NCBI RefSeq assembly: GCF_004116625.1
Contig: NZ_NXIE01000004.1
Location: forward strand, 1-64,000
Reading direction: 5' to 3'
Source of the DNA: Halarcobacter mediterraneus
Lineage (GTDB): Bacteria > Campylobacterota > Campylobacteria > Campylobacterales > Arcobacteraceae
Length of the DNA stretch: 64,000 nt
Shown: piece by piece, positions 1 through 64,000 of the stretch
Layout: every line of letters begins with the position of its first letter
How positions within the stretch are numbered: position 1 is the stretch's first letter
The notes under the pieces: generated by a model
Databases searched by the model: none
The model's input: only the letters and a program-made list of their open reading frames with translations
Told to the model about the DNA's origin: nothing
Made by a program: the position numbers and the translations under genes

Positions 1-118
1 TAAAGTTTTCACTTGCAATCATCTCTAAGTGTGTTGTTTGTCTCTCTAACTCTGCTTCTACTATATCAAATATCTCTTTATCTGCTTCTTTTAATCTTGC
101 TTCTGTTATATAGCTCAT
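1..118 (-). CDS. glyA: Serine hydroxymethyltransferase, N-terminal fragment (gene runs off the window)
   Basis: The first 39 codons of a minus-strand gene are present; the rest lies before base 1. The peptide starts [17 protein letters not shown] and reaches LEMIASENF, the conserved N-terminal signature of GlyA ([12 protein letters not shown] in the family). GlyA interconverts serine and glycine using PLP and tetrahydrofolate in the cytosol. The start ATG at 116-118 is preceded by an AGAGG ribosome site. It is the third gene of the minus-strand series valS, lipoprotein, glyA. The active-site lysine and PLP pocket are outside the window, so the call rests on the N-terminus alone. Confidence 0.9.
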
Positions 119-202
119 TGTTTTACCTCTTTAAGAAATTTTTTAGAAAGTATATCAAAAAGAAAAACTTAGCACAATCCAAATATTGCTAAAGTAAATA
201 TT

Positions 203-964
203 TTATAAAAATAAAAACATTACTGCACCAATAGTAAGGTTTGTAGGTTCTTCTCCTAAGGCAATTAAAGAGTTTTCTACATTATCAATCATTTGTGTTA
301 GTATAATTTCAAAAGTAAAGTTTGATGGGTCAAGTAAACTTTCTTTTTCTTCTTTTATATATTTTAGGTTTTCAATATCTAAATAAGTAATTTGATGATT
401 ATTATTTATTTTTCTTTCTAATTCCACTTGCCAATTATTTTGCCAAGTCAAAAATAAATATTCATTATTTGTGTCTCTATCTACCTTTATTTTCCATCTT
501 AAAACTTGTAAGTTTTTATGAAGTTTATGTAATTTTTCTTTACTATATTGAAGTGCTGTAAATCTATGTCCATCTTGGATATCATAAGCATTATATATTG
601 AATAGTATAAACCAAGAATTAAATAATCATTTCTTGAAGAAATAGCTTCCTTTGAAAAAGCAAGATTTAAATAATCTTTATACTCTTTTAAAGTAGTATT
701 TTCATGTTTTAGAAATAAAGACTTTTCAGAATTTTTAATTAATGTAGTTATTTTTTTTTCTAGGTTCTTGTCGTAGGCTTTTGGATTTCTTTTATTAAGC
801 TTATTTTTAAAGCTCAATAAAAGTTTTTGTAATCTTTTATAATCATATTTTATAATATTTGCTGCATTTGATTGAAAAACTGACTTAACATCATTTTGTT
901 TTGGAATACAAGCACTTAAAAAAAATATTATAAATATAAGTAAGAAAATATTTTTAAAATTCAC
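203..964 (-). CDS. Putative lipoprotein of unknown function
   Basis: The 253-residue protein begins with a lysine, a hydrophobic stretch of about 13 residues and the lipobox LSAC (Cys19), so it should be lipidated and exported. The mature part is mostly alpha-helical and rich in Lys, Asn and Leu. The C-terminal 15 or so residues (LTIGAVMFLFL) are again hydrophobic, which could be a membrane anchor or buried helix. I recognise no family or catalytic motif. It starts 21 bases after valS and is probably cotranscribed with it. Unknown function; the lipoprotein assignment is solid, anything further would be a guess. Confidence 0.75.
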   Translation of the reverse strand: MNFKNIFLLIFIIFFLSACIPKQNDVKSVFQSNAANIIKYDYKRLQKLLLSFKNKLNKRNPKAYDKNLEKKITTLIKNSEKSLFLKHENTTLKEYKDYLNLAFSKEAISSRNDYLILGLYYSIYNAYDIQDGHRFTALQYSKEKLHKLHKNLQVLRWKIKVDRDTNNEYLFLTWQNNWQVELERKINNNHQITYLDIENLKYIKEEKESLLDPSNFTFEIILTQMIDNVENSLIALGEEPTNLTIGAVMFLFL

Positions 965-985
965 CTATGACCTTTTTAAAGGCTA

Positions 986-3604
986 TTAAGAAATAGCCTT
1001 TAATTCATTTTCAATTTTTTCTAGTTTTGTTTTTGCATCTTCTAATGCTTGTTTGTTTTCAGCAACTACAGCTTCAGGAGCATTTGCAACAAACTTTTCA
1101 TTTGAAAGCATACCATTTAATTTATTTACTTCTTTTTCTACTTTTTCTTTTTGTTTTGTCAATTTATCAATAATAGGACTCATATCAATTTCATCTGTTG
1201 GTAAATAAACCTCTAAATTATCTGATACATCAGTAATAGAGTTCTCTACTTTTGAAGTAACAAACTCAATATCTTCAACTTTTGCTAATTTTTGTATAAA
1301 TGGTTTTGCTAAGTTTGTATCAATTTGTGAATCTAGTTTTATATAAGCTTTAGCTATTTTTGAGTTACCCATATCTATAACAACTTTAGCCCGTCTAAGC
1401 GCAGTAATTGCTTCTTCAATAATTGCAAACATATTTTCAATTTCTTCATCTTTTTTTACTTCTTTTGGAAAGTTTGTAATCATTAAAGATGAGTCTCCGT
1501 TTTCTAAAGAAGTTCCTGATAATTTGTGATATAAGTAGTCTGAGATAAATGGCATAAAAGGTGATACCATTTTAAGAGTCTCTTTAAAAATTGCTCCTAA
1601 CTCTACAATTGAGTTTTTATCTGCTTTTGAGTATTCAATCCCCCAATCACAAAACTCTGTCCAAACAAATCTGTATAAAACAGAAGCTGCTTCATTAAAT
1701 TTATAAGAGTCTAAAGAGTTTCTTACTTCTTCAACTGCATGGGCTAATCTACTTTGCATATATTTACCTAAAGCAGTTTTTATTTCAATATCTTTTAAAT
1801 CAGGGAAAGTATCTACATTTAAACTTAAGAAATTAGCAGCATTATAAAGTTTATTTGTAAAGTTTCTAAATTGCTCTAAATTTTTTGCACCTAATTTAAT
1901 ATCTCTTCCTTGAACTGCTAAATAGGCTAAAGTAAATCTAATAATATCTGCACTGTGTTCTTCAACCATATCAAGAGGGTCTATTACATTTCCTTTTGAT
2001 TTAGACATTTTAGCCCCATGTTCATCTCTTACTAAAGCATGCATATAAATGTCTTTAAATGGTAACTCTCCTTGGAAATGTTCACCCATCATCATCATTC
2101 TAGCTACCCAGAAGAACATAATATCAAAACCAGTAATTAGTAATGAATTTGGATAAAAGTCTTTTAAGTCATTTTCATTAAAAGTATTTTCCATCTTTCC
2201 ATTGTTTCCCCAACCAAGAGGTGAAAATGCCCATAAAGCAGAAGAGAACCATGTATCTAATACATCAGGGTCTTGAGTATAGTTTTTACTTGCACAGTGA
2301 GGACAAGCTTCTGGTTCATCTGCTTTATCTGCCCATTGATGGCCACAGTCATCACAAGTAAATACAGGAATTCTATGCCCCCACCATAATTGTCTTGAAA
2401 TACACCAGTCTCTTAATTCATCCATCCAAGCTCTATATGAGTTTAGCCAATGACTTGGGTGGAATTTTGCTTCACCTGCGTAAGTTTTTTCAATACTTTT
2501 TTTAGCTACTTCACTTCTAACAAACCATTGTTTAGAAATGTATGGTTCAACAATGTTTTTACATCTATAACAGTGTCCAACTTGATGATTATGGTCTTCA
2601 ATTTTAACAATAAAGCCTTCTTCTTGAAGTTTATTTACAATTGCTTCTCTAGCTGTAAGTCTTTCTAATCCTGCAAACTCTCCACAATAGTCATTTAAAA
2701 TACCTTCTTCATCAAAACAAGTAATAAATTCTAAATCGTGCCTTTTCCCAACTTCATAGTCATTTTGGTCATGGGCAGGAGTAACTTTTACAACACCAGT
2801 TCCAAACTCCATATCAACATGCTCATCTGTAATAATTTTAATTTTTCTATCTGTAAGTGGTAAAACAACTTCTTTACCTACAATGTCTTTATATCTTTCA
2901 TCATTAGGGTGAACCATAATAGCAGTATCACCAAAATATGTTTCAGGTCTAGTTGTAGCAACTGTTACATATCCAGAACCATCAGCAAAATGATAATTCA
3001 TATGATAAAATTTACCATTAACTTCTTCATGTTCAACTTCAATATCTGATAGAGCACCATCATGAGTACACCAGTTAACCATATAATTGTTTTGTACAAT
3101 CATACCTTCATTGTATAGATGAACAAAAGCTTCTTTTACAGCTTCTTTAAGACCTTCATCCATTGTAAAACGTTCTCTTGACCAAGCAGGAGTAACACCT
3201 AGTTTTCTCATTTGGTGTACAATTGTTCCACCTGAAAATTCTTTCCATTTCCATACTCTATCTAAGAAAGCTTCTCTTCCTATTTCTTCTTTTGTAGTAC
3301 CTTCTGCTAAGATTTGTTTTTCTACAACATTTTGAGTAGCTATACCTGCATGGTCAGTTCCAGGTTGCCATAAAGTTTTATAGCCATCCATTCTTTTATA
3401 TCTAGTAATAATATCTTGAAGTGTGAAAGTTAAAGCATGTCCAATATGTAAAGAACCAGTTACATTTGGAGGTGGCATCATAATTGCAAAGTTTTTGTCT
3501 TTTTCTTGTATTTGCTTATTGCCATCTATTTCAAAATAGCCTCTTTCTTCCCAGATTTTATAATATTTATCTTCTATAATTGATGGTTCATATTTTTCGC
3601 TCAT
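986..3604 (-). CDS. valS: Valyl-tRNA synthetase
   Basis: This 872-residue class I synthetase charges tRNA-Val with valine. The HIGH motif is at residues 53-56, after the PPPNVTGSL segment that is typical of ValRS. The KMSKS motif is at 532-536. Between them lies the CP1 editing domain with the ATTRPET segment, and a Cys pair region (CDDCGHQW, CPHCASKN) that probably binds zinc. The last 70 or so residues form the charged coiled-coil arm found at ValRS C-termini. Length is usual for a bacterial ValRS of the shorter type. A probable promoter lies just upstream (TATAATCGCG), and the lipoprotein and glyA follow on the same strand. Confidence 0.98.
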   Translation of the reverse strand: MSEKYEPSIIEDKYYKIWEERGYFEIDGNKQIQEKDKNFAIMMPPPNVTGSLHIGHALTFTLQDIITRYKRMDGYKTLWQPGTDHAGIATQNVVEKQILAEGTTKEEIGREAFLDRVWKWKEFSGGTIVHQMRKLGVTPAWSRERFTMDEGLKEAVKEAFVHLYNEGMIVQNNYMVNWCTHDGALSDIEVEHEEVNGKFYHMNYHFADGSGYVTVATTRPETYFGDTAIMVHPNDERYKDIVGKEVVLPLTDRKIKIITDEHVDMEFGTGVVKVTPAHDQNDYEVGKRHDLEFITCFDEEGILNDYCGEFAGLERLTAREAIVNKLQEEGFIVKIEDHNHQVGHCYRCKNIVEPYISKQWFVRSEVAKKSIEKTYAGEAKFHPSHWLNSYRAWMDELRDWCISRQLWWGHRIPVFTCDDCGHQWADKADEPEACPHCASKNYTQDPDVLDTWFSSALWAFSPLGWGNNGKMENTFNENDLKDFYPNSLLITGFDIMFFWVARMMMMGEHFQGELPFKDIYMHALVRDEHGAKMSKSKGNVIDPLDMVEEHSADIIRFTLAYLAVQGRDIKLGAKNLEQFRNFTNKLYNAANFLSLNVDTFPDLKDIEIKTALGKYMQSRLAHAVEEVRNSLDSYKFNEAASVLYRFVWTEFCDWGIEYSKADKNSIVELGAIFKETLKMVSPFMPFISDYLYHKLSGTSLENGDSSLMITNFPKEVKKDEEIENMFAIIEEAITALRRAKVVIDMGNSKIAKAYIKLDSQIDTNLAKPFIQKLAKVEDIEFVTSKVENSITDVSDNLEVYLPTDEIDMSPIIDKLTKQKEKVEKEVNKLNGMLSNEKFVANAPEAVVAENKQALEDAKTKLEKIENELKAIS

Positions 3605-3638
3605 TTAATTTCCTAATGTGTAGTCTTTTATTAAATAT

Positions 3639-3649
3639 ACGCGATTATA
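3639..3649 (-). promoter_or_regulatory. valS: valS -10 box with GC-rich discriminator
   Basis: Read on the minus strand the sequence is GATATAATCGCGTATATTT. A perfect TATAAT box (3644-3649) is followed at once by CGCG, about 40 bases before the valS start. No clear -35 box is seen, which is normal for sigma70 promoters in this group. The same TATAATCGCG arrangement precedes aspS. A GC-rich discriminator is the classical feature of stringently controlled promoters; regulation is inferred, not shown. Confidence 0.6.
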
Positions 3650-3694
3650 TCGAAACTATTCTTGAAATTAGTAAAATTGTCAATATTTATTTAA

Positions 3695-4012
3695 TTAAAA
3701 ATACTTATGTTCTTCTTTTTGAATACTTAACAAGTTTAAAGGTTCTACTTTAGAAACTCTTTTTTCTTCTAATAAGAAATTTATTATTTGATTTAATTTT
3801 AAAATATTTTTTTCTATTTGTTTAAGATAATTTAGTAAAGTACTTTTATGTTCTTTATTCTTTTTTAAAGTTTTATTTAACTCATTTTTTGTTTGTATTT
3901 CTCTTATTTTCTCATTTTTTAGTACTTCTTTTACAACATTAATATTAAGTTGAGATGCTTTCATACTTTTTTCTAAGTTTTTTAGTGAATAGGGGTTATT
4001 TGAGTTAAACAT
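3695..4012 (-). CDS. Small hypothetical coiled-coil protein
   Basis: The open frame extends upstream to 4048, but the start MFNSNNPYSLKN at 4012 is preferred because the extra 12 residues look non-coding in character (hydrophobic, Ile-rich). The resulting 105-residue protein is highly charged (Lys/Glu/Asn) and predicted to be almost entirely helical, with a heptad-like pattern from about residue 20 to 85. There is no signal peptide or membrane segment. I do not recognise the family; small flagellar or secretion chaperones have this look, but nothing in the context supports that. It lies between valS and the helicase gene on the same strand. Confidence 0.5.
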   Translation of the reverse strand: MFNSNNPYSLKNLEKSMKASQLNINVVKEVLKNEKIREIQTKNELNKTLKKNKEHKSTLLNYLKQIEKNILKLNQIINFLLEEKRVSKVEPLNLLSIQKEEHKYF

Positions 4013-4094
4013 GATATTTTGCCTTATTATTTTGATAAGTATTATCATAACTGAAAAATATCACATTTATGTCACGTGTTTAAGTTTAGATTAA

Positions 4095-6137
4095 TTATTC
4101 TACTTCTTTTTTTACGAGTCCTGCCTCTTTTAAGAAAGGTGAATGAACAAAGTCCATTTTTTTTATTTTGTCATATTTTGCATAACTTAAATATAATACA
4201 TCCTTTGCTCTTGTTACAGCTACATAAAATAATCTTCTTTCTTCTTCTAAGCTTCCACCTTTACTCATTAGTTTTCTGTTTGGAAATCTTCCATCCATCA
4301 AATCAATTACAAAAACCTCTTTAAACTCTAAACCTTTACTTGCATGAACAGATAAAAGATTTACTCCATCTCCTTCACTCATCTCTCCTCCTCCAAGTAT
4401 CATTGAGTTTACAAATTTTGATAAATCTTGAAAGTTTCTAGCAAGGTTTTTTAAAAGCATTGCTTTTCTATTTATTTTTGCATTAGCTTTTGTTTTTTGT
4501 ATCATATTCACAGTACCGTCTTTTTGTGTAGCTCTTTTGGTAGCTAAAAAATCTTTTAGTCTAGAGTACATCATTGAAGAAGTAACTGTTGTAATTAAAG
4601 ACTCAGGAACTTTTGTTCTTCTTATTTGTTTTACAAGTAAGTAAAAATCATAAATATATTTTGCTCCATCAACTGTTAGTTTTGGATGCTTTAAAATTGG
4701 ATTAGATAAAAATGCTTCCTCAAAACCACAATCTTTAAACTTAGAAACTGAACCTAGTTCAATAAAATCATCAAATAGCCCAAGCTGAATATTTTTTACT
4801 TTATTTGACTGGTAAGGATTTTTTATATCTTGATTTGGGGTATATAGGCCTTTAAATAAATCTCCATCACCAAGTTTAACTAAGGCATCAAAAATATCTT
4901 TAGCAATAGCTTTCCCTATGCCTTTACCATGTTCTAGTACATGAATAAAAGCCATCATATCATTGTGTGATAGTTGCATAACTAAAATATCAAGTACAAA
5001 TTTAACTTCAACAGAATCAAAAAATGACATTCCACCTTTTCTTTTAGCTGGAATGCCATATTCTCTTAAATTTGCTTCAATTCCATCTGCACTAGAGTTA
5101 TTTCTAAATATAATTGCAATATCACTATGTGCTGTTGAACTTTGAGATATTTTTTCTGAGATATGATGATATTGTGAAAATAATTCTGTAAACTCTAAAA
5201 GCTTTGGAGGAATAGAAACATCTGTTCTCATAACTTGTAATTGTTTTTCATAGATTCTTTCATTATGTTCAATTACTTTTGTAGCCAAATCTAAAATAGG
5301 TTTACTAGAACGATAGTTTTTTCTTAATGTATAAACATTTGAACCTTCATATCTTGAGTCAAAAGTTGAAATTATCCCTATATCTGAACCATTAAAGGCA
5401 TATATACTTTGGTCATAATCTCCTACACAAAAAAGAGATTTAGGTTTAAAAGCATCAAGTAATCTTCCTTGTAAAGGGTTTGTATCTTGATATTCATCAA
5501 CTAATATTTCTTTAAAATTAAATTCTTCTTCTTTTAACGTATCAAGCATAATAGTAAGTAAGTCATCAAAGTTTGCATAACCATATTTTGTTTTTAGTTC
5601 ATTAAACTCTAAAACAACATCATCATAAATTGCTGTATATATTTCATGGTCAGGGTTTTTATTTTTTATCCATTCCTCAAACCCTTCCCCTTCATTTGAG
5701 TTAAGGTATAGTGAGTACATATCATAAAGATATCCACCATCATATGGGTTAACTCCATCTTCTCTTTCATAAAAAACTCTTTTTTCATAAAGTGACTTAA
5801 AAAGTGTTTTTAATTCATTTGGTTGTTTTAGTTTAATATTTTTATTTAATTGTTTTAAAAGTTTATATGAAACAGAATGGAAAGTTCCAGCCATAATGCT
5901 ACTTGCAATATCTTTTCCAAAAAATTTAGCAACTCTTTGAACCATTTCAGCAGCAGCTTTATTTGTAAATGTTAATAATAAAATTTCATTTGGTTTTATA
6001 CCAGTGTTAATTAAGTTTGCAATTCTTCCAACAATAGTTGAAGTTTTTCCTGTTCCTGCACTTGCAATAATAAGGTTAAATCCTTGTTTACAGGTTGCAG
6101 CTTCAAGTTGTTCTTTATTTAAATTAGATAGGGGCAT
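4095..6137 (-). CDS. UvrD/Rep-family ATP-dependent DNA helicase
   Basis: This 680-residue superfamily 1A helicase should unwind DNA 3' to 5' in repair or replication restart. Motif Q/I is at the N-terminus (LNKEQLEAAT, then Walker A ASAGTGKT at residues 25-32). Motif II is DEYQDTN at 214-220, followed by motif III (FCVGDYDQSIYAFNGSD). Near the C-terminus are LLSVHASKGLEF and RRLFYVAVTRAKD, motifs V and VI. The internal region is shorter and more divergent than in E. coli UvrD, as in the Campylobacter PcrA-like helicase. It appears to be a single-gene unit on the minus strand, downstream of the candidate small RNA and its terminator. Confidence 0.92.
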   Translation of the reverse strand: MPLSNLNKEQLEAATCKQGFNLIIASAGTGKTSTIVGRIANLINTGIKPNEILLLTFTNKAAAEMVQRVAKFFGKDIASSIMAGTFHSVSYKLLKQLNKNIKLKQPNELKTLFKSLYEKRVFYEREDGVNPYDGGYLYDMYSLYLNSNEGEGFEEWIKNKNPDHEIYTAIYDDVVLEFNELKTKYGYANFDDLLTIMLDTLKEEEFNFKEILVDEYQDTNPLQGRLLDAFKPKSLFCVGDYDQSIYAFNGSDIGIISTFDSRYEGSNVYTLRKNYRSSKPILDLATKVIEHNERIYEKQLQVMRTDVSIPPKLLEFTELFSQYHHISEKISQSSTAHSDIAIIFRNNSSADGIEANLREYGIPAKRKGGMSFFDSVEVKFVLDILVMQLSHNDMMAFIHVLEHGKGIGKAIAKDIFDALVKLGDGDLFKGLYTPNQDIKNPYQSNKVKNIQLGLFDDFIELGSVSKFKDCGFEEAFLSNPILKHPKLTVDGAKYIYDFYLLVKQIRRTKVPESLITTVTSSMMYSRLKDFLATKRATQKDGTVNMIQKTKANAKINRKAMLLKNLARNFQDLSKFVNSMILGGGEMSEGDGVNLLSVHASKGLEFKEVFVIDLMDGRFPNRKLMSKGGSLEEERRLFYVAVTRAKDVLYLSYAKYDKIKKMDFVHSPFLKEAGLVKKEVE

Positions 6138-6203
6138 TTATTTAATATTCTTTTGTAGTATTTTCATTTGGCGAATATTAGCATAATGATTCTTATTTTT
6201 TGA

Positions 6204-6240
6204 GCAAAAAAAAAGCCCCTTTGAAAAGGAGCTTTTTTTA
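6204..6240 (-). terminator. Rho-independent terminator (bidirectional potential)
   Basis: An AAAAAAGC/GCTTTTTT outer stem and a CCTTT/AAAGG inner stem, separated by one C-A mismatch, close on a short TGA loop. T tracts flank both ends, so it could work in either orientation. On the minus strand it ends in nine T. There is no plus-strand gene upstream, so the natural client is the proposed minus-strand small RNA. It also insulates the helicase gene from readthrough. Confidence 0.75.
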
Positions 6241-6328
6241 CACACAAGGAAACAAAATTTGGAAAACTTTAAAATAATTCGCAATTTTAAAATATGTTAA
6301 GAAGATTTCGCGCTTCTTCTTAATCCAT
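6204..6328 (-). ncRNA. Candidate small RNA with its own promoter and terminator
   Basis: The 335-base gap between the helicase (6137) and the next gene (6473) has no open frame but has transcript-like structure on the minus strand. A TATAAT box (6335-6340, read in reverse) predicts a start near 6326-6328. The RNA would begin with a hairpin whose arms are the perfect 8-base repeats TTAAGAAG (6297-6304 and 6316-6323). It would end in a strong GC-capped hairpin followed by nine or more T (6204-6240). Predicted length is about 125 nt. I see no 6S, SRP, RNase P or tmRNA signature. The sequence elements are visible; the RNA itself is an inference. Confidence 0.4.
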
Positions 6329-6472
6329 ATGAAAATTATAATAGACGAGAATTAACTGAAATAAAATAAAAAGTTAATGATTAGTTAATATATACGGTAT
6401 TTATCTAATAATTTCATATAAATAATTAATTAATATATAATATGATAATATTCAAAAAAATAGGAGTTTTTT

Positions 6473-7207
6473 GTGAGTAAGTTTTTAAAAAAAAATAGAA
6501 AAAGTTTATTTAATATTGCTTTAATATTTATAGCTATTTTTTTTGGAGAAGATATTTTAAGAAGTCTTCCTTCAGATATATTTCAACTCCCAATTATTAT
6601 TGGATTAACGGTCTATGTAATATATACTATTAGAAAGTGGAGAAGAAAAAGTAAAGAATCATTTGAAGCAAAGTCTATAGCACTTCATAAAAATAGAAAT
6701 GATTTTATGAAAAAAAACAATAGAGAAATTTGGTTTTTTAATTCTTATAGAGGAATTGCTTTTAATAATGAAACAAAAAAATTTGAATTTCTTGATGTAG
6801 AAAAATGTGAAGAACAAGATACCAGTGATGAGGAATCTAGTGAAGGTTTTTCAACTCATTATAAAAAAGATTTTTTTACGAAGAATAAAGCAACCTTTTA
6901 TCCTATTAAAGAAATTAGTTTTAATGACACTTATATAACAACACCTACTTCGACAAAAAAAGCTTTTGGTTCACAATACCACCAAAGCAAAACATCTACA
7001 ATAAATAATATTATTATTGTCTTAGAAAACAATACAAAAGTTAATTTTGAAAATGATTATTTTATAAGTGAACAATGGGAGTATGTTGGAAGTAGAAATA
7101 AAGAAATACTTAAAACTTTTTTAAATATTAATACCGAAGGAAAAGAATTCCCAAATTTTAAATCTTTTTATGAATATTATGGTTTTAAAGGTTTAAGAAA
7201 TTCTTAA
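6473..7207 (+). CDS. Hypothetical protein with two N-terminal membrane segments
   Basis: The 244-residue protein starts at GTG 6473, with AGGAG seven bases upstream. Two hydrophobic helices occupy roughly residues 13-30 and 38-53, with a short loop (GEDILRSLPSD). A basic patch (RKWRRKSK) follows, which by the positive-inside rule places the large C-terminal part in the cytoplasm. That part (residues 60-244) is soluble and mixed, with a cluster of Asp/Glu/Ser near 115-130 and several aromatic residues; no catalytic motif is apparent. It converges on the hipT gene 24 bases away. I do not recognise the family. It may belong to the accessory island. Confidence 0.6.
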   Translation: MSKFLKKNRKSLFNIALIFIAIFFGEDILRSLPSDIFQLPIIIGLTVYVIYTIRKWRRKSKESFEAKSIALHKNRNDFMKKNNREIWFFNSYRGIAFNNETKKFEFLDVEKCEEQDTSDEESSEGFSTHYKKDFFTKNKATFYPIKEISFNDTYITTPTSTKKAFGSQYHQSKTSTINNIIIVLENNTKVNFENDYFISEQWEYVGSRNKEILKTFLNINTEGKEFPNFKSFYEYYGFKGLRNS

Positions 7208-7231
7208 TTACCTTATTACCTTTTTTTACAG

Positions 7232-8224
7232 TTATATTTTAAGTCTTTCCATTCTTTCTTTATAACTGTTTTTATAAAACTCCTTTGCTTTACTACTTAA
7301 AAAGGATTTATTAATTAATTCTTCAACTTGTGGATATGAATCTTTTATTAGTTGTATTATTTTGTCAAATCTAATTTTTGGTAAATCAATATATTTTGCA
7401 AAAGTTTCAAAATCATCATATGTATAATAACCATAAGCTTTATAAGTAGAGGTATAATCCTCTAATAATTCTAATGCCATATCTCCATATTTTTCATTGA
7501 TATGAAATCTTGTATTTAGCAAATCATAATTAGGTGTCAAAAAATATTCATTTGAATTAGCTTTACTATATAATGAAAAGTTTTTTAAATGAGCATCACT
7601 ATTACAGATTAAATAGTTTAATATAATTCTTTTAAAAAAATCTTCAATTGCCACTATATTTGAGCTTACATGTTTTTTTATCATTTTTGCACAATCAAGA
7701 TAGTTACAAGCATCATATTTATAATTTTCTCCGTGAGTTGATGGACTTACTTCTAAAATACCTGCAAAATCTTCTTGGTCATATTTCAATTTTTCATCAT
7801 CATAATCAAATCTTTTTGTAAGATAAGCCAATTCTCCATCACTAAATTTTATTAAAGCACAAGAGGCAGTTGGTATTTTAAATATATTTTTTGAAATTAA
7901 CATTGATAAATGTTCATTAGCGACAATATCTTTTTCATTTTCAATTTGACCAACACCCTTAGTAATTGGTTTAAGAATATATTTTCCATTTATTGCAGTA
8001 GGAGTTAAATCTTTTTTTTCAAAAGCTAAAGAAATTTTATCTTGTACTCCAGAAATTGACATTCTTGGTGATAGTTCTGCTCTTTTTTTAGTAAATTCTA
8101 CTTTATCAAAGTTTAAAGGGTTTGGAGTTATACCGTTGAAAAGTTCTCTAATACATTTTGTGCAATAATTATTTTTTAGTTTTTTATCTGTTGCTAAGCA
8201 AGCTAAACATATTTTTTCTTCCAT
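7232..8224 (-). CDS. hipT: HipT-type serine/threonine kinase toxin of a tripartite hipBST system
   Basis: This 330-residue HipA-like kinase lacks the HipA N-terminal subdomain, which is instead the separate gene upstream. The gly-rich loop carries SISG at residues 56-59, matching the SIS autophosphorylation site of E. coli O127 HipT (Ser57/Ser59 from memory). Lys85 in YILKP should bind ATP. The catalytic loop is NSDAHLKN (Asp210, His212, Asn215), and the metal-binding Asp is Asp234 in NYDLLNTR. Two Cys pairs (Cys6/Cys9 and Cys21/Cys24) suggest a small zinc ribbon at the N-terminus. HipT of E. coli phosphorylates tryptophanyl-tRNA synthetase; whether this one does is unknown. All kinase residues are present, so it should be active. 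Confidence 0.88.
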   Translation of the reverse strand: MEEKICLACLATDKKLKNNYCTKCIRELFNGITPNPLNFDKVEFTKKRAELSPRMSISGVQDKISLAFEKKDLTPTAINGKYILKPITKGVGQIENEKDIVANEHLSMLISKNIFKIPTASCALIKFSDGELAYLTKRFDYDDEKLKYDQEDFAGILEVSPSTHGENYKYDACNYLDCAKMIKKHVSSNIVAIEDFFKRIILNYLICNSDAHLKNFSLYSKANSNEYFLTPNYDLLNTRFHINEKYGDMALELLEDYTSTYKAYGYYTYDDFETFAKYIDLPKIRFDKIIQLIKDSYPQVEELINKSFLSSKAKEFYKNSYKERMERLKI

Positions 8225-8225
8225 T

Positions 8226-8552
8226 TTATAGCTCTTCTTTTTCTATAGTAATCGAACCTATTGTATTTTCTTTTGTTGTTAATAAAAGTCGTGAAAAGTC
8301 ATCACTTTTATCAATTCTAAGTTCTTTGCATTGAATATCTTTTAATTTACCTTCTGATAATAGATTATAAAAAAAAGGAAATAAGTGCTTTGACTTAAAT
8401 TCTTCTTCTTGTAAAGGAAATGTAAGGCTAATTGGTTTTGCCTTTTGGCTTTGCAAATATTCTTTAATATAAATGAAACTATACTCTTTTTCACTAAACT
8501 TTGTGAGTAGTCCTGCAAGAATATTGTTTCTAAACACTTTAGCTCTTTGCAT
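8226..8552 (-). CDS. hipS: HipS-type small antitoxin (HipA N-terminal subdomain as a free protein)
   Basis: The 108-residue protein corresponds to the N-subdomain-1 fold of HipA (family HipA_N / couple_hipA): AKVFRNNILAGLLTKF at the start and the PISLTFPLQEEEF segment, equivalent to the family's LSLSLPL motif, near residue 41. In the three-gene HipBST systems this domain is a separate protein, and HipS rather than HipB neutralises the kinase. It overlaps hipB by one base (TAATG) and ends one base before hipT, so the three genes are translationally coupled. Length agrees with known HipS proteins of about 100 residues. The function here is inferred from family and gene order. Confidence 0.82.
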   Translation of the reverse strand: MQRAKVFRNNILAGLLTKFSEKEYSFIYIKEYLQSQKAKPISLTFPLQEEEFKSKHLFPFFYNLLSEGKLKDIQCKELRIDKSDDFSRLLLTTKENTIGSITIEKEEL

Positions 8553-8764
8553 TATTTACTCTTCACTTCTATATTTATTTCCATTCCTAATACATCTAAT
8601 AACTTTTCAAGTGTTTTAATAGTTGGGTTAGACTTCCCATTTTCTATATCTGAAATTGAAACATAATTTACACCTGAGTAATCTTGTAAATCTTTTAATT
8701 CTAGATTTAATTGTTTTCTTCTATTTCTTATTGTTTTACCTATTTTTTTAATAGTGAGTTCCAT
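8552..8764 (-). CDS. hipB: HipB-type XRE-family DNA-binding regulator
   Basis: The 70-residue protein is one Cro/C1-type helix-turn-helix domain: KIGKTIRNRRKQLNLELKDL, then the recognition helix region SGVNYVSISDIENGKSNP and TLEKLLDVLGMEINI. The C-terminal strand (INIEVKSK) is of the kind HipB uses for dimerisation. It is the first gene of hipB-hipS-hipT. Its ATG is preceded by AAGG at good spacing. The upstream region carries at least three copies of TTAGT-N6-RYTAA, one covering the likely -10 box, so it probably autorepresses the operon. No alternative function fits as well. Confidence 0.88.
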   Translation of the reverse strand: MELTIKKIGKTIRNRRKQLNLELKDLQDYSGVNYVSISDIENGKSNPTIKTLEKLLDVLGMEINIEVKSK

Positions 8765-8790
8765 TGTTTACCTTAAATAGTAATTATTAT

Positions 8791-8928
8791 TTAGTATATA
8801 AGTTAAAATTAGTTTATATTACTAATATAAAGCTTAATATAAACTTTTTAATTAGTATAAAAGCTAAACAAATTGTTTTTTCTTTTAGATTTGGTTTGGA
8901 GTAGATTAATATTTAGTATATATACTAA
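8791..8928. promoter_or_regulatory. Probable HipB operator array and hip promoter
   Basis: Three 16-bp sites of the form TTAGT-N6-RYTAA lie at 8791-8806 (TTAGTATATAAGTTAA), 8852-8867 (TTAGTATAAAAGCTAA) and 8913-8928 (TTAGTATATATACTAA). The third is the core of a perfect 20-bp palindrome at 8911-8930. Their starts are exactly 61 bp apart both times, close to six helical turns. A fourth, 17-bp relative (TTAGT-N7-ACTAA) is at 8809-8825. The first site contains TATACT on the minus strand, a plausible -10 box for hipB. This fits cooperative, looping autorepression, as known for HipB on multiple operators in E. coli; binding here is inferred. Confidence 0.7.
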
Positions 8929-8992
8929 ATTTATATGCTTATTTTGTAATAAATTCAAATTATTAGAGATTTAATTGGAAGTTTTTTAAGGT

Positions 8993-9022
8993 GGCAAGAA
9001 TTAAAAGATTCTCGCCTTTTTT
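8993..9022 (+). terminator. Plus-strand terminator-like hairpin with no upstream gene
   Basis: A stem GGC-A-AGAAT / ATTCT-C-GCC (one A-C mismatch) closes on a six-base loop and is followed by TTTTTT on the plus strand. On the minus strand the hairpin is followed by an A-rich tract, so it would be a poor terminator for the superoxide reductase gene. There is no plus-strand gene between it and the hip operators about 65 bases upstream. It might end a short divergent transcript from the hip region. The 110 bases between the operators and the reductase hold nothing else I can identify. Confidence 0.45.
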
Positions 9023-9040
9023 ATAGCATGATATAAAAAA

Positions 9041-9427
9041 TTACTCTGTAACAGATACAGTTACAGGAGTTGATTCCCATATACCATGCTTAGTACAGTA
9101 ACCATGTGCAACTAAGTTTAATTTCTTAGAAGTAGGGATAATAGTAAAAGTTGTAGTATTATGAGCTTTAACATTTCCTAATGTTCCAGGAACATATGAA
9201 GCTTTTGCTAGTTGAGTTTCTCCATTAAATAATGTTACAGATTCAATATAGTGATCAAAATCATCTGGGTGAGTATATTCATTTCCCATTTTAACAGTTA
9301 CTTCAAAAGGCTCACCTTTTTTAGCAGTTTCATCACAGTGAATAAACGGTGAGTGTCTATCTATTAAATCTTTTTTTGCTTCTCTTTCTACAGTGTCAAT
9401 ATCAACATATTTGTTAATCTTTGGCAT
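9041..9427 (-). CDS. Superoxide reductase (neelaredoxin type)
   Basis: The 128-residue protein is a one-iron (class II) superoxide reductase, which reduces superoxide to hydrogen peroxide in the cytoplasm. The four His and one Cys of the square-pyramidal iron site are visible: His25 (DRHSPF), His53 and His59 (THPDDFDHYI), Cys111 and His114 (YCTKHGIW). There is no N-terminal desulforedoxin domain. The usual Glu-Lys-His loop is Asp-Arg-His here, so the catalytic Lys and the Glu ligand are conservatively replaced. There is no signal peptide. Its promoter region has TATAATACGCCC (read on the minus strand near 9450-9461), divergent from thiL. Confidence 0.88.
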   Translation of the reverse strand: MPKINKYVDIDTVEREAKKDLIDRHSPFIHCDETAKKGEPFEVTVKMGNEYTHPDDFDHYIESVTLFNGETQLAKASYVPGTLGNVKAHNTTTFTIIPTSKKLNLVAHGYCTKHGIWESTPVTVSVTE

Positions 9428-9512
9428 TTGTTCTCCTTATAATATAATGGGCGTATTATACAAAAAAATAATTAAAATAGAAAGCAAGTACAATTATGCT
9501 ATTATTTCGCCT

Positions 9513-10343
9513 ATGAATAAAGAAGATTTTTTTATAAAACAGTTTGTTAATGATACAAAACTTATTGGTGATGATGGTGCAGTTATAGGTAAATGGGTTT
9601 ATAGCAATGATGCTTTTTTTGAAAATGTTCATTTTAAAAAAGAGTGGATGAGTTTAAAGCAAATAGCCCAAAAAGCAATGCTAGTAAATATTTCAGATGC
9701 AATTGCAATGAATGCAAAACCTAAGTATGCACTTTTAACTGTAGCTATTCCAAAAAAGTACTCACAAAAAGATTTAAAAGAGTTAGCAAAAGGTTTTAAA
9801 AAAGTAGCCAAACAATTTGGTATTGAAATAATTGGTGGTGATACAATCTCAAATATAAAACTAGATATTTCAGTAACAATTATTTCTAAAACAAAAAAGC
9901 CAATTTTAAGAAGTGGAATAAAAAAAGAGGATTTACTTTGTTATACAGGAACTTTAGGAACTTCAAAAAGAGATTTAGAAAAACTCTTTTCAGGAAAAAA
10001 AGTCTCTAAAAAGTCTAAGTTTTTAAAGCCAAAACTTCATGGAGAGTTCTTTTATAAGATTGCAAAGTATGTAAGTGCCTCAATGGATATTTCAGATGGT
10101 CTATTTTTTGAGCTTGAAAGAATGTCAAAGCAAAGTAAGGTTGGATTTGAGTTTTTTGAAAAAATTGACAAAGAAGTAGGTTGTTCAGGGGAAGAGTATG
10201 AGTTACTTTTCTCATTTGATAAAAAATATAAAGAAAAAATAGAAAAGTTAGCAAAAAAATATGATGTTCCATTAACAATATTTGCAAAAGCCATAAAAGG
10301 TAAATATTCTTGTGAATGTGTTAATCATCATTTTAAAGATTAG
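9513..10343 (+). CDS. thiL: Thiamine-monophosphate kinase
   Basis: ThiL phosphorylates thiamine monophosphate to the diphosphate cofactor. The frame is open from 9393, but the start MNKEDFFIKQF at 9513 matches the family N-terminus, and the upstream part overlaps the divergent reductase gene. The protein is 276 residues, short compared with about 320 in E. coli but usual for Campylobacterota. Characteristic segments are GDDGAVIG, NISDAIAMNAKP, GGDTISN and SMDISDGL, which bind Mg-ATP and substrate. truD follows 17 bases downstream, and I recall thiL-truD adjacency in Campylobacter too. Confidence 0.92.
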   Translation: MNKEDFFIKQFVNDTKLIGDDGAVIGKWVYSNDAFFENVHFKKEWMSLKQIAQKAMLVNISDAIAMNAKPKYALLTVAIPKKYSQKDLKELAKGFKKVAKQFGIEIIGGDTISNIKLDISVTIISKTKKPILRSGIKKEDLLCYTGTLGTSKRDLEKLFSGKKVSKKSKFLKPKLHGEFFYKIAKYVSASMDISDGLFFELERMSKQSKVGFEFFEKIDKEVGCSGEEYELLFSFDKKYKEKIEKLAKKYDVPLTIFAKAIKGKYSCECVNHHFKD

Positions 10344-10360
10344 ATAATAAGGAAAATATA

Positions 10361-11425
10361 TTGCAAGAGTTACAAAGGTATTTAAACCATTCAAAAATAG
10401 ATGTTGTATTTAAACAAAATAAAGATGATTTTGTAGTAACAGAAGTACCTCTTTATGAGTTTAGTGGAGAAGGTGAACACTTAATTGTAAAGTTTAGAAA
10501 AAAAGATTTAACAACATGGGATGCAGTTAGAATATTTTCAGAACATTTAGGGTGTAAAGGAAGAGATATAGGCTATGCAGGATTAAAAGATAAAAATGCA
10601 ATGACAGTACAACATATATCTATTCCAAAGCAGTTTGAAGAGAAGTTAAATAGCTTTAATCATGAACAAATAAAAGTTTTAGATGTAACAAGGCATAACA
10701 ATAAAATAAGAGTAGGGCATTTAAAAGGAAATAAATTCTTTATTAGATTAAAAAGAGTAAATCTAGTTGATGCTAAAAAGATTGAACAAGCAGTACAAAG
10801 TATTGCAACTTTTGGTATGCCAAACTATTTTGGATTTCAAAGATTTGGAATAGAGGGTGATAACTACAAAAAAGGTGAAGCAATAGTAAAAGGTGAATTA
10901 AAAGAGAAAAATAGAAAACTAAAACAGATGTTTGTTAATTCTTATCAAAGTTATCTTTTCAACAACTGGCTTTCAAAAAGAATAGAAGTTTCAAAACTTG
11001 TTGACTCTTTTAAAGCTGAAGAGATTTATGAAAAACTTGAGTTACCAATAGATATTGTTAAGGATATGAAAAAACAAGAACATCCTTTCAAACTTATTCC
11101 TGGTGATTTAATGAGTCATTATCCTTATGGAAAGATTTTTCATATTGAAAACTTAAGTGAAGAGGCAGAAAAATTCTTTGCAAGAGATAGAGTGGCAACA
11201 GGACTTCTTTGTGGGAAAAGAGTTAAAAAAGCAGATGGCTTAGCACAAAATATTGAAAAAGATTTTGATGTTGAAATCAAAGAAGATGGGGCAAGAAGAT
11301 TTGCATGGATTTTCCCTGAAGAGATTGAAACAAACTTTAAAGAAGAAAAAAATTGGATGGAATTACAATTTACCCTTCCTAAAGGTTCATATGCAACAGA
11401 GTTTGTTGCTGAGGTAATTCATTAA
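10361..11425 (+). CDS. truD: tRNA pseudouridine synthase D
   Basis: TruD converts uridine 13 of tRNA-Glu to pseudouridine. The start is TTG 10361 (MQELQRYLNH), with AAGGAAA upstream. The catalytic motif region is GYAGLKDKNAMTVQHIS near residues 71-87, where the Asp of LKDK is the nucleophile. NYFGFQRFG near residue 145 is the second family signature, followed by the TRUD insertion domain. At 354 residues it is normal for the family. It is probably cotranscribed with thiL. Confidence 0.95.
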   Translation: MQELQRYLNHSKIDVVFKQNKDDFVVTEVPLYEFSGEGEHLIVKFRKKDLTTWDAVRIFSEHLGCKGRDIGYAGLKDKNAMTVQHISIPKQFEEKLNSFNHEQIKVLDVTRHNNKIRVGHLKGNKFFIRLKRVNLVDAKKIEQAVQSIATFGMPNYFGFQRFGIEGDNYKKGEAIVKGELKEKNRKLKQMFVNSYQSYLFNNWLSKRIEVSKLVDSFKAEEIYEKLELPIDIVKDMKKQEHPFKLIPGDLMSHYPYGKIFHIENLSEEAEKFFARDRVATGLLCGKRVKKADGLAQNIEKDFDVEIKEDGARRFAWIFPEEIETNFKEEKNWMELQFTLPKGSYATEFVAEVIH

Positions 11426-11507
11426 AAATATTATAAATGTAATAGTTTATAATAAAATTATTAGATAAAATAAGTTAAACTTAAGTACTTTTAAAAAAGG
11501 CTTAAGT

Positions 11508-11873
11508 ATGACATATGAAGATTTAATTAAAGAATTATGTGATGTAATAAAAGAATCAGAGCATAATGCAATTTCTATTTATGAAAATCTGGAGAGTATG
11601 GATAGCATAATCTCTGATTTAAATATCCCTTTACACCAATCAAAAAAGATTCAAGGACTAATATCTAGTTCTTTTGGACTTTTGCAACATCAGGATTTAC
11701 ATAGACAAAAAATTGAAAGAGTTGTAAATTATGTTTGTGAAAGAAATAATATTGATTCAAGCCAGTATAATATTGCTTCTTCTGCTAAAAATATTTCTGC
11801 AAATGAATCATCAGATATAGTTTCTGATGATGAATTGGAAGAATTAATAAAAAGTATGCAAAATACAAATTAA
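11508..11873 (+). CDS. Miniature CheZ-like CheY-P phosphatase
   Basis: The 121-residue protein has two features of CheZ in the right order. Near the middle is QHQDLHRQKIERVVNYV, matching E. coli CheZ QDLTGQ, whose Asp143 and Gln147 form the phosphatase site; here they are Asp63 and Gln67. After a Ser/Asn-rich linker (83-105) the C-terminus SDDELEELIKSMQ resembles the CheY-binding amphipathic tail of CheZ. It is about half the length of E. coli CheZ, with a shorter helical hairpin. It converges on a chemoreceptor gene and shares its terminator. The dephosphorylation role is inferred from motif identity; no other protein I know carries both elements. Confidence 0.65.
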   Translation: MTYEDLIKELCDVIKESEHNAISIYENLESMDSIISDLNIPLHQSKKIQGLISSSFGLLQHQDLHRQKIERVVNYVCERNNIDSSQYNIASSAKNISANESSDIVSDDELEELIKSMQNTN

Positions 11874-11901
11874 AATAAAAGACTTTTAAGTCTTTTATTT
11901 T
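11872..11901. terminator. Bidirectional terminator between the CheZ-like gene and the chemoreceptor
   Basis: A perfect 30-bp palindrome (AAAATAAAAGACTT, then TT, then the reverse complement) starts in the stop codon of the CheZ-like gene and runs into the last codons of the convergent chemoreceptor. Its A-rich and T-rich ends give a T tract in both directions. Confidence 0.8.
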
Positions 11902-14081
11902 TTACACGCATCTTTTTTTAGTTTATTTAAAGTTCCAAATACTCTTAATGATTCTATTTCTACAGCTTTAGCTTTTTCATTTAATATCTCATTATCAGCT
12001 TTATTTGCATTTGCATTTATAAGTTCCTGAAGTTTTTGTTTTAAACTAGCAATTAAATTTTTAAGTTCATCTATTGTTTCATTACAACTATTTGGATTAA
12101 TTTGTGTATATGTTTCAATCCATTCCAAAATTGAGTTACAACCTTTTGTCTCCCAAGTTTTATATGAACCTAGTTTTGAATAAACGTCATCTTTTAATCC
12201 AAGAACATTAACTTTTAATTTTGCAGTATCATAAACTAAATCTACATTACATACTTCTTCCCTTGATTCTTCAAGGAAGCTAGCTCTTGAAGCTGCTGTT
12301 ACTAAAGAGTCTGACATATGGGCTATATTTGTAGACATTTTAGAAATTTGTTCTGCAATTTGTGCATTTTGTTGAGTTGCTTGATCAAGTAAATTAACTG
12401 CATCATTAATTTGAACAATACCAGCTTCTTGCTCTTTTGAAGCTGTTGCAACTTGCTCAATTTTTTCGAGTGTAAATTTAATATTTTCATTTAACTCTTC
12501 ATATCCATTGATCATATTATCAGAAATTTCTTTACCACTATTTGTTTTTTCTGTAGCTTTTTCAACTAAAGCTTTTATTTCTTTAGCCGCTTCAGCAGAT
12601 CTATTTGCTAAATTTCTTACTTCTCCTGCAACAACAGCAAAACCTTTTCCAGCTTCTCCTGCAGTTGCTGCTTCAACAGCTGCATTTAAAGAAAGTATAT
12701 TTGTTTGGAAAGCTATTTGGTCAATTACTTCAATTGCTTCATTAATTGAGCTTACTTGAGAATTTATATCATTCATTGCAACAGCTGTTTCATTTGCTAA
12801 ATTATGTCCATTTTTTGCAGATGTTGTAACATAACTTGCTAGGTCTGACATCTCTCTTGATGCTTCAGTATTACCTTTTATATTTGCAGTAATTTGTTCT
12901 AAAGCAGCAGCTGTTTCTTCTAATGATGCTGCTTGCTGATTTGAAGAGGTTGAAAGTTTATTAGATGCGTTTGACAAGGTATGAGTATTTTCTTTTAAAG
13001 AATCACCTGTATTCATTATCATAGCTAAAATCTCAGACGTATTATTTCCAACAAGTTTAATTCCTGCTGCTAAAGAGCCTAAGTCCCCGTATATTCCTTT
13101 GTCATTGATTTTATAATCAAATTTTGATTCAGAATAATTTTTTAAAGTGTCATTAATTCTATCAAGAGTTTCTTTTGTATGATTAATCATTGTATTAAGT
13201 TTATTTTTTAAATCTTCAACATATGGATTTGCTGCTGTAGATTGAACTTGATAAACAAAAAAACCATTTCCTGTTTTTTCTAAAATATCATTGGCTTCTT
13301 CAATTACAATTTCATCTTTTTTCAATCCTTCTCTTACTTTATCCATATATGAGTTAAATAGTCCTGCAACTTCTCCAATTTCATCTTTAGAATTTACATT
13401 TAGTTTTATACTAGGGTCATTTGATTTAAGTAAGTTTCGGAATCCTTCTTTTAGTGTAGAAATAGGTTTTGTAGCTCTTTTTACAATAATAAAAATTAGA
13501 GCAATTGTAACCCAGCCAAATAGTGTAGACATTGTTAATATTTCAATTAAAAGTGATCCAATTTTATCATCAGAAGCATCTAATGAAAAAGTTAAGTCCA
13601 TTATCCCTATTACATCACCTTTTTGTTGGTTAGCATGACACATTAAACATTCTTGTGTAGCAATCATAGGTTTTATCATCCTTAATGCATGGCCGTTTTC
13701 ATCATTAGTTTCAAGTAGTTGATTTTGTTTTGTTTCAAAAGATTTCAAAATATCAGGATCTTTTGTAAATTTAGCTCCAGGAGAATACATATCTATAAGA
13801 GGTTGACTTTTTGCAATTACTAGTTTTTTTACGCCATTAATTGTTCTTGCTTCATCTTCTGCTTTTTTTATTTGGGCAGGATCTCCTGTATTCATAGCAT
13901 TTCTTAAACTTTGGAACATCGCAGTGTTCAACATATCTAAATTTTGTTTTGTCGTAGCAATGGAGTCTGACCTAACTTGTTCTGTAGTAAAATATGTTAC
14001 AATAAGACTTGATAAAGACATTAAGACAAATAAAGAAATTATTATTTTGTTACTTATTTTTTTTGTAATTAAATCAAACAT
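11895..14081 (-). CDS. Methyl-accepting chemotaxis protein with periplasmic CxxCH haem motif
   Basis: The start is ATG 14081, which has AAGGG seven bases upstream; an in-frame GTG six bases earlier lies inside that site. Counting from that GTG, a membrane helix covers about 15-33, the periplasmic sensor 34-178, a second helix 180-203 and a HAMP domain 204-258. The sensor contains CLMCH (Cys147, Cys150, His151), a c-type haem attachment motif, in a DUF3365/Tll0287-like domain. The signalling hairpin ([20 protein letters not shown] and [16 protein letters not shown]) is complete. A C-terminal extension of about 120 residues ([16 protein letters not shown]) resembles chemoreceptor zinc-binding domains but lacks the usual His residues. 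It probably senses redox, oxygen or NO. Confidence 0.9.
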
Positions 14082-14177
14082 AGTCACACCCTTAATATTA
14101 AGCTTTTTTATTATATAATGAATATTATTTATTATATATAAAAAGTAAGATTAAATTTAGAAATTTGAAAGAAAAAG

Positions 14178-14738
14178 ATGATTGTAGGCATAGAAGGTAT
14201 TATTGAAAAAAAAGAACCAACTTTTTTAAATATTAATGTAAATGGTCTCATTTACGAAATTTTTGTCTCTGTTAATTGTAGCTCAAAAATCACTGAAAGT
14301 AAAGTAAAACTTCATACAACATATATTATTCGAGAGGATTCTCAAACCCTTTATGGATTTTTAGATCCAAATGAGAAAAAACTTTTTGATACAGTTATTA
14401 AAATAAATGGAGTAGGACCTAAAGTAGCCTTGGCTATTTGTTCTACTTTTACTCCAAACTCTTTTGCACAAATTGTAAATGAAAATGATGTATCTATGTT
14501 AAAAAGAGTACCAGGGATTGGACCAAAAGGAGCAAGTAGAATTCTAGTAGAACTTTCAGGTTTTATTGTAGATGATGGAAATGATTCAGACTCCTCTTCA
14601 AATAGTTCACTAGAAGCTGCACTTGCTTTAGAATCTTTAGGTTTTAAAAAAGATATAATTTCAAAAGTACTTAGGTCTTGTACTGCAACGAATACTAGTG
14701 ATTTAGTAAAACAAGCATTAAAATTATTACAAAAATAA
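14178..14738 (+). CDS. ruvA: Holliday junction DNA helicase subunit RuvA
   Basis: RuvA binds four-way junctions and loads RuvB for branch migration. The 186-residue protein has the three expected parts: an OB-fold N-terminus ([24 protein letters not shown]), two helix-hairpin-helix motifs ([12 protein letters not shown] and [16 protein letters not shown]), and a Ser-rich linker ([13 protein letters not shown]) before the RuvB-binding C-terminal domain ([16 protein letters not shown]). The start ATG follows GAAAGAAAAAG. It heads the plus-strand run ruvA, ddl, hydrolase, murF, HIT, def. Confidence 0.96.
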
Positions 14739-14776
14739 AAAAGCCTTTTTGATTGTAGGCATTCAAAGGAGTATTA

Positions 14777-15811
14777 GTGAAAATAGGAATAGTTTTTGGT
14801 GGGAAGTCATATGAGCATGAAATATCAATTGTTTCAGCTATCGCTATGAAAGATGTTTTAAAAGAAGAATTGGTTTATATTTTTTGTGATACGAATAGAG
14901 ATTTTTATCATATTCCTAATGATAAAATTAAATCAAAATTGTTTAGTAGCGGTGAATATAAAAAATGTGATATTTTGAATTTTTCAAAAAATGGTTTTTC
15001 AAAAAAAGCAATATTTGCTTCAAAAGCTTTTGAAGTTGATGTTATTTTAAATATAACTCATGGTGCCGATGGAGAAGATGGTTTTTTTGCTTCTTTATTT
15101 GAATTTGCAAATATACCTTACATTGGTCCTAGAAAAGCAGCTTGTAGTGTAAGTTTTAACAAGTTTCTAACTAAAGGTTATGCTAAAAGTGTAGGTATAA
15201 AAGCAGTTGATTATAAGTATTATACTAAAAATGATAAAGTAGAACTTCAAGATTTCCCTGTGATTATTAAACCAATTACTTTAGGAAGTTCTATTGGTGT
15301 GTCAATTGTAAAATCACAAGATGAGTTAGAATATGCTTTAGATGTAGCTTTTGAATTTGATGAAGCAGTTATTATTGAACCCTTTATTGCTGGAATTAAA
15401 GAATATAATTTAGCAGGAGCAAAAATAAATGGTGAATTTGTTTTCTCAATTATTGAGGAACCACAAAAAGCAGAATTTTTAGATTTTGATAAAAAATATT
15501 TAGATTTTGCAAGAACTTCAGCTGCATTAGAAGCAGATATTACAGAGGAATTAAAGACAAAAATAAAAGACTCTTTTAAAGCAATTTATAATAATACTTT
15601 TGAAGGTTCTTTGATAAGATGTGATTTTTTTGTTCAAAATAATGAAGTATATTTAAATGAAATAAATCCAGTTCCTGGTTCTATGGCGAACTATTTATTT
15701 GAAGATTTTAATTCAATATTAATTTCACTAGCTAAATCTTTACCAAAACAAAAAGATATTAAGATATCATATGAATATGTAAATAAAATACAAGCATCAA
15801 AAGGTAAATAA
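14777..15811 (+). CDS. ddl: D-alanine--D-alanine ligase
   Basis: Ddl makes the D-Ala-D-Ala dipeptide for peptidoglycan. The 344-residue protein starts at GTG 14777 after AAGGAG. ATP-grasp features are present: VFGGKSYEHEISIVSA at the N-terminus, HGADGEDGFFASLFE, KPITLGSSIGVS, and NEINPVPGSM for metal and substrate binding. The murF-type ligase that uses its product is two genes downstream, and alr, which supplies D-alanine, is at 51254-52276. Confidence 0.96.
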   Translation: MKIGIVFGGKSYEHEISIVSAIAMKDVLKEELVYIFCDTNRDFYHIPNDKIKSKLFSSGEYKKCDILNFSKNGFSKKAIFASKAFEVDVILNITHGADGEDGFFASLFEFANIPYIGPRKAACSVSFNKFLTKGYAKSVGIKAVDYKYYTKNDKVELQDFPVIIKPITLGSSIGVSIVKSQDELEYALDVAFEFDEAVIIEPFIAGIKEYNLAGAKINGEFVFSIIEEPQKAEFLDFDKKYLDFARTSAALEADITEELKTKIKDSFKAIYNNTFEGSLIRCDFFVQNNEVYLNEINPVPGSMANYLFEDFNSILISLAKSLPKQKDIKISYEYVNKIQASKGK

Positions 15812-15813
15812 AA

Positions 15814-16533
15814 TTGGCTTTAAAAAGCATAGAGGTTTTAGATAAAAAATTTAATATTTCTTATGAAATTGTAAATCCAACTGAAAAAAAGGATATAGTT
15901 ATTCTTCATGGCTGGGGTTCAAATAAAGAGATTATGAAACAAGCATTTGGTAATCTTTTGCAAGACTTTAGACATATATATGTAGATATGCCAGGTTTTG
16001 GAAAAAGCTCAAATGACTATGTTTTAACTACAAAAGATTATTCACTTATCGTAAAGAAGTTTTTGGAAGTTTTAAATACAAATGTTATAGCAATTGTAGG
16101 ACACTCTTTTGGTGGTAAAGTTGCAACTTTAATAAACCCAGATAATCTTATACTTCTTAGTTCTGCTGGAATTTTAGAAAAGAAAAGTATGAAAACCAAA
16201 ATCAAAATATTTTTTGCTAAACTTTTAAATACTTTTGGATTATCAAAATTAACAAAAGTATTTAGAAGTGATGATGTACAAAAAATGAGTGAAAATATGT
16301 ATGAGACTTTTAAAAATGTAGTAAATGAAGATTTTTCATTTATATTTGAGTCTTATGAAAAAAAAGCAATTATTTTTTGGGGTAAATCTGATTTGGCTAC
16401 AACTCTTACCTCTGGAGAAAAAATTCATAAACTTATAAAAAATAGTAGTTTTGAGGTTTATGAAGGTGATCATTATTTCTTTTTAAAACATAAAAAAGAT
16501 ATTTGTAAAAAAATTGAAAATGGAATCAAATAA
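15814..16533 (+). CDS. Alpha/beta hydrolase
   Basis: The 239-residue protein starts at TTG 15814, two bases after ddl. It has the oxyanion-hole segment HGWGSNKE, the nucleophile elbow GHSFGG (Ser in VGHSFGGKVA), an Asp candidate in FWGKSDLATT and a terminal His in EGDHYFF, so the catalytic triad is complete. There is no signal peptide. It lies between ddl and murF and overlaps murF by one base, an arrangement I associate with other Campylobacterota. This suggests a link to cell-wall precursor metabolism, but the substrate is unknown. Confidence 0.85.
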   Translation: MALKSIEVLDKKFNISYEIVNPTEKKDIVILHGWGSNKEIMKQAFGNLLQDFRHIYVDMPGFGKSSNDYVLTTKDYSLIVKKFLEVLNTNVIAIVGHSFGGKVATLINPDNLILLSSAGILEKKSMKTKIKIFFAKLLNTFGLSKLTKVFRSDDVQKMSENMYETFKNVVNEDFSFIFESYEKKAIIFWGKSDLATTLTSGEKIHKLIKNSSFEVYEGDHYFFLKHKKDICKKIENGIK

Positions 16534-17981
16534 TGGAAATACTAGAATACTTTTATATATTTACACATGTAATATTAATTATGTCTCTTGGATGGTATTT
16601 AATTACAAATTTACAATGGTATAATTATAAATTAGAAAGAGTAGTTTTAAAACATCATAAATGGCAATGGCATATTACATATTTTGCTGCACCTATTGTA
16701 TTGTTTCACCTTTTACCTGATTTATATTTCTCTATATATTTTTATATCATATATATGACTAGTTTTGTTTTATGGAATAAGAGATTAGATAAACCTTTAG
16801 TTTTAACATCAAGAGTTAAGAGGTTTTTAGCAATTTTACTTTTTATAACTTTTGCACTTCATTTACTTTGTATTTTAAGTGAGTCATGCCATGCAACAGC
16901 TATTTTCGTTCCTATTATTTTAACTTTAGCAATTACATATTTAATGGAAAAAATGTTTTTTATCTCTTTTAAACATAAAGGAAAAGAAAGGTTAGAAACT
17001 ATTCCTCAGCTTAGAACAATAGCTATTACTGCTTCATATGGAAAAACTTCAATTAAGAATTATTTATATCATGTTTTAAAAAGAAAATATAAAGTCTATA
17101 AAACACCAAGATCTGTAAATACAATTGCAGGAATTGTACTTGATGTAAATAAAGATTTACCCCTTGATACTCAAATATATATTGCAGAAGCTGGAGCTAG
17201 ACAAGAGGGAGATATTGAAGAAATTACTATGTATTTAGAACCTCAATATTGTATTTTAGGAAGTGTTGGTGAACAGCATATTGAATATTTTAAAACTATA
17301 GAAAATATTATTCATACGAAAATGGAAATATTAAAATCTCCAAAAATGGAAAGAGGATTTGTTCATGAATCAGTTCCTTTAAAAAAAGAGTATGAAAAAA
17401 TCACTAGATTTCCAGATAATTTAAATGTGACAATGTCAAATCTAGATGGTATTTGGTTTGATATCTTAATTGATGGGGAACAACAACATTTCCATGCTCC
17501 AGTACTTGGAAGTTTTAATGCAATAAATTTAACAGCTGTTATTTTAGTAGCTTATGAATTAGGAATGAGTTTAGATGAAATAAAACTAGCTTTAAAAGAT
17601 TTACCACAAGTAGAACATAGACTTCAAAAAATTGAAGCAGGTGGGAAAATTATAATAGATGATAGTTTTAATGGCAATTTAGAAGGTATGTTAGAAGCAG
17701 TCAATATTTGTTCTAAATATGAAGGAAGAAAAGTAATTGTAACTCCAGGACTTGTAGAATCAACTTCTCAAGCAAATATTTTATTAGCAAAAGAAATAAA
17801 TGAAAAATTTGATTTAGTGATTATTACAGGAGATTTAAACTCTCATTTATTAAGTTCAAATATTGAAGAAGAAAAAGTATTTACTTTAAAAGATAAATCA
17901 AAGTTACAAGAAACTTTAGCAGCAGTTACAAAAGAGGGAGATTTAATCCTCTTTGCAAATGATGCACCAAATTTTATTTAG
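16533..17981 (+). CDS. murF: MurF-type Mur ligase with N-terminal membrane domain
   Basis: Residues 1-125 or so contain four or five hydrophobic helices. A Mur ligase domain follows, with the ATP loop ITASYGKTSIKNYL, the EAGARQEGDI segment, SVGEQHIEYF and the C-terminal DDSFNGNLEG and VTPGLVE motifs. MurF adds D-Ala-D-Ala to UDP-MurNAc-tripeptide. The 482-residue length and the membrane-anchored N-terminus fit the Campylobacter type of MurF. The P-loop has SYGKT instead of GSxGKT. Proximity to ddl supports the assignment. Because the UDP-MurNAc-binding N-domain seems replaced by the membrane part, substrate details are less certain. Confidence 0.82.
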   Translation: MEILEYFYIFTHVILIMSLGWYLITNLQWYNYKLERVVLKHHKWQWHITYFAAPIVLFHLLPDLYFSIYFYIIYMTSFVLWNKRLDKPLVLTSRVKRFLAILLFITFALHLLCILSESCHATAIFVPIILTLAITYLMEKMFFISFKHKGKERLETIPQLRTIAITASYGKTSIKNYLYHVLKRKYKVYKTPRSVNTIAGIVLDVNKDLPLDTQIYIAEAGARQEGDIEEITMYLEPQYCILGSVGEQHIEYFKTIENIIHTKMEILKSPKMERGFVHESVPLKKEYEKITRFPDNLNVTMSNLDGIWFDILIDGEQQHFHAPVLGSFNAINLTAVILVAYELGMSLDEIKLALKDLPQVEHRLQKIEAGGKIIIDDSFNGNLEGMLEAVNICSKYEGRKVIVTPGLVESTSQANILLAKEINEKFDLVIITGDLNSHLLSSNIEEEKVFTLKDKSKLQETLAAVTKEGDLILFANDAPNFI

Positions 17982-17989
17982 GGAATAAA

Positions 17990-18478
17990 ATGGAACATTT
18001 ATATGCACCTTGGCGATATGCTTATGTTAGTGAAGAAAAAATTGAAGGTTGTGTATTTTGTCATATATCAAATAATTTAAATGAAGAAAAATATCAAGTT
18101 CTTTTTTATGATGAATTATGTTATGTAGTAATGAATAAATTTCCTTATTCTCCTGGACATATAATGGTAATTCCCCATTTTCATACTGATAAGATAGAAG
18201 ATTTAGATGAAGAAACTTGGATAAGAGTTTCAATAAGAATAAAACAAGCAGTAAAGATGTTAAAAGAAGTTATGCCTTGTGAAGGTGTAAATATTGGTAT
18301 GAATTTAGGAAAAGCAGCAGGTGCAGGAATTGAACAACATGTACATTATCATGCTCTTCCTAGATGGATAGGAGATACAAATTTCATCTCAACTGTTGGT
18401 GAAACAAGAGTTTATCCAGCTCAGTTTGATGAAATATTTCAAAAATTGAAAAATAGTGCTTCTAAATATTTTATATAA
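17990..18478 (+). CDS. HIT family nucleotide hydrolase/phosphorylase
   Basis: The 162-residue protein has the histidine triad EQHVHYHALPRW near its C-terminus, the family's active site, and an N-terminal CVFCHIS that resembles the Cys residues of Fhit-like HIT proteins binding zinc. The segment PYSPGHIMVIPHFHT is the conserved substrate pocket. Such proteins hydrolyse dinucleoside polyphosphates or nucleoside phosphoramidates. It lies nine bases after murF and twelve before def, in the same run. Confidence 0.9.
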   Translation: MEHLYAPWRYAYVSEEKIEGCVFCHISNNLNEEKYQVLFYDELCYVVMNKFPYSPGHIMVIPHFHTDKIEDLDEETWIRVSIRIKQAVKMLKEVMPCEGVNIGMNLGKAAGAGIEQHVHYHALPRWIGDTNFISTVGETRVYPAQFDEIFQKLKNSASKYFI

Positions 18479-18490
18479 ATAGAGTTTTTG

Positions 18491-19024
18491 ATGTTTTTAA
18501 AAAAGAAAGAGTGTCAAATAGCAAAACTTGGAGAAGAAGTTTTAAGACAAGAAGCAAAAGAAGTAAAAGATTTAAACTCAAAAGAAATTAAATCACTCAT
18601 AAAAAAAATGCTTCATTGTGTAAAGTTAAGTAGGGGAGTTGGTCTTGCTGCTCCTCAAATTTTTGAAAGTTATCAAATTCTTATTATCTCTTCCCATCCA
18701 AATGATAGGTATCCAAATGCACCTTTATTAGAAAATGAAATCCTAATAAACCCCAAAATTTTAAATAAATCTGAAACTTTAGAGAAAGGTTGGGAAGGTT
18801 GTTTAAGTATTCCAGGAATTCGTGCCCTTGTTCCAAGATATAAAACGATTGAAGTAGAATATACAAAAATTGATGGAAGTAAAATACAAATTATTTATGA
18901 AGATTTTCTTGCAAGAATTTTTCAACATGAATATGATCATCTAATAGGGAAAGTTTTCTTAGATAGAGTCGAAACAAATAGTGATATTATTTCTGAAGAT
19001 ATATATTTTAAAAAGATAAAGTAG
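18491..19024 (+). CDS. def: Peptide deformylase
   Basis: Def removes the formyl group from nascent proteins. All three motifs are present: GVGLAAPQI, EGCLSIPG (the metal-binding Cys) and FQHEYDHLIG (HExxH). The start is ATG 18491, or TTG 18488 giving one more Met. The protein is 177 residues, as usual. The stretch RALVPRYKTIEVEYTKIDG is standard. The last codons lie inside a 14-bp stem shared with the convergent gene. Confidence 0.95.
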   Translation: MFLKKKECQIAKLGEEVLRQEAKEVKDLNSKEIKSLIKKMLHCVKLSRGVGLAAPQIFESYQILIISSHPNDRYPNAPLLENEILINPKILNKSETLEKGWEGCLSIPGIRALVPRYKTIEVEYTKIDGSKIQIIYEDFLARIFQHEYDHLIGKVFLDRVETNSDIISEDIYFKKIK

Positions 19025-19052
19025 AAAGAGTTTTATTCTTCTACTTTATCTT
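19013..19052. terminator. Hairpin formed from the coding ends of two convergent genes
   Basis: The arms AAGATAAAGTAGAA (19013-19026) and its exact complement (19039-19052) form a 14-bp stem around a 12-base loop. The left arm includes the def stop codon and the right arm encodes the C-terminus of the 92-residue protein. It probably terminates both genes, although the T tracts are modest. Confidence 0.6.
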
Positions 19053-19311
19053 CCTTATGTTCATTAATTAAATTTTGTATTTTTTCATAGATTTCTTCTG
19101 CTTGAGCATCTTCAAGTTTATTTTCATCTATAGCTAAAAGAATATTTTGTAGCTCTACTAAAAAAGACTCCATATCTCTAACTTCTTCTAGTGTTTCTTC
19201 AGTATGTTCTTTGTTTTCAATAGTTTTATGTAAATCCTCAATGTAGCTTTCTACTTCTGGTATCATTGTATTTTTAATTGTTGAATATAGTTCTTTTTTT
19301 ATTTCAGACAT
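19033..19311 (-). CDS. Small acidic helical protein of unknown function
   Basis: The 92-residue protein is strongly acidic (Glu/Asp-rich) and predicted to be almost wholly alpha-helical, with Leu/Ile at heptad-like positions between about 20 and 80. It has no signal peptide, Cys or membrane segment. An AAGGAAA site precedes the ATG. I do not recognise the family; it resembles small DUF4404-like coiled proteins in composition only. It converges on def and shares the stem-loop at 19013-19052. Confidence 0.6.
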   Translation of the reverse strand: MSEIKKELYSTIKNTMIPEVESYIEDLHKTIENKEHTEETLEEVRDMESFLVELQNILLAIDENKLEDAQAEEIYEKIQNLINEHKEDKVEE

Positions 19312-19483
19312 AGGTTTCCTTTTATTTTTGTGGATTATATCTAAATAAATTTTAGTAAACCTAGAAAAGAAAGTAATACTAACTTTAATCTTTTAAACTA
19401 TATATAAAAGTTTTTCTATTTTACATAATATTAGAGTATGATAATTTAAATTATTTTATTTTTTACTTTGTGAAGGATATATT

Positions 19484-20725
19484 GTGAAAAGAGATATAGT
19501 TATTATTGGTGGTGGAGTTGTAGGACTTATGTGTGCTTACAATCTTTTTAAACAAGGAAGACAAGTAACTTTAATAGATGAACATACTATAGAAGATTCA
19601 ACTTCTTTTGGTAATGCAGGACTTTTATCAGCTTTTGATAAAACCCCATTAAGTTATCCAGGGATTGTTACAAATACATTAAAACTTATGATAAAAGGAC
19701 AGTCTCCAGTAATTTTTCATCCAACTCTAGATTTAAAACTTTATAAATGGTTATATCAATTTGTACAAAGTGCAAATGAAACAAGAACTAAAAAAACAAT
19801 GATGCTTTTTGAAAAATATGGACAAATCTCGATAGACATATATAAAGACTTGGTTTATAATGTTGGTATAGATTTTGATTTTCATCATAAAGGGATGCTT
19901 TCTGTTTTTACTCAAAAAAATACATATGAAGATAAATTAGAAAAATATAATTATATTGATGAAAATAGATTTGAAATTTTTAATAAAGAAAAAATAAAAG
20001 AGTATTTACCTTTTTCTAATAATAAAATCAAAGGTGCGATTTTATTTAAAAAAAATGCACATATTGACCCTGGAAAACTAATGTTAGGTTTAAAAAAATA
20101 TTTGCAAGATTCTGGAGTTGAATTTATTTTAAATGAAAAGATTGTAGATATAAAATATGATAATAAAAAAATAAAAAGTGTTTCTTCAAAAAATACTGAA
20201 TATAAAGCAGATACTTTTATTATGTCTACAGGTTATAAAACTTCATTAGCTAGGAAATTAAATAAAAACTTAATCTTAACTCCTGCAAAAGGCTATAGTA
20301 TAACCTTTTCTATGCCAAAAGAATTAAAACCAAAAACATCAACTCTCTTTAATGATTTATTTATAGTTATGACACCAAGGTTTAATGATGTAAGATTGAC
20401 TTCTAAATTAGAATTAGGAAGTAATAATAAAGAAGTAGTTAAAAAACAAATTGAAAGTATTAAAAAAAATTTCAAGGAATATAGTATTCCTTTTGAAATG
20501 AAAAATGAAAAGCTTTGGTCAGGATTTAGACCTTTAACTCCAAATGATATACCATTAATAGGAAGAGATGAAACTTACTCAAATTTAGTCTATGCAATGG
20601 GACTTGGCTGGTTAGGAATGACTTTTTCACCAGCAGTAGGGAAAACAATAAGTGATTTAATAGTAAAAAATCAATCTAACTCAAAGAATGATGATATTTT
20701 ATTATTCTCAGGTTTTTATCAATAA
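19484..20725 (+). CDS. FAD-dependent D-amino-acid dehydrogenase (DadA-like)
   Basis: The 413-residue protein starts at GTG 19484 after GAAGGA. The N-terminal Rossmann motif IIGGGVVGLMCAYNL and the Glu/Asp ending strand beta-2 (VTLIDEH) bind FAD. DSTSFGNAGLLSA matches DadA (SGASFANAGQIS type). The C-terminal segments WSGFRPLTPNDIPLIGRD and AMGLGWLGMTFSPAVGK are the second FAD contact. DadA-type enzymes oxidise D-amino acids and feed electrons to the respiratory chain. Hydroxyproline and glycine oxidase relatives share this fold, so substrate is uncertain. A TATGAT box lies near 19436-19441. Confidence 0.85.
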   Translation: MKRDIVIIGGGVVGLMCAYNLFKQGRQVTLIDEHTIEDSTSFGNAGLLSAFDKTPLSYPGIVTNTLKLMIKGQSPVIFHPTLDLKLYKWLYQFVQSANETRTKKTMMLFEKYGQISIDIYKDLVYNVGIDFDFHHKGMLSVFTQKNTYEDKLEKYNYIDENRFEIFNKEKIKEYLPFSNNKIKGAILFKKNAHIDPGKLMLGLKKYLQDSGVEFILNEKIVDIKYDNKKIKSVSSKNTEYKADTFIMSTGYKTSLARKLNKNLILTPAKGYSITFSMPKELKPKTSTLFNDLFIVMTPRFNDVRLTSKLELGSNNKEVVKKQIESIKKNFKEYSIPFEMKNEKLWSGFRPLTPNDIPLIGRDETYSNLVYAMGLGWLGMTFSPAVGKTISDLIVKNQSNSKNDDILLFSGFYQ

Positions 20726-20750
20726 ATAATACCTTTTTAATACTATATTT

Positions 20751-20779
20751 GATTATACTTCTTTTATAGGAGTATAATC
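20751..20779 (+). promoter_or_regulatory. Inverted repeat flanking the ribosome-binding site of the hybrid kinase
   Basis: GATTATACT (20751-20759) and its exact complement AGTATAATC (20771-20779) are separated by 11 bases and end directly against the ATG at 20780. The AGGAG ribosome site (20768-20772) begins in the loop and enters the right arm. In RNA the hairpin would limit ribosome access; in DNA it could be an operator. The left arm also contains TATACT, a possible -10 box, in which case the transcript would start inside the repeat and no hairpin could form. Confidence 0.45.
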
Positions 20780-21871
20780 ATGAATCCAAATAATATAAAT
20801 ATAATGTATGTAGAAGATGATGAATTTGTAAATAATACAATTAGTGATTTGCTTAAAAAATTAAACTATAATGTTTTTAATTTTTATAATGGAATAGATG
20901 CTTTTGAATATTTTAAAGATAATAGAATTGATATTGTTATCTCTGATATACACATGCCAAAAATGAATGGTATTGAGTTAATAAAAAAAATTAAATCCAT
21001 TAATTTTAAGACACCAGTTATTTTTACAACAGCAATGAATGATGAAAAATATTTATTAGATTCAATTTCTCTAAAAATTGATAGATATATGAAAAAACCA
21101 ATTGATTGTAAAGATTTAAAAGAAAATATTGATGAAGTACTTTTACCTTTTATTTTAGAAGAAGAAAATAGAAAAAAAGATGAACTGATTAAACAACAAT
21201 CAAAAGATATATTAATAGCAAAAACAGTATCAATGATTTCACATCAATGGAAACAACCTTTATCTAAAATTGGAACTATCACAAGTAAGTTAAGAATATA
21301 TTCCCAATTAAATAAATTAACACAAGAAAGGCTTTTTGAAAGTCTTGAAAAAATAGATAATGAAAATAAATATCTATCTTCAACAATCAATAAGTTTAAT
21401 TCAATATTAGAAAAAAAGCTTAGTGAGGAGTTTTCTTTATTAAACTTATTAAATGACTTAAAAAATAGTGATTATATATTAGATTTAGAAAAAGATATAA
21501 TAATTAAAAGTAACTATGAAGAGTTTAAAGAAATATTTAAAAATATAATTAATAATAGTTATGAACAATTTGAAAATCGAAAAATAGAAAAACCAAAAAT
21601 TTCAATATTAAGTTATTCTGATAATGAGTTCTTAAATATAAAGATAATAGATAATGCAGGTGGAATAGATACTAATATTTTAGAAAAAGTTTTTGATTTA
21701 TACTATTCAGACGAATCATTAAATACTAAAGGTCTAGGATTATTTCTTACAAAATTTAGTTTGACTCTTTTAGTAAATGCTCAAATAACATTAGAAAATA
21801 TTAAATATAATAATGAAAAAGGAGTTTGTGTTAAAATAAGAATTCCAAATAATTATATAAAAGAATTTTAA
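20780..21871 (+). CDS. Hybrid response regulator-histidine kinase (receiver first)
   Basis: The 363-residue soluble protein has an N-terminal receiver domain (residues 7-122; acidic pair in VEDDE, phosphoacceptor Asp56 in ISDIHMP, Thr84 and Lys106 switch residues) followed by a histidine kinase. The kinase has the H-box SHQWKQPLSK (His155), a short N-box region (NIINNSYEQFE), G1 DNAGGI and G2 TKGLGLFLTKF. No sensor or membrane segment is present, so it probably relays a signal from another kinase. It seems to be a single-gene unit, convergent with a small membrane protein gene. Confidence 0.92.
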   Translation: MNPNNINIMYVEDDEFVNNTISDLLKKLNYNVFNFYNGIDAFEYFKDNRIDIVISDIHMPKMNGIELIKKIKSINFKTPVIFTTAMNDEKYLLDSISLKIDRYMKKPIDCKDLKENIDEVLLPFILEEENRKKDELIKQQSKDILIAKTVSMISHQWKQPLSKIGTITSKLRIYSQLNKLTQERLFESLEKIDNENKYLSSTINKFNSILEKKLSEEFSLLNLLNDLKNSDYILDLEKDIIIKSNYEEFKEIFKNIINNSYEQFENRKIEKPKISILSYSDNEFLNIKIIDNAGGIDTNILEKVFDLYYSDESLNTKGLGLFLTKFSLTLLVNAQITLENIKYNNEKGVCVKIRIPNNYIKEF

Positions 21872-22120
21872 TTAGCTAGCTTTGAAATACATTATACAAG
21901 CAAGTGCCATGAAAAATATACCTAGTAATATAAGGTTAGTAGCTTTCTCTTTTTTTATAATAGAATCTTCAACTTCAAATATTGCAAAAGATTTAAGTGT
22001 ACCATTGTCAACATAGTTTATAAACTTATAACCTCTTTTTAAATACTTTTTTTTGACTTTTCTTAACTCTTTTTCTCTTTGTTCTTTTGAAAATCCACCA
22101 ATAACAATTTGTTTTTTCAT
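21872..22120 (-). CDS. Small hypothetical protein with a C-terminal membrane anchor
   Basis: The 82-residue protein has a basic N-terminal half (KEQREKELRKVKKKYLKRGYKF), a short beta-like middle and one hydrophobic helix at about residues 62-79 (LILLGIFFMALACIMYF). This suggests a tail-anchored cytoplasmic protein. An AGAGG site precedes the ATG. I do not recognise the family. It is convergent with, and directly abuts, the hybrid kinase gene. Confidence 0.6.
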   Translation of the reverse strand: MKKQIVIGGFSKEQREKELRKVKKKYLKRGYKFINYVDNGTLKSFAIFEVEDSIIKKEKATNLILLGIFFMALACIMYFKAS

Positions 22121-22265
22121 ATAACCTCTATTTTTTTTTCTAATTATATAATATTTTCTTTTTATTTTCTCTGTGCAAATAAGTACACAAATTTAAAAAA
22201 AGTTATTTGTTTCCTTTTTATAAGGAAATAAAATAGATAAAAAAAACTTGAAAAGCCCATAATAC

Positions 22266-22294
22266 TTGACATTTAACAAAAAAAAAGTTATAAT
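22266..22294 (+). promoter_or_regulatory. rpsJ: Consensus sigma70 promoter of the S10 operon
   Basis: TTGACA (22266-22271) and TATAAT (22289-22294) are separated by exactly 17 bp, a perfect consensus that is rare in this AT-rich group, where -35 boxes are usually unrecognisable. A CCGCG discriminator follows at 22295-22299, so transcription should start near 22301. It drives the ribosomal protein genes that begin at 22362. Confidence 0.85.
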
Positions 22295-22311
22295 CCGCGT
22301 CCATAAAAATG

Positions 22312-22340
22312 GTTAGAGTGCCTTTTTTGGTATATCTAAC
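22312..22340 (+). promoter_or_regulatory. Hairpin in the S10 operon leader
   Basis: The 60-base leader between the predicted start and rpsJ contains GTTAGA (22312-22317) pairing with TCTAAC (22335-22340), and GCC pairing with GGT around a six-T loop. In E. coli, L4 regulates the S10 operon by binding its leader; this leader is much shorter and unlike it in sequence. A regulatory role is possible but unproven. Confidence 0.35.
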
Positions 22341-22361
22341 GAGTTCTTTAAAGGAAAATAC

Positions 22362-22676
22362 ATGGAAAAAATTAGATTAAAGCTTAAGGCTTATGATCAT
22401 AGAGTTTTAGACAGAAGTGTTGCTTCAATTGTTGAAGCTGTTAAAAGAACTGGTGCTGAGTTAAGAGGTCCTATTCCTCTTCCAACGAAGATCAGAAAAT
22501 ACACTGTTCTTAAAGGTCCTCACGTAAATAAGGATTCAAGAGAGCAATTCGAAATCAGAGTACACTCAAGAATGATTGATATCATTGCAGCAACTCCTGA
22601 TACTGTAGATTCATTAATGAAACTTGACTTAGCTCCAGAAGTTGATGTTGAAGTTAGATCAATGGGTCAAGAATAA
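22362..22676 (+). CDS. rpsJ: 30S ribosomal protein S10
   Basis: The 104-residue protein ([19 protein letters not shown], then GPIPLPTKI and [12 protein letters not shown]) matches S10 along its whole length. S10 is part of the 30S head and also acts in transcription antitermination as NusE. AAGGAAA precedes the ATG. First gene of the S10-spc locus. Confidence 0.98.
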
Positions 22677-22693
22677 TAAAGAAAGGGTAATAA

Positions 22694-23269
22694 ATGGAAT
22701 TTATCGTAGAAAAAATCGGTATGAGTAGAACTGTTTCAGTTCCTGCAACACCAGTTACACTTTTAAAAGTTCTTGATACTAAAGTATGTGACGTTAATGA
22801 AGGTGTAGCACTTGTTTCATATAGCAAAGGGAAGAAATTCAACAAAGCTATTGAAGGTCAACAAAAAAAATATGGTTTAAGCAAAGAGTTTAATAGATTT
22901 GCAACAATTAATGTAGCAAATACTGAAGCTGGTGACTTAGATGTTTCTGGATTATCTGAAGCTGCTGTTTTAAAAACAACTTTTAAAACAAAAGGTAGAG
23001 GTTTTCAAGGTGGAGTTAAAAGATGGAACTTCGCTGGTGGTAGAGCATCACACGGACACAGAATGGGTAGAAGAACAGGTTCTATCGGTAATGCAGAGTG
23101 GCCAGGTAGAGTTCAACCAGGTAAGAAAATGCCAGGACAATACGGAAATACAAATGTAACTGTTAAAAATGAAGTTGTTTCGTTTGACGCAGAAACTGGT
23201 ATATTAGTTGTAAAAGGTTCAGTATCTGGACCAAATGGTGGATTAGGAAAAGTAAGGATTGCTAAATGA
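22694..23269 (+). CDS. rplC: 50S ribosomal protein L3
   Basis: The 191-residue protein has the L3 signatures [15 protein letters not shown] and [15 protein letters not shown], the loop reaching the peptidyl transferase centre. It overlaps rplD by four bases (ATGA), so the two are translationally coupled. Confidence 0.97.
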
Positions 23270-23856
23270 GTAACGCAGTTGCAGTAAAGACAAACGAGTT
23301 ACCAGAGTCTTTCAAAGATATTAACTCACACAATTTATATTTATATGTTAAATCTTACTTAGCAGCACAAAGAGCAAACACTGCTAGAGTTAAGAATAGA
23401 ACTGAGGTAAGCGGTGGTGGTAAAAAGCCAAAAGCTCAAAAAGGTTCTGGTGGAGCTAGATGGGGTTCAAAAAGATCACCATTATTCGTTGGTGGGGGTC
23501 AAGTATTTGGACCTACTAAGAGAAACTACAACCAAAAAATCAATAAGAAGCAAAAAGCTTTAGCATTAAATTATGCTATTAACGCTCATGCTGAAAATGG
23601 TTCTTTATTTGTAGCTGATTCTATTAAAATTGAGTCAGGTAAAACTAAAGATGCGGTTTCAATCCTTAATGAATTAAATCAAAGAGATACAGTAATAATC
23701 GTTGATTCAATTGATGAAAAAACATATTTAGCGTTTAGAAACGTTAAAAACTGTTATATGATTGAAAAACAAGAAATTAATGCATATTTAATTTCTGCAT
23801 ATCACTCAGTACTTATTGAAAAATCAGTACTTGAATCATTAACAAAAGAGGCGTAA
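23266..23856 (+). CDS. rplD: 50S ribosomal protein L4
   Basis: The 196-residue protein carries the conserved loop [16 protein letters not shown] that lines the exit tunnel, and the [14 protein letters not shown] helix. L4 autoregulates the S10 operon in E. coli; whether it does so here through the 22312-22340 hairpin is open. Confidence 0.97.
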
Positions 23857-23857
23857 G

Positions 23858-24139
23858 ATGGCAGATATTACAGATATTAAAGCAATATTATATACAGAAA
23901 AAACAATCGAGCTTCAAGAAAATGGTGTAATCGTTGTTCAAACTAGTCCAAGAATGACTAAAAACGGTTTAAAAGAAGTTTTTAAAGAGTATTTTGGAGT
24001 AACTCCAGCAAAAGTTAACTCTTTAAGACAAGATGGTAAAGTTAAAAGATTTAGAGGAAGACCTGGAAAAAGAGCTGACTTTAAAAAATTCTATGTAACA
24101 TTACCAGAGGGCGCTGAAATAGCGAACCTATCAGCTTAA
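23858..24139 (+). CDS. rplW: 50S ribosomal protein L23
   Basis: A 93-residue L23: [14 protein letters not shown], then [14 protein letters not shown] and [20 protein letters not shown]23 surrounds the tunnel exit and docks trigger factor and SRP. It begins two bases after rplD. Confidence 0.97.
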
Positions 24140-24151
24140 GGAGTATAGATA

Positions 24152-24979
24152 ATGGCATTAAAAAAATTTAGACCAATAACTCCTGCAAGAAGATTCATGT
24201 CTGTAATGGATACTTCTGATATTACTTCAAAACCAACAGTTAAATCTTTACTTAAAAGAGTAAAAGCTACAGCTGGTAGAAATAATAACGGTAGAATCAC
24301 TTCAAGACATAAAGAAGCAGGTGCTAAAAAACTATATAGAATTATTGATTTCAAAAGAGACAAATTTGGTGTTGAGGGAACTGTATCAACTATTGAGTAC
24401 GACCCATATAGAAACTGTAGAATTTGTTTAGTAACTTATGCTGATGGTGAAAAAAGATATATTATTCAACCATCTGGATTAAAAGTAGGTGCAAAAGTTC
24501 AGGCTGCTGAATCTGGATTAGATATTGTTATTGGAAATGCAATGAGACTTCAAAGTATTCCAGTAGGTACTATGGTTCATAATATTGAATTAAAACCTGG
24601 TAAAGGTGGGCAAATTGCAAGATCTGCTGGTGGTTATGCTCAAATTATGGGTAGAGAAGGTAAATATGTTATCTTAAGATTACCATCTGGTGAAATGAGA
24701 AAAATTCTTGGTGTTTGTATTGCAACAATTGGTGTTGTTGGAAATGAAGATTTCATTAATATGGTAGTAGGTAAAGCTGGTAGAACTAGACATCTTGGTA
24801 TTAGACCTCAAACAAGAGGTTCTGCAATGAACCCTATTGATCACCCTCATGGTGGTGGTGAAGGTAAAACTAATTCAGGTAGACATCCAGTTACTCCATG
24901 GGGTATGCCAACTAAAGGTTATAAAACTAGAAAGAAAAAAGCTAGTGATAAATTAATCATTTCAAGAAGAAAGAAGTAA
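24152..24979 (+). CDS. rplB: 50S ribosomal protein L2
   Basis: A 275-residue L2 with the conserved C-terminal segment [13 protein letters not shown], whose His lies near the peptidyl transferase centre, and the RNA-binding domain ([17 protein letters not shown]). Length is standard. AAGGAG precedes the ATG. Confidence 0.98.
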
Positions 24980-24988
24980 GGGTTTAAG

Positions 24989-25264
24989 ATGGCAAGATCA
25001 ATAAAAAAAGGACCATTTGTAGACGCACACTTAATGAAAAAAGTTATCAAAGCAAATGAAGCAAATGATAGAAAACCAATTAAAACTTGGTCTAGAAGAT
25101 CAATGGTATTACCAGATATGATTGGTTTAACTTTTAATGTGCACAATGGTAGAAACTTTGTACCAGTAAATATTACAGAAAACCATGTTGGTTACAAATT
25201 AGGTGAATTTGCACCAACAAGAACATTTAAAGGGCACAAAGGTTCTGTGCAGAAGAAGGTGTAA
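24989..25264 (+). CDS. rpsS: 30S ribosomal protein S19
   Basis: A 91-residue S19 ([51 protein letters not shown]). It lies in the 30S head next to S13. The stop codon touches the first of two possible rplV starts. Confidence 0.97.
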
Positions 25265-25266
25265 TG

Positions 25267-25599
25267 ATGAGTAAAGCAGTATTAAAATTTATTAGACTTT
25301 CTCCTACAAAAGCAAGATTAATTGCTAGAGAAGTTCAAGGTATGAATGCAGAATATGCAATTGCTTCGTTAGAGTTCACTCCTAATAAAGCAGCAGGAAT
25401 TATTTCAAAAGTTATTGCTTCAGCTGTAGCTAATGCTGGTTTAGAACCAGAAGATGCAGTAATAACAAGTGCTAGAGTTGATAAAGGTCCAGTTCTTAAG
25501 AGATTTACTCCAAGAGCTAGAGGAAGTGCATCACCTAAGCATAAACCAACTGCACACATTATGATTGAAGTAGCGGCTGCTGAAAAAGGAGATAAGTAA
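25267..25599 (+). CDS. rplV: 50S ribosomal protein L22
   Basis: A 110-residue L22 ([18 protein letters not shown], and the tunnel-loop segment [20 protein letters not shown]). Two ATGs are adjacent (25264, 25267); the second has the better distance, seven bases, from AGAAGG. It overlaps rpsC by one base. Confidence 0.96.
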
Positions 25600-26297
25600 T
25601 GGGTCAAAAAGTTAATCCAATAGGTTTAAGATTAGGTATTAATAGAAATTGGGAATCAAGATGGTTTCCTAAATTTACTAATATGCCAGCAAATGTTGCA
25701 GAAGATGATAAAATCAGAAAATACGTTAAGAAAGAGTTATACTATGCTGGTGTTGCTCAAACTATCGTTGAAAGAACTGCAAAAAAAGTTAGAGTTACAA
25801 TCGTTGCAGCTAGACCAGGAATTATCATTGGTAAAAAAGGTGCAGATGTAGAAAAACTTAAAAATAATCTTTCTAAATTAGTTGGAAAAGATATTGCAGT
25901 AAATATCAAAGAAGAAAGAAAACCACAACTTTCTGGACAATTAGCAGCTGAAAATGTTGCTCAACAACTAGAAAGAAGAGTTGCATTTAGAAGAGCTATG
26001 AAAAGAGTTATGCAAAATGCACTTAAATCTGGAGCTAAAGGTATTAAAGTTTCTGTATCAGGAAGACTTGGTGGAGCTGAAATGGCTAGAACTGAGTGGT
26101 ACTTAGAAGGTAGAGTTCCTTTACATACTTTAAGAGCAAAAATTGATTATGGTTTTGCTGAAGCTCATACAACTTATGGTTGTATAGGTATTAAAGTTTG
26201 GATCTTCAAAGGTGAGGTTCTTGCAAAAGGAATTCCTACTGAAAAAGATACAACTTCTAAACCAAAAAGAAGACCACAAAAGAGAAGAGGTAAATAA
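25599..26297 (+). CDS. rpsC: 30S ribosomal protein S3
   Basis: A 232-residue S3 with [14 protein letters not shown], the KH-domain GXXG loop ([16 protein letters not shown]) and the [14 protein letters not shown] signature. A basic tail ([12 protein letters not shown]) ends the protein. S3 contributes to mRNA entry and helicase activity of the ribosome. Confidence 0.98.
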
Positions 26298-26299
26298 TT

Positions 26300-26725
26300 A
26301 TGTTAATGCCTAAAAGAACTAAATATAGAAAGCAAATGAAGGGTCGAAATAGAGGTAAATCTATGAGAGCAAATTCTTTAGCTTACGGTGAATTTGGAAT
26401 CAAAGCTTTAGAGCATGGTAGAATTGACTCAAGACAAATTGAAGCTGCCAGAATTGCAATGACAAGAGCAATTAAGAGACAAGGTAAAGTTTGGATCATG
26501 GTATTCCCTCATAAACCTTTAACAAAAAGACCACTTGAAGTGAGAATGGGTAAAGGTAAAGGTCCAATCGATAAATGGGTAATGAATATTAAACCAGGTA
26601 GAGTATGCTTCGAAATGGCTGGTGTATCTGAAGAAATGGCTAGATCTGCTTTAACTCTAGCTCAACACAAATTACCATTTAAAACTAAAATTGTAAGTAG
26701 AGAAAGTGAAAATGAATTATATTGA
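26300..26725 (+). CDS. rplP: 50S ribosomal protein L16
   Basis: A 141-residue L16: [19 protein letters not shown], aligned with E. coli MLQPKRTKFRKMHKG, and [18 protein letters not shown]. The first ATG (26300) therefore fits the family better than the internal one at 26306. Its last 14 bases overlap rpmC. Confidence 0.97.
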
Positions 26726-26903
26726 TTTAAAAGAGAAAAGCTTACAAGAGCTAAATGAGTTATTAAAAGAGAAAAAGGTGCTTCTTTTTGAATTAAAAGC
26801 TAAGCTAAAAACTATGCAGTTAACAAATACTTCTGAATTAAGAGCGTGCAAAAAAGAAATTGCACAAATTCAAACAGCTATTACTGCAGCAAAAGCTAAC
26901 TAA
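26712..26903 (+). CDS. rpmC: 50S ribosomal protein L29
   Basis: A short helical L29 ([33 protein letters not shown]). The ATG at 26712 aligns with the Helicobacter L29 N-terminus (MKYTELKDKS from memory); a GTG at 26706 would add two residues. The start lies inside the end of rplP, suggesting translational coupling. Confidence 0.93.
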
Positions 26904-26914
26904 GGATCTAAAGT

Positions 26915-27166
26915 ATGACACATAAAAGAGAGATTCAAGGTGTAGTGGTAAAAAAATCTGGAGATAAAACTGCTTCTGTATTAGTTACTAGATATGTTTT
27001 ACACCCAAAATATCACAAGACTGTAAAAAGATTTAAAAAGTACTTAATTCATGACGAAAGAAATGAACTAAATGAGGGTGACACTGTAACTGCTGTTGAG
27101 TGTAGACCTTTATCTAAAACTAAATCTTTTAGATTAAAGAAAATTGTAGCTACAGGAGTTAAATAA
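26915..27166 (+). CDS. rpsQ: 30S ribosomal protein S17
   Basis: An 83-residue S17 ([54 protein letters not shown]). It is a primary 16S rRNA-binding protein. It overlaps rplN by one base. Confidence 0.97.
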
Positions 27167-27534
27167 TGATTCAAAGTTTTTCTAGATTAAATGTAGCTGA
27201 CAACACTGGTGCTAAAGAGATTATGTGTATCAAAGTTTTAGGTGGTTCTAAAAGAAGATATGCTTCTGTTGGTGATGTAATTGTTGCTTCAGTTAAGAAA
27301 GCTTTACCAACTGGTAAAGTTAAAAAAGGTCAAGTTGTAAAAGCAGTAATCGTAAGAACTCATAAAGAAGTTCAAAGAGAAAATGGATCTTTAATTAGAT
27401 TTGATGATAATGCTGCTGTAATCCTTGATGGTAAAAAAGAACCAATTGGAACAAGAATTTTTGGACCTGTTGCAAGAGAAGTTAGATACTCAGGTTTCAT
27501 GAAAATTGTTTCACTTGCTCCGGAGGTATTATAA
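27166..27534 (+). CDS. rplN: 50S ribosomal protein L14
   Basis: A 122-residue L14 ([47 protein letters not shown]). It forms part of the intersubunit bridge region. Length and ends are standard. Confidence 0.98.
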
Positions 27535-27535
27535 G

Positions 27536-27775
27536 ATGGCTGTTAAATTAAAGATTAAAAAAGGTGATACTGTAAAAATCATTGCTGGTGATGACAAAGG
27601 TAAAACTGGAGAAGTTTTAGCTGTATTACCTGCAAAAAACAAAGTAATCGTTAAAGATTGTAAAGTTGCTAAAAAAACAGTTAAGCCAGATCAAGAAAAA
27701 AACCCTGAAGGTGGTTTTGTAAACAAAGAGATGCCTATTGATATCTCAAATGTAGCAAAAGTAGAAGGTGAGTAA
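27536..27775 (+). CDS. rplX: 50S ribosomal protein L24
   Basis: A 79-residue L24 starting [22 protein letters not shown], the KOW motif. The frame is open upstream to 27506, but that part lies inside rplN and lacks homology to L24. The sequence then has [18 protein letters not shown]24 initiates 50S assembly. Confidence 0.96.
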
Positions 27776-27776
27776 G

Positions 27777-28325
27777 ATGGCAAACAGATTACAAGAAAGA
27801 TATAATGCAGAGATCAAACCAACTTTAGAAACTGAGTTCCCTAAAAACAAAATGTTAACTGCTAAATTAGATAAAGTAGTTATTTCTGTTGGTGCTGGAG
27901 AAGCTATGAAAGATAGCAAACTTATGCAAAATATACAAGATACTATTTCTTTAATTGCTGGTCAAAGAGCAGTTAAAGTTATTGCTAAAAAATCAGTTGC
28001 TGGTTTTAAAGTAAGAGAAGGTATGCCTGTAGGTGTTAAAGTAACACTTAGAGGTGAAAATATGTATGCATTCTTAGATAAATTATGTTCTATTGCATTA
28101 CCAAGAGTAAAAGACTTTAGAGGTCTTAACAGAAATGGTTTTGATGGTCAAGGTAACTTTAACTTTGGTCTTGATGAACAATTAATGTTCCCAGAAGTTG
28201 TTTATGATGATATCATCAAAACTCACGGTATGAATATTTCAATTTCAACTAGTGCTAGTGACGATGCAGAAGCATTTAGATTATTAGAGCTTGTTGGAGT
28301 TCCATTTACAAAAGGAAGAGCGTAA
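27777..28325 (+). CDS. rplE: 50S ribosomal protein L5
   Basis: A 182-residue L5 starting [15 protein letters not shown] at 27777; a GTG at 27768 is in frame but lies within rplX. Conserved segments are [23 protein letters not shown] and [11 protein letters not shown]5 carries 5S rRNA in the central protuberance. It overlaps rpsN by one base. Confidence 0.97.
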
Positions 28326-28510
28326 TGGCAAAGAAGTCTATGATTGCTAAGCAAAAGAGAACTCCTAAGTTCTCTTCAAGAGCATACACAAGATGTTCAG
28401 TTTGTGGAAGACCACATTCAGTTTACAGAGATTTTGGTCTTTGTAGAGTTTGTTTAAGAAAAATGGCTAACGAGGGATTACTTCCTGGCGTTAAAAAATC
28501 TAGTTGGTAG
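28325..28510 (+). CDS. rpsN: 30S ribosomal protein S14, zinc-binding type
   Basis: The 61-residue short form of S14, with two Cys pairs (CSVCGRPH and CRVC) that bind zinc, and [21 protein letters not shown] at the end. This is the type-Z form, not the longer zinc-free form of E. coli. Confidence 0.97.
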
Positions 28511-28523
28511 GAGAATAAAAGCT

Positions 28524-28922
28524 ATGATGAATGATATTATCGCAGATGCTTTAACTAGAATTAGAAATGCTGCAATGAGAAAATTAGAAGTTGCAACATT
28601 ATTACATTCTAACACAGTAGTAGGAATCTTAAATGTACTTGAGAAAAAAGAGTATATTGAAGGGTTCAAAGTAGTTGATGGTGAAAACAATAAAAAAACA
28701 GTACAAGTTACATTAAAATATGATGACAATGATAATTCAGTTATCAATGAAATCAAAAGAGTTTCTACTCCAGGAAGAAGAGTTTATAAAAACGCTTCTG
28801 AGATTAAATCTTTCAAAAATGGATATGGTACAATTATTGTTTCAACAAACAAAGGTGTTATCGCTAACGATGAAGCTTATGCTGCAAACGTTGGTGGTGA
28901 AGTACTATGTACTGTATGGTAG
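28524..28922 (+). CDS. rpsH: 30S ribosomal protein S8
   Basis: A 132-residue S8 ([42 protein letters not shown]). S8 binds the central domain of 16S rRNA and in E. coli regulates the spc operon. Two adjacent ATGs are possible starts; the first is closer to the AGGAG. Confidence 0.97.
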
Positions 28923-28931
28923 GAGAGTGTA

Positions 28932-29465
28932 ATGTCTAGAATTGGAAAAAAACCTATCGCTATCCCTTCAGGGGTTGAAGTAACAGTTGATGGAACTGTT
29001 GTAAATGTAAAAAAAGGAAATAACGTAATTCCTGTTGAAACTCACGGAAGAGTTGATGTTGAAGTAGCTGATAATCAAGTTGTATTATCTAAAGTTGGTG
29101 AAACTAAAGAATCAGCAGCTTTCTGGGGAACTTATAGAGCTTTAATTAACAATGCAGTAACTGGTTTATCAACTGGTTTCCAAAAATCTTTAGAGATTAA
29201 TGGTGTTGGTTATAGAGCTGCAGTTAAAGGTAAAGTATTAGAATTACAATTAGGATACTCTCACCCAATTAACTATGATATTCCTGAGGGACTAGATGTA
29301 TCAGTAGAAAAAAACATTATTCATGTTAAAGGTGCTGATAAACAACAAGTTGGTCAAGCCGCTGCAATTATTAGAGGCTTTAGAAAACCTGAACCATATA
29401 AAGGTAAAGGTGTTAAGTATACTGACGAGCATATCGTTAGAAAAGCTGGTAAAACTGCTAAATAA
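28932..29465 (+). CDS. rplF: 50S ribosomal protein L6
   Basis: A 177-residue L6 ([17 protein letters not shown], and [16 protein letters not shown], then [10 protein letters not shown] near the C-terminus). It sits near the factor-binding site of the 50S. AGGAG precedes the ATG. Confidence 0.97.
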
Positions 29466-29475
29466 GGTGTAAAAT

Positions 29476-29838
29476 ATGAGTAGAATTAAAGATATAGCAA
29501 AAAAGAATTCTTCTAGAATCGTAAGAAAAAGAAGAGTTAGAGGAGATATCGGTAGAGGTACTGCTGAAACACCTAGAGTAACTGTTTTTAAATCAAACAG
29601 GTATTTAAGTGCACAAGCAATCAATGATATTGCTGGTGTAACATTAGCAGCAGTAAATTCTAAAGCTTTAAACTTAAGTGTAAGTAGAGAAAATGCAGTA
29701 AAAGTGGCAGCAGAATTTGCTGAAAAATTAAAAGCTGCTGGAATTGAAAAAGTAGTATTTGATAGAAATGGATACCTTTATCACGGTGTAGTTGCAGCAT
29801 TTGCTGATGGACTTAGAGAAAATGGTATCAAATTATAA
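29476..29838 (+). CDS. rplR: 50S ribosomal protein L18
   Basis: A 120-residue L18 (PRVTVFKSNRYLSAQAIND, VVFDRNGYLYHGVVAAFADG, LRENGIKL). It binds 5S rRNA with L5. A basic N-terminal arm (IVRKRRVRGDI) is present. Confidence 0.97.
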   Translation: MSRIKDIAKKNSSRIVRKRRVRGDIGRGTAETPRVTVFKSNRYLSAQAINDIAGVTLAAVNSKALNLSVSRENAVKVAAEFAEKLKAAGIEKVVFDRNGYLYHGVVAAFADGLRENGIKL

Positions 29839-29847
29839 GGGTTAATG

Positions 29848-30291
29848 ATGGCAGCAGTAAATAGAGAAGATTTTCAAGAAGCAATCGTTAAAATCGGAAG
29901 AGTAACAAAAGTTGTAAAAGGTGGTAGAAGATTCAGATTTACAGCTTTAGTTGTTGTTGGAGATAAAAACGGTACAGTTGGATTTGGTACAGGAAAAGCA
30001 AAAGAAGTTCCTGATGCAATTAAAAAAGCATTAGATGATGCATTTAAATCTTTAGTAAAAGTTAATATTCATGGGACAACTATTGCGCATGATATTGAAC
30101 ATAAATATAATTCAAGTAAAATTTTATTAAAACCAGCATCAGAAGGTACAGGGCTTATCGCAGGTGGTGCGGCAAGACCAGTTCTTGAGCTTTCTGGGGT
30201 TAAAGATATTATTGCAAAATCTTTAGGTTCAAATAATCCAAACAACCTTGTACAAGCTACAGTTGAAGCATTAGCAAGAATAAAAGGATAA
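29848..30291 (+). CDS. rpsE: 30S ribosomal protein S5
   Basis: A 147-residue S5 ([53 protein letters not shown]). The second of two adjacent ATGs is chosen because it lies six bases from AAGGG; the first is only three away. rplO follows at once: rpmD (L30) is absent from its usual place here. Confidence 0.96.
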
Positions 30292-30294
30292 AAG

Positions 30295-30693
30295 ATGGCA
30301 TTAGACAACTTACAACCAGCAACTGGTAGTACAAAAAATGTTAAAAGAGTAGGAAGAGGTCAAGGTTCAGGAACAGGAAAAACTTCTGCAAGAGGACAAA
30401 AAGGTCAAAAATCTAGATCTGGATATAAAATTAAGAGACACTTTGAAGGTGGTCAAATGCCACTTCAAAAAAGAGCTCCAAAAATTGGATTTACTTCTAG
30501 AGTTGAAAAACCTTACTCAATTAATGTTGATAGAGTAAAAAAAGTTGCAGAACTTGAAGAAATCACAGTAGAATCAATAAAAACAGTTTATAAACTTTCT
30601 AAAAGTGTTACAAAAGTTAAACTTGTTGGTTCTTCTGCAAAAGAATTATCATCTAAGATTAAAGACGAAAACGTAACAACTACTGGAAATTAG
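30295..30693 (+). CDS. rplO: 50S ribosomal protein L15
   Basis: A 132-residue L15 ([53 protein letters not shown]). Slightly shorter than the 144 residues of E. coli. It lies three bases after rpsE, where rpmD would normally intervene, and directly before secY. Confidence 0.96.
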
Positions 30694-30695
30694 TT

Positions 30696-31958
30696 ATGAG
30701 TAAAGATCTAATAAATAAGATTCTTATTACATTAGGCTTTATTTTACTTTACAGGTTATTGGCATATGTGCCAGTACCTGGAGTAAATATTGATGTAGTT
30801 AAAGAATTTTTTGATTCAAATGCAAATAATGCATTAGGTCTTGTAAATATGTTTAGTGGTAATGCAGTTGAAAGACTGTCAATTATCTCTCTTGGTATTA
30901 TGCCTTATATTACAGCTTCAATTATTATGGAGCTTCTAGCAGCAACTTTCCCAGCCCTTGGTAAAATGAAAAAAGAACGAGATGGAATGCAAAAATATAT
31001 GCAAATCATCAGATATACTACAATTGTAATTACATTAATTCAATCTATTGGTGTATCAATGGGATTAAATTCATTAACTGGACAAAGTGGACAAAGTGCA
31101 ATTTCTATTGATATGGATACTTTTGTTGCTGTTTCTGCAATTTCAATGTTAACTGGAACTATGCTTTTAATGTGGATTGGTGAACAAATCACACAAAAAG
31201 GTATTGGTAATGGTATTTCATTAATTATTTTTGCAGGTATTGTTTCAGCAATTCCAAGTGCAATAGGTGGAACGGTTGATTTAGTAAATAATGGACAAAT
31301 GAACTTCTTAACTGTAATTGCTATATTAGTAATTATTCTAGCAACTGTTGGAGCAATTATATATGTTGAATTAGGTGAAAGAAGAGTTCCTGTTTCTTAT
31401 TCTAGAAAAGTTATGATGCAAGCACAAAATAAAAGAGTTATGAATTATATTCCAATTAAAGTAAATTTATCTGGAGTTATTCCTGCAATTTTTGCATCTG
31501 CAATTTTAATGTTCCCTGCAACTGTTTTACAAGGTAGTCAAAATGAATATCTTGTTGTTATTGCAGATTTTTTAAGTCCTACATCTTATACATTCAATGT
31601 ATTAATGTTTTTATTTGTAGTTTTCTTTGCATTCTTTTATGCATCAATTACTTTTAATGCAAAAGATATCTCAGAGAACTTAAAAAAACAAGGTGGATTT
31701 ATTCCTGGTGTTAGACCTGGAGCTTCTACTGCAGGATTTTTAAATGAGACAGCAAGTAGACTTACTTTTTGGGGAGCAATTTATTTAGGACTTATTTCTA
31801 CTGTTCCTTGGCTTTTAGTAAAAGCAATGGGAGTACCTTTCTACTTTGGAGGTGTTGCCGTTCTTATTGTTGTTCAAGTTGCAATTGATACAATGAGAAA
31901 AATAGAAGCGCAGCAATATATGAATAAATATGAAACATTAAGTGCAGTAGGTTTATAA
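30696..31958 (+). CDS. secY: Protein translocase subunit SecY
   Basis: SecY forms the channel of the Sec translocon. The 420-residue protein has ten hydrophobic segments, the plug region with GLVNMFSGNAVERLSIISLGIMPY split over its start, the GIGNGISLIIFAGIV motif, and the cytosolic loops ERRVPVSYSRK and NLKKQGGFIPGVRPG. It belongs to the ribosomal operon, as usual; the adenylate kinase gene that often follows is elsewhere in the window. Confidence 0.98.
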   Translation: MSKDLINKILITLGFILLYRLLAYVPVPGVNIDVVKEFFDSNANNALGLVNMFSGNAVERLSIISLGIMPYITASIIMELLAATFPALGKMKKERDGMQKYMQIIRYTTIVITLIQSIGVSMGLNSLTGQSGQSAISIDMDTFVAVSAISMLTGTMLLMWIGEQITQKGIGNGISLIIFAGIVSAIPSAIGGTVDLVNNGQMNFLTVIAILVIILATVGAIIYVELGERRVPVSYSRKVMMQAQNKRVMNYIPIKVNLSGVIPAIFASAILMFPATVLQGSQNEYLVVIADFLSPTSYTFNVLMFLFVVFFAFFYASITFNAKDISENLKKQGGFIPGVRPGASTAGFLNETASRLTFWGAIYLGLISTVPWLLVKAMGVPFYFGGVAVLIVVQVAIDTMRKIEAQQYMNKYETLSAVGL

Positions 31959-31959
31959 A

Positions 31960-32727
31960 ATGGCAATTCCTTTAAGAAAATCAAATGAGATAGAAAAACT
32001 TCGAACAGCTGGACAAGCTGTTGCGAAGACATTAAAGTATTTAGAAAAAAATGTTAAGCCAGGAATGACTTTAAAAGAAGTTGATTTAATGGGTGAAAAG
32101 TTTTTAAATGATTTAGGTGCACGACCTGCTTTTAAAGGGCTTTATGGTTTTCCTGGTGCAATTTGTACTTCTTTAAATGAAGTTATTATTCATGGAATTC
32201 CAGATGATAAAGTTTTAAAAGAAGGTGATATTCTTGGTCTTGATATTGGTTCAGAAATTGATGGTTGGTATGGTGATGCAGCTATTACGATGCCAATTGG
32301 TAAAATTTCAAAAGAAGATGAAGACTTAATTGCTTGTTCAAAAGATTCACTTTATTATGCTATTGATTTAATTGAAGAAGGTATGAGATTTAAAGAACTA
32401 TCAAAAGCAATAGAAGATTTCATTGTAGATAGAGGTTATCAACCTTTAGTTAAATTTTGTGGACATGGTATTGGCAAAAAACCTCACGGGGAACCAGAAA
32501 TACCAAATTATGTAAATGGTGGAAATGTAAAATCTGGACCAAAAATTAAAAATGGTATGGTATTTTGTATTGAACCTATGATTTGTCATGAAGGAAGAGA
32601 ACCAGTAATTTTAGATAATGACTGGGATGTTGTTTCTGAAGACGGAAAAAGAGGTAGCCATTATGAACACACTGTTGCTGTAGTTGATGGGAAAGCAGTT
32701 ATTTTAAGTCAAGTAGATGATGAGTAG
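31960..32727 (+). CDS. map: Methionine aminopeptidase, type I
   Basis: Map removes the initiator methionine. The 255-residue protein has the metal ligands in the usual order: VIIHGIPDD, DILGLDIGSEIDGWYGDAAIT (two Asp), CGHGIGKKPHGEP (His), FCIEPM (Glu) and SHYEHTVAV (Glu). The start is one base after the secY stop. Def, which acts before it, is at 18491-19024. Confidence 0.97.
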   Translation: MAIPLRKSNEIEKLRTAGQAVAKTLKYLEKNVKPGMTLKEVDLMGEKFLNDLGARPAFKGLYGFPGAICTSLNEVIIHGIPDDKVLKEGDILGLDIGSEIDGWYGDAAITMPIGKISKEDEDLIACSKDSLYYAIDLIEEGMRFKELSKAIEDFIVDRGYQPLVKFCGHGIGKKPHGEPEIPNYVNGGNVKSGPKIKNGMVFCIEPMICHEGREPVILDNDWDVVSEDGKRGSHYEHTVAVVDGKAVILSQVDDE

Positions 32728-32742
32728 AATTTAGGAGCGAAA

Positions 32743-32961
32743 GTGGCAAAAGATGATGTTATAGTAATTGATGGAAAAGTAATTGAAGCTTTACCTAATG
32801 CTATGTTTAGAGTTGAATTAGATAATGGACATGTAGTTTTATGTCATATCTCAGGAAAAATGAGAATGCACTACATTAAAATTTTACCAGGTGATAAAGT
32901 AAAAGTTGAAATTACACCTTACTCTTTAGATAAGGGTAGAATTACTCATAGATACAAGTAA
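32743..32961 (+). CDS. infA: Translation initiation factor IF-1
   Basis: A 72-residue OB-fold IF-1 starting at GTG 32743 ([50 protein letters not shown]). AGGAG precedes the start. It closes the locus; rpmJ, which follows infA in many bacteria, is not seen before the terminator. Confidence 0.97.
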
Positions 32962-32970
32962 ATTAGAAAA

Positions 32971-33004
32971 AAAAGTGATAGTAAATTTATTTATTATCTC
33001 TTTT
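32971..33004 (+). terminator. Terminator after infA
   Basis: AAAAGTGATAGTAAAT pairs with ATTTATTATCTCTTTT with two mismatched positions, around a TT loop, followed by a pyrimidine-rich CTTTCTTT run. It is well placed to end the 10-kb ribosomal/secY transcript. Confidence 0.65.
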
Positions 33005-33051
33005 CTTTCTTTATGATATACTATTTAAAAATCCTTTTATAAAAAAACAAT

Positions 33052-34305
33052 ATGACTAGTATATTAAAAATAATAAATAAAACATTAAAAAACTTAGAAA
33101 AAACTAACAAAGATGCAAATCCTAAAAATTTTGAAGAAGAATTTTATAAACAATTAAATAAATCAGACTTTATTTTCCAAGAGGAAAAAGAAATAAAAAG
33201 TTTAATATCTACATTTACAGATTTTGAAAGATCTAAATTAAATAAAGAAAATCAAACCTTTAAAGATATTGCAAATATTCTTTCAGAAAGAATTTCTGAT
33301 CAAATAATCAGAGAATTTTTAAAAGATTTCGCTTATTTTATGAGTTCTTCAATTGATAAAAAAATTGATGATGATATTAGAACCTTATGTACTAAAATTG
33401 CAGAGAAACCCAACTCTTTAGTTGACTTGGAAACCTTACGTAATTTAAGAAGATTAACTGATCAAAGAATTAATGCTGATAAAAAACTTTTTAATGATAA
33501 GACTAATGATGTAAAAAAACTAATTAATTTTTTAGGTGAATATGTAAATCGTTTTTTAATAGAACACTCTTCTACTATTGATGAAGTAACTAAACTAAAA
33601 AATGAAATTTCTTCACTAAATTTATCTGAATCTTCATTTAATGACTTTAAATCTTTTAGAGAAGATTTATTATGTTCTATAGAAAAATTTGAAAAATCTA
33701 TTTATGAAAGTAGAAATAATATTACAGACAATCAATTAAAATGTGATTTATTATATGAACAGATAGAAGAATTACAAGAAAATTTAAATAAAGCAGAAGA
33801 AGAGAAATCAATAGATTATTTAACAAAAGTTTTAACAAGGCGAGCTTATAATTTAGAGGTAAAAAGACTTGAAAATGAATATAGAATTTTTAATTCAAAA
33901 TATGCTTTAGTATTTTATGATATAGATCATTTTAAAGATGTAAATGATAGTTATGGTCATGATTGTGGTGATTCTATTTTATCAACATTTGCTCAAATTC
34001 TGAAAAATCTTACTAGAACAGGAGATATAATTGCACGTTATGGTGGAGAAGAGTTTATTTCTTTAGTTAGCTATAAAAATAAATTAGAAGTGGAAAACTA
34101 TTTAAGAAGAGCAAAGAATATTATAGCTAATAATAAGTTTGTTTATAATGATATTAAACTTAATATTGAGTTTTGTGCTGGGGTAACTTTTAGGGATAAT
34201 TATAACTCTTATGAAGAAACAATAAAAAAAGCAGATGAACTTTTATATGATGCTAAATCAAAAGGTAGAAATAAAATTATTCTTGATAATAATAAGATTT
34301 TGTAA
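33052..34305 (+). CDS. Diguanylate cyclase (GGDEF domain)
   Basis: The 417-residue protein ends in a GGDEF domain (about 255-417) with the active-site motif RYGGEEF (GGEEF at 331-335), the DIDHFKDVND metal-binding segment and GHDCGDSIL. Residues 1-250 are helical and largely coiled coil with no membrane segment, so this is a soluble enzyme making cyclic di-GMP from GTP. I see no RxxD inhibitory site just before GGEEF (the sequence there is GDIIARY). A TATACT box lies near 33021. It is transcribed away from the ribosomal operon terminator. Confidence 0.93.
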   Translation: MTSILKIINKTLKNLEKTNKDANPKNFEEEFYKQLNKSDFIFQEEKEIKSLISTFTDFERSKLNKENQTFKDIANILSERISDQIIREFLKDFAYFMSSSIDKKIDDDIRTLCTKIAEKPNSLVDLETLRNLRRLTDQRINADKKLFNDKTNDVKKLINFLGEYVNRFLIEHSSTIDEVTKLKNEISSLNLSESSFNDFKSFREDLLCSIEKFEKSIYESRNNITDNQLKCDLLYEQIEELQENLNKAEEEKSIDYLTKVLTRRAYNLEVKRLENEYRIFNSKYALVFYDIDHFKDVNDSYGHDCGDSILSTFAQILKNLTRTGDIIARYGGEEFISLVSYKNKLEVENYLRRAKNIIANNKFVYNDIKLNIEFCAGVTFRDNYNSYEETIKKADELLYDAKSKGRNKIILDNNKIL

Positions 34306-34358
34306 ACTTACTCAAAACTAAAAAATTTATTCAAAGATATTTTTTTGTACAATAAGAT

Positions 34359-35024
34359 ATGACAAATACTATTAAAAATAAAATTTTATTTCAGCTAAAT
34401 TTTTTAAAGTCAATAGGATATGAGTATCATGAATCTATTAAAGCCTTTGATAAAGATTTAGAACAATACAATTTACCCGATGACTTCTTTAATTTGGAAT
34501 CTATGGTTAAAAATTGTTATTTATGTGAATTATCAAAATCAAGAAAAAACCCTTTATTCTCATATGGTAATCAAAATGCACAGATTATGTTTATTTTTGA
34601 TGAACCTAGTACAAGTGAAGATGAATTAAATTCATTTTATGTTGGGAAAGCAGGGGAGCAATTATCAAGAATGATTGAAAATGTATTACCTTTAAAAAAA
34701 GAAGATATATATATTACAAGTTTAGTTAAATGTAAAAGTTTAGATGGTTTTAATACAAGTCATTTTAATAGTTGTAGTTCTTATTTATATAAACAAATCG
34801 ATTTATTAAATCCAAAATTAATTGTTACACTAGGGGAAAAAACTTATGAATATTTATGTAAAGATAAAACCCCTTTTAATCAAATTAGAGGTAAACTTAT
34901 GAGTTTTAAAAATTATGATGTTTTACCTACATATAGTGCAAGTTTTCTTTTAAGAAACCCTTCTTTTAAAAAAGAAGCTTTTCATGATATGCTAAAAATA
35001 AAATCAATATTGGAGTCAAATTGA
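34359..35024 (+). CDS. Family 4 uracil-DNA glycosylase-like protein with altered active-site motifs
   Basis: The 221-residue protein has the UDG4 layout. Four Cys can hold a 4Fe-4S cluster: Cys53 and Cys56 (CYLC), Cys125 (VKC) and Cys139. FYVGKAGEQLSRMIE matches the family's PFVGxAGxLL. However, motif 1, usually GExPGxxED, is FDEPSTSED (80-88). Motif 2, usually TYHPxxLLR, is TYSASFLLR (191-199), so the catalytic His is Ser193. The fold is clear; glycosylase activity is doubtful. It overlaps the next gene by four bases, forming an operon with an outer lipoprotein. A TACAAT box is just upstream. Confidence 0.75.
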   Translation: MTNTIKNKILFQLNFLKSIGYEYHESIKAFDKDLEQYNLPDDFFNLESMVKNCYLCELSKSRKNPLFSYGNQNAQIMFIFDEPSTSEDELNSFYVGKAGEQLSRMIENVLPLKKEDIYITSLVKCKSLDGFNTSHFNSCSSYLYKQIDLLNPKLIVTLGEKTYEYLCKDKTPFNQIRGKLMSFKNYDVLPTYSASFLLRNPSFKKEAFHDMLKIKSILESN

Positions 35025-36190
35025 AAAACTTATTACTAATTTTCTTGTTTTCTTTTATTATAATTGGATGTGCTTCAAAACAACAAAGCTCTTCTTTTAA
35101 AAATAAGCCTGTAATTTTTTCTAAACCAATAATTCAAACAGAAAAAGAACTTGAAGAAATAAAAAATGAGCCAATTCAAGAAGCTATTGAAGAAGATGAA
35201 CAAGGCTTAAATAAAGTTGCTATTTTATATCCATCTAAAGTTGTTGGTAAATATGCTAAATCAACTATAAGTGCTGTTACTGCCTATTTAGTTTATAATA
35301 ATAAAGAGTTTGAAGTAATAGCTTTTGATACTAAAAATGAGCAAGAATTTAATATTCTAAATCAAGTTAAAGAAATTGAAAATAGAGGTTTTAAAAAAGT
35401 AATTGCTTTATTTACTAAACAAGGTTTTGATGTACTTAATAAAACAGATTCTTTAGATTTTGCAAAAATTTATTATCCTTTAATCAATAAAAGTGAAGTA
35501 AAAGAGACTAAAAGTAATTTTATTTTTGGTGGGATATCTTATAAAGAACAGTTTGAATTATTAAAAACTTTATCAAGTAAAAATAGTGCGATGTTTTATG
35601 TTAAGTCTTACTTAGGAAGTAAACTTAAAAATTATTATGATGAAATGTTCTTAGAAAATAGGCCTAAAGTTATTGAAATTGATTCAAAAATAAATAGATA
35701 TAAATATATTATGAATGATAAAAATTTATTATATAATACCATAGTTTTAAATACTCCTATTATAAAAAGTTCTATCGTTTTATCACAATTAACAGCTTAT
35801 GAAATTGATCCTGTTAGAATATTATCTACACAATTGAATTTTGATCCTTTACTTGTTAAATTAACTCAAGAAAAAGATAGAAAGAATTTATTTGTAGTTA
35901 ATTCTATTTCTAATGTAGATGATTTTATTGAAGAGTATGCTGATTTGTTAGGAGCAGATGTTGTATATAATTGGGTTGATTATTCCTCTTTAGTTGGAAT
36001 AGAATATCTAATAAGTATTGATAGTTATGAAAGTGAAAGAGTAACGCAAACACAAATTCTAAATAATCAAGTTGAATATTTACCTACTTTATACAGAGGA
36101 ACTTCTTACGGCTTTAAAAAAGTTGAAGATATAAATTCTGTTTTAGAAGAAACTAATAATAAAATTCTAAAAATACAAGAAAATAGATAG
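35021..36190 (+). CDS. LpoA/LppC-like outer membrane lipoprotein
   Basis: The 389-residue protein begins with a signal peptide and lipobox IIGC (Cys17), starting at TTG 35021 within the end of the previous gene. The mature protein has a Glu-rich stalk (40-65) and then a periplasmic-binding-protein-like fold: VAILYPSKVVGKYAKST, VIALFTKQGFDVL and LSTQLNFDPLLVKLT. This resembles the C-terminal domain of LpoA, which activates penicillin-binding protein 1A. Similarity is by architecture and is moderate. The E. coli protein is larger and has an extra TPR domain, absent here. Confidence 0.55.
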   Translation: MKNLLLIFLFSFIIIGCASKQQSSSFKNKPVIFSKPIIQTEKELEEIKNEPIQEAIEEDEQGLNKVAILYPSKVVGKYAKSTISAVTAYLVYNNKEFEVIAFDTKNEQEFNILNQVKEIENRGFKKVIALFTKQGFDVLNKTDSLDFAKIYYPLINKSEVKETKSNFIFGGISYKEQFELLKTLSSKNSAMFYVKSYLGSKLKNYYDEMFLENRPKVIEIDSKINRYKYIMNDKNLLYNTIVLNTPIIKSSIVLSQLTAYEIDPVRILSTQLNFDPLLVKLTQEKDRKNLFVVNSISNVDDFIEEYADLLGADVVYNWVDYSSLVGIEYLISIDSYESERVTQTQILNNQVEYLPTLYRGTSYGFKKVEDINSVLEETNNKILKIQENR

Positions 36191-36234
36191 TAAGAGCCTT
36201 AAAATAGAGAATAAAAAATTAAGATTCTTTTAGA

Positions 36235-36245
36235 TATAATCGCGA
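36235..36245 (+). promoter_or_regulatory. aspS: aspS -10 box with GC-rich discriminator
   Basis: GATATAATCGCGAATATTT: TATAAT at 36235-36240 followed by CGCG, about 30 bases before the aspS start. It matches the valS promoter over more than ten bases. No -35 consensus is visible. Confidence 0.6.
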
Positions 36246-36269
36246 ATATTTATAGAAATGGAGTAAGAA

Positions 36270-38033
36270 TTGAGAACTCATTATTGTACTGATGTAACGG
36301 AAAAAAATATAGATGAAATTGTTACTGTTGCTGGTTGGGTAAACAGTAGAAGAGATCATGGTGGAATTATTTTTATTGATTTAAGAGATAGAGGTGGTTT
36401 AGTTCAACTTGTGTGTGATCCTGCTGATAATAAAGATGCATGGGAAGTTGCAGATAGTGTTAGAGATGAATTTGTTTTAATTGCAACAGGTAAAGTTAGA
36501 GCTAGAGGTGAAGGTTTAGAAAACCCTAATTTAGTTACTGGAAAAATCGAAATTGTTGTTGATAACTTAGTAATTGAAAATAGATCGAAACCTATGCCAT
36601 TTGAATTAGGTGATGAAAAAGTAAATGAAGAAATTAGATTAAGAAATAGATTCTTAGAGTTAAGAACAGAAAAATCTTATGAAATTTTCAAATTAAGAAG
36701 TACTGCAAATATTGCAGTTAGAAATTGCCTAAATGAATTAGGTTTCTTAGATGTTGAAACACCAATTTTAACAAAATCTACACCAGAAGGTGCAAGAGAT
36801 TATCTTGTTCCAAGTAGAGTTCATCCTGGTGAATTTTATGCCCTTCCTCAATCACCTCAATTATTTAAACAACTTTTAATGGTATCTGGATTTGATAAAT
36901 ACTTCCAAATTGCTAAATGTTTTAGAGATGAAGATTTAAGAGCTGATAGACAACCTGAATTTACTCAAATTGATGTTGAAATGTCATTTTGTAATCAAGA
37001 AGATGTAATCAAAGTAGCTGAAAAATTAATTCACGATACATTTAAAGCTTGTGGAAAAGATGTACCAACTACATTCCCAAGAATTACTTATAAAGATGCT
37101 ATGGAAAAATATGGTTCAGATAAACCAGATATGAGATTTGACATGGCTATGGTAGATGTTATTGATATTTTTGCTAACTCTACAAATGAAATCTTTGCTG
37201 ATATTGCAAAAGATACTAAAAACAATAGAATCAAAGCTCTAAGATGTCCAAATGGAGATAATATCTTCTCAAAAAGACAAATGAAAGGTTTTGAGGATTA
37301 CGTTAGAAAATTTGGAGCTAAAGGTCTTGGTTACTTCCAAATGAAAGAAGATGGATTAAAAGGTCCTTTAACTAAATTCTTCGAAGATGCGGATTTAGAA
37401 GCAATCGTAAAATCAACTGAACTTGAAGTTGGTGATGTTGTATTCTTTGGAGCAGGTGAAAAGAAAACTGTATGTGATTATATGGGAAGATTTAGACTTT
37501 ATCTTGCAGAGCAAATGGAAATTATTCCCGCAGACACTTATGAGTTTGTATGGGTTGTTGATTTCCCAATGTTTGAAATTGAAGATGGAAAAACTAAAGC
37601 ATTACACCATCCATTTACTATGCCTAACTTAGAAAAATGTGATTTAAATAATGTAGAAGATTTAGAAGATATTGAATCAATTGCTTATGATATTGTATTA
37701 AATGGTACTGAGCTTGGTGGTGGTTCAATCAGAATTCATAAAGAAGAAGTACAAGAAAAAGTATTTGAACTTATGGGGATTTCTAATGAAGAAGCAAATG
37801 AAAAGTTTGGATTCTTACTTGAAGCATTAAGATATGGTGCACCAAGCCATGGTGGATTTGCTCTTGGGTTTGATAGACTTATTATGTTATTAGCAGGTAC
37901 TGATTCTATTAGAGATGTAATTGCTTTCCCTAAAACTCAAAGAGCTCAATGTTTATTAACACAAGCACCTTCAGCTGTTGATAATGAGCAATTAAAAGAA
38001 TTAAGTCTTAGAATTAGAAAGACTGAAGTATAA
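36270..38033 (+). CDS. aspS: Aspartyl-tRNA synthetase (probably non-discriminating)
   Basis: The 587-residue class II synthetase starts at TTG 36270 ([13 protein letters not shown]), after a GGAG site. An OB-fold anticodon domain (residues 1-105, [20 protein letters not shown]) is followed by the catalytic domain with motif 2 ([18 protein letters not shown]), the GAD insertion and motif 3 ([13 protein letters not shown]). It is the full-length bacterial type. Campylobacterota generally lack AsnRS and rely on AspRS plus GatCAB for Asn-tRNA; that this enzyme is non-discriminating follows from that knowledge, not from this sequence. Confidence 0.97.
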
Positions 38034-38050
38034 TTAAAAAAGGCAACAAT

Positions 38051-38851
38051 ATGATTAAATTTATATTCGTATTGTTAGCCTTATTCTCTTTTCTAAATGC
38101 AAAAATACATTTAGTAGTAACTTATCCTATTCATAAAAAACTTATTGAAAAAATAGCAAAAGATGATTTTGTTATTCATGTAGTTGAAGATGGAAATACT
38201 AGTTTTGCAAAAAAACGAAATCTTCATAAAAATGAAATTTATTACAGTAATGTTTATCTTACATATGGTTTAGAGAAAGAAGAAAGATATATTAAACTTT
38301 TTAAAAATAGAAACAGATATATTAATATTATTAATCTCACTAAAAATATAAAAAAAGATATAGTTAATGGTAAGGAAAATCCCTACGTCTGGATGGATCC
38401 TATCTTAGTGAGAAAACTATCCAAAAATATCTTTGAAGAATTAAGTAAATTAAAATCCTACAGAAAAGATTTCTTTAAAGAAAATTATGAAAACTTTTTG
38501 ATGGAATTAGATAGATTATTTTTATCTTTAAAGAAAAGACTTGAAAAAAATGAATTTTATAATATATATGTTTATGAACCTTATTGGCACTATTTTGCAA
38601 AAAGATTTAGATTAAATCTTTATTATAAAGAGAATAGATATACAAACTTAGATGAAGTCCCACAACTAGTGGAATTTTCAAAAAAACATAATATAAAAAA
38701 ACTTTTAATTAAAGAAGAAAGCTCTTACGAACAAGCTCAATCTTTAGCTTCAAATATTAATGCAGATATTATCGAGCATGATATCACAAAATATAACTGG
38801 CGTGTAAATCTTCAATCTCTTGTTAGAAAGATTTCGAAATATAAAAGATAA
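38051..38851 (+). CDS. ZnuA/TroA-like periplasmic metal-binding protein, with altered ligand motif
   Basis: The 266-residue protein has a signal peptide (cleavage likely after LNA, residue 17) and the cluster A-I binding-protein fold: LVVTYPIHKKLIEKIA at the start, NPYVWMDPILVRKLSKNI in the middle, and YEPYWHYFAKRFRL and LLIKEESSYEQAQSLA later. In ZnuA the middle motif is normally PH-[IV]-WxDP, with a metal-binding His; here it is Pro111-Tyr112. No ABC permease or ATPase gene is adjacent. It may bind another ligand or a metal differently. It lies 17 bases after aspS and is probably cotranscribed. Confidence 0.7.
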   Translation: MIKFIFVLLALFSFLNAKIHLVVTYPIHKKLIEKIAKDDFVIHVVEDGNTSFAKKRNLHKNEIYYSNVYLTYGLEKEERYIKLFKNRNRYINIINLTKNIKKDIVNGKENPYVWMDPILVRKLSKNIFEELSKLKSYRKDFFKENYENFLMELDRLFLSLKKRLEKNEFYNIYVYEPYWHYFAKRFRLNLYYKENRYTNLDEVPQLVEFSKKHNIKKLLIKEESSYEQAQSLASNINADIIEHDITKYNWRVNLQSLVRKISKYKR

Positions 38852-38865
38852 TTTATCAACTGAGT

Positions 38866-38893
38866 AGTTTTTATACAATCTGTATAAAAAACT
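38866..38893. repeat. Inverted repeat upstream of the Cache-CheW gene
   Basis: AGTTTTTATACA (38866-38877) faces TGTATAAAAAACT (38881-38893) across a three-base spacer, with one extra A in the right arm. There is no T run after it in the plus direction. It might be an operator for the downstream gene or a weak terminator for the upstream one. Confidence 0.4.
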
Positions 38894-38941
38894 GATTTAA
38901 ATATATTGTATCATTCTCTTATGAAAGATAGGAGAAATATC

Positions 38942-41515
38942 ATGTCAAGAAATCTAGTAGAATATAAAGGAATAAAAGTAAAAAAAGAACTTTATCCTCT
39001 TATTAAGCATATAGAAGATGTTGATAAGTATAGGGAAGAGTTAGGAAGATTAAGTTCTTCTTGGGATATTTTTGCACTTTTAGGTCAATTAGGTGATATT
39101 AATATTGATATTGGTAAAACAAAAGAAAACTTCTTAAATTTAACAACAACTCTTCTTAATCACTTAAGTGAAGAAACTGTTAAAAAATCTACTACTGAAA
39201 TGAAATTTAAAGCTCAAGTTGCAATTGATATTGTAAATAGAAATCTTTTTGAAAGAACAGCTGACATAGGCTTCTTAGCAACTGATGATGATATTAGAGA
39301 CTTTTTACAAAACTTTGTTTCAAGATACAACAGTGATAGCGTAGAATTAAAAGAAGATATTCAAAAAAGATTTTTGGAGTATGTTCAAAAATACTCAGTT
39401 TATTATGATATTGTTTTAGCTGATACTAAAGGGAAAATTGTAGCAAGATTAGATGATAATATAAAAATTGATTGGTTAAATAAAGAATTTACTCAAAAAG
39501 TAATTAACTCAAGTGATGAATATGTAGAAACTTTTCAATACCATGATTTTATTCCACACAAAAAACAGTCTTTAGTATATTCATATAAAGTAACAGAAAC
39601 TAACGATTCCGACTCAGAGGTTTTAGGTGTACTTTGTCTTTGTTTTAGATTTAGAGATGAGATGGAAGGAATTTTTAACAATCTAATTGAAACAAGAAAT
39701 AAAGAGGCTTTAACTATTTTAGATGAAGATGGAATTGTAATTGCTTCAAGTGATAAAGACTATATCCCTTTAGAATCAAAATTGGAAATTGTTTTAGATG
39801 AAGAGTATAAAATTGTCTCTTTTTGTGGTAGAGATTATATTGCAAAAACTTGTATAACAAATGGGTATCAAGGGTTTAAAGGTCTTAAGTGGTATGGACA
39901 TATTATGGTTCCTTTAGAATATGCTTTTTTAAGTAATCAAAATGATAGACCAGAAGTAGATGATGGGATTATTGAATCAATGATGAACAATGAACAACAC
40001 TTTTCAAAAGATTTAAAAGATGTATTTAATAAAAGTAAAACTATTCAAGAAAATCTTGGACGTGTTATTTGGAATGGTAATGTTGCACAAAGTAAACTAA
40101 ACTCTTCAAATAGAGAGTTTTCAAAATCTCTTTTAAGTGAGATTGGAGTTACAGGAGTTAAAGCAAACTCTTCCTTAAGTAATCTAAATCAAACAATTAT
40201 TAACTCTATTTTAAAAGATAGTGAGTTTCTATCTTCCCTTGCCCTTGATATTATGGATAGAAATCTTTATGAAAGAGCAAATGATTGTAGATGGTGGGCA
40301 CTAACTTCCTTCTTTAGAAAAGCATTTGATGAGTATGAATCTTTGGAATATAAAGAAAAAGAGATCTCTTCTATTTTGAAGTATATAAATGATTTATATA
40401 CAGTTTATACAAATCTACTTGTATTTGATAAAAGTGGAAAAATAATTGCTGTATCAAATGAAAAAGAAAACTATTTAGTAGGAAAAGTTTTACCTCAAAA
40501 GTGGGTTGGACAAACTCTAAAGTTAACTGACACCTCAAAGTATTGTGTTTCAGATTTTGAAGAGACTAATCTTTATTCAAATGAGTCAACATACATTTAT
40601 TGTGCTGCAATTAGGTCTTTTGAAAATCAAGATGAAATAAATGGTGGGATAGCTATTGTATTTGATTCTACAGCTGAATTTAAAGCTATGTTAGAAGATA
40701 GTTTACCCAAAGATAAAGATGGAGTATTTGCTTTATTTGCATCAAGGGATAAAAGAGTTATTTCTTCAACAAATAAAGATATAGAAGTAAACTCAATTAT
40801 TGATATAGAAGATAAATTTTTTGAATTAAAAAATGGTGAACAACTAAGTGAAATTATTGAAATAGATAATAAATATTATGCCTTAGGTGTTAGATGTTCT
40901 CAAGGATATAGAGAGTACAAAAATGCTAAAGATGACTATGTTAATGATGTTTTTTGTTTAGTGTTTAACTATATAGGAGATAAAAACTTTGATGAAAAAA
41001 GGCATGAGCAAAAATCAAAGTTTTTAAATTCAAGTACAAAAAAGATATTTACAGATACTTGTATTGAGTTAGCAACTTTTCACTTAGGAAATAAGTTTCT
41101 TGCAGTAGAAGCTAAGAATGTTATTGAATCTATCTCTATAGATAAATTAGAAGAATCAATTGATATGGATAAGAACAATCCCTTTAAAGGAATGGTTCTA
41201 CATAAAGATACTTTAATCTCTGTTCTTGATATCAGAAGTTTTATCAAAGAGGAAATTGGCGATGAAGAGTTAAATACAATTATTTTATTAGAATATGATA
41301 AGGATAATAAAGAACATTGTATAGGAATATTAGTATCATCATTAGAAAGTGTTTCAGTTGTAGAAAAAGACTCTATTCAACAAATTCAAAGTCACTTTTT
41401 GGGAACTGGAACTTTGGTTGAAAGTTTAGCTGATATTAGTGATTATGAAGAATCTCAAGTTGCAATGGTTCTTGATATTAAAAAGATTGATGACAATTTA
41501 ACAAAGAAGGTTTAA
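38942..41515 (+). CDS. Soluble tandem Cache-domain protein with C-terminal CheW domain
   Basis: The start MSRNLVEYKG at 38942 has AGGAG upstream, while the longer frame from 38906 lacks one. The 857-residue protein has no signal peptide or membrane segment. Two similar sensor halves can be aligned: DIVNRNLFERTADIGFLATD begins the first and DIMDRNLYERANDCRWWALT the second, each followed by a PAS-like Cache fold (DIVLADTKGKIVARLDD; NLLVFDKSGKIIAVSN). The last 150 residues are a CheW domain (LATFHLGNKFLAVEAKNVIE, FKGMVLHKDTLISVLDIRS, SLESVSVV). It probably couples a cytoplasmic signal to the chemotaxis array through CheA. Confidence 0.75.
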   Translation: MSRNLVEYKGIKVKKELYPLIKHIEDVDKYREELGRLSSSWDIFALLGQLGDINIDIGKTKENFLNLTTTLLNHLSEETVKKSTTEMKFKAQVAIDIVNRNLFERTADIGFLATDDDIRDFLQNFVSRYNSDSVELKEDIQKRFLEYVQKYSVYYDIVLADTKGKIVARLDDNIKIDWLNKEFTQKVINSSDEYVETFQYHDFIPHKKQSLVYSYKVTETNDSDSEVLGVLCLCFRFRDEMEGIFNNLIETRNKEALTILDEDGIVIASSDKDYIPLESKLEIVLDEEYKIVSFCGRDYIAKTCITNGYQGFKGLKWYGHIMVPLEYAFLSNQNDRPEVDDGIIESMMNNEQHFSKDLKDVFNKSKTIQENLGRVIWNGNVAQSKLNSSNREFSKSLLSEIGVTGVKANSSLSNLNQTIINSILKDSEFLSSLALDIMDRNLYERANDCRWWALTSFFRKAFDEYESLEYKEKEISSILKYINDLYTVYTNLLVFDKSGKIIAVSNEKENYLVGKVLPQKWVGQTLKLTDTSKYCVSDFEETNLYSNESTYIYCAAIRSFENQDEINGGIAIVFDSTAEFKAMLEDSLPKDKDGVFALFASRDKRVISSTNKDIEVNSIIDIEDKFFELKNGEQLSEIIEIDNKYYALGVRCSQGYREYKNAKDDYVNDVFCLVFNYIGDKNFDEKRHEQKSKFLNSSTKKIFTDTCIELATFHLGNKFLAVEAKNVIESISIDKLEESIDMDKNNPFKGMVLHKDTLISVLDIRSFIKEEIGDEELNTIILLEYDKDNKEHCIGILVSSLESVSVVEKDSIQQIQSHFLGTGTLVESLADISDYEESQVAMVLDIKKIDDNLTKKV

Positions 41516-41591
41516 TTAGTTATAAATTTATATGATAGGTTAAAACATCTTTTGGCACAATACGAAAAAACTAAACTGAAAGTAAAAGCTT

Positions 41592-43364
41592 ATGAGTGCC
41601 AACAATAAAAATGATAAACAAAATAAAGAACAAAGATTTTTACCTACTACTAGAAAAGAGATGGATGCTTTAGGCTGGGAGCAATGTGATGTGATATTAG
41701 TAAGTGGAGATGCTTATATTGACTCTCCATTTATTGGTGTTGCTGTTGTTGGAAGAATTCTTGAAGCTTTAGGTTTTAAAGTAGGAATCATAGGACAACC
41801 TGATATTAAAAATGAAGATGTGAAAAGATTAGGTGAACCAAAATTATACTGGGGAGTTAGTGGTGGAAGTATTGACTCAATGGTATCAAACTACACGGCA
41901 ACTAAAAAGTTTAGAAATAACGATGATTATACTCCTGGTGGAAAAAATGATAAAAGACCAGATAGAGCTACTTTAGTTTATACAAATCTAATTAGAAGAC
42001 ATTTTAAAAATACAGTTCCAATTGTTTTAGGTGGAATAGAAGCTAGTTTAAGAAGAATTACTCATTATGACTTTTGGACGAACAAATTAAGAAAACCAAT
42101 TCTTTTTGATGCAAAAGCAGATTATCTTATTTATGGTATGGGAGAAGTTGCTATAAGAGAGTTCTCAACAGCTTTAAGAGAGGGGAAAGACCCAAGAGAG
42201 GTTAGGGGAGTTTGTTATATCTCTAAAGAACCTGTAGAGGAGTTTTTACAGCTTCCTTCTCATCAAGAGTGTTTAGATGATAAAGAAAAATATATAGACC
42301 TTTTTGATGATTTTTATAAAAACAATGACCCAATTTCTGCAAAGGGACTTTGTCAAAAAGTAGATACAAGATATGCTATTCAAAACCCTCCCTGTGATTA
42401 TCTTGATGAAAAAGAGATGGATGAGGTGGCTTCATATAATTATATTAGAGATTTGCATCCATACCACAAACCACAAGGTAAAGTTAAATGTTTAGAGACA
42501 ATTAAATTCTCTATCCAAACTCACCATGGATGCTGGGGAGAGTGTAACTTCTGTGCCATTGGAGTTCACCAAGGTAGAACTATTAGAACTAGAAGTGAAG
42601 AAAATATTCTAAGTGAAGCAAAAGAATTTACACAAGATAAAGATTTCAAAGGTGTAATCTCAGATGTTGGTGGACCAACAGCTAATATGTACGGATATGA
42701 GTGTAATAAAAAACTTAAAAAAGGAACCTGTGCTGAAATAAGATGTGTTGATTATGATAGACTTTGTAAGGTTATGAAAGTTGACCATAGTAGGCACTTA
42801 AATCTTTTAAGAGATATTAGAAAAGTTCCTGGTGTAAAAAAAGCTTTCGTTGCCTCTGGTTTAAGATATGACTTTATTCCAGCAGATAAAAAACATGGAT
42901 ATGAGTATTTAAAAGAGCTTGTAAACCATCATATCTCTGGTCAAATGAAAGTAGCCCCTGAACATACTTCTGATAGAGTTTTAAAGCTTATGGGAAAACC
43001 TGGGAAACAACCACTTATTGAATTTAAAAAGATGTATGATAGATTAAATAAAGAAGCTGGAAAGAAACAGTTTTTAACTTACTATTTAATTGCGGCACAT
43101 CCAGGATGTGAAGAGAAAGATATGCATGAATTAAAACAGTTTACTACCCATGAATTAAAAATGAATCCAGAACAAGCACAGGTTTTCACTCCAACTCCTG
43201 GAACATATTCATCTGTTATGTACTATACAGAAATGGACCCAGAAACAAGAAAAAAAATCTATGTTGAAAAAGATAATGCTAGAAAAGAAAAACAAAAAAA
43301 TATAGTAATAGATAAAAGTTACTATCAAAGAAGAAAAAAATCTAATAATGGAATGCAAAGTTAA
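41592..43364 (+). CDS. YgiQ family radical SAM protein
   Basis: The 590-residue protein begins FLPTTRKEMDALGWEQCDVI, the YgiQ N-terminus, with a B12-binding-like domain (GDAYIDSPFIGVAVVGR). The radical SAM cluster motif CWGECNFC (Cys314, Cys318, Cys321) follows, then MKVAPEHTSDRVLKLMGKP and VFTPTPGTYSSVMYYT. The family is widespread, but its reaction is not known. It seems to be a single gene with a strong terminator after it. A TTGGCACAAT sequence lies upstream but lacks the -12 half of a sigma54 promoter. Confidence 0.92.
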   Translation: MSANNKNDKQNKEQRFLPTTRKEMDALGWEQCDVILVSGDAYIDSPFIGVAVVGRILEALGFKVGIIGQPDIKNEDVKRLGEPKLYWGVSGGSIDSMVSNYTATKKFRNNDDYTPGGKNDKRPDRATLVYTNLIRRHFKNTVPIVLGGIEASLRRITHYDFWTNKLRKPILFDAKADYLIYGMGEVAIREFSTALREGKDPREVRGVCYISKEPVEEFLQLPSHQECLDDKEKYIDLFDDFYKNNDPISAKGLCQKVDTRYAIQNPPCDYLDEKEMDEVASYNYIRDLHPYHKPQGKVKCLETIKFSIQTHHGCWGECNFCAIGVHQGRTIRTRSEENILSEAKEFTQDKDFKGVISDVGGPTANMYGYECNKKLKKGTCAEIRCVDYDRLCKVMKVDHSRHLNLLRDIRKVPGVKKAFVASGLRYDFIPADKKHGYEYLKELVNHHISGQMKVAPEHTSDRVLKLMGKPGKQPLIEFKKMYDRLNKEAGKKQFLTYYLIAAHPGCEEKDMHELKQFTTHELKMNPEQAQVFTPTPGTYSSVMYYTEMDPETRKKIYVEKDNARKEKQKNIVIDKSYYQRRKKSNNGMQS

Positions 43365-43385
43365 TTATATTAAAAATTCTTCTAA

Positions 43386-43420
43386 AAAAAAGGGAAGCTA
43401 AAATAAAGCTTCCCTTTTTT
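43386..43420. terminator. Strong bidirectional terminator between ygiQ and adk
   Basis: A perfect 14-bp stem, AAAAAAGGGAAGCT and its complement, with a seven-base loop (43400-43406) and T tracts in both directions. It serves the convergent ygiQ-family gene and adenylate kinase gene. Confidence 0.9.
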
Positions 43421-43435
43421 ATTTTCTTAATATGT

Positions 43436-44062
43436 TTATGCTAAAGCTTCAATCATATCTTTTGTAACTTCTGAAACTTCTTTTGTACCATCAAGTTCAA
43501 CCATTACACCCATATTTTTATAAAAATCAATTAAAGGCGCAGTTTGTTCATGGTATGCTGCTAATCTTTTTGTAACAGTTTCTTCTGTATCATCAGCTCT
43601 TTGAACAAGATCTTCTTCTTTTTCATCTACTGGTGGGTTAAATTTGATATGGTAAATTTTACCAGTTACTTTTGATGTCCTTCTTCCTGTGATTCTTTCT
43701 ACAATATCAGAATCAGGTACATTTAGTGAAATAACTTTATCTAAAGTAATTCCCATATTTTCCATTAATTCTTTTAAAGCTTCTGCTTGTGGTAATGTTC
43801 TTGGAAAACCATCAAGAATAAAACCTTTTTTACAGTCATCTTCAGCAAGTCTATCTTTAATAATACCAATAATAGTTGAATCAGGAACCAATTGACCTGC
43901 ATCCATAAATTTTTTTGCTTCCATTCCCATTTCAGTTTTATCTGCAATTGCAGCTCTTAAAATATCTCCAGTTGAAATTTGTGGGATATTATATTTTTCA
44001 ATTAAAAATTTTGCTTGTGTACCTTTTCCTGCTCCAGGTGCTCCAAATAGCATTAAGTTCAT
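43436..44062 (-). CDS. adk: Adenylate kinase, long-LID type
   Basis: The 208-residue enzyme converts AMP and ATP to two ADP. It has the P-loop GAPGAGKGTQAK, the AMP-binding QISTGDILRAAI and GFPRTLPQAEAL, and a long LID domain (GRRTSKVTGKIYHIKFNPP, DLVQRADDTEETVTKRL) of the E. coli type without zinc Cys. A second, shorter adenylate kinase is divergently transcribed 161 bases away. Having both types side by side is unusual. Confidence 0.93.
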   Translation of the reverse strand: MNLMLFGAPGAGKGTQAKFLIEKYNIPQISTGDILRAAIADKTEMGMEAKKFMDAGQLVPDSTIIGIIKDRLAEDDCKKGFILDGFPRTLPQAEALKELMENMGITLDKVISLNVPDSDIVERITGRRTSKVTGKIYHIKFNPPVDEKEEDLVQRADDTEETVTKRLAAYHEQTAPLIDFYKNMGVMVELDGTKEVSEVTKDMIEALA

Positions 44063-44223
44063 ATTTCTTTTCCTTTTTAATAGTTCTTATTTAAAAGAGA
44101 CTTGTGTTTATTGATTTTTGTTTTTTATTTGTGGTATTGTATTCAAAAAGCATTTAATATCAAATAAATAATTCATAACAGTTTTGATACAATGAGAAAT
44201 GTAAATTTAAGTAAGGAAAATAT

Positions 44224-44793
44224 TTGAAGAAACTATTTTTAATTATTGGCGCACCAGGAAGCGGGAAAACTACAGATGCAGAAATGATTGCACATAAACA
44301 TACAAATATTACTCATTATTCAACTGGAGATATGTTTAGAGCTGAAGTTGCAAGTGGAAGCCAAAGAGGAAAGGTTATAGAAGAATATATTAATGCAGGA
44401 AATATTGTACCAATTGATATAGCTATTGAAACTATAATTAAAGCTATTAAAAAAGCACCAAGTGATGTGATTGTAATTGATGGTTATCCAAGGTCGCTTG
44501 AGCAAATGACTGAACTTGATAAATATCTAGATAAAGAGTCTGAAGTACAATTAATAAATGTTATAGAAGTAACAGTCTCTGAAGAGGTGGCAAGAGAAAG
44601 GGTTTTAGGTAGAGCAAGGGGTGATGATGACAATGAAAAAGTATTTATTAATAGAATGAAAGTTTATGCTGAACCTTTATTAAACATCCAAAAATATTAT
44701 GAGTCTAAAAATATTTTACAAAAAATCAATGGAGAAAGAACGATTGAAGAAATTGTTAATGAAATGGATTCTTTCATTCAATCGAAAATCTAA
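44224..44793 (+). CDS. Adenylate kinase, short Campylobacterota type
   Basis: The 189-residue protein starts at TTG 44224 (MKKLFLIIGAPGSGKTTDAEM). It aligns along its length with the adenylate kinase of Campylobacter jejuni as I remember it (IIGAPGSGKTTDASLIA, THYSTGD, IDGYPRS, RVLGRNRGADDNEEVF). The LID is short (GRARGDDDNEKVF). AMP-binding and P-loop residues are intact, so it should be active. It overlaps the CinA-type gene by one base. Which of the two kinases supplies most of the activity cannot be told from sequence. Confidence 0.88.
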   Translation: MKKLFLIIGAPGSGKTTDAEMIAHKHTNITHYSTGDMFRAEVASGSQRGKVIEEYINAGNIVPIDIAIETIIKAIKKAPSDVIVIDGYPRSLEQMTELDKYLDKESEVQLINVIEVTVSEEVARERVLGRARGDDDNEKVFINRMKVYAEPLLNIQKYYESKNILQKINGERTIEEIVNEMDSFIQSKI

Positions 44794-45557
44794 TGAAAAA
44801 ACAAATAAACTTTTATTCAGTTATTATAGGAACTGAACTACTTAATGGACGCCGAAAAGATGCTCATTTTGCTTTTTTAAATGAAGAACTTTTAAAACGA
44901 GGTTGGACTCATAAGGCTTCTTTTGTAATTGAAGATGATACTAAATTAATGGAAGATATCTATAGACTTATAAAAGCAGATGACAACTCAGTTATGTTTT
45001 CATATGGTGGAATAGGGGCTACTCCTGATGATTATACAAGAGAGGTTGCAGCAAAAGTTTTCCGTGAGGGGAAAATGCAATATCACAAAAAAGCACAAGA
45101 ACTTATAATAAATCAATTTGGAGATGAAGCCTATCCTTATAGAATAGAAATGGGGAATCTTCCTATAAATGCAAAATTGCTTAAAAATGTAGTAAATAAT
45201 GTAGCTGGATTTTATTTAGATGATAGATTCTTTTTTACACCAGGTTTTCCTTCAATGAGCCAGGCAATGGTTCTTGAAGCTTTAGATAAACATTATGTAA
45301 AAAATGAGCAAATTAAATATAGAAAAACACTTACTGCTTTTTGTGGGGAAAATGATTTAATATCTTTAATGAAAGAGATTCCTGATGAGGTTGAACTTTC
45401 ATCTCTTCCCAAAATAATTGATGATAAGAGACTAGTTGTATTATCATTAAGTTCTCTAAATCAAAAACTTTTAGAACAAAATTTTCAAAAATTTATAGAT
45501 TATTGTGAAGAAAAAGAAATAGCATTTATTTTAGAAGATCCAAATCAAATAAAATAA
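44793..45557 (+). CDS. CinA/MoaB-like molybdopterin-binding domain protein
   Basis: The 254-residue protein has the MoCF-biosynthesis fold of CinA's N-terminal half: SVIIGTELLNGRRKDAHFAFL, MFSYGGIGATPDDYTREVAA and FYLDDRFFFTPGFPSMSQAM. The usual GGLGPT loop is GGIGATPDD. The C-terminal nicotinamide-nucleotide amidase domain of full CinA is absent. Relatives include nucleotide pyrophosphatases acting on ADP-ribose. It overlaps the short adenylate kinase gene, a coupling that suggests nucleotide metabolism. Confidence 0.8.
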   Translation: MKKQINFYSVIIGTELLNGRRKDAHFAFLNEELLKRGWTHKASFVIEDDTKLMEDIYRLIKADDNSVMFSYGGIGATPDDYTREVAAKVFREGKMQYHKKAQELIINQFGDEAYPYRIEMGNLPINAKLLKNVVNNVAGFYLDDRFFFTPGFPSMSQAMVLEALDKHYVKNEQIKYRKTLTAFCGENDLISLMKEIPDEVELSSLPKIIDDKRLVVLSLSSLNQKLLEQNFQKFIDYCEEKEIAFILEDPNQIK

Positions 45558-45562
45558 CTTGG

Positions 45563-45589
45563 AAGAAAGACCTATAAATGGTCATTCTT
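45563..45589 (+). terminator. Weak terminator-like hairpin after the CinA-type gene
   Basis: AAGAA-A-GACC pairs with GGTC-A-TTCTT around a seven-base loop, with one A-A mismatch. Only three T follow, so termination may be partial. Confidence 0.35.
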
Positions 45590-45679
45590 TGAATTTATTA
45601 GAATATTAAGATTTCTTTTAGAAAAAAAGACTTTTTTTAGATTATAATTTCATACTTTATTTCACTTTAGGAAAAAAAC

Positions 45680-46390
45680 TTGAAATTAGATCAAATTAGT
45701 AACTATGTCTTTTGTGATAAAAGACTTAATGAGTTTGATTTAGAAGTTAAATTACTTCCAAACCCTTATTATGATTATCCTTTTTTAATCATCAAAGATT
45801 TTTTATCACCTACAATTTGTGATGAGCTTATAAGAAGTGTTAAAAAAGAAGATGATTATATTGATGCAAAAATCAAAAAAGAAAATTATCAAAACTATAC
45901 AGATAAAAGTATTAGAAAAACAAAAATTTATAAATTAGATGATGAATATAAATATATTTATAAAAAAAGATTTCTAGAAGTACAAAAACAAATTGAAGAT
46001 TATTTTTCACTAGCTTTAACAATAAGTACAAAGGTTCAAGTTTTAGAGTATTCAAAGGGTTCTTTTTATAAAGCCCATAGTGATGATTCTAATATGATTT
46101 ATAAAGATGAAGAGTTAATTGGTTTTAAAAATGTTGCGATAAATAGAAAACTTACAACAGTACTTTTTGCTACTTCTTGTGAAGATAATGAAGCTTTTAA
46201 TACTTTTAGTGGAGGGGAACTAGTATTTAATTTTCTTTTTAATGAAAAAGGTGAAGTTATAAAGTATAAGCCAAAGGCAGGGGAAATGATAGTTTTTTTA
46301 AGTAATCCTTATTTTACCCATGAAGTTTTAGAAGTCAAAAGTGGTTATAGGCTTAGTTTAGTTCAATGGCATGATGCAATTATCTCTTAA
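45680..46390 (+). CDS. 2-oxoglutarate/Fe(II)-dependent oxygenase
   Basis: The 236-residue protein starts at TTG 45680 (MKLDQISNYVFCDK), after AGGAAA. It has the double-stranded beta-helix signature of prolyl-4-hydroxylase-type oxygenases: the HxD pair His133 and Asp135 (YKAHSDDSN), a distal His (FTHEVLEV) and the 2-oxoglutarate-binding Arg (GYRLSLVQW). FPFLIIKDFLS-like text near residue 35 is the typical start of the domain. The substrate is unknown; free or protein-bound amino acids are the usual targets. A TATAAT box is at 45643-45648. Its 3' end overlaps the convergent mscS-type gene by 11 bases. Confidence 0.85.
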   Translation: MKLDQISNYVFCDKRLNEFDLEVKLLPNPYYDYPFLIIKDFLSPTICDELIRSVKKEDDYIDAKIKKENYQNYTDKSIRKTKIYKLDDEYKYIYKKRFLEVQKQIEDYFSLALTISTKVQVLEYSKGSFYKAHSDDSNMIYKDEELIGFKNVAINRKLTTVLFATSCEDNEAFNTFSGGELVFNFLFNEKGEVIKYKPKAGEMIVFLSNPYFTHEVLEVKSGYRLSLVQWHDAIIS

Positions 46391-48161
46391 TATGCAAATC
46401 TAATTGAGGAAATGGAATCTCAATATTATTTTTATATAAAGCATTATAAATAAGTAATAGGAAGTCAGACTTAAGAGCATTTGGTGTAAGTTTATCATTT
46501 GTTTTTATCCAAACTAAAAGTTCTAAATCTACACTGCTATTATTCATGTTTTCAAATCTTATATCAGGTTGTTTATCTTTATCATTTTTTATAAAAGTTA
46601 AATCACTATTTAAAAGTTCTCTTAATACTATTTCTTTCACTTCTTCTATTTTTGTTCCATAAGCAACTCCAAAGGGTACATGAAGTCTTCTTGATTTATC
46701 TTCTAAAGTCCAATTTATAACATTGTTTTGAATAAAAGATGAGTTTGGTACTACAATATCAATATTATCAAATGTTTTAACAGTTGTTGAACGAACTCTA
46801 ATATCAGTAACTGTTCCTTTTAATAAATCATTTATTTCAATAACATCTCCAATTCTAATAGTTCTCTCAAACATTAAAATGATTCCTGAAATAAAGTTTG
46901 AAACTACAGTTTGAAGTCCAAAACCAATACCAATAGATAAAGCTCCTGCTATTAATGAAATTGATGTCATATCAATTCCCAAACTTCCAAGGGCAATTAT
47001 AAAGGTTATAAAAATAATTAAATAAAAACCTACATTTGAAGAAATTTTTAAAGACATCTCACTTATATTAGGCCATTTTGAAGATACTTTTAAAATCCAT
47101 CTTTTATAAATCTTACCTATTAAAATACCAATTAAAATTAAAAAAATTGCTTTAATCAAACTCATTGGTGTGATTGCTTGTTCATTAAAGACAACTAGTG
47201 TGGTATTAAAAAAAGTTTTAATTGAATCAAAAAATGAAGTAATTTTTATATTTGAAGTAGCCAACACAAGTTTTGTATTATTTAATCTTTTTTTTGATAA
47301 TTTTAAAAAAGCTTCATTTAAATATTTAAACTTTTTAGAATAATTAATAAGAGAATTTAGATTCTCAAACTCTTCTAGAAAGGCTTTTTCATTTTTTTCT
47401 TTTAAAAATAGTAATAGTTTTTTAGAACTTAGATATATAGTTAAAGAAAGGATATCCTCTTTTTTTGTATTTAAATTAAATACTTTTTTTTCAAGCTCCT
47501 CTATTTTTTTTATATTATCATTTATTTTTTCTCTTTGTAAATTAGCTTTTAATAAATTAATATTATTATCTATTTCTTCTATTTGTTTATTATTTGTAGT
47601 TAAAGATGTATTTAATGTATCTAAATTTTCTATATTTAAATTATTTAATGCTGCTTCTATTTTATTTAAAACTTCTATTTTATGTTTTTCATATAATGTA
47701 ATTTTCTTTTCTAAATTGTTCTTTTCAATTTTATTATAAGCAAATTGTAATTGGTAAATTAAAAGTCTATTTTTTTCTATCTCTAAAATATTTTCAATTC
47801 TTTTTTTCAAGTAAGATAAGTTCTCTTGTATTTCAATTGATAAATTAGCTATTTCATTTTCTTTTTCATCTACTTGAATTAAAAATTTTAAAGCATTTAT
47901 TGCTTCATTAGAATTTGCTATTTCTTTGTTGTATTTTTCAATAGAAACAATCTTTGTATTTGCTTTTTTTAGTATTTTTAAATATTTCTTTTCATCTTCA
48001 ATTATTTCACTTGGTTTCTCTGCTTTTTGTATAGAGATTCTTATATTATTTTCTATTTGCTCAAAATATTTACTATTGTTTTCTATGTCATATAGTTTTG
48101 TATCAATTGTTGCTGTAAAACTTATTGTAAAAACAGTAAAAAGAAGAAGAAAAAATTTCAT
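46380..48161 (-). CDS. Large MscS-family mechanosensitive channel with periplasmic coiled-coil domain
   Basis: The preferred start MKFFLLLFTVFTISFTATID (48161) gives a signal peptide and has AAGG seven bases upstream; the frame is open to 48200. About 300 residues of charged coiled coil follow (Lys/Glu/Asn/Leu), expected in the periplasm. Three membrane helices come next, the last being the pore helix (ISLIAGALSIGIGFGLQTVV), then the MscS beta domain (RIGDVIEINDLLKGTVTDI, VVPNSSFIQNNVINW). At 593 residues it is between small MscS and giant MscK. It should relieve osmotic downshock. Confidence 0.9.
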   Translation of the reverse strand: MKFFLLLFTVFTISFTATIDTKLYDIENNSKYFEQIENNIRISIQKAEKPSEIIEDEKKYLKILKKANTKIVSIEKYNKEIANSNEAINALKFLIQVDEKENEIANLSIEIQENLSYLKKRIENILEIEKNRLLIYQLQFAYNKIEKNNLEKKITLYEKHKIEVLNKIEAALNNLNIENLDTLNTSLTTNNKQIEEIDNNINLLKANLQREKINDNIKKIEELEKKVFNLNTKKEDILSLTIYLSSKKLLLFLKEKNEKAFLEEFENLNSLINYSKKFKYLNEAFLKLSKKRLNNTKLVLATSNIKITSFFDSIKTFFNTTLVVFNEQAITPMSLIKAIFLILIGILIGKIYKRWILKVSSKWPNISEMSLKISSNVGFYLIIFITFIIALGSLGIDMTSISLIAGALSIGIGFGLQTVVSNFISGIILMFERTIRIGDVIEINDLLKGTVTDIRVRSTTVKTFDNIDIVVPNSSFIQNNVINWTLEDKSRRLHVPFGVAYGTKIEEVKEIVLRELLNSDLTFIKNDKDKQPDIRFENMNNSSVDLELLVWIKTNDKLTPNALKSDFLLLIYNALYKNNIEIPFPQLDLHIKR

Positions 48162-48235
48162 TGATAACCTTATTGTATTTTTATTATAATATAATACCAA
48201 ACTAAAATGGATATTTATACTTAAAAGGACACAAA

Positions 48236-49207
48236 GTGAGTCAAAATGGTTTATCTCATGCTATTATATTTGATGGAAAAGGTGCCTCAAAGAGTCTATC
48301 TTTTGAACAATTAAAAGATTATGATAAAAAAGAAGGATTACTTTGGGTACATTTTGATTATTCAAGTACAGAAGCAATAGATTGGATAAGTAATAAAAGT
48401 GGAATAGACCCCATTGCAATAGAAGCTTTACTCACAGCTGAGACGAGACCCAGAACTACAGTTTTAGATGACTCAATTTTATTAGCTTTAAGAGGAGTTA
48501 ATTTAAATGCTAATGCAGATCCTGACGATATGATTTCAATTAGATTATTTATTTCTCAAGAGTTAATTATAAGCACAAAAAAAAGAGATCTTCTCTCTGT
48601 TAAAGATATTCTACAAAGTTTTGAAAAAAATAAAGGTCCTATAAATAGTTCAGAATTTTTGATTTGTCTTACTGATAGATTAACTTCAAGAATGGAAGGT
48701 ACTATTGAAGAACTTGAAGATAAAGCAAGTGAAATGGAAGAACTAATACTAGATTCAAATAATATTCAACTTAGAACTCAAATCTCAAAAATAAGAAGAG
48801 AAGCTATTAGTTTAAGACGATATTTGGCTCCTCAACGAGAAGCAATGTATAAATTGTATCATGACAAACTTTCTTGGTTAAGTGAGTATGATAAAATTCA
48901 ATTACGAGAGATTACTGATCAATTAATACGATATATAGAAGAGTTAGATTCTATCAATGATAAGGTTACTTTAATACAAGAAGAGTCTTTAAATAAAATT
49001 AGTGAACAAATGAATCAACGAATGTATGTTTTATCAATTATTTCAGCAATATTTTTGCCTTTAGGTTTTCTAACAGGACTTTTGGGAATAAATGTTGGTG
49101 GTTTACCTGGTACTGAAAATAAGGATGCTTTTACAATATTCTCAATAATCCTAATTATAGTTGGAATAGGGCAATATTATTTATTAAAAAAATTTAAATG
49201 GATATAA
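48236..49207 (+). CDS. CorA-family divalent cation transporter, ZntB-like
   Basis: The 323-residue protein starts at GTG 48236. A large cytoplasmic domain (1-260) ends in a long helix, followed by two membrane helices. The pore loop after the first is GINVGGLPG rather than the GMN of CorA, which fits the ZntB branch (GINVGG). ZntB is reported to move zinc; CorA moves magnesium. mgtE starts three bases after it, so the two are cotranscribed. Confidence 0.88.
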   Translation: MSQNGLSHAIIFDGKGASKSLSFEQLKDYDKKEGLLWVHFDYSSTEAIDWISNKSGIDPIAIEALLTAETRPRTTVLDDSILLALRGVNLNANADPDDMISIRLFISQELIISTKKRDLLSVKDILQSFEKNKGPINSSEFLICLTDRLTSRMEGTIEELEDKASEMEELILDSNNIQLRTQISKIRREAISLRRYLAPQREAMYKLYHDKLSWLSEYDKIQLREITDQLIRYIEELDSINDKVTLIQEESLNKISEQMNQRMYVLSIISAIFLPLGFLTGLLGINVGGLPGTENKDAFTIFSIILIIVGIGQYYLLKKFKWI

Positions 49208-49210
49208 AAG

Positions 49211-50575
49211 ATGGAAGAAGTAAAAGAATTTGAAAATATAAAAGAATTTTTATTACAAGTAATTGAAGATTATAAAAAAAATGAGAATTTTGATTTTCAC
49301 CCTTATGATTTAGCAGAACACTTACTAAAATTAAGAGATTCTAATTATGATGAGTATGAGTATGTATGTAAAAAAATCCCTAGTGAACTTTTTGCAGAGA
49401 TTCTTTGTGAAATGCCAACTTATGTTCAAGAAGAAATACCAACAGTTATTAGTAGTAAAAAGATTGCAAATATTACTTCAAAGATGGATAGTGATGATGC
49501 TTCGGAGTTAATTTATAATATTTCACAAAAAAATGAAGAAAAAGCACAAAATATTCTTTCAAAGCTTGATGATGAAGATCAATTAGTAATCCAAAAGCTT
49601 AATTCTTATGAAGAAAATCAAGCTGGTTCTTATATGCAAAGTGAACTTTTTAGTGTTTATTTATATGAGAAAATTGATGTAGCATTAAAAAGGTTAAAAA
49701 AACTAAAAGAAGAAGATGTATTAGATAATGTTTTTCATGCATATGTTGTTGGAAAAAAAGGACGTTATATAGGAAGTATAGGTTTAGAAGAGTTAATTGT
49801 CTTTGATAGAGGTTTAACCTTTAATGATATACCAAAAGATAAAATCAAAACCTATTCTTGTAGTCATTTTAGTGATATTTCAGAAGTAGCAGAATTAGTT
49901 ACAAACTACAATCTTAGTGCAATAGCAATTATTGATAAGGATAAATTAGTAGGTAGAATTACCCATGATGATATTCATGATGTAATACAAGAACAAAATA
50001 CAAAACAATTATACTCTTTAGCTGGAGTTAATGATGATGCTGAACAAGAAGAAAGTATGTATCGAATTGGTAAAAATAGAGCTTTTTGGTTAGGAATAAA
50101 TCTAATTACTGCAATTTTAGCCTCTATTGTAATAGGACTTTTTGATGCAACAATTCAATCCTTAGTTGCTTTAGCTGTTTTAATGCCAATTGTGGCTTCA
50201 ATGGGAGGAAATGCAGGAACACAAACTCTAACAGTAACTGTTAGACAAATGGCTTTAGGAGATATTTCTTATACTGATGCAAAAAGAACAATTAAAAAAG
50301 AGGTTGTAATATCTTTATTTAATGGTTTTCTTTTTGCTTTTGTTATAGGAGTAATTGCCTTTATTTGGTTTAAATTACCACTTTTAGGAGTAGTAATTGC
50401 TTTATCAATGGTTATAAACCTTTTTAGTGCAGGTTTTTTTGGAGCAGTTATTCCTATTCTTTTAGAGAAGTTTGAAATTGACCCTGCTATTGGTTCAACT
50501 GTTATTTTAACTACAGTTACTGATATTGTTGGTTTTTTCAGTTTTTTAGGCTTAGCTACAATAATTTTATTGTAG
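49211..50575 (+). CDS. mgtE: Magnesium transporter MgtE
   Basis: The 454-residue protein has an N-terminal MgtE domain (residues 20-130), two CBS domains (about 135-265, VVGKKGRYIGSIGLEELI, AIIDKDKLVGRITHDDI) and five membrane helices (about 290-454) with the conserved MPIVASMGGNAGTQTLTVTVR and TTVTDIVGFFSFLGLA. In known MgtE proteins the N-terminal and CBS domains close the channel when cytosolic magnesium is high. It is coupled with the ZntB-like gene and is convergent with the Sel1 protein gene. Confidence 0.96.
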   Translation: MEEVKEFENIKEFLLQVIEDYKKNENFDFHPYDLAEHLLKLRDSNYDEYEYVCKKIPSELFAEILCEMPTYVQEEIPTVISSKKIANITSKMDSDDASELIYNISQKNEEKAQNILSKLDDEDQLVIQKLNSYEENQAGSYMQSELFSVYLYEKIDVALKRLKKLKEEDVLDNVFHAYVVGKKGRYIGSIGLEELIVFDRGLTFNDIPKDKIKTYSCSHFSDISEVAELVTNYNLSAIAIIDKDKLVGRITHDDIHDVIQEQNTKQLYSLAGVNDDAEQEESMYRIGKNRAFWLGINLITAILASIVIGLFDATIQSLVALAVLMPIVASMGGNAGTQTLTVTVRQMALGDISYTDAKRTIKKEVVISLFNGFLFAFVIGVIAFIWFKLPLLGVVIALSMVINLFSAGFFGAVIPILLEKFEIDPAIGSTVILTTVTDIVGFFSFLGLATIILL

Positions 50576-50578
50576 CTT

Positions 50579-51244
50579 CTACTCAGAAGGTTTTGTGTAA
50601 AAGTTAAATTTCCAGCCTTTGTCATCATCATATTTTTCTAGATTATATGTTTTCCAAACTTTTACACATTTTTTATTTCCATTTTTTACTCCATCTTTAG
50701 CAAATTGATGAGCCCTTCCAAAGTTTGGGAAAACTCCTTTCCCTGTAGCATACATAAAAGCTAAATTACAATGGGCATCTTCATAATTTTGTTTTGAAGC
50801 ATATTCAAAATACTTAACAGCCATTTTATAATCTTTATCAACAGCAATTCCTGCTGCAAGAAATTGACCTATCATATTTTGAGCTGGTGCATATCCATCA
50901 TTTGCAGCTTTTAAAAAAGTATTAAAGGCTAACTTTTCATTAAAATATGGAGATTTTTTTGTGATATAAAGTTTTCCTAAATAATATGTAGATTTATGGT
51001 GATTTAATAAAGAACCTTTTTCTAAAAAAGTTTTTGCAGTTGCTAAACTTTTTTTTACTCCTTTACCTTGTAAATATAAAGTTGCCAGCCTAAAAATAGC
51101 TTCAGTGTCATCTCTTTTAGCTAAAACTCTATAGGAACTTAAAGCTTTTAAGACACCTTTTTTTTCTTCAATTTCTTTTGCTTCTTTAAAATCTAAAGCA
51201 AAAACTAAAGTGCAAAGTAATATTAATAGAAGTAAAAGTCTCAT
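50579..51244 (-). CDS. Exported Sel1-repeat protein
   Basis: The 221-residue protein has a signal peptide (MRLLLLLILLCTLVFALD) and about four Sel1-like repeats of 36 residues: EAIFRLATLYLQGKGVKKS, KSTYYLGKLYITKKSP, PAQNMIGQFLAAGIAVDKDY and DAHCNLAFMYATGKGVFPNF. These make a periplasmic protein-protein interaction scaffold. No enzyme motif is present. It is directly upstream of nothing on its strand within the run; alr precedes it by nine bases and they are likely cotranscribed. Confidence 0.8.
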   Translation of the reverse strand: MRLLLLLILLCTLVFALDFKEAKEIEEKKGVLKALSSYRVLAKRDDTEAIFRLATLYLQGKGVKKSLATAKTFLEKGSLLNHHKSTYYLGKLYITKKSPYFNEKLAFNTFLKAANDGYAPAQNMIGQFLAAGIAVDKDYKMAVKYFEYASKQNYEDAHCNLAFMYATGKGVFPNFGRAHQFAKDGVKNGNKKCVKVWKTYNLEKYDDDKGWKFNFYTKPSE

Positions 51245-51253
51245 GATTCTTAA

Positions 51254-52276
51254 TTATATAACCTCTCTTGGGATATTAGCTTTTAAAGCAGTTGTTATTT
51301 CATAGGTAATTGTATCATGAATTTTAGCTAATTGTCTAACATCATCAAAAATACAAACTTCTTCATCAGTAGAGTTTATGGAACAATTATCCATAGAAAC
51401 TCTTCCTAAGATTTCATATCCCTTTGCAGTTAGATATTTTTTCTTACCATTTAATCTAAAAAAACCATCTCCATACCCAACATCATAAGTTGAACTATTT
51501 ATTTTTTCACTTGCTGTATAAATTCCACCATAACCAATTCTTTGTTTTGGATATATTTCTCTTGTAGATAATTTTTTTGCCCAAAGTGACATAACGGGTT
51601 TTAAATTTGGATTATTAAAGCAAGAATCGGTATCAAGATAACCATAACAAGCTATTCCTACTCTTGCCAAATCTTCATCAAAATTCTTAAACCTAAATAA
51701 AGCAGAAGAGTTAGCCGAATGGAACTTTGGAATGGGTAAAAAAAGTTTTTCACATATTTTCAACACTGCTTTTTTTACCTGTATAAAATTTGACCTTTGC
51801 CAAAAGAATTCACATGATAATTCATCGGCAGCTCTATAGTGTGTGAAAATTCCTGTTATATTTAAATTTTTCCTTAAAGCCCCATAAATAGCCGTTTCTA
51901 TAGAATCAATAGAAATTCCATTTCTGTGCATTCCTGTATCAATTTTAAGATGAATATTCGTATTTTCGGGTACTCTTTCAAGTTGTTCAATACTGTTCAC
52001 AGCTATGTGAAAAGTATGTGAATAGTTGTGAAAAGTTGTGTCAGCTAAGATTAAGATTTGCTCAAAAAATGACTCTACTTTTTTCGCTTCTTTCAAGTCT
52101 CTTACTACGGCATTTTTTATTCCAAACTCTTTTGCTAATGAAGCAATTTCTAAAATTCCATGTCCATATGCATTATCTTTAAGAACTACAGCAACTTTTT
52201 CTATTGCACCTGCTTGTTTTGTAATAAGTTTTAGATTATGAAAATAATTTTGTTTATTTAGAAGAATTTTTGCCAA
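51254..52276 (-). CDS. alr: Alanine racemase
   Basis: Alr makes D-alanine for the wall, supplying ddl. The PLP-binding Lys33 is in [10 protein letters not shown], and the catalytic Tyr is in [24 protein letters not shown] and [10 protein letters not shown] are further family signatures. At 340 residues it is slightly short (usual 355-365) but typical for the group. It lies two bases after uvrC on the same strand. Confidence 0.95.
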
Positions 52277-52278
52277 AG

Positions 52279-54129
52279 TTAACCTTCTTGGTTTTTAAAG
52301 TAATCAATTATTAAAATAGCATCTTTTTCATTTAGAACTTCTTTTAAATCTTTAAAGGATGCTTCTTTAATTTTTTCAAATGTTCCAAAATAAAGTAGAA
52401 GTTTTTTTACCTTTGCTTCACCTATACCTTTTATTTGTAAAAGTGAAACTTGTTTATCTTCTTTTCTTTTTTGTTTTTTATGAAATGTTATAACAAATCT
52501 ATGGGCTTCATCTCTTTGTCTTTGTACAAATTGAAGTCTTTGATCACTAGTTTTTAATCTTAAGTTTCTTATAACACCAGTTTTATCTTTATAATGAATG
52601 ATATCTTTTGCTGCACCTTTAGCTCTATGTGCTTTTGCATCGACTTTCTCTTTTGCAATGGCAATAATATCTAAGTTTGCTCCAGTAGATTGGATAATAT
52701 CATATGCTAATTTTAATAAAGTTTCTCCTCCATCAATAATCCAAAGATCAGGTGGAGAAACTTTTTCAAAACTTTGTACTCTTCTTAAAAGCATTTCTCT
52801 CATTTGAGAATATTCATCTTTTGATTCTAGATTATAATGTCTAAATTGTTTTCTATCAAATGAGTTTTCTTGTTCATTCCAAACAACCATTGCTCCTACA
52901 GTTGCTTGTCCCATCATATGGGAATTATCAAAACTTTCAATTATAGATGGAATGGTTTGCAAATTAAATAACTCTTTTAATTCTTCATAAATTGTAGTTT
53001 GATTTTTTGTAGATTCAATTCTCAATAGTTCACTACAATTATTTAAAGCAATATCTATAAGTGATTTTTTCTTATTTTTTTTAGGGTTTATTATTTTTAT
53101 ATTTCTATCAAATCTTTGTTTTAAAAATTCTTCAATATCTTCTGATTCTTCTAGTTCTTGTGCTACTAAAATTTCTTTTGGTAGTAATGGAATTTCATTA
53201 TTGTAGTAATTAATAATTGCTCTTTGATAAGCTTCATTTAAATCAATCTCTTTATTATCTTCAAGGAAATCTAGTTTTATAAAATCATGGGAAGAAGAAG
53301 CAATTTTTCCATCTCTTATAAACATTCTTACAATAACGGCTTTTTTTGTAGCAGCTTTTATTGCAAAAAGGTCTAAGTCCTCGTTTGATGCTAAATCAAT
53401 TCCTGATTTGATTTGTGATTTTTCAATTGATTTTATTCTATCTCTTATTTTCATAGCTTCTTCAAATCTGAACTCTTCAGAGTATTGCATCATTTTATTA
53501 TTTAATTTTGAAATTAGTTTGCTTTTATTATAAATATAGTCACATGCTTCATCTACAAGTTTTGCATATTGTGCTGTTGAAACTTTACCTTCACAAGGAG
53601 CAAGACACTTTTTTATTTGATAAAATAAACAGGCGGTTTTCCCTTTTATACAAGATTTTTTTTGAACAAGAGGAACTATTTCATAAATAGAATCAAGCAT
53701 ATCTCTAGCCCCTGTTGAATAAGGACCAAAATATTTGATATTTTTATTTTTATGTATTTTTCTTGTTATTTCAAGTCTGGGAAATAATTCACTATTGTCA
53801 AGCATAATATATGGATAAGTTTTATCATCTCTTAACAAAATATTATATTTTGGTTTTAATTGTTTTATAAGTGAGTTTTCTAAAATAAGAGCTTCATGTT
53901 CATTGGGTACTACAATCCATTCTAAGGCTCTAACTTCAGTAATCATTTTATAAATACGAGGACCAAGTTTTTCTGCTGGTTGAAGTTTTGGAGTGAATTT
54001 AAAGTAAGATTTAACTCTATTTTTAAGTACTTTTGCTTTTCCTATATAAAGTAAATGTCCATCTTTATCAAAGTATTGATAAACACCAGCTTCATTTGGA
54101 AGCTGCTTTAGTTTTTCTTCTAAATTCAT
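52279..54129 (-). CDS. uvrC: UvrABC system protein C
   Basis: UvrC makes both incisions in nucleotide excision repair. The 616-residue protein has the GIY-YIG domain ([20 protein letters not shown], split at residues 14-33), a UVR motif ([20 protein letters not shown]), the RNase H-like endonuclease domain ([39 protein letters not shown]) and a C-terminal helix-hairpin-helix ([16 protein letters not shown]). All catalytic parts are intact. Confidence 0.97.
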
Positions 54130-54157
54130 TTTATGATTTTATCTAAAAAATATTTGT

Positions 54158-55123
54158 TTAGTGATAGTTTATATAATAAGGTTGAATTTTAATATTTCTA
54201 GTTCCCACATTTTCTAGTCCTAAAATTTGTTTAGGAGTCATTAATGGTTTTTTATCATTCTTATAGAAAATTTTAAATCCACTTGTTGCAATATCTGATT
54301 CTACTTTTGAGTAAAGGTTATTATATATTTGAACTTTTATACCACTTTGTCCATGTCCATCAATATTATAAATTAACTCAATATTATCGTAATTTTTCAC
54401 AAGTTCTTTTTTTCTTAGCATTCTTTTATGAAACATATGAACAATAAGTTTTTTCTTCTCTTTAATTCCATGTTCTTTTAAATAGTTACTTATTAATTCT
54501 TGAGCTTCATTTACATCATCTCCATAAATATGTCCAATATATTTTCCTGGAGGATATTTTCTATGTTTAGGAATTTTGAATTCAGGGTCTAAAGCAAGGT
54601 GAACATTTTCATATTTCAAATATTTTAATACTGGTTTTAAAGCTTCTTTAGGTGAATAAACTCCAAGTTGTAAATCAATGATTACAGCAAAACCTTCTTC
54701 TTGAGCTCTTTTTATATATTTCATTACAGTTCTATCTGGAAGATTAATGATATAATCATTGTCTCTACCTGCATCTCTTGTTGCAAGTCCATAAATTAAG
54801 TGAAAAGCAAGGTGAACATCAAAATTTGTTCCTAACTCTTCAGAATAGTATGTTCCTTTTTCTTTTAACTTTTTTACCATTTCATCAATAGGAGTTTCAC
54901 CTAAAATTCCTAAAGATGGAGTATAAGGTCTTCCATAAAAACCAACCATAACTTCATTTTTAATTGAAGCACTTTCTTTTATCTCTTCTATTTCTTTTAC
55001 TTCTTGTATTTTTTGTGTATTTATGTCTTTTTTTACTTTCTCTTCAAGAGGTGTAGTATTTGCATAAGAACTATTAATAAAAATAGCAAAAATGAAAATA
55101 AATAAGTTTAAAGTTTTGTTCAT
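54158..55123 (-). CDS. Periplasmic TIM-barrel-like protein of unknown function
   Basis: The start is taken as ATG 55123 (MNKTLNLFIFIFAIF), giving a signal peptide cleaved after SYA; a GTG 12 bases upstream is possible. A Glu/Lys-rich linker (25-50) is followed by a domain that reads like a beta/alpha barrel: MVGFYGRPYTPSLGILGE, VHLAFHLIYGLATRDAG, FAVIIDLQLGVYS, VHLALDPEF, KLIVHMF and IELIYNIDGHG. Strand ends carry acidic residues (IIDLQ, ALDPE, NIDGHG), as in glycosidases. I recognise no named family. It might act on envelope polysaccharide. Confidence 0.55.
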   Translation of the reverse strand: MNKTLNLFIFIFAIFINSSYANTTPLEEKVKKDINTQKIQEVKEIEEIKESASIKNEVMVGFYGRPYTPSLGILGETPIDEMVKKLKEKGTYYSEELGTNFDVHLAFHLIYGLATRDAGRDNDYIINLPDRTVMKYIKRAQEEGFAVIIDLQLGVYSPKEALKPVLKYLKYENVHLALDPEFKIPKHRKYPPGKYIGHIYGDDVNEAQELISNYLKEHGIKEKKKLIVHMFHKRMLRKKELVKNYDNIELIYNIDGHGQSGIKVQIYNNLYSKVESDIATSGFKIFYKNDKKPLMTPKQILGLENVGTRNIKIQPYYINYH

Positions 55124-55187
55124 TTGGAGTATCACTTTTTTATAGTATTTTATAATGGAAGTATATACAAAATAATTAAAATAAAAT

Positions 55188-55883
55188 TTAAAAACTCACT
55201 TTAAACCAAAGTTTCCAGTAATTTTTACACAATTTTTTATAATTTTTAAGTTTCTTATAATACAATTTTTTTACATTTGAGAAATAGTGTTTTAGAAGTA
55301 GTTTTTCTTCTTTTTTATTTAACTTAAATTTAAGACATAAAGTAGCTAAATCAAAAAATCTATTATTGATTTTTGAAAACTCCCAGTCTATAAAAAGTAT
55401 TTTTTCTGAAAAAATGATATTTTCTTGGTTTAAGTCGTTATGACATAAAACAAAATCTTTTTTAGTAGTTTTTGTTTTTTTCAAAAGTTTCAATGACTTT
55501 TTAATGATTTTTTGTGATATTTTATCTTTTAATACTTTTTTATAGGTATTAAATTCATTTTCAAAAGAATAAGAGCGTTTTTTTATTTTTATTTTATGTA
55601 GTTTTTTTAGTCTTTTGGCAATATTTTTTATTTGAGTTTTATTTAACTTTTTTTTATGAATTCCATTTATATATTCATAAATCATAAATTTATTTTTTTT
55701 ATCTAAAAATATAGGTCTTGCAGTTAAACCTTTTTTATAAGCTTTATATTGTATTTTAAACTCTTGCTTTCTATTTATTTTTAAATGATGTTTTTTCTTA
55801 AAAATACGAAGTATATAAGTATTTTCAAGGTTTGTGATTTTATATACATCATTACACAAACCTTGATGTTTAGTTTTTTGCAT
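55188..55883 (-). CDS. Choline/thiamine kinase-like phosphotransferase
   Basis: The 231-residue protein has the aminoglycoside-phosphotransferase fold: the catalytic HNDLNQENI (Asp in HxDxxxxN) and the metal-binding IDWEFSKINNRFFDLATLC, both characteristic of choline, ethanolamine and thiamine kinases. N-terminal lobe residues are YKITNLENTYILRIFK. It is unusually rich in Lys and shorter than usual (about 260-300). The substrate cannot be told; LicA-type choline kinase or ThiK are the likely relatives. It ends the run that begins with the J-protein at 57466. Confidence 0.78.
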   Translation of the reverse strand: MQKTKHQGLCNDVYKITNLENTYILRIFKKKHHLKINRKQEFKIQYKAYKKGLTARPIFLDKKNKFMIYEYINGIHKKKLNKTQIKNIAKRLKKLHKIKIKKRSYSFENEFNTYKKVLKDKISQKIIKKSLKLLKKTKTTKKDFVLCHNDLNQENIIFSEKILFIDWEFSKINNRFFDLATLCLKFKLNKKEEKLLLKHYFSNVKKLYYKKLKNYKKLCKNYWKLWFKVSF

Positions 55884-56432
55884 TTACAATAATTTTAATA
55901 TATCATCTTCTATATCTTCTGGTTTTGTCGTAGAACCAAATCTATCAATAACTTCACCTTTTTTATTTATTAAAAATTTTGTGAAATTCCATTTTATACT
56001 TTGAGTTCCTAATATTCCAGACGCCTCTTTTTTTAAATAAGTATAAAGTGGATCTTCATTTTCTCCATTTACATCAATTTTTGCAAACATATCAAAATCA
56101 ACTCCATATGTTAATCTGCAAAATTCAGCAATCTCTTTATTTGTTCCTGGTTCTTGGTTTGCAAACTGATTTGATGGAAAACCTAAAATCATAAAGTCTT
56201 TGTTTTTATATTTTTCATATAATTTTTCTAAGCCTTCATATTGAGATGTAAAACCACATTTACTAGCAACATTTACAATTAAAAGAACCTTACCTTTGTA
56301 CTTTGATAGAGAAACTGCATTTCCTTCAATATCTTTAACTGATAAATCATATAAAGTAGTCATTTTATTATCCTTTGCATATAATGTATTTAAAATTAAT
56401 AAAAATACTATTAATAAACTTCTTAGAGACAT
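55884..56432 (-). CDS. Exported glutathione peroxidase-type thiol peroxidase
   Basis: The 182-residue protein has a signal-like N-terminus (LRSLLIVFLLILNTLYA) and the glutathione peroxidase family core: peroxidatic Cys59 in NVASKCGFTSQY, Gln in GFPSNQFANQEPG, and Trp-Asn in IKWNFTKFL. A second Cys (Cys105, EIAEFC) is in place for a thioredoxin-type resolving mechanism. It therefore probably reduces peroxides outside the cytoplasm. An internal Met (MTTLYDLSVKD, residue 24) is the usual start of cytosolic homologues, so a cytosolic form is possible. Confidence 0.88.
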   Translation of the reverse strand: MSLRSLLIVFLLILNTLYAKDNKMTTLYDLSVKDIEGNAVSLSKYKGKVLLIVNVASKCGFTSQYEGLEKLYEKYKNKDFMILGFPSNQFANQEPGTNKEIAEFCRLTYGVDFDMFAKIDVNGENEDPLYTYLKKEASGILGTQSIKWNFTKFLINKKGEVIDRFGSTTKPEDIEDDILKLL

Positions 56433-56479
56433 TTTATTCCTTTTTGTTTATTTTAACTTATTTTTTTGTTTTTTAGTAG

Positions 56480-56980
56480 TTAAAAAAGATTTGTTTTATC
56501 AAAAATAATATCATTATTATTCACAAATCTATTACACTTTTTACCTTCTAATGCAATACAAATATCTTGCCATTTTTTAGAGTGACCAGCATTTTCATCA
56601 CTAAAGTCACCTAAAATAAACATTATAGCATGGGCATACTCATGGGGTAAAACATCATCAATCATATAATCTAAACTCTCTTTGAACCTATTTTTATTTA
56701 AATATATTTCAATTTTCCCAGTTTTTTTTGAGTATGTGGCAATGCCAAAAAATTTGGCAGGTAATTTATCAGATATAATTAAAGGTACTTTTCTTGTAAT
56801 ACCAAATTTTGTATAAGCTAAACTTTGTAAATATAAATATTTTTTTTGAATTCTTTCTTGAATATTTTTTTCTAAAGGAGAATTTTTAAATTTATAACTA
56901 TTATATAATGAGTAAATTAAAAGAATACTTCCCATTATTATGGTTGTTATGAAAAATATTTTTAATCTATTTAAAAACAT
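56480..56980 (-). CDS. Membrane-anchored SprT-like zinc metallopeptidase
   Basis: The 166-residue protein has an N-terminal membrane helix (about 8-25) and a zinc-peptidase domain with HEYAH (His113, Glu114, His117) and a third His in AGHSKKWQDIC (His133). This is the SprT arrangement (HExxH then GHxxxW), in a short form. The orientation is uncertain; most SprT relatives are cytosolic. It starts nine bases after a membrane J-protein gene, so both probably act at the membrane in protein quality control. The proteolytic activity is inferred from intact zinc residues. Confidence 0.75.
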   Translation of the reverse strand: MFLNRLKIFFITTIIMGSILLIYSLYNSYKFKNSPLEKNIQERIQKKYLYLQSLAYTKFGITRKVPLIISDKLPAKFFGIATYSKKTGKIEIYLNKNRFKESLDYMIDDVLPHEYAHAIMFILGDFSDENAGHSKKWQDICIALEGKKCNRFVNNNDIIFDKTNLF

Positions 56981-56989
56981 TAAAGACCT

Positions 56990-57466
56990 CTATGAAAAGG
57001 CTTTTAATAATATATCTTTATAGTGATTTAGTTTTTGCATTAATTCATCTCCATGATCATTTATATCTGGATGATATTTTCTTGCAAGTTCTTTATATCG
57101 TTTTTTTATTTCTTCTTTTGTTGGGTCTTGACTAAATCCAAAAAAATCTTTTGCTTCTTCTAGTTCAGAAAAGCTTGTAGGATTTTGAAAGTTTCCGTTT
57201 CTAAATTGTTCTTGAAAGTCATTAAAATTAAAATTATTAGCTCCAGCTTGAGAAAAGTCCTGCCCATTAAAAGTAAATTTAAAATGAGTTCCTTCTTGTG
57301 AAGCTTCTCTTAGCTTTTTTTTAAATTGATAAAATGCAAAATATGCAATTGAAATTAAAACAAAAAGTATAATTAAAAAAGTACCAAAATTAGTAAATAT
57401 TAAATACAATATTCCAAAGAAAATTGCCCATTTAATAAGACTACTTATAAGTTGTGCCAAATTCAC
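56990..57466 (-). CDS. Membrane-anchored J-domain protein
   Basis: The 158-residue protein has two hydrophobic helices close together (about 8-26 and 28-46), then a basic stop (FKKKLREA), a Gln/Asn/Phe-rich linker (60-100) and a C-terminal J-domain with HPD at 132-134 (LARKYHPDINDHG). The layout is like TIM14 or DjlC, with the J-domain in the cytoplasm. It should stimulate DnaK at the membrane. It is the first gene of the minus-strand run leading to the SprT-like protease. Confidence 0.85.
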   Translation of the reverse strand: MNLAQLISSLIKWAIFFGILYLIFTNFGTFLIILFVLISIAYFAFYQFKKKLREASQEGTHFKFTFNGQDFSQAGANNFNFNDFQEQFRNGNFQNPTSFSELEEAKDFFGFSQDPTKEEIKKRYKELARKYHPDINDHGDELMQKLNHYKDILLKAFS

Positions 57467-57536
57467 TTCCTATTATTTTAGATTGAGAATGTATTATAGT
57501 ATTATAAAATATATTCTTAGCTTATAGTATAAGAGT

Positions 57537-57564
57537 AAAAGTATGATTAGAAAATCATACTTTT
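57537..57564 (-). terminator. Terminator after the chemoreceptor gene
   Basis: AAAAGTATGATT and its exact complement form a 12-bp stem with a four-base loop (57549-57552), 12 bases after the chemoreceptor stop. It is T-rich on both sides, so it would also stop plus-strand transcription towards the chemoreceptor. Confidence 0.8.
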
Positions 57565-57576
57565 ATTTTAAAGGTT

Positions 57577-59583
57577 TTAGAATGTTTCCCATTCATCATC
57601 ATCTTTTTGTGCTTGAAAAGTTTTTGTTGTATTAGTTTTTTGTTCTTGTTTTTTAGGTGCATCATTTTTAATGCTTTTAGTCTCTTTTTTTGCAGGAATA
57701 CTTTGTTTTGGTGCTTTTATTTCATTTGTTGATCTTGTATTATTAGAAGTAATCTTTACATCATTTTTACCTATAAAGTTTTTACTTTGAGCATCTGCAA
57801 CAATCTCTTTTGCTATTTTATCTGTTTCAAGTGCAATATCTTGTGTTCTATTTGCAATGGCAGCATTTTCTTGTGTTTGTTTATCTAATGAGTTAATAGC
57901 ATCATTAATTTGAGTAATTCCAGTTTCTTGTTCTTTACTTGCATTAGAAATTTCATTAATTTTTTCTGTTGAATTTTTGATATTATCTAATAATGAATTG
58001 TATCCTTCAATCATTTTTGTACTAATATCTTTACCTTCAGATGCTTTTTGAGTAGCATTTTCAACTAAATCTTTTATTTCCTTTGCAGCTTCAGCGGATC
58101 TATTTGCAAGGTTTCTAACTTCTTGTGCAACAACAGCAAAACCTTTTCCAGCTTCACCAGCAGTAGCTGCTTCAACAGCTGCATTTAGTGATAGAATATT
58201 TGTTTGAAATGCTATTTGGTCAATTACTGTTATTGCTTCATTAATTGATGTTACTTGTTCATTAATATCATCCATTGCTGAAGAAGTATTTTGAGCTAGG
58301 TTTTGACCTTGTTTTGCAGAAGCATTTAAATCAGTTGTATATTGATTCATTTGAGTGATATTTTCACCATTACTAACTATTGTACTTGTGATTTCTTCCA
58401 GTGCAGCAGCAGTTTCTTCTAAACTTGCAGCAGCAGAGTTTGCTGAGTTATTTAATGTGTCTACATTATCGATTAAAGTATCAGATGAGTTATCAAGAGT
58501 TAATCCTATTTCTAATGATTTTTTAAGAAGCTCTGAAATACTTGAACCTAAACCATTTACTCCGTTTGCAAGTTGTTTTAAGTGGGCTTTAATACCTTGT
58601 GTAGAGACAATATTTGTATAGTTTGAATTTGAATATTCTGATAATACATTTAAAATACTATCAATATTTTTTTCTAAGTTAGCACTCATATGATTAATCA
58701 TTTTAGTTAGTTCGTTTAAAGCTTCATTTGAAGAATTTAAATTTATTTTAGATTCAAAATCCCCTTGCTCATATTCTTTTAGGATTTTAACTGATTCATT
58801 TATTACAAGTCTATCTTGGTCAATATTAGCTTTTGTCATTTGAATATTTTCATTTACAAGTTTTGCCATTTGTCCAAATTCATCATTACTTTTGTCTGAT
58901 AAAGGTTCTACATGGTCTATTTCATTATTTAAATACCTAAAGAATGTCATAAGTCCAGCTTTAAAATCATTTAGACTTGAAATAATATTTTTTGATAAGA
59001 AAATAGAAATGATTAAGAAAAGAATAACTGATAATACAACAATAACTATTAATACCATTGTTTGTTCATCTAGTGCATCATTTTTTTGATCAATTGCATT
59101 TTTATTTATTTCTACTAAATCTTTTTCAAGTTTTATACCTACATCTACCATTTCTTTAATAAGTTCAGAGATATTACCTGATTCTTCAATTATTCCATTA
59201 TTAAAATCTTGAACTCGTTGAGAAGCAAATTTATCAAAGTCTATAATATACTCATTAGCTAAATCTTCTATCTCTTTAGCTAAGTTTATATTTTCTTTAG
59301 AATCTAAAGTTTTTAATAGTTTATTTGCTTCAGTTTCTAATTTTTGAAAGTCATCTCTAACAGTATTTGCTAGTTCTTCAGAAGGGCTTCTTAAAAATTG
59401 ATAAACAGAAATTCTTCCTTTTAAAACATATTGAACCATTAGGTCTGTTGTTTTTGTATTATGTTCTTTTATTTTTAAATGATTGTTATAATAAGTATAA
59501 ATACTACCTGCAGCAATCGAAATTATTAAAAATAAAATGGGTAAAACCATTAATTTAACTTTTGTAGATACATTTGAAAACAA
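57577..59583 (-). CDS. Methyl-accepting chemotaxis protein with C-terminal CheR-binding pentapeptide
   Basis: The 668-residue receptor has a first membrane helix (about 10-31), a helical four-helix-bundle-like periplasmic domain (32-172), a second helix (174-196) and a HAMP region. The signalling tip [20 protein letters not shown] with [18 protein letters not shown] follows. After the bundle a flexible Lys/Thr/Gln/Asn linker of about 60 residues ends in EWETF (664-668), nearly the NWETF pentapeptide of E. coli Tar and Tsr that tethers CheR. The ligand is unknown. The sensor resembles the helical 4HB type rather than Cache. Confidence 0.93.
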
Positions 59584-59682
59584 ATTAACTCCTTAATATT
59601 ATTGTTAATATAAATAATTATACATTTTTTTCACATATTAATTGCTTAACAGTATAAGCTTTACTTATAATAAATAATATTT

Positions 59683-61473
59683 TTATAATTTTTGCTCTTT
59701 TAAGGGTAATTCAATATAGAATTTTGCCCCTTCTTTTTTATTTTTAAAGTAGATTTTTCCATTACATTGAGTGGTTATTAACTCATAACAAAGATAAAGA
59801 CTAATACCTGTTCCTATTGATTCATGTTTTGTAGTAAAATAAGGATCAAAGATTTTGTCTTTATATTCTTCTTTTACTCCTCCTGCATTATCTTCTATAG
59901 TTATTAAGACTTTATTTTCAATTATTTTTTTTATTCTTATTTTTACTTCTTTTTTGCTTGTTTTATTATTCTTTATTAAAGCTTCTTTAGAATTATTTAA
60001 AACATTTAATAGTACTTGTATTAAATCTCCAACATTTATATTTATATATAAATCTTCTTCATGGAATTTTTTTATAATATCAATTTTTTCATATTCAAAA
60101 GTTTTTTCAATTATTTTTAAAGCATTATTAACTCTATCTTGAACAATAACAGTCTTTTTTTCTTCTTCAGTATCATTAAGAAATTCTCTAAATTCATCTA
60201 AAGTTTTTGATAGAAATTGTGTTTGTTCATTTATTGAAGATGTTAACATTTCAAAAGTTTTATCATCTAGATTGTTCATCTCTTTATGAAGACTAAGTCC
60301 ACTTGAACTTGTTGAGATTATATTTAAAGGTTGTCTCCATTGGTGTGCAAGATTATTTAATAACTCTGCAAGTGAAGCCATTTTTGATTGATTTAAAATA
60401 GAAGCATCTTTTTTTCTATTTCTTTTTAATTCTAATTGTATTCTTCTATCTAAGTTTTTATTGGTTTTTTTTAGTTTTTCATTTGCAATTTTTTGCATAA
60501 AAAATAAATAGAAAATTAATGTCAATGCAATAATACTAAAAGAAGAAAATATAAAAAAGTTTCTTTTTGCATCTTTTATAAAAAAGTCTTCTTCACAAAT
60601 GCACAAAGCAGCAACTACTTGATTTGATATTGGGTTTTTTATTGGAATAACTGTTTTTATTAAATTCAATTCTTCAATAAAAGTAGAAAAAGAATTACCT
60701 TCAAGAATTTTATTTGTATAATCTACTGAGTCTTTATGTACACTCAAAGGTTTGTATTTATTATAAACAGATTTTTCAAAATAAAAGTCTTTGTTTGGAC
60801 TTTGTAGATAATTACTTTTTTCTTCTTTAAAAACTTTTTTGTCAACAATATCTTTTCTTATAAGAAAATTAGAGTTTGTATCATAGTTTTCTTTTATAGA
60901 ATCAATTAACGCAAGAACAGAGAAAGATATTTCAACACTTCCTATATGAATATTATTATAGTTTAAAGGATAAACAAATCTAAATCCATTGAAAATTCTT
61001 CCTTCTTCAAAGCCATGGGTATACTTTTTTGTTTTATTTGCAATAGAAACAGTTAGTCTAATATTGCTTAAGTTATCTCCAAAAATATTGGGTCTATGCA
61101 TTCTTAAAAAGGATTCATTATTTGGTAAATGAAAGTGTAGTTGTTTAAGATTATATACTTTAAGTTGCTTGTATTTATCCTTTAAAAGATTATACAATTT
61201 CCCTCTAATTAACATTTTTTGAGTTTTATTTGAAGTGTATGCATTTTTGTAAAGACTTAATATCTCATTTGTATTTATTTCTGTTTCAAAGACAATATTT
61301 GCAATTTGTTTATATCTATTATAAATTGATTTATAGTTTAAATAATGCTTTGTAGTTTTTTTCTGTAAATACTCTTCAGTTGTTTTTTTATAGTTGGAAT
61401 AAAATAAAAATAATAATAGGAAAGATAAGAGACTATAAATCATGGCAAATTTAAAAATAATTTTCTTATTCAT
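59683..61473 (-). CDS. Membrane sensor histidine kinase with periplasmic Cache-type domain
   Basis: The start MNKKIIFKFAMIYS (61473) has AAAGGA upstream; the frame is open to 61515. The 596-residue protein has a membrane helix (about 8-26), a 270-residue periplasmic sensor with the LHFHLPNNESFLRMHRPNIFG signature (split here across residues 118-138) seen in Cache-type sensors, and a second helix near 300-322. The kinase has the H-box NLAHQWRQPLN (His377), an N-box (VLLNVLNNSKEAL), DNAGG and TGISLYLC. No response regulator gene is adjacent. Confidence 0.9.
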   Translation of the reverse strand: MNKKIIFKFAMIYSLLSFLLLFLFYSNYKKTTEEYLQKKTTKHYLNYKSIYNRYKQIANIVFETEINTNEILSLYKNAYTSNKTQKMLIRGKLYNLLKDKYKQLKVYNLKQLHFHLPNNESFLRMHRPNIFGDNLSNIRLTVSIANKTKKYTHGFEEGRIFNGFRFVYPLNYNNIHIGSVEISFSVLALIDSIKENYDTNSNFLIRKDIVDKKVFKEEKSNYLQSPNKDFYFEKSVYNKYKPLSVHKDSVDYTNKILEGNSFSTFIEELNLIKTVIPIKNPISNQVVAALCICEEDFFIKDAKRNFFIFSSFSIIALTLIFYLFFMQKIANEKLKKTNKNLDRRIQLELKRNRKKDASILNQSKMASLAELLNNLAHQWRQPLNIISTSSSGLSLHKEMNNLDDKTFEMLTSSINEQTQFLSKTLDEFREFLNDTEEEKKTVIVQDRVNNALKIIEKTFEYEKIDIIKKFHEEDLYININVGDLIQVLLNVLNNSKEALIKNNKTSKKEVKIRIKKIIENKVLITIEDNAGGVKEEYKDKIFDPYFTTKHESIGTGISLYLCYELITTQCNGKIYFKNKKEGAKFYIELPLKEQKL

Positions 61474-61647
61474 GGTATATTCCTTTAAAATCGTCCCATA
61501 TAATAATTGTAACATAAAAAAACACTATTTTTAAATTACTTGTGTTTATTAATTAATAATAAGTAATATTTTTGTTAAATCTACTATAAGCTTAATATTT
61601 ATAAAGTATGATTATAATTACTTTAATATAAAGTGTTAGGGAGAAAA

Positions 61648-61911
61648 ATGGATTATAAAGAGTTTGAAAAAGCAGTTGATCTTTTTGGTATTATTACAAG
61701 AATCTCAAAAAAAGATTTAAAACAGAAATATTTAAAATTATCAAAGAAATATCACCCTGATATGGAAACTGGAAGTGATGAAAAATTTCAAGAACTGCAA
61801 GAAGCTTATGAATTGTTAAATTCATATATGGATTCTTTTGTGTTTTCTTTTGATGAAGATGAATTTAAAACACAATTTCCCTCTTTCACAAATTATAAAA
61901 ACTGGAAATAA
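61648..61911 (+). CDS. Small soluble J-domain protein
   Basis: The start MDYKEFEKAVDLF at 61648 has AGGGAG upstream; the frame is open from 61633. The 87-residue protein is essentially a J-domain (helix II KDLKQKYLKLSKKY, HPD at 36-38, helix III EKFQELQEAYELL) with a short acidic, aromatic tail (FSFDEDEFKTQFPSF). It has no other DnaJ domain, so it probably recruits DnaK to a specific client. A TATAAT box lies at 61613-61618. The ADP-ribosylglycohydrolase-like gene follows after 12 bases. Confidence 0.85.
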   Translation: MDYKEFEKAVDLFGIITRISKKDLKQKYLKLSKKYHPDMETGSDEKFQELQEAYELLNSYMDSFVFSFDEDEFKTQFPSFTNYKNWK

Positions 61912-61923
61912 TAAGGAGTTTTT

Positions 61924-62790
61924 ATGTTAAATAACAAAAAAATAAAAGAGTTAATATTAAGTACTTTAGTAGCAGATTCATATTCTTTAGGTTCACATTG
62001 GGTATATGATGAAAAACAATTAGAAAATTTGGATATAAACTGGGAAGAATTAAACGAGCCTAAAGCCCTTTGGCATAAAGGTAAAAAAGCTGGTGAATTT
62101 ACTCACTATGGAGATCAAACTTTATGGTTATATCAATATATTCAAGAAACGCAACACTTTAGCATAGATGAATATACAAAATATTGGCTTGATAAAATGC
62201 AGTGTTATGATGGTTATATTGATGGTGCAACAAAAAACACTTTGAAAAACATAGAAGAAAATATTAGTCCAAGTGGTTCTGAATCTACAGATTTATCAAT
62301 TATAGGAAGAATTGCTCCTTTACTTTTAGTATCTGAAAATAAACAAGAATTTTTTGAAAATGTAGAAAACTTTGTAAAAATAACTCATAACTCAAATGAA
62401 GCTGTAACTTCTTCAAGATTTTTTGCTGAGCTTTTATTTGAAGTTTCAAATACAAATGATATAAAAGTTTCAATAGAAAAATTAAAAGAAAAGTTTGATA
62501 GTAGAATACAAAATTTTATTGTAGAAGCAATTGCTTCTAAAGATGATGATACCTTTGATGCAATAAGAAAATTTGGTCCAGCTTGTGATATAAATGGTGG
62601 ATTTCAAAGTGTTATTCATCTTTTATTTAAATATGATAATCTAAAAGATATGCTTATTTACAATGCAAAAGCAGGTGGAGAAACAAGTGCAAGAGCTATG
62701 CTTGCAACTTTGATTTTTATGGCACAAGAAAATAAACATTTAAGTCAAATACCAAACTCTTGGTTAAATATAAAAGCAACGATAATATAA
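61924..62790 (+). CDS. ADP-ribosylglycohydrolase-fold protein with divergent metal site
   Basis: The 288-residue helical protein has the ADP-ribosylglycohydrolase outline: VADSYSLGSHWVYD at the start, an acidic/Thr motif and a C-terminal GG motif. The usual magnesium-binding residues are changed: the family TDDT motif is GDQT (Asp64-Gln65-Thr66), and the C-terminal GGDTD is GGETS (251-255). The fold call rests on order and spacing. It may hydrolyse a different bond or only bind ligand. It is in a run with a J-protein and a PsiE-like protein. Confidence 0.7.
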   Translation: MLNNKKIKELILSTLVADSYSLGSHWVYDEKQLENLDINWEELNEPKALWHKGKKAGEFTHYGDQTLWLYQYIQETQHFSIDEYTKYWLDKMQCYDGYIDGATKNTLKNIEENISPSGSESTDLSIIGRIAPLLLVSENKQEFFENVENFVKITHNSNEAVTSSRFFAELLFEVSNTNDIKVSIEKLKEKFDSRIQNFIVEAIASKDDDTFDAIRKFGPACDINGGFQSVIHLLFKYDNLKDMLIYNAKAGGETSARAMLATLIFMAQENKHLSQIPNSWLNIKATII

Positions 62791-62798
62791 GGATAAAG

Positions 62799-63227
62799 AT
62801 GAGAAGATTTATGAAATTCTTCCAAGATAAGTTTTATATAGAAATTATAATAGCTTCTATTCTTTTTATAGTAGCCTTGTTTTTAAATTTGATGTTAGAG
62901 TTTATAATTTATATGTTGTATTTTATAATTTATTTAGAAATAGTTAGGGCTGTAATAAATTTTATTAGGGAGCAAAGAGTTATTATCTCTTTTTTAGTTG
63001 ATGCTTTTATAATTTTGGCTTTAAGGGAATTAATTGTAAACCTAGTTAAGATTAATAATGAAAAAATAGACTCTTTTGATGCTTTACTTTCTAGCAATTT
63101 AAATTACAATATTTTAATTATTTCAGGTGTTATACTTTTTCTTTTTATTGTAAGGTATCTATCAATAAAAACCTCTCCAAAATATTTAATTGAGAAATTA
63201 AAGAAAGAGAAAGAAGAATCTCAGTAA
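62799..63227 (+). CDS. PsiE-like small membrane protein
   Basis: The start MRRFMKFFQDKFY at 62799 has AAGGA upstream; the longer frame from 62760 lies within the previous gene. The 142-residue protein has four hydrophobic helices (about 14-33, 35-50, 62-84, 103-125), with FIIYLEIVRAVINFIREQR and DAFIILALRELIVNL typical of the phosphate-starvation-inducible PsiE family. The function of PsiE is not established. It is convergent with the cytochrome c peroxidase gene. Confidence 0.78.
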   Translation: MRRFMKFFQDKFYIEIIIASILFIVALFLNLMLEFIIYMLYFIIYLEIVRAVINFIREQRVIISFLVDAFIILALRELIVNLVKINNEKIDSFDALLSSNLNYNILIISGVILFLFIVRYLSIKTSPKYLIEKLKKEKEESQ

Positions 63228-63247
63228 TAGAAAAAATCTATTACTGA
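63221..63247. terminator. Convergent hairpin between psiE-like gene and cytochrome c peroxidase
   Basis: TCAGTAATAGA (63221-63231) and its exact complement (63237-63247) make an 11-bp stem with a five-A loop. It contains the stop codon of the PsiE-like gene. T tracts are weak, so it may rely on the stem or act as a processing stop. Confidence 0.55.
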
Positions 63248-63257
63248 AATTATATAT

Positions 63258-64000
63258 TTAGTTCATATCAGGTTTTGGTGTATTTATTGTACTTGCTGGT
63301 AAAATAGGGTAAGAAACATCAGGTTTTTCACCTGTTAATGCTTTTAAGAAAGTAACAATTTTTTTAGAATCATCATTTGAAATTGAAATTCCTAATTGAG
63401 TAGACCCCATTTCTTTAACTGCATCTGCTAAAGACCAAATACCACCATTATGGAAATATGGTGCTGTTTCTTCAATATTTCTTAAAGTTGGAGTTTTTAC
63501 CATACCATTTTCATCACCTTGAAAACCACCTAAAGATGCAAACTTATATTTTTTTGCTACTTGGAATGGTTGCATAGTTCCACCTAAACCAATATCATTA
63601 TGACATGATGCACAACCTTTATCTACAAAAAGGTTTAAACCTTCTTTTTCAGCAGGAGTTAATGCATCTAAGTCTCCATGTAGAAACTTATCAAATCTTG
63701 ATGGAGTAACTAAAGTTCTCTCAAAAATAGCAATAGTATCTGCAATAAGTTTGAAATCAATTTTTACATCATCTCCATAAGCTTTTTTAAATTCTTCAAC
63801 ATAAGCAGGAATAGAAGTTACTCTAGCTACAACTAATTCAGCAGGTGCAGCCATTTCTGGACCAGCTTGGATTGGACCTTGAGCTTGATCTTCTAAGTGA
63901 GGACTTCTTCCATCCCAAAATTGTACTTTATTTAAAACAGAGTTATAAACTGTAGGTGAGTTTAAATGAGCTGGATTTGCAGTCCATTTATGTCCAACTG
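63258..64000 (-). CDS. Dihaem cytochrome c peroxidase, C-terminal part (gene runs off the window)
   Basis: The reading frame is open to the window edge with no start, so the N-terminus is missing. The visible 246 residues match the bacterial dihaem peroxidase/MauG family: NSPTVYNSVLNKVQFWDGRSPHLEDQ split across the start, AGPEMAAP, the haem motif CASCH (in DKGCASCHND), and VKTPTLRNIEETAPYFHNGG. The first CxxCH is expected beyond base 64000. The enzyme reduces hydrogen peroxide in the periplasm using cytochrome c. The internal Met at 63854 is not the true start, because homology continues upstream of it. Confidence 0.95.
   Translation of the reverse strand, partial: VGHKWTANPAHLNSPTVYNSVLNKVQFWDGRSPHLEDQAQGPIQAGPEMAAPAELVVARVTSIPAYVEEFKKAYGDDVKIDFKLIADTIAIFERTLVTPSRFDKFLHGDLDALTPAEKEGLNLFVDKGCASCHNDIGLGGTMQPFQVAKKYKFASLGGFQGDENGMVKTPTLRNIEETAPYFHNGGIWSLADAVKEMGSTQLGISISNDDSKKIVTFLKALTGEKPDVSYPILPASTINTPKPDMN

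Follow-up and report, generated by a model that had tools for sequence, protein, structure and literature searches.

Cache domains are known mainly as outward-facing bacterial sensors, and CheW is commonly presented as no more than a passive link. A gene of Halarcobacter mediterraneus, found in the 64,000 nt stretch of contig NZ_NXIE01000004.1 analysed here (the window), appears to join two Cache-type halves to a CheW domain in a single chain. This raises the question of whether the protein is a soluble sensor that acts directly on the chemotaxis array and, if so, to what it might respond.

The reading frame comprises 857 codons, from an ATG at 38942 to a stop codon ending at 41515, and both the coordinates and the length of the original prediction were found to be correct. 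A TTG at 38906 would lengthen the product by 12 residues, but the ATG is favoured, since TATCAT lies just 3′ of this TTG and AGGAGA precedes the ATG (Table 1). The opposite strand of 38942–41515 has many stops in the frame that was translated, and a search by regular expression gave no sigma-54-like promoter 5′ of the gene. Comparison with the 95% identical gene of a close relative (L033) gave a dN of 0.024 and a dS of 0.367, and the gene is therefore under purifying selection. It is flanked by housekeeping genes, an arrangement that is kept in its family as judged by eye, and no chemotaxis gene was seen, again by eye, to adjoin it.

Table 1. Coordinates of the gene, its domains and the upstream elements in the window.
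Feature	Position	Strand	Basis
Intact 857-residue soluble tandem-dCache + C-terminal CheW gene	38942..41515 (stop included)	+	ORF, Pfam, hydropathy
N-terminal region, residues 1–80	38942..39181	+	MCP signalling tip alignment absent
dCache half A, residues about 81–335	39182..39946	+	dCache_1 match 82–318, conservation
Motif DIVNRNLFERTAD, residues 96–108	39227..39265	+	DI-x2-RNL-x-ER-x2-D
Linker joining Cache halves, residues about 336–415	39947..40186	+	Conservation
dCache half B, residues about 416–680	40187..40981	+	Pfam score, profile comparison, conservation
Motif DIMDRNLYERAND, residues 436–448	40247..40285	+	DI-x2-RNL-x-ER-x2-D
CheW domain, residues about 705–852	41054..41497	+	Pfam match 710–849, profile search, model
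Degenerate operator-like TGAGTA-N5-TATACA	38861..38877	+	81 nt before ATG, 2 mismatches
Extra half-site TGTATA	38881..38886	+	With 38872–38877 forms TATACA-N3-TGTATA
-10-like TATCAT	38909..38914	+	By eye; relatives have TATAAT at the aligned position
Ribosome-binding-site-like AGGAGA	38930..38935	+	

Two homologous sensor halves, each with the motif DI-x2-RNL-x-ER-x2-D, had been proposed for the protein. The motif is indeed found twice, and profiles of the two halves (30 rows each) align by hhalign over 242 columns with a probability of 99.7 and an E-value of 2.5e-25. Pfam dCache_1 (PF02743, cut-off 45) matches the whole protein in two stretches at 74.4 bits; taken alone, half A scores 54.3 bits and is over the cut-off, while half B, homologous to half A, scores 35.2 bits and is under it. 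A single-sequence search of the PDB gave no match, and profile searches of the same database were weak, with the NagS sensor as the best match for half A (E 0.011) and WalK for half B (E 0.0021).

Conservation was followed in 36 aligned rows of the CheW-bearing form, made up of the window, 32 loci and 3 named loci, including second copies of three genomes. These rows are not identical with the 36 CheW-form genomes of the order search described below, and the alignments omit the broken genes L011/L071 and L021/L050, the G171, G193, G203 and G282 copies, and the G050 and G216 pieces. Residues D96, R100, E104, R105 and D108 of the half A motif are invariant in all 36 rows. Directly after the half B motif, C449 is present in 34 of the 36, and R450, W451 and W452 in every row, as are Y489, S505, Y551, Y553, G655, Y656 and R657 elsewhere in half B. 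Across 14 representatives, conservation is highest in the first subdomain of half B (mean pairwise identity 0.52) and lowest in the CheW domain (mean identity 0.30); the Cache halves as a whole exceed the CheW domain in conservation and carry many invariant aromatic and charged residues.

The assignment of the C-terminus to CheW, also part of the original prediction, passed the refutation test set for it, on sequence and on a low-confidence model. Pfam CheW (PF01584, cut-off 23.5) scores 36.8 bits with the whole protein and 41.5 bits with the C-terminus alone, and all 36 aligned C-termini (the window and 35 relatives) match it at an E-value of 2e-5 or better. A CheW profile search matched six solved CheW sequences (E 5.4e-10 to 9.5e-7). 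Four sequences were used to model the domain, and confidence was low (mean pLDDT 51); when this model was compared by Foldseek, all 18 matches under E 0.001 were CheW or CheA entries, the best at 6.9e-8. A full-length AlphaFold model, built from four rows, reached a pLDDT of 30, too low to be of use.

The arginine of the NLRG motif has a functional role in the usual CheW. The free CheW encoded by the same genome reads GLINLRGEVVPILDIR where the window protein reads GMVLHKDTLISVLDIR, with K755 occupying the position of the NLRG arginine, and this arginine is absent from all 36 aligned rows (K in 18, N in 11, E in 3, D in 2, and M and Y in 1 each). Given this absence, and given that no other part of the protein is conserved as poorly as the CheW domain, standard CheW binding may be altered. 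In a weak tree of CheW domains, in which 3 of the 4 rows labelled CheA are adjoining free CheW and 8 of 29 listed domains were left out, two CheV-type domains lie nearest the fused CheW domains (support 89/87), giving only a hint that the fused domain might be derived from CheV.

The protein had been predicted to have no membrane segment, and this stood up to the refutation test set beforehand. The highest 19-residue Kyte–Doolittle mean is 1.02 (0.80 within the first 40 residues), and by hydropathy alone neither a signal peptide nor a membrane helix is apparent; the reading as a periplasmic receptor was rejected for lack of a hydrophobic segment. By the same measure, the protein departs from the usual extracytoplasmic site of the dCache_1 superfamily; 78% of Cache domains are predicted to be extracellular, according to PMC4822843. 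Pfam gave no match to the MCP signalling domain (PF00015) in the window protein, and the idea of an MCP-derived N-terminus was rejected when hhalign alignments to MCP tips were seen to cover only the start of the Cache motif and not the tip. The chain ends with CheW, with no Response_reg match after it, and a CheR-like SAM-binding domain was not matched in Pfam or NCBIfam at E-values up to 1.

A search for the same architecture had been suggested as a check, and it found the protein to be one of a family. Homologues were matched in 54 of 298 genomes of the same order; reading of the loci gave 36 genomes with the CheW-bearing form, 16 with a CheW-less form of about 620–680 residues, ending immediately ahead of CheW, and 2 with remnants only, G216 (decayed pieces) and G220 (a match to the CheW part only) being placed in neither group. 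If G050, which has a CheW match in a gene broken by a stop and clipped at a contig end, is moved to the CheW form, the numbers become 37 CheW-form genomes and 15 in which only the CheW-less form is present. When a tree was built from the Cache part, the 36 CheW-form rows made up one clade (100/100), which fits one fusion event, and the 16 CheW-less rows, among them the contig-clipped L039 whose status as CheW-less is uncertain, fall on the other side. A search of 298 genomes of the phylum with half B gave matches in 51 (E up to 1e-6), many of them in a further family (f13) in frames of about 650–750 residues; ten stretches from eight of the f13 genomes were read, and the one stretch scanned with Pfam had no CheW. 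Plasmid records gave nine weaker matches, and two of the three regions read hold small proteins with an MCP tip and one Cache domain. The CheW-less relatives, like the nitrogen link described below, are visible only with other genomes, beyond the single stretch from which the original prediction was made.

The window genome encodes four CheW domains, those of a free CheW, CheA, a CheV-like protein and the window protein, and its one CheA, recognised by the dimerisation domain, is the only candidate kinase found. Within the order, CheA is present in 246 of 298 genomes, including 54 of the 54 with a homologue versus 192 of the 244 without (Fisher p 1.5e-5, kinship ignored and the lists compared by eye). 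Three of the 16 CheW-less relatives have CheV-like neighbours: such a gene lies directly 3′ of L049, and one gene away on the same strand at L043 and L044 (the L044 receiver being recognised by eye).

A palindrome, TGTATA-N5-TATACA, recurs 5′ of fused genes in f1, the family of the window, taken with the three named loci. When the region 60–110 nt before the ATG was scanned with up to two mismatches allowed, it was present in 17 of 21 fused genes, the window's included, at 77–101 nt before the start, and was exact in 8. Among 236 neighbouring genes of 17 loci, it was found before 3 (Fisher p 4e-20 versus the fused genes, a test that ignores kinship and counts orthologues repeatedly on both sides), one of these being an exact site before the NifA-like gene of L052. 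The fused genes L008, L009, L010 and L052 lack the site. Apart from the window, 16 of 20 fused genes of the family carry it with 0 to 2 mismatches, and the closest relative, L033, has one mismatch at a distance of 83 nt. The TATACA-N3-TGTATA arrangement formed with the extra half-site (Table 1) is the sole match in the window at up to one mismatch; taken alone it is within chance, because 42 of 100 shuffles also had one. A scan of the window for TGTATA-N5-TATACA itself at up to one mismatch gave one match, inside the gene and within chance, which was discarded.

The exact site outnumbers its reversed control in all five genomes compared (4, 6, 8, 21 and 8 versus 1, 1, 1, 3 and 0). Of the four exact sites in the window genome, one lies before glnA and three lie before two amt genes; two of these three also precede a divergent operon. 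Genes were read around 29 exact sites, covering all 4 of the window genome, all 6 of G131 and 19 of the 21 of G070. Site genes in these three genomes encode ammonium transporters followed by PII, glutamine synthetase, ethanolamine ammonia-lyase and a NifA-like regulator; others encode a urea-binding protein and a molybdopterin oxidoreductase of the formate dehydrogenase or nitrate reductase kind, and several more have no clear nitrogen role by eye. When ten of the encoded proteins were scanned, GlnA, EutB and UrtA were over their cut-offs, Amt, PII and NifA were under them, and the rest were weaker or unmatched.

Some relatives lie within nif islands. In genus g31, perhaps Sulfurospirillum, all 11 CheW forms are within about 10 kb of nifN, and those of G149, G240 and G282 follow it directly; among the neighbours in the two g31 genomes scanned, nifN and a NifX-associated family were over cut-off, and nifE and nifX just under. 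In G281, 60 nt separate the end of a NifA-like gene (512 bits, cut-off 529) from the start of the second copy. The second copy of G096 is downstream of NifA-like (486 bits, cut-off 529) and NifX-like (99 bits, cut-off 112) genes in a same-strand run, 16 kb from nifH, and in G089 the gene is located between nifH (15 kb away) and nifE. The nif-island copies occupy two places of the Cache-part tree, and the remaining CheW forms, among the loci read, are not in nif islands.

Of the 298 genomes of the order, 65 have a NifH over cut-off, these being 28 of the 36 CheW-form genomes versus 37 of the 262 others (Fisher p 1e-14, kinship ignored), or 29 of 37 versus 36 of 261 if G050 is counted as a CheW form. 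The association is inflated because the genomes are related, 11 of the 36 CheW-form genomes coming from one genus. The majority of nifH genomes (37 of 65) are without a CheW form, and no nifH was over cut-off in the window genome. The family as a whole has a strong link to nitrogen; for the window copy the link is weaker, and nitrogen control in the window's species is suggested by the relatives together with a degenerate site.

The best explanation, and the one favoured on balance, is that the protein serves the chemosensory array as a soluble sensor-adaptor linked to nitrogen. The original prediction, a soluble sensor plugging into the array and bypassing a receptor, is supported in part, as regards solubility by hydropathy, the two Cache halves and the CheW domain; joining the array and bypassing a receptor would be further steps. 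At times of scarce fixed nitrogen, the gene would be turned on by a nitrogen regulator, perhaps a small NtrC-like protein encoded beside amt (recognised by weak scores). The Cache halves, and half B in particular, would bind a small cytoplasmic molecule, as conservation suggests, or may respond to redox state, a possibility left by the nearly constant C449 (34 of 36 rows). The CheW domain would take a CheW-type place beside CheA, and ligand binding would alter either how active CheA is or what the array is made of. Swimming bias would then track the nitrogen or metabolic state inside the cell, with no need for a membrane receptor devoted to it.

The same observations can be read in other ways. 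Loss of the NLRG arginine in all 36 rows and the fast divergence of the CheW domain would fit a protein that has lost normal array function and serves as a spoiler or spacer, diluting CheW–CheA rings under nitrogen shortage and so lowering taxis, with the Cache halves as a gate; FrzB is a known divergent CheW without CheA binding, according to PMC6952110. However, the CheW profile and fold signal are retained and CheA accompanies the homologue in 54 of 54 genomes, and this alternative is judged fairly unlikely. If instead the Cache halves were merely structural, the protein would be an ordinary CheW-type adaptor to which the nitrogen context of its relatives is irrelevant, as might be supposed from the conserved housekeeping surroundings of the window copy (by eye), its degenerate site and the absence of nifH. 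Against this, the Cache halves are better conserved than CheW and rich in invariant aromatic and charged residues, and the degenerate site sits at the distance usual in relatives, when only 3 of 236 neighbours reach two mismatches or fewer; such an adaptor is improbable. Quite improbable, too, is an output outside chemotaxis, in which the CheW domain would dock the sensor on a different partner, one of nitrogen metabolism, leaving taxis untouched. The nif islands and sites of relatives, and the lack of any visible chemotaxis gene beside the window copy, would suit it, but CheA co-occurs in 54 of 54 genomes, some CheW-less relatives are near CheV-like genes, and two single-Cache relatives from Pseudomonadota bear an MCP signalling tip.

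Beyond the nitrogen-linked sensor-adaptor itself, a wider proposal is put forward tentatively, as possible rather than probable: that Campylobacterota possess a nitrogen-conditional chemotaxis input. This would be a receptor-less adaptor, co-induced with genes for nitrogenase, glutamine synthetase or ammonium uptake, that senses a nitrogen or redox metabolite of the cytoplasm in its two Cache pockets and adjusts the array via CheW; navigation would in this way be rewired by nitrogen hunger.

The original prediction also regarded the protein as the best candidate in the window for an undescribed signalling architecture, which goes too far as a principle: PMC10653840 (2023) calls CheWS of Treponema denticola the first characterised CheW-fused chemotaxis sensor, a CheW domain with a CheR-like SAM sensor that is modelled in the CheA–CheW ring. 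The same text reports 30 further CheW architectures as new, 12 of them with signal-input domains, and a Cache–CheW entry may be among those listed. Both CheWS, as described there, and the window protein combine a CheW domain with a soluble sensor in one chain, that of CheWS being for an intracellular signal. In CheWS, however, the CheR-like SAM-binding sensor follows CheW, whereas two Cache halves precede it in the window protein, and the window family belongs to Campylobacterota and has a nitrogen gene context. No description of a tandem-Cache–CheW architecture or of its nitrogen link was found in the literature searched (mostly non-subscription, supplements excluded), and the word Cache does not appear in the main text of a study of chemosensory evolution in Campylobacterota (PMC9321776). 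The principle of a CheW-fused sensor is thus known, and the nitrogen link of the family is new.

Other systems share single features with the protein. CheV likewise joins CheW to a regulatory domain, but that domain is a receiver, which the window protein lacks, its regulatory part being the tandem dCache. FrzB of Myxococcus xanthus is not known to have a sensor domain. It resembles the window protein as a divergent CheW-like member of a chemosensory system and differs in being without CheA binding (PMC6952110). The two Pseudomonadota proteins with an MCP tip and dCache (WP_060148510 and WP_318784668; 346 and 342 aa) share the motif (as DRNLYER.CDVRWWA) and likewise lack a signal peptide, but have one Cache domain and an MCP signalling tip instead of CheW. 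One such relative, L149, aligns by hhalign to half B at E 7e-22 and to half A at E 3e-19; the solubility of L148 is less sure because of one stretch with a hydropathy of 1.75. AerC of Azospirillum brasilense is a PAS-type chemoreceptor rather than a CheW fusion. It is similarly a taxis sensor tied to nitrogen-fixing conditions, located at the cell pole when cells fix nitrogen and in the cytosol with ammonium (as cited in PMC10613068).

If the proposed role is correct, then the inward-facing Cache halves fused to CheW beside nitrogen genes would be a route from metabolism to navigation, and the window gene is a concrete one with which to probe that route. The CheW-bearing clade and its CheW-less relatives, sometimes located by CheV-like genes, would also provide a case of how inputs may be added to an array. 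For Halarcobacter mediterraneus and the family, a soluble protein may let the intracellular nitrogen supply influence the direction of swimming.

The tandem-Cache proteins of family f13 (about 650–700 aa; loci L151–L160, from the search of the phylum) apparently lack a CheW domain, as judged from the one that was scanned. No chemotaxis genes were obvious by eye adjoining the genes of this family at these ten loci, save for an MCP-like piece upstream in L156. In the two plasmid-borne relatives, a single dCache domain with the shared motif comes after a short MCP signalling tip.

Broken copies of the fused gene also occur. In L071, it is split by an open frame that looks transposase-like by eye; in L050 and L191 it is disrupted by a frame or stop, and in G216 (contig C6) it is reduced to decayed pieces. 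Judged by eye, the gene upstream of the window gene holds its position at most of the loci of the family that were read, and its product seems to be fast-diverging, unlike the adjoining genes.

Features by locus
Feature	Coordinates	Remarks
Fused gene with insertion	L071:5289-9362	391-residue open frame at 5790-6965
Secreted-looking protein, 266 residues	window 38051-38851	upstream gene
Hybrid histidine kinase	L063:12153-14447	
urtA-like gene	L063:14544-15818	follows the kinase
Single-dCache protein, 342 aa	L148:2525-3550	Methylobacterium plasmid
Single-dCache protein, 346 aa	L149:2261-3298	Burkholderia plasmid
Two amt-PII pairs with palindromic sites	L098 (G000:C2:559000-566500)	

The palindromic site (TGTATA-N5-TATACA) is present with one mismatch 93 nt upstream of the L063 hybrid histidine kinase and this, together with its position before the urtA-like gene, suggests that the sensor kinase is under nitrogen control. 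Upstream of the f16 genes (L013, L015, L022, L023 and L024) the best matches, at 78–97 nt, shift towards TGATTA-N5-TAATCA, as if the regulator's site had been altered in that family. At L098, in the window's own genome, the two amt-PII pairs are accompanied by a divergent operon coding for a protein of 286 residues, an NtrC-like one of 252 residues with a Fis-type helix-turn-helix and a weak sigma-54 domain, and a GlnD-like protein; the locus is a candidate nitrogen regulator set.
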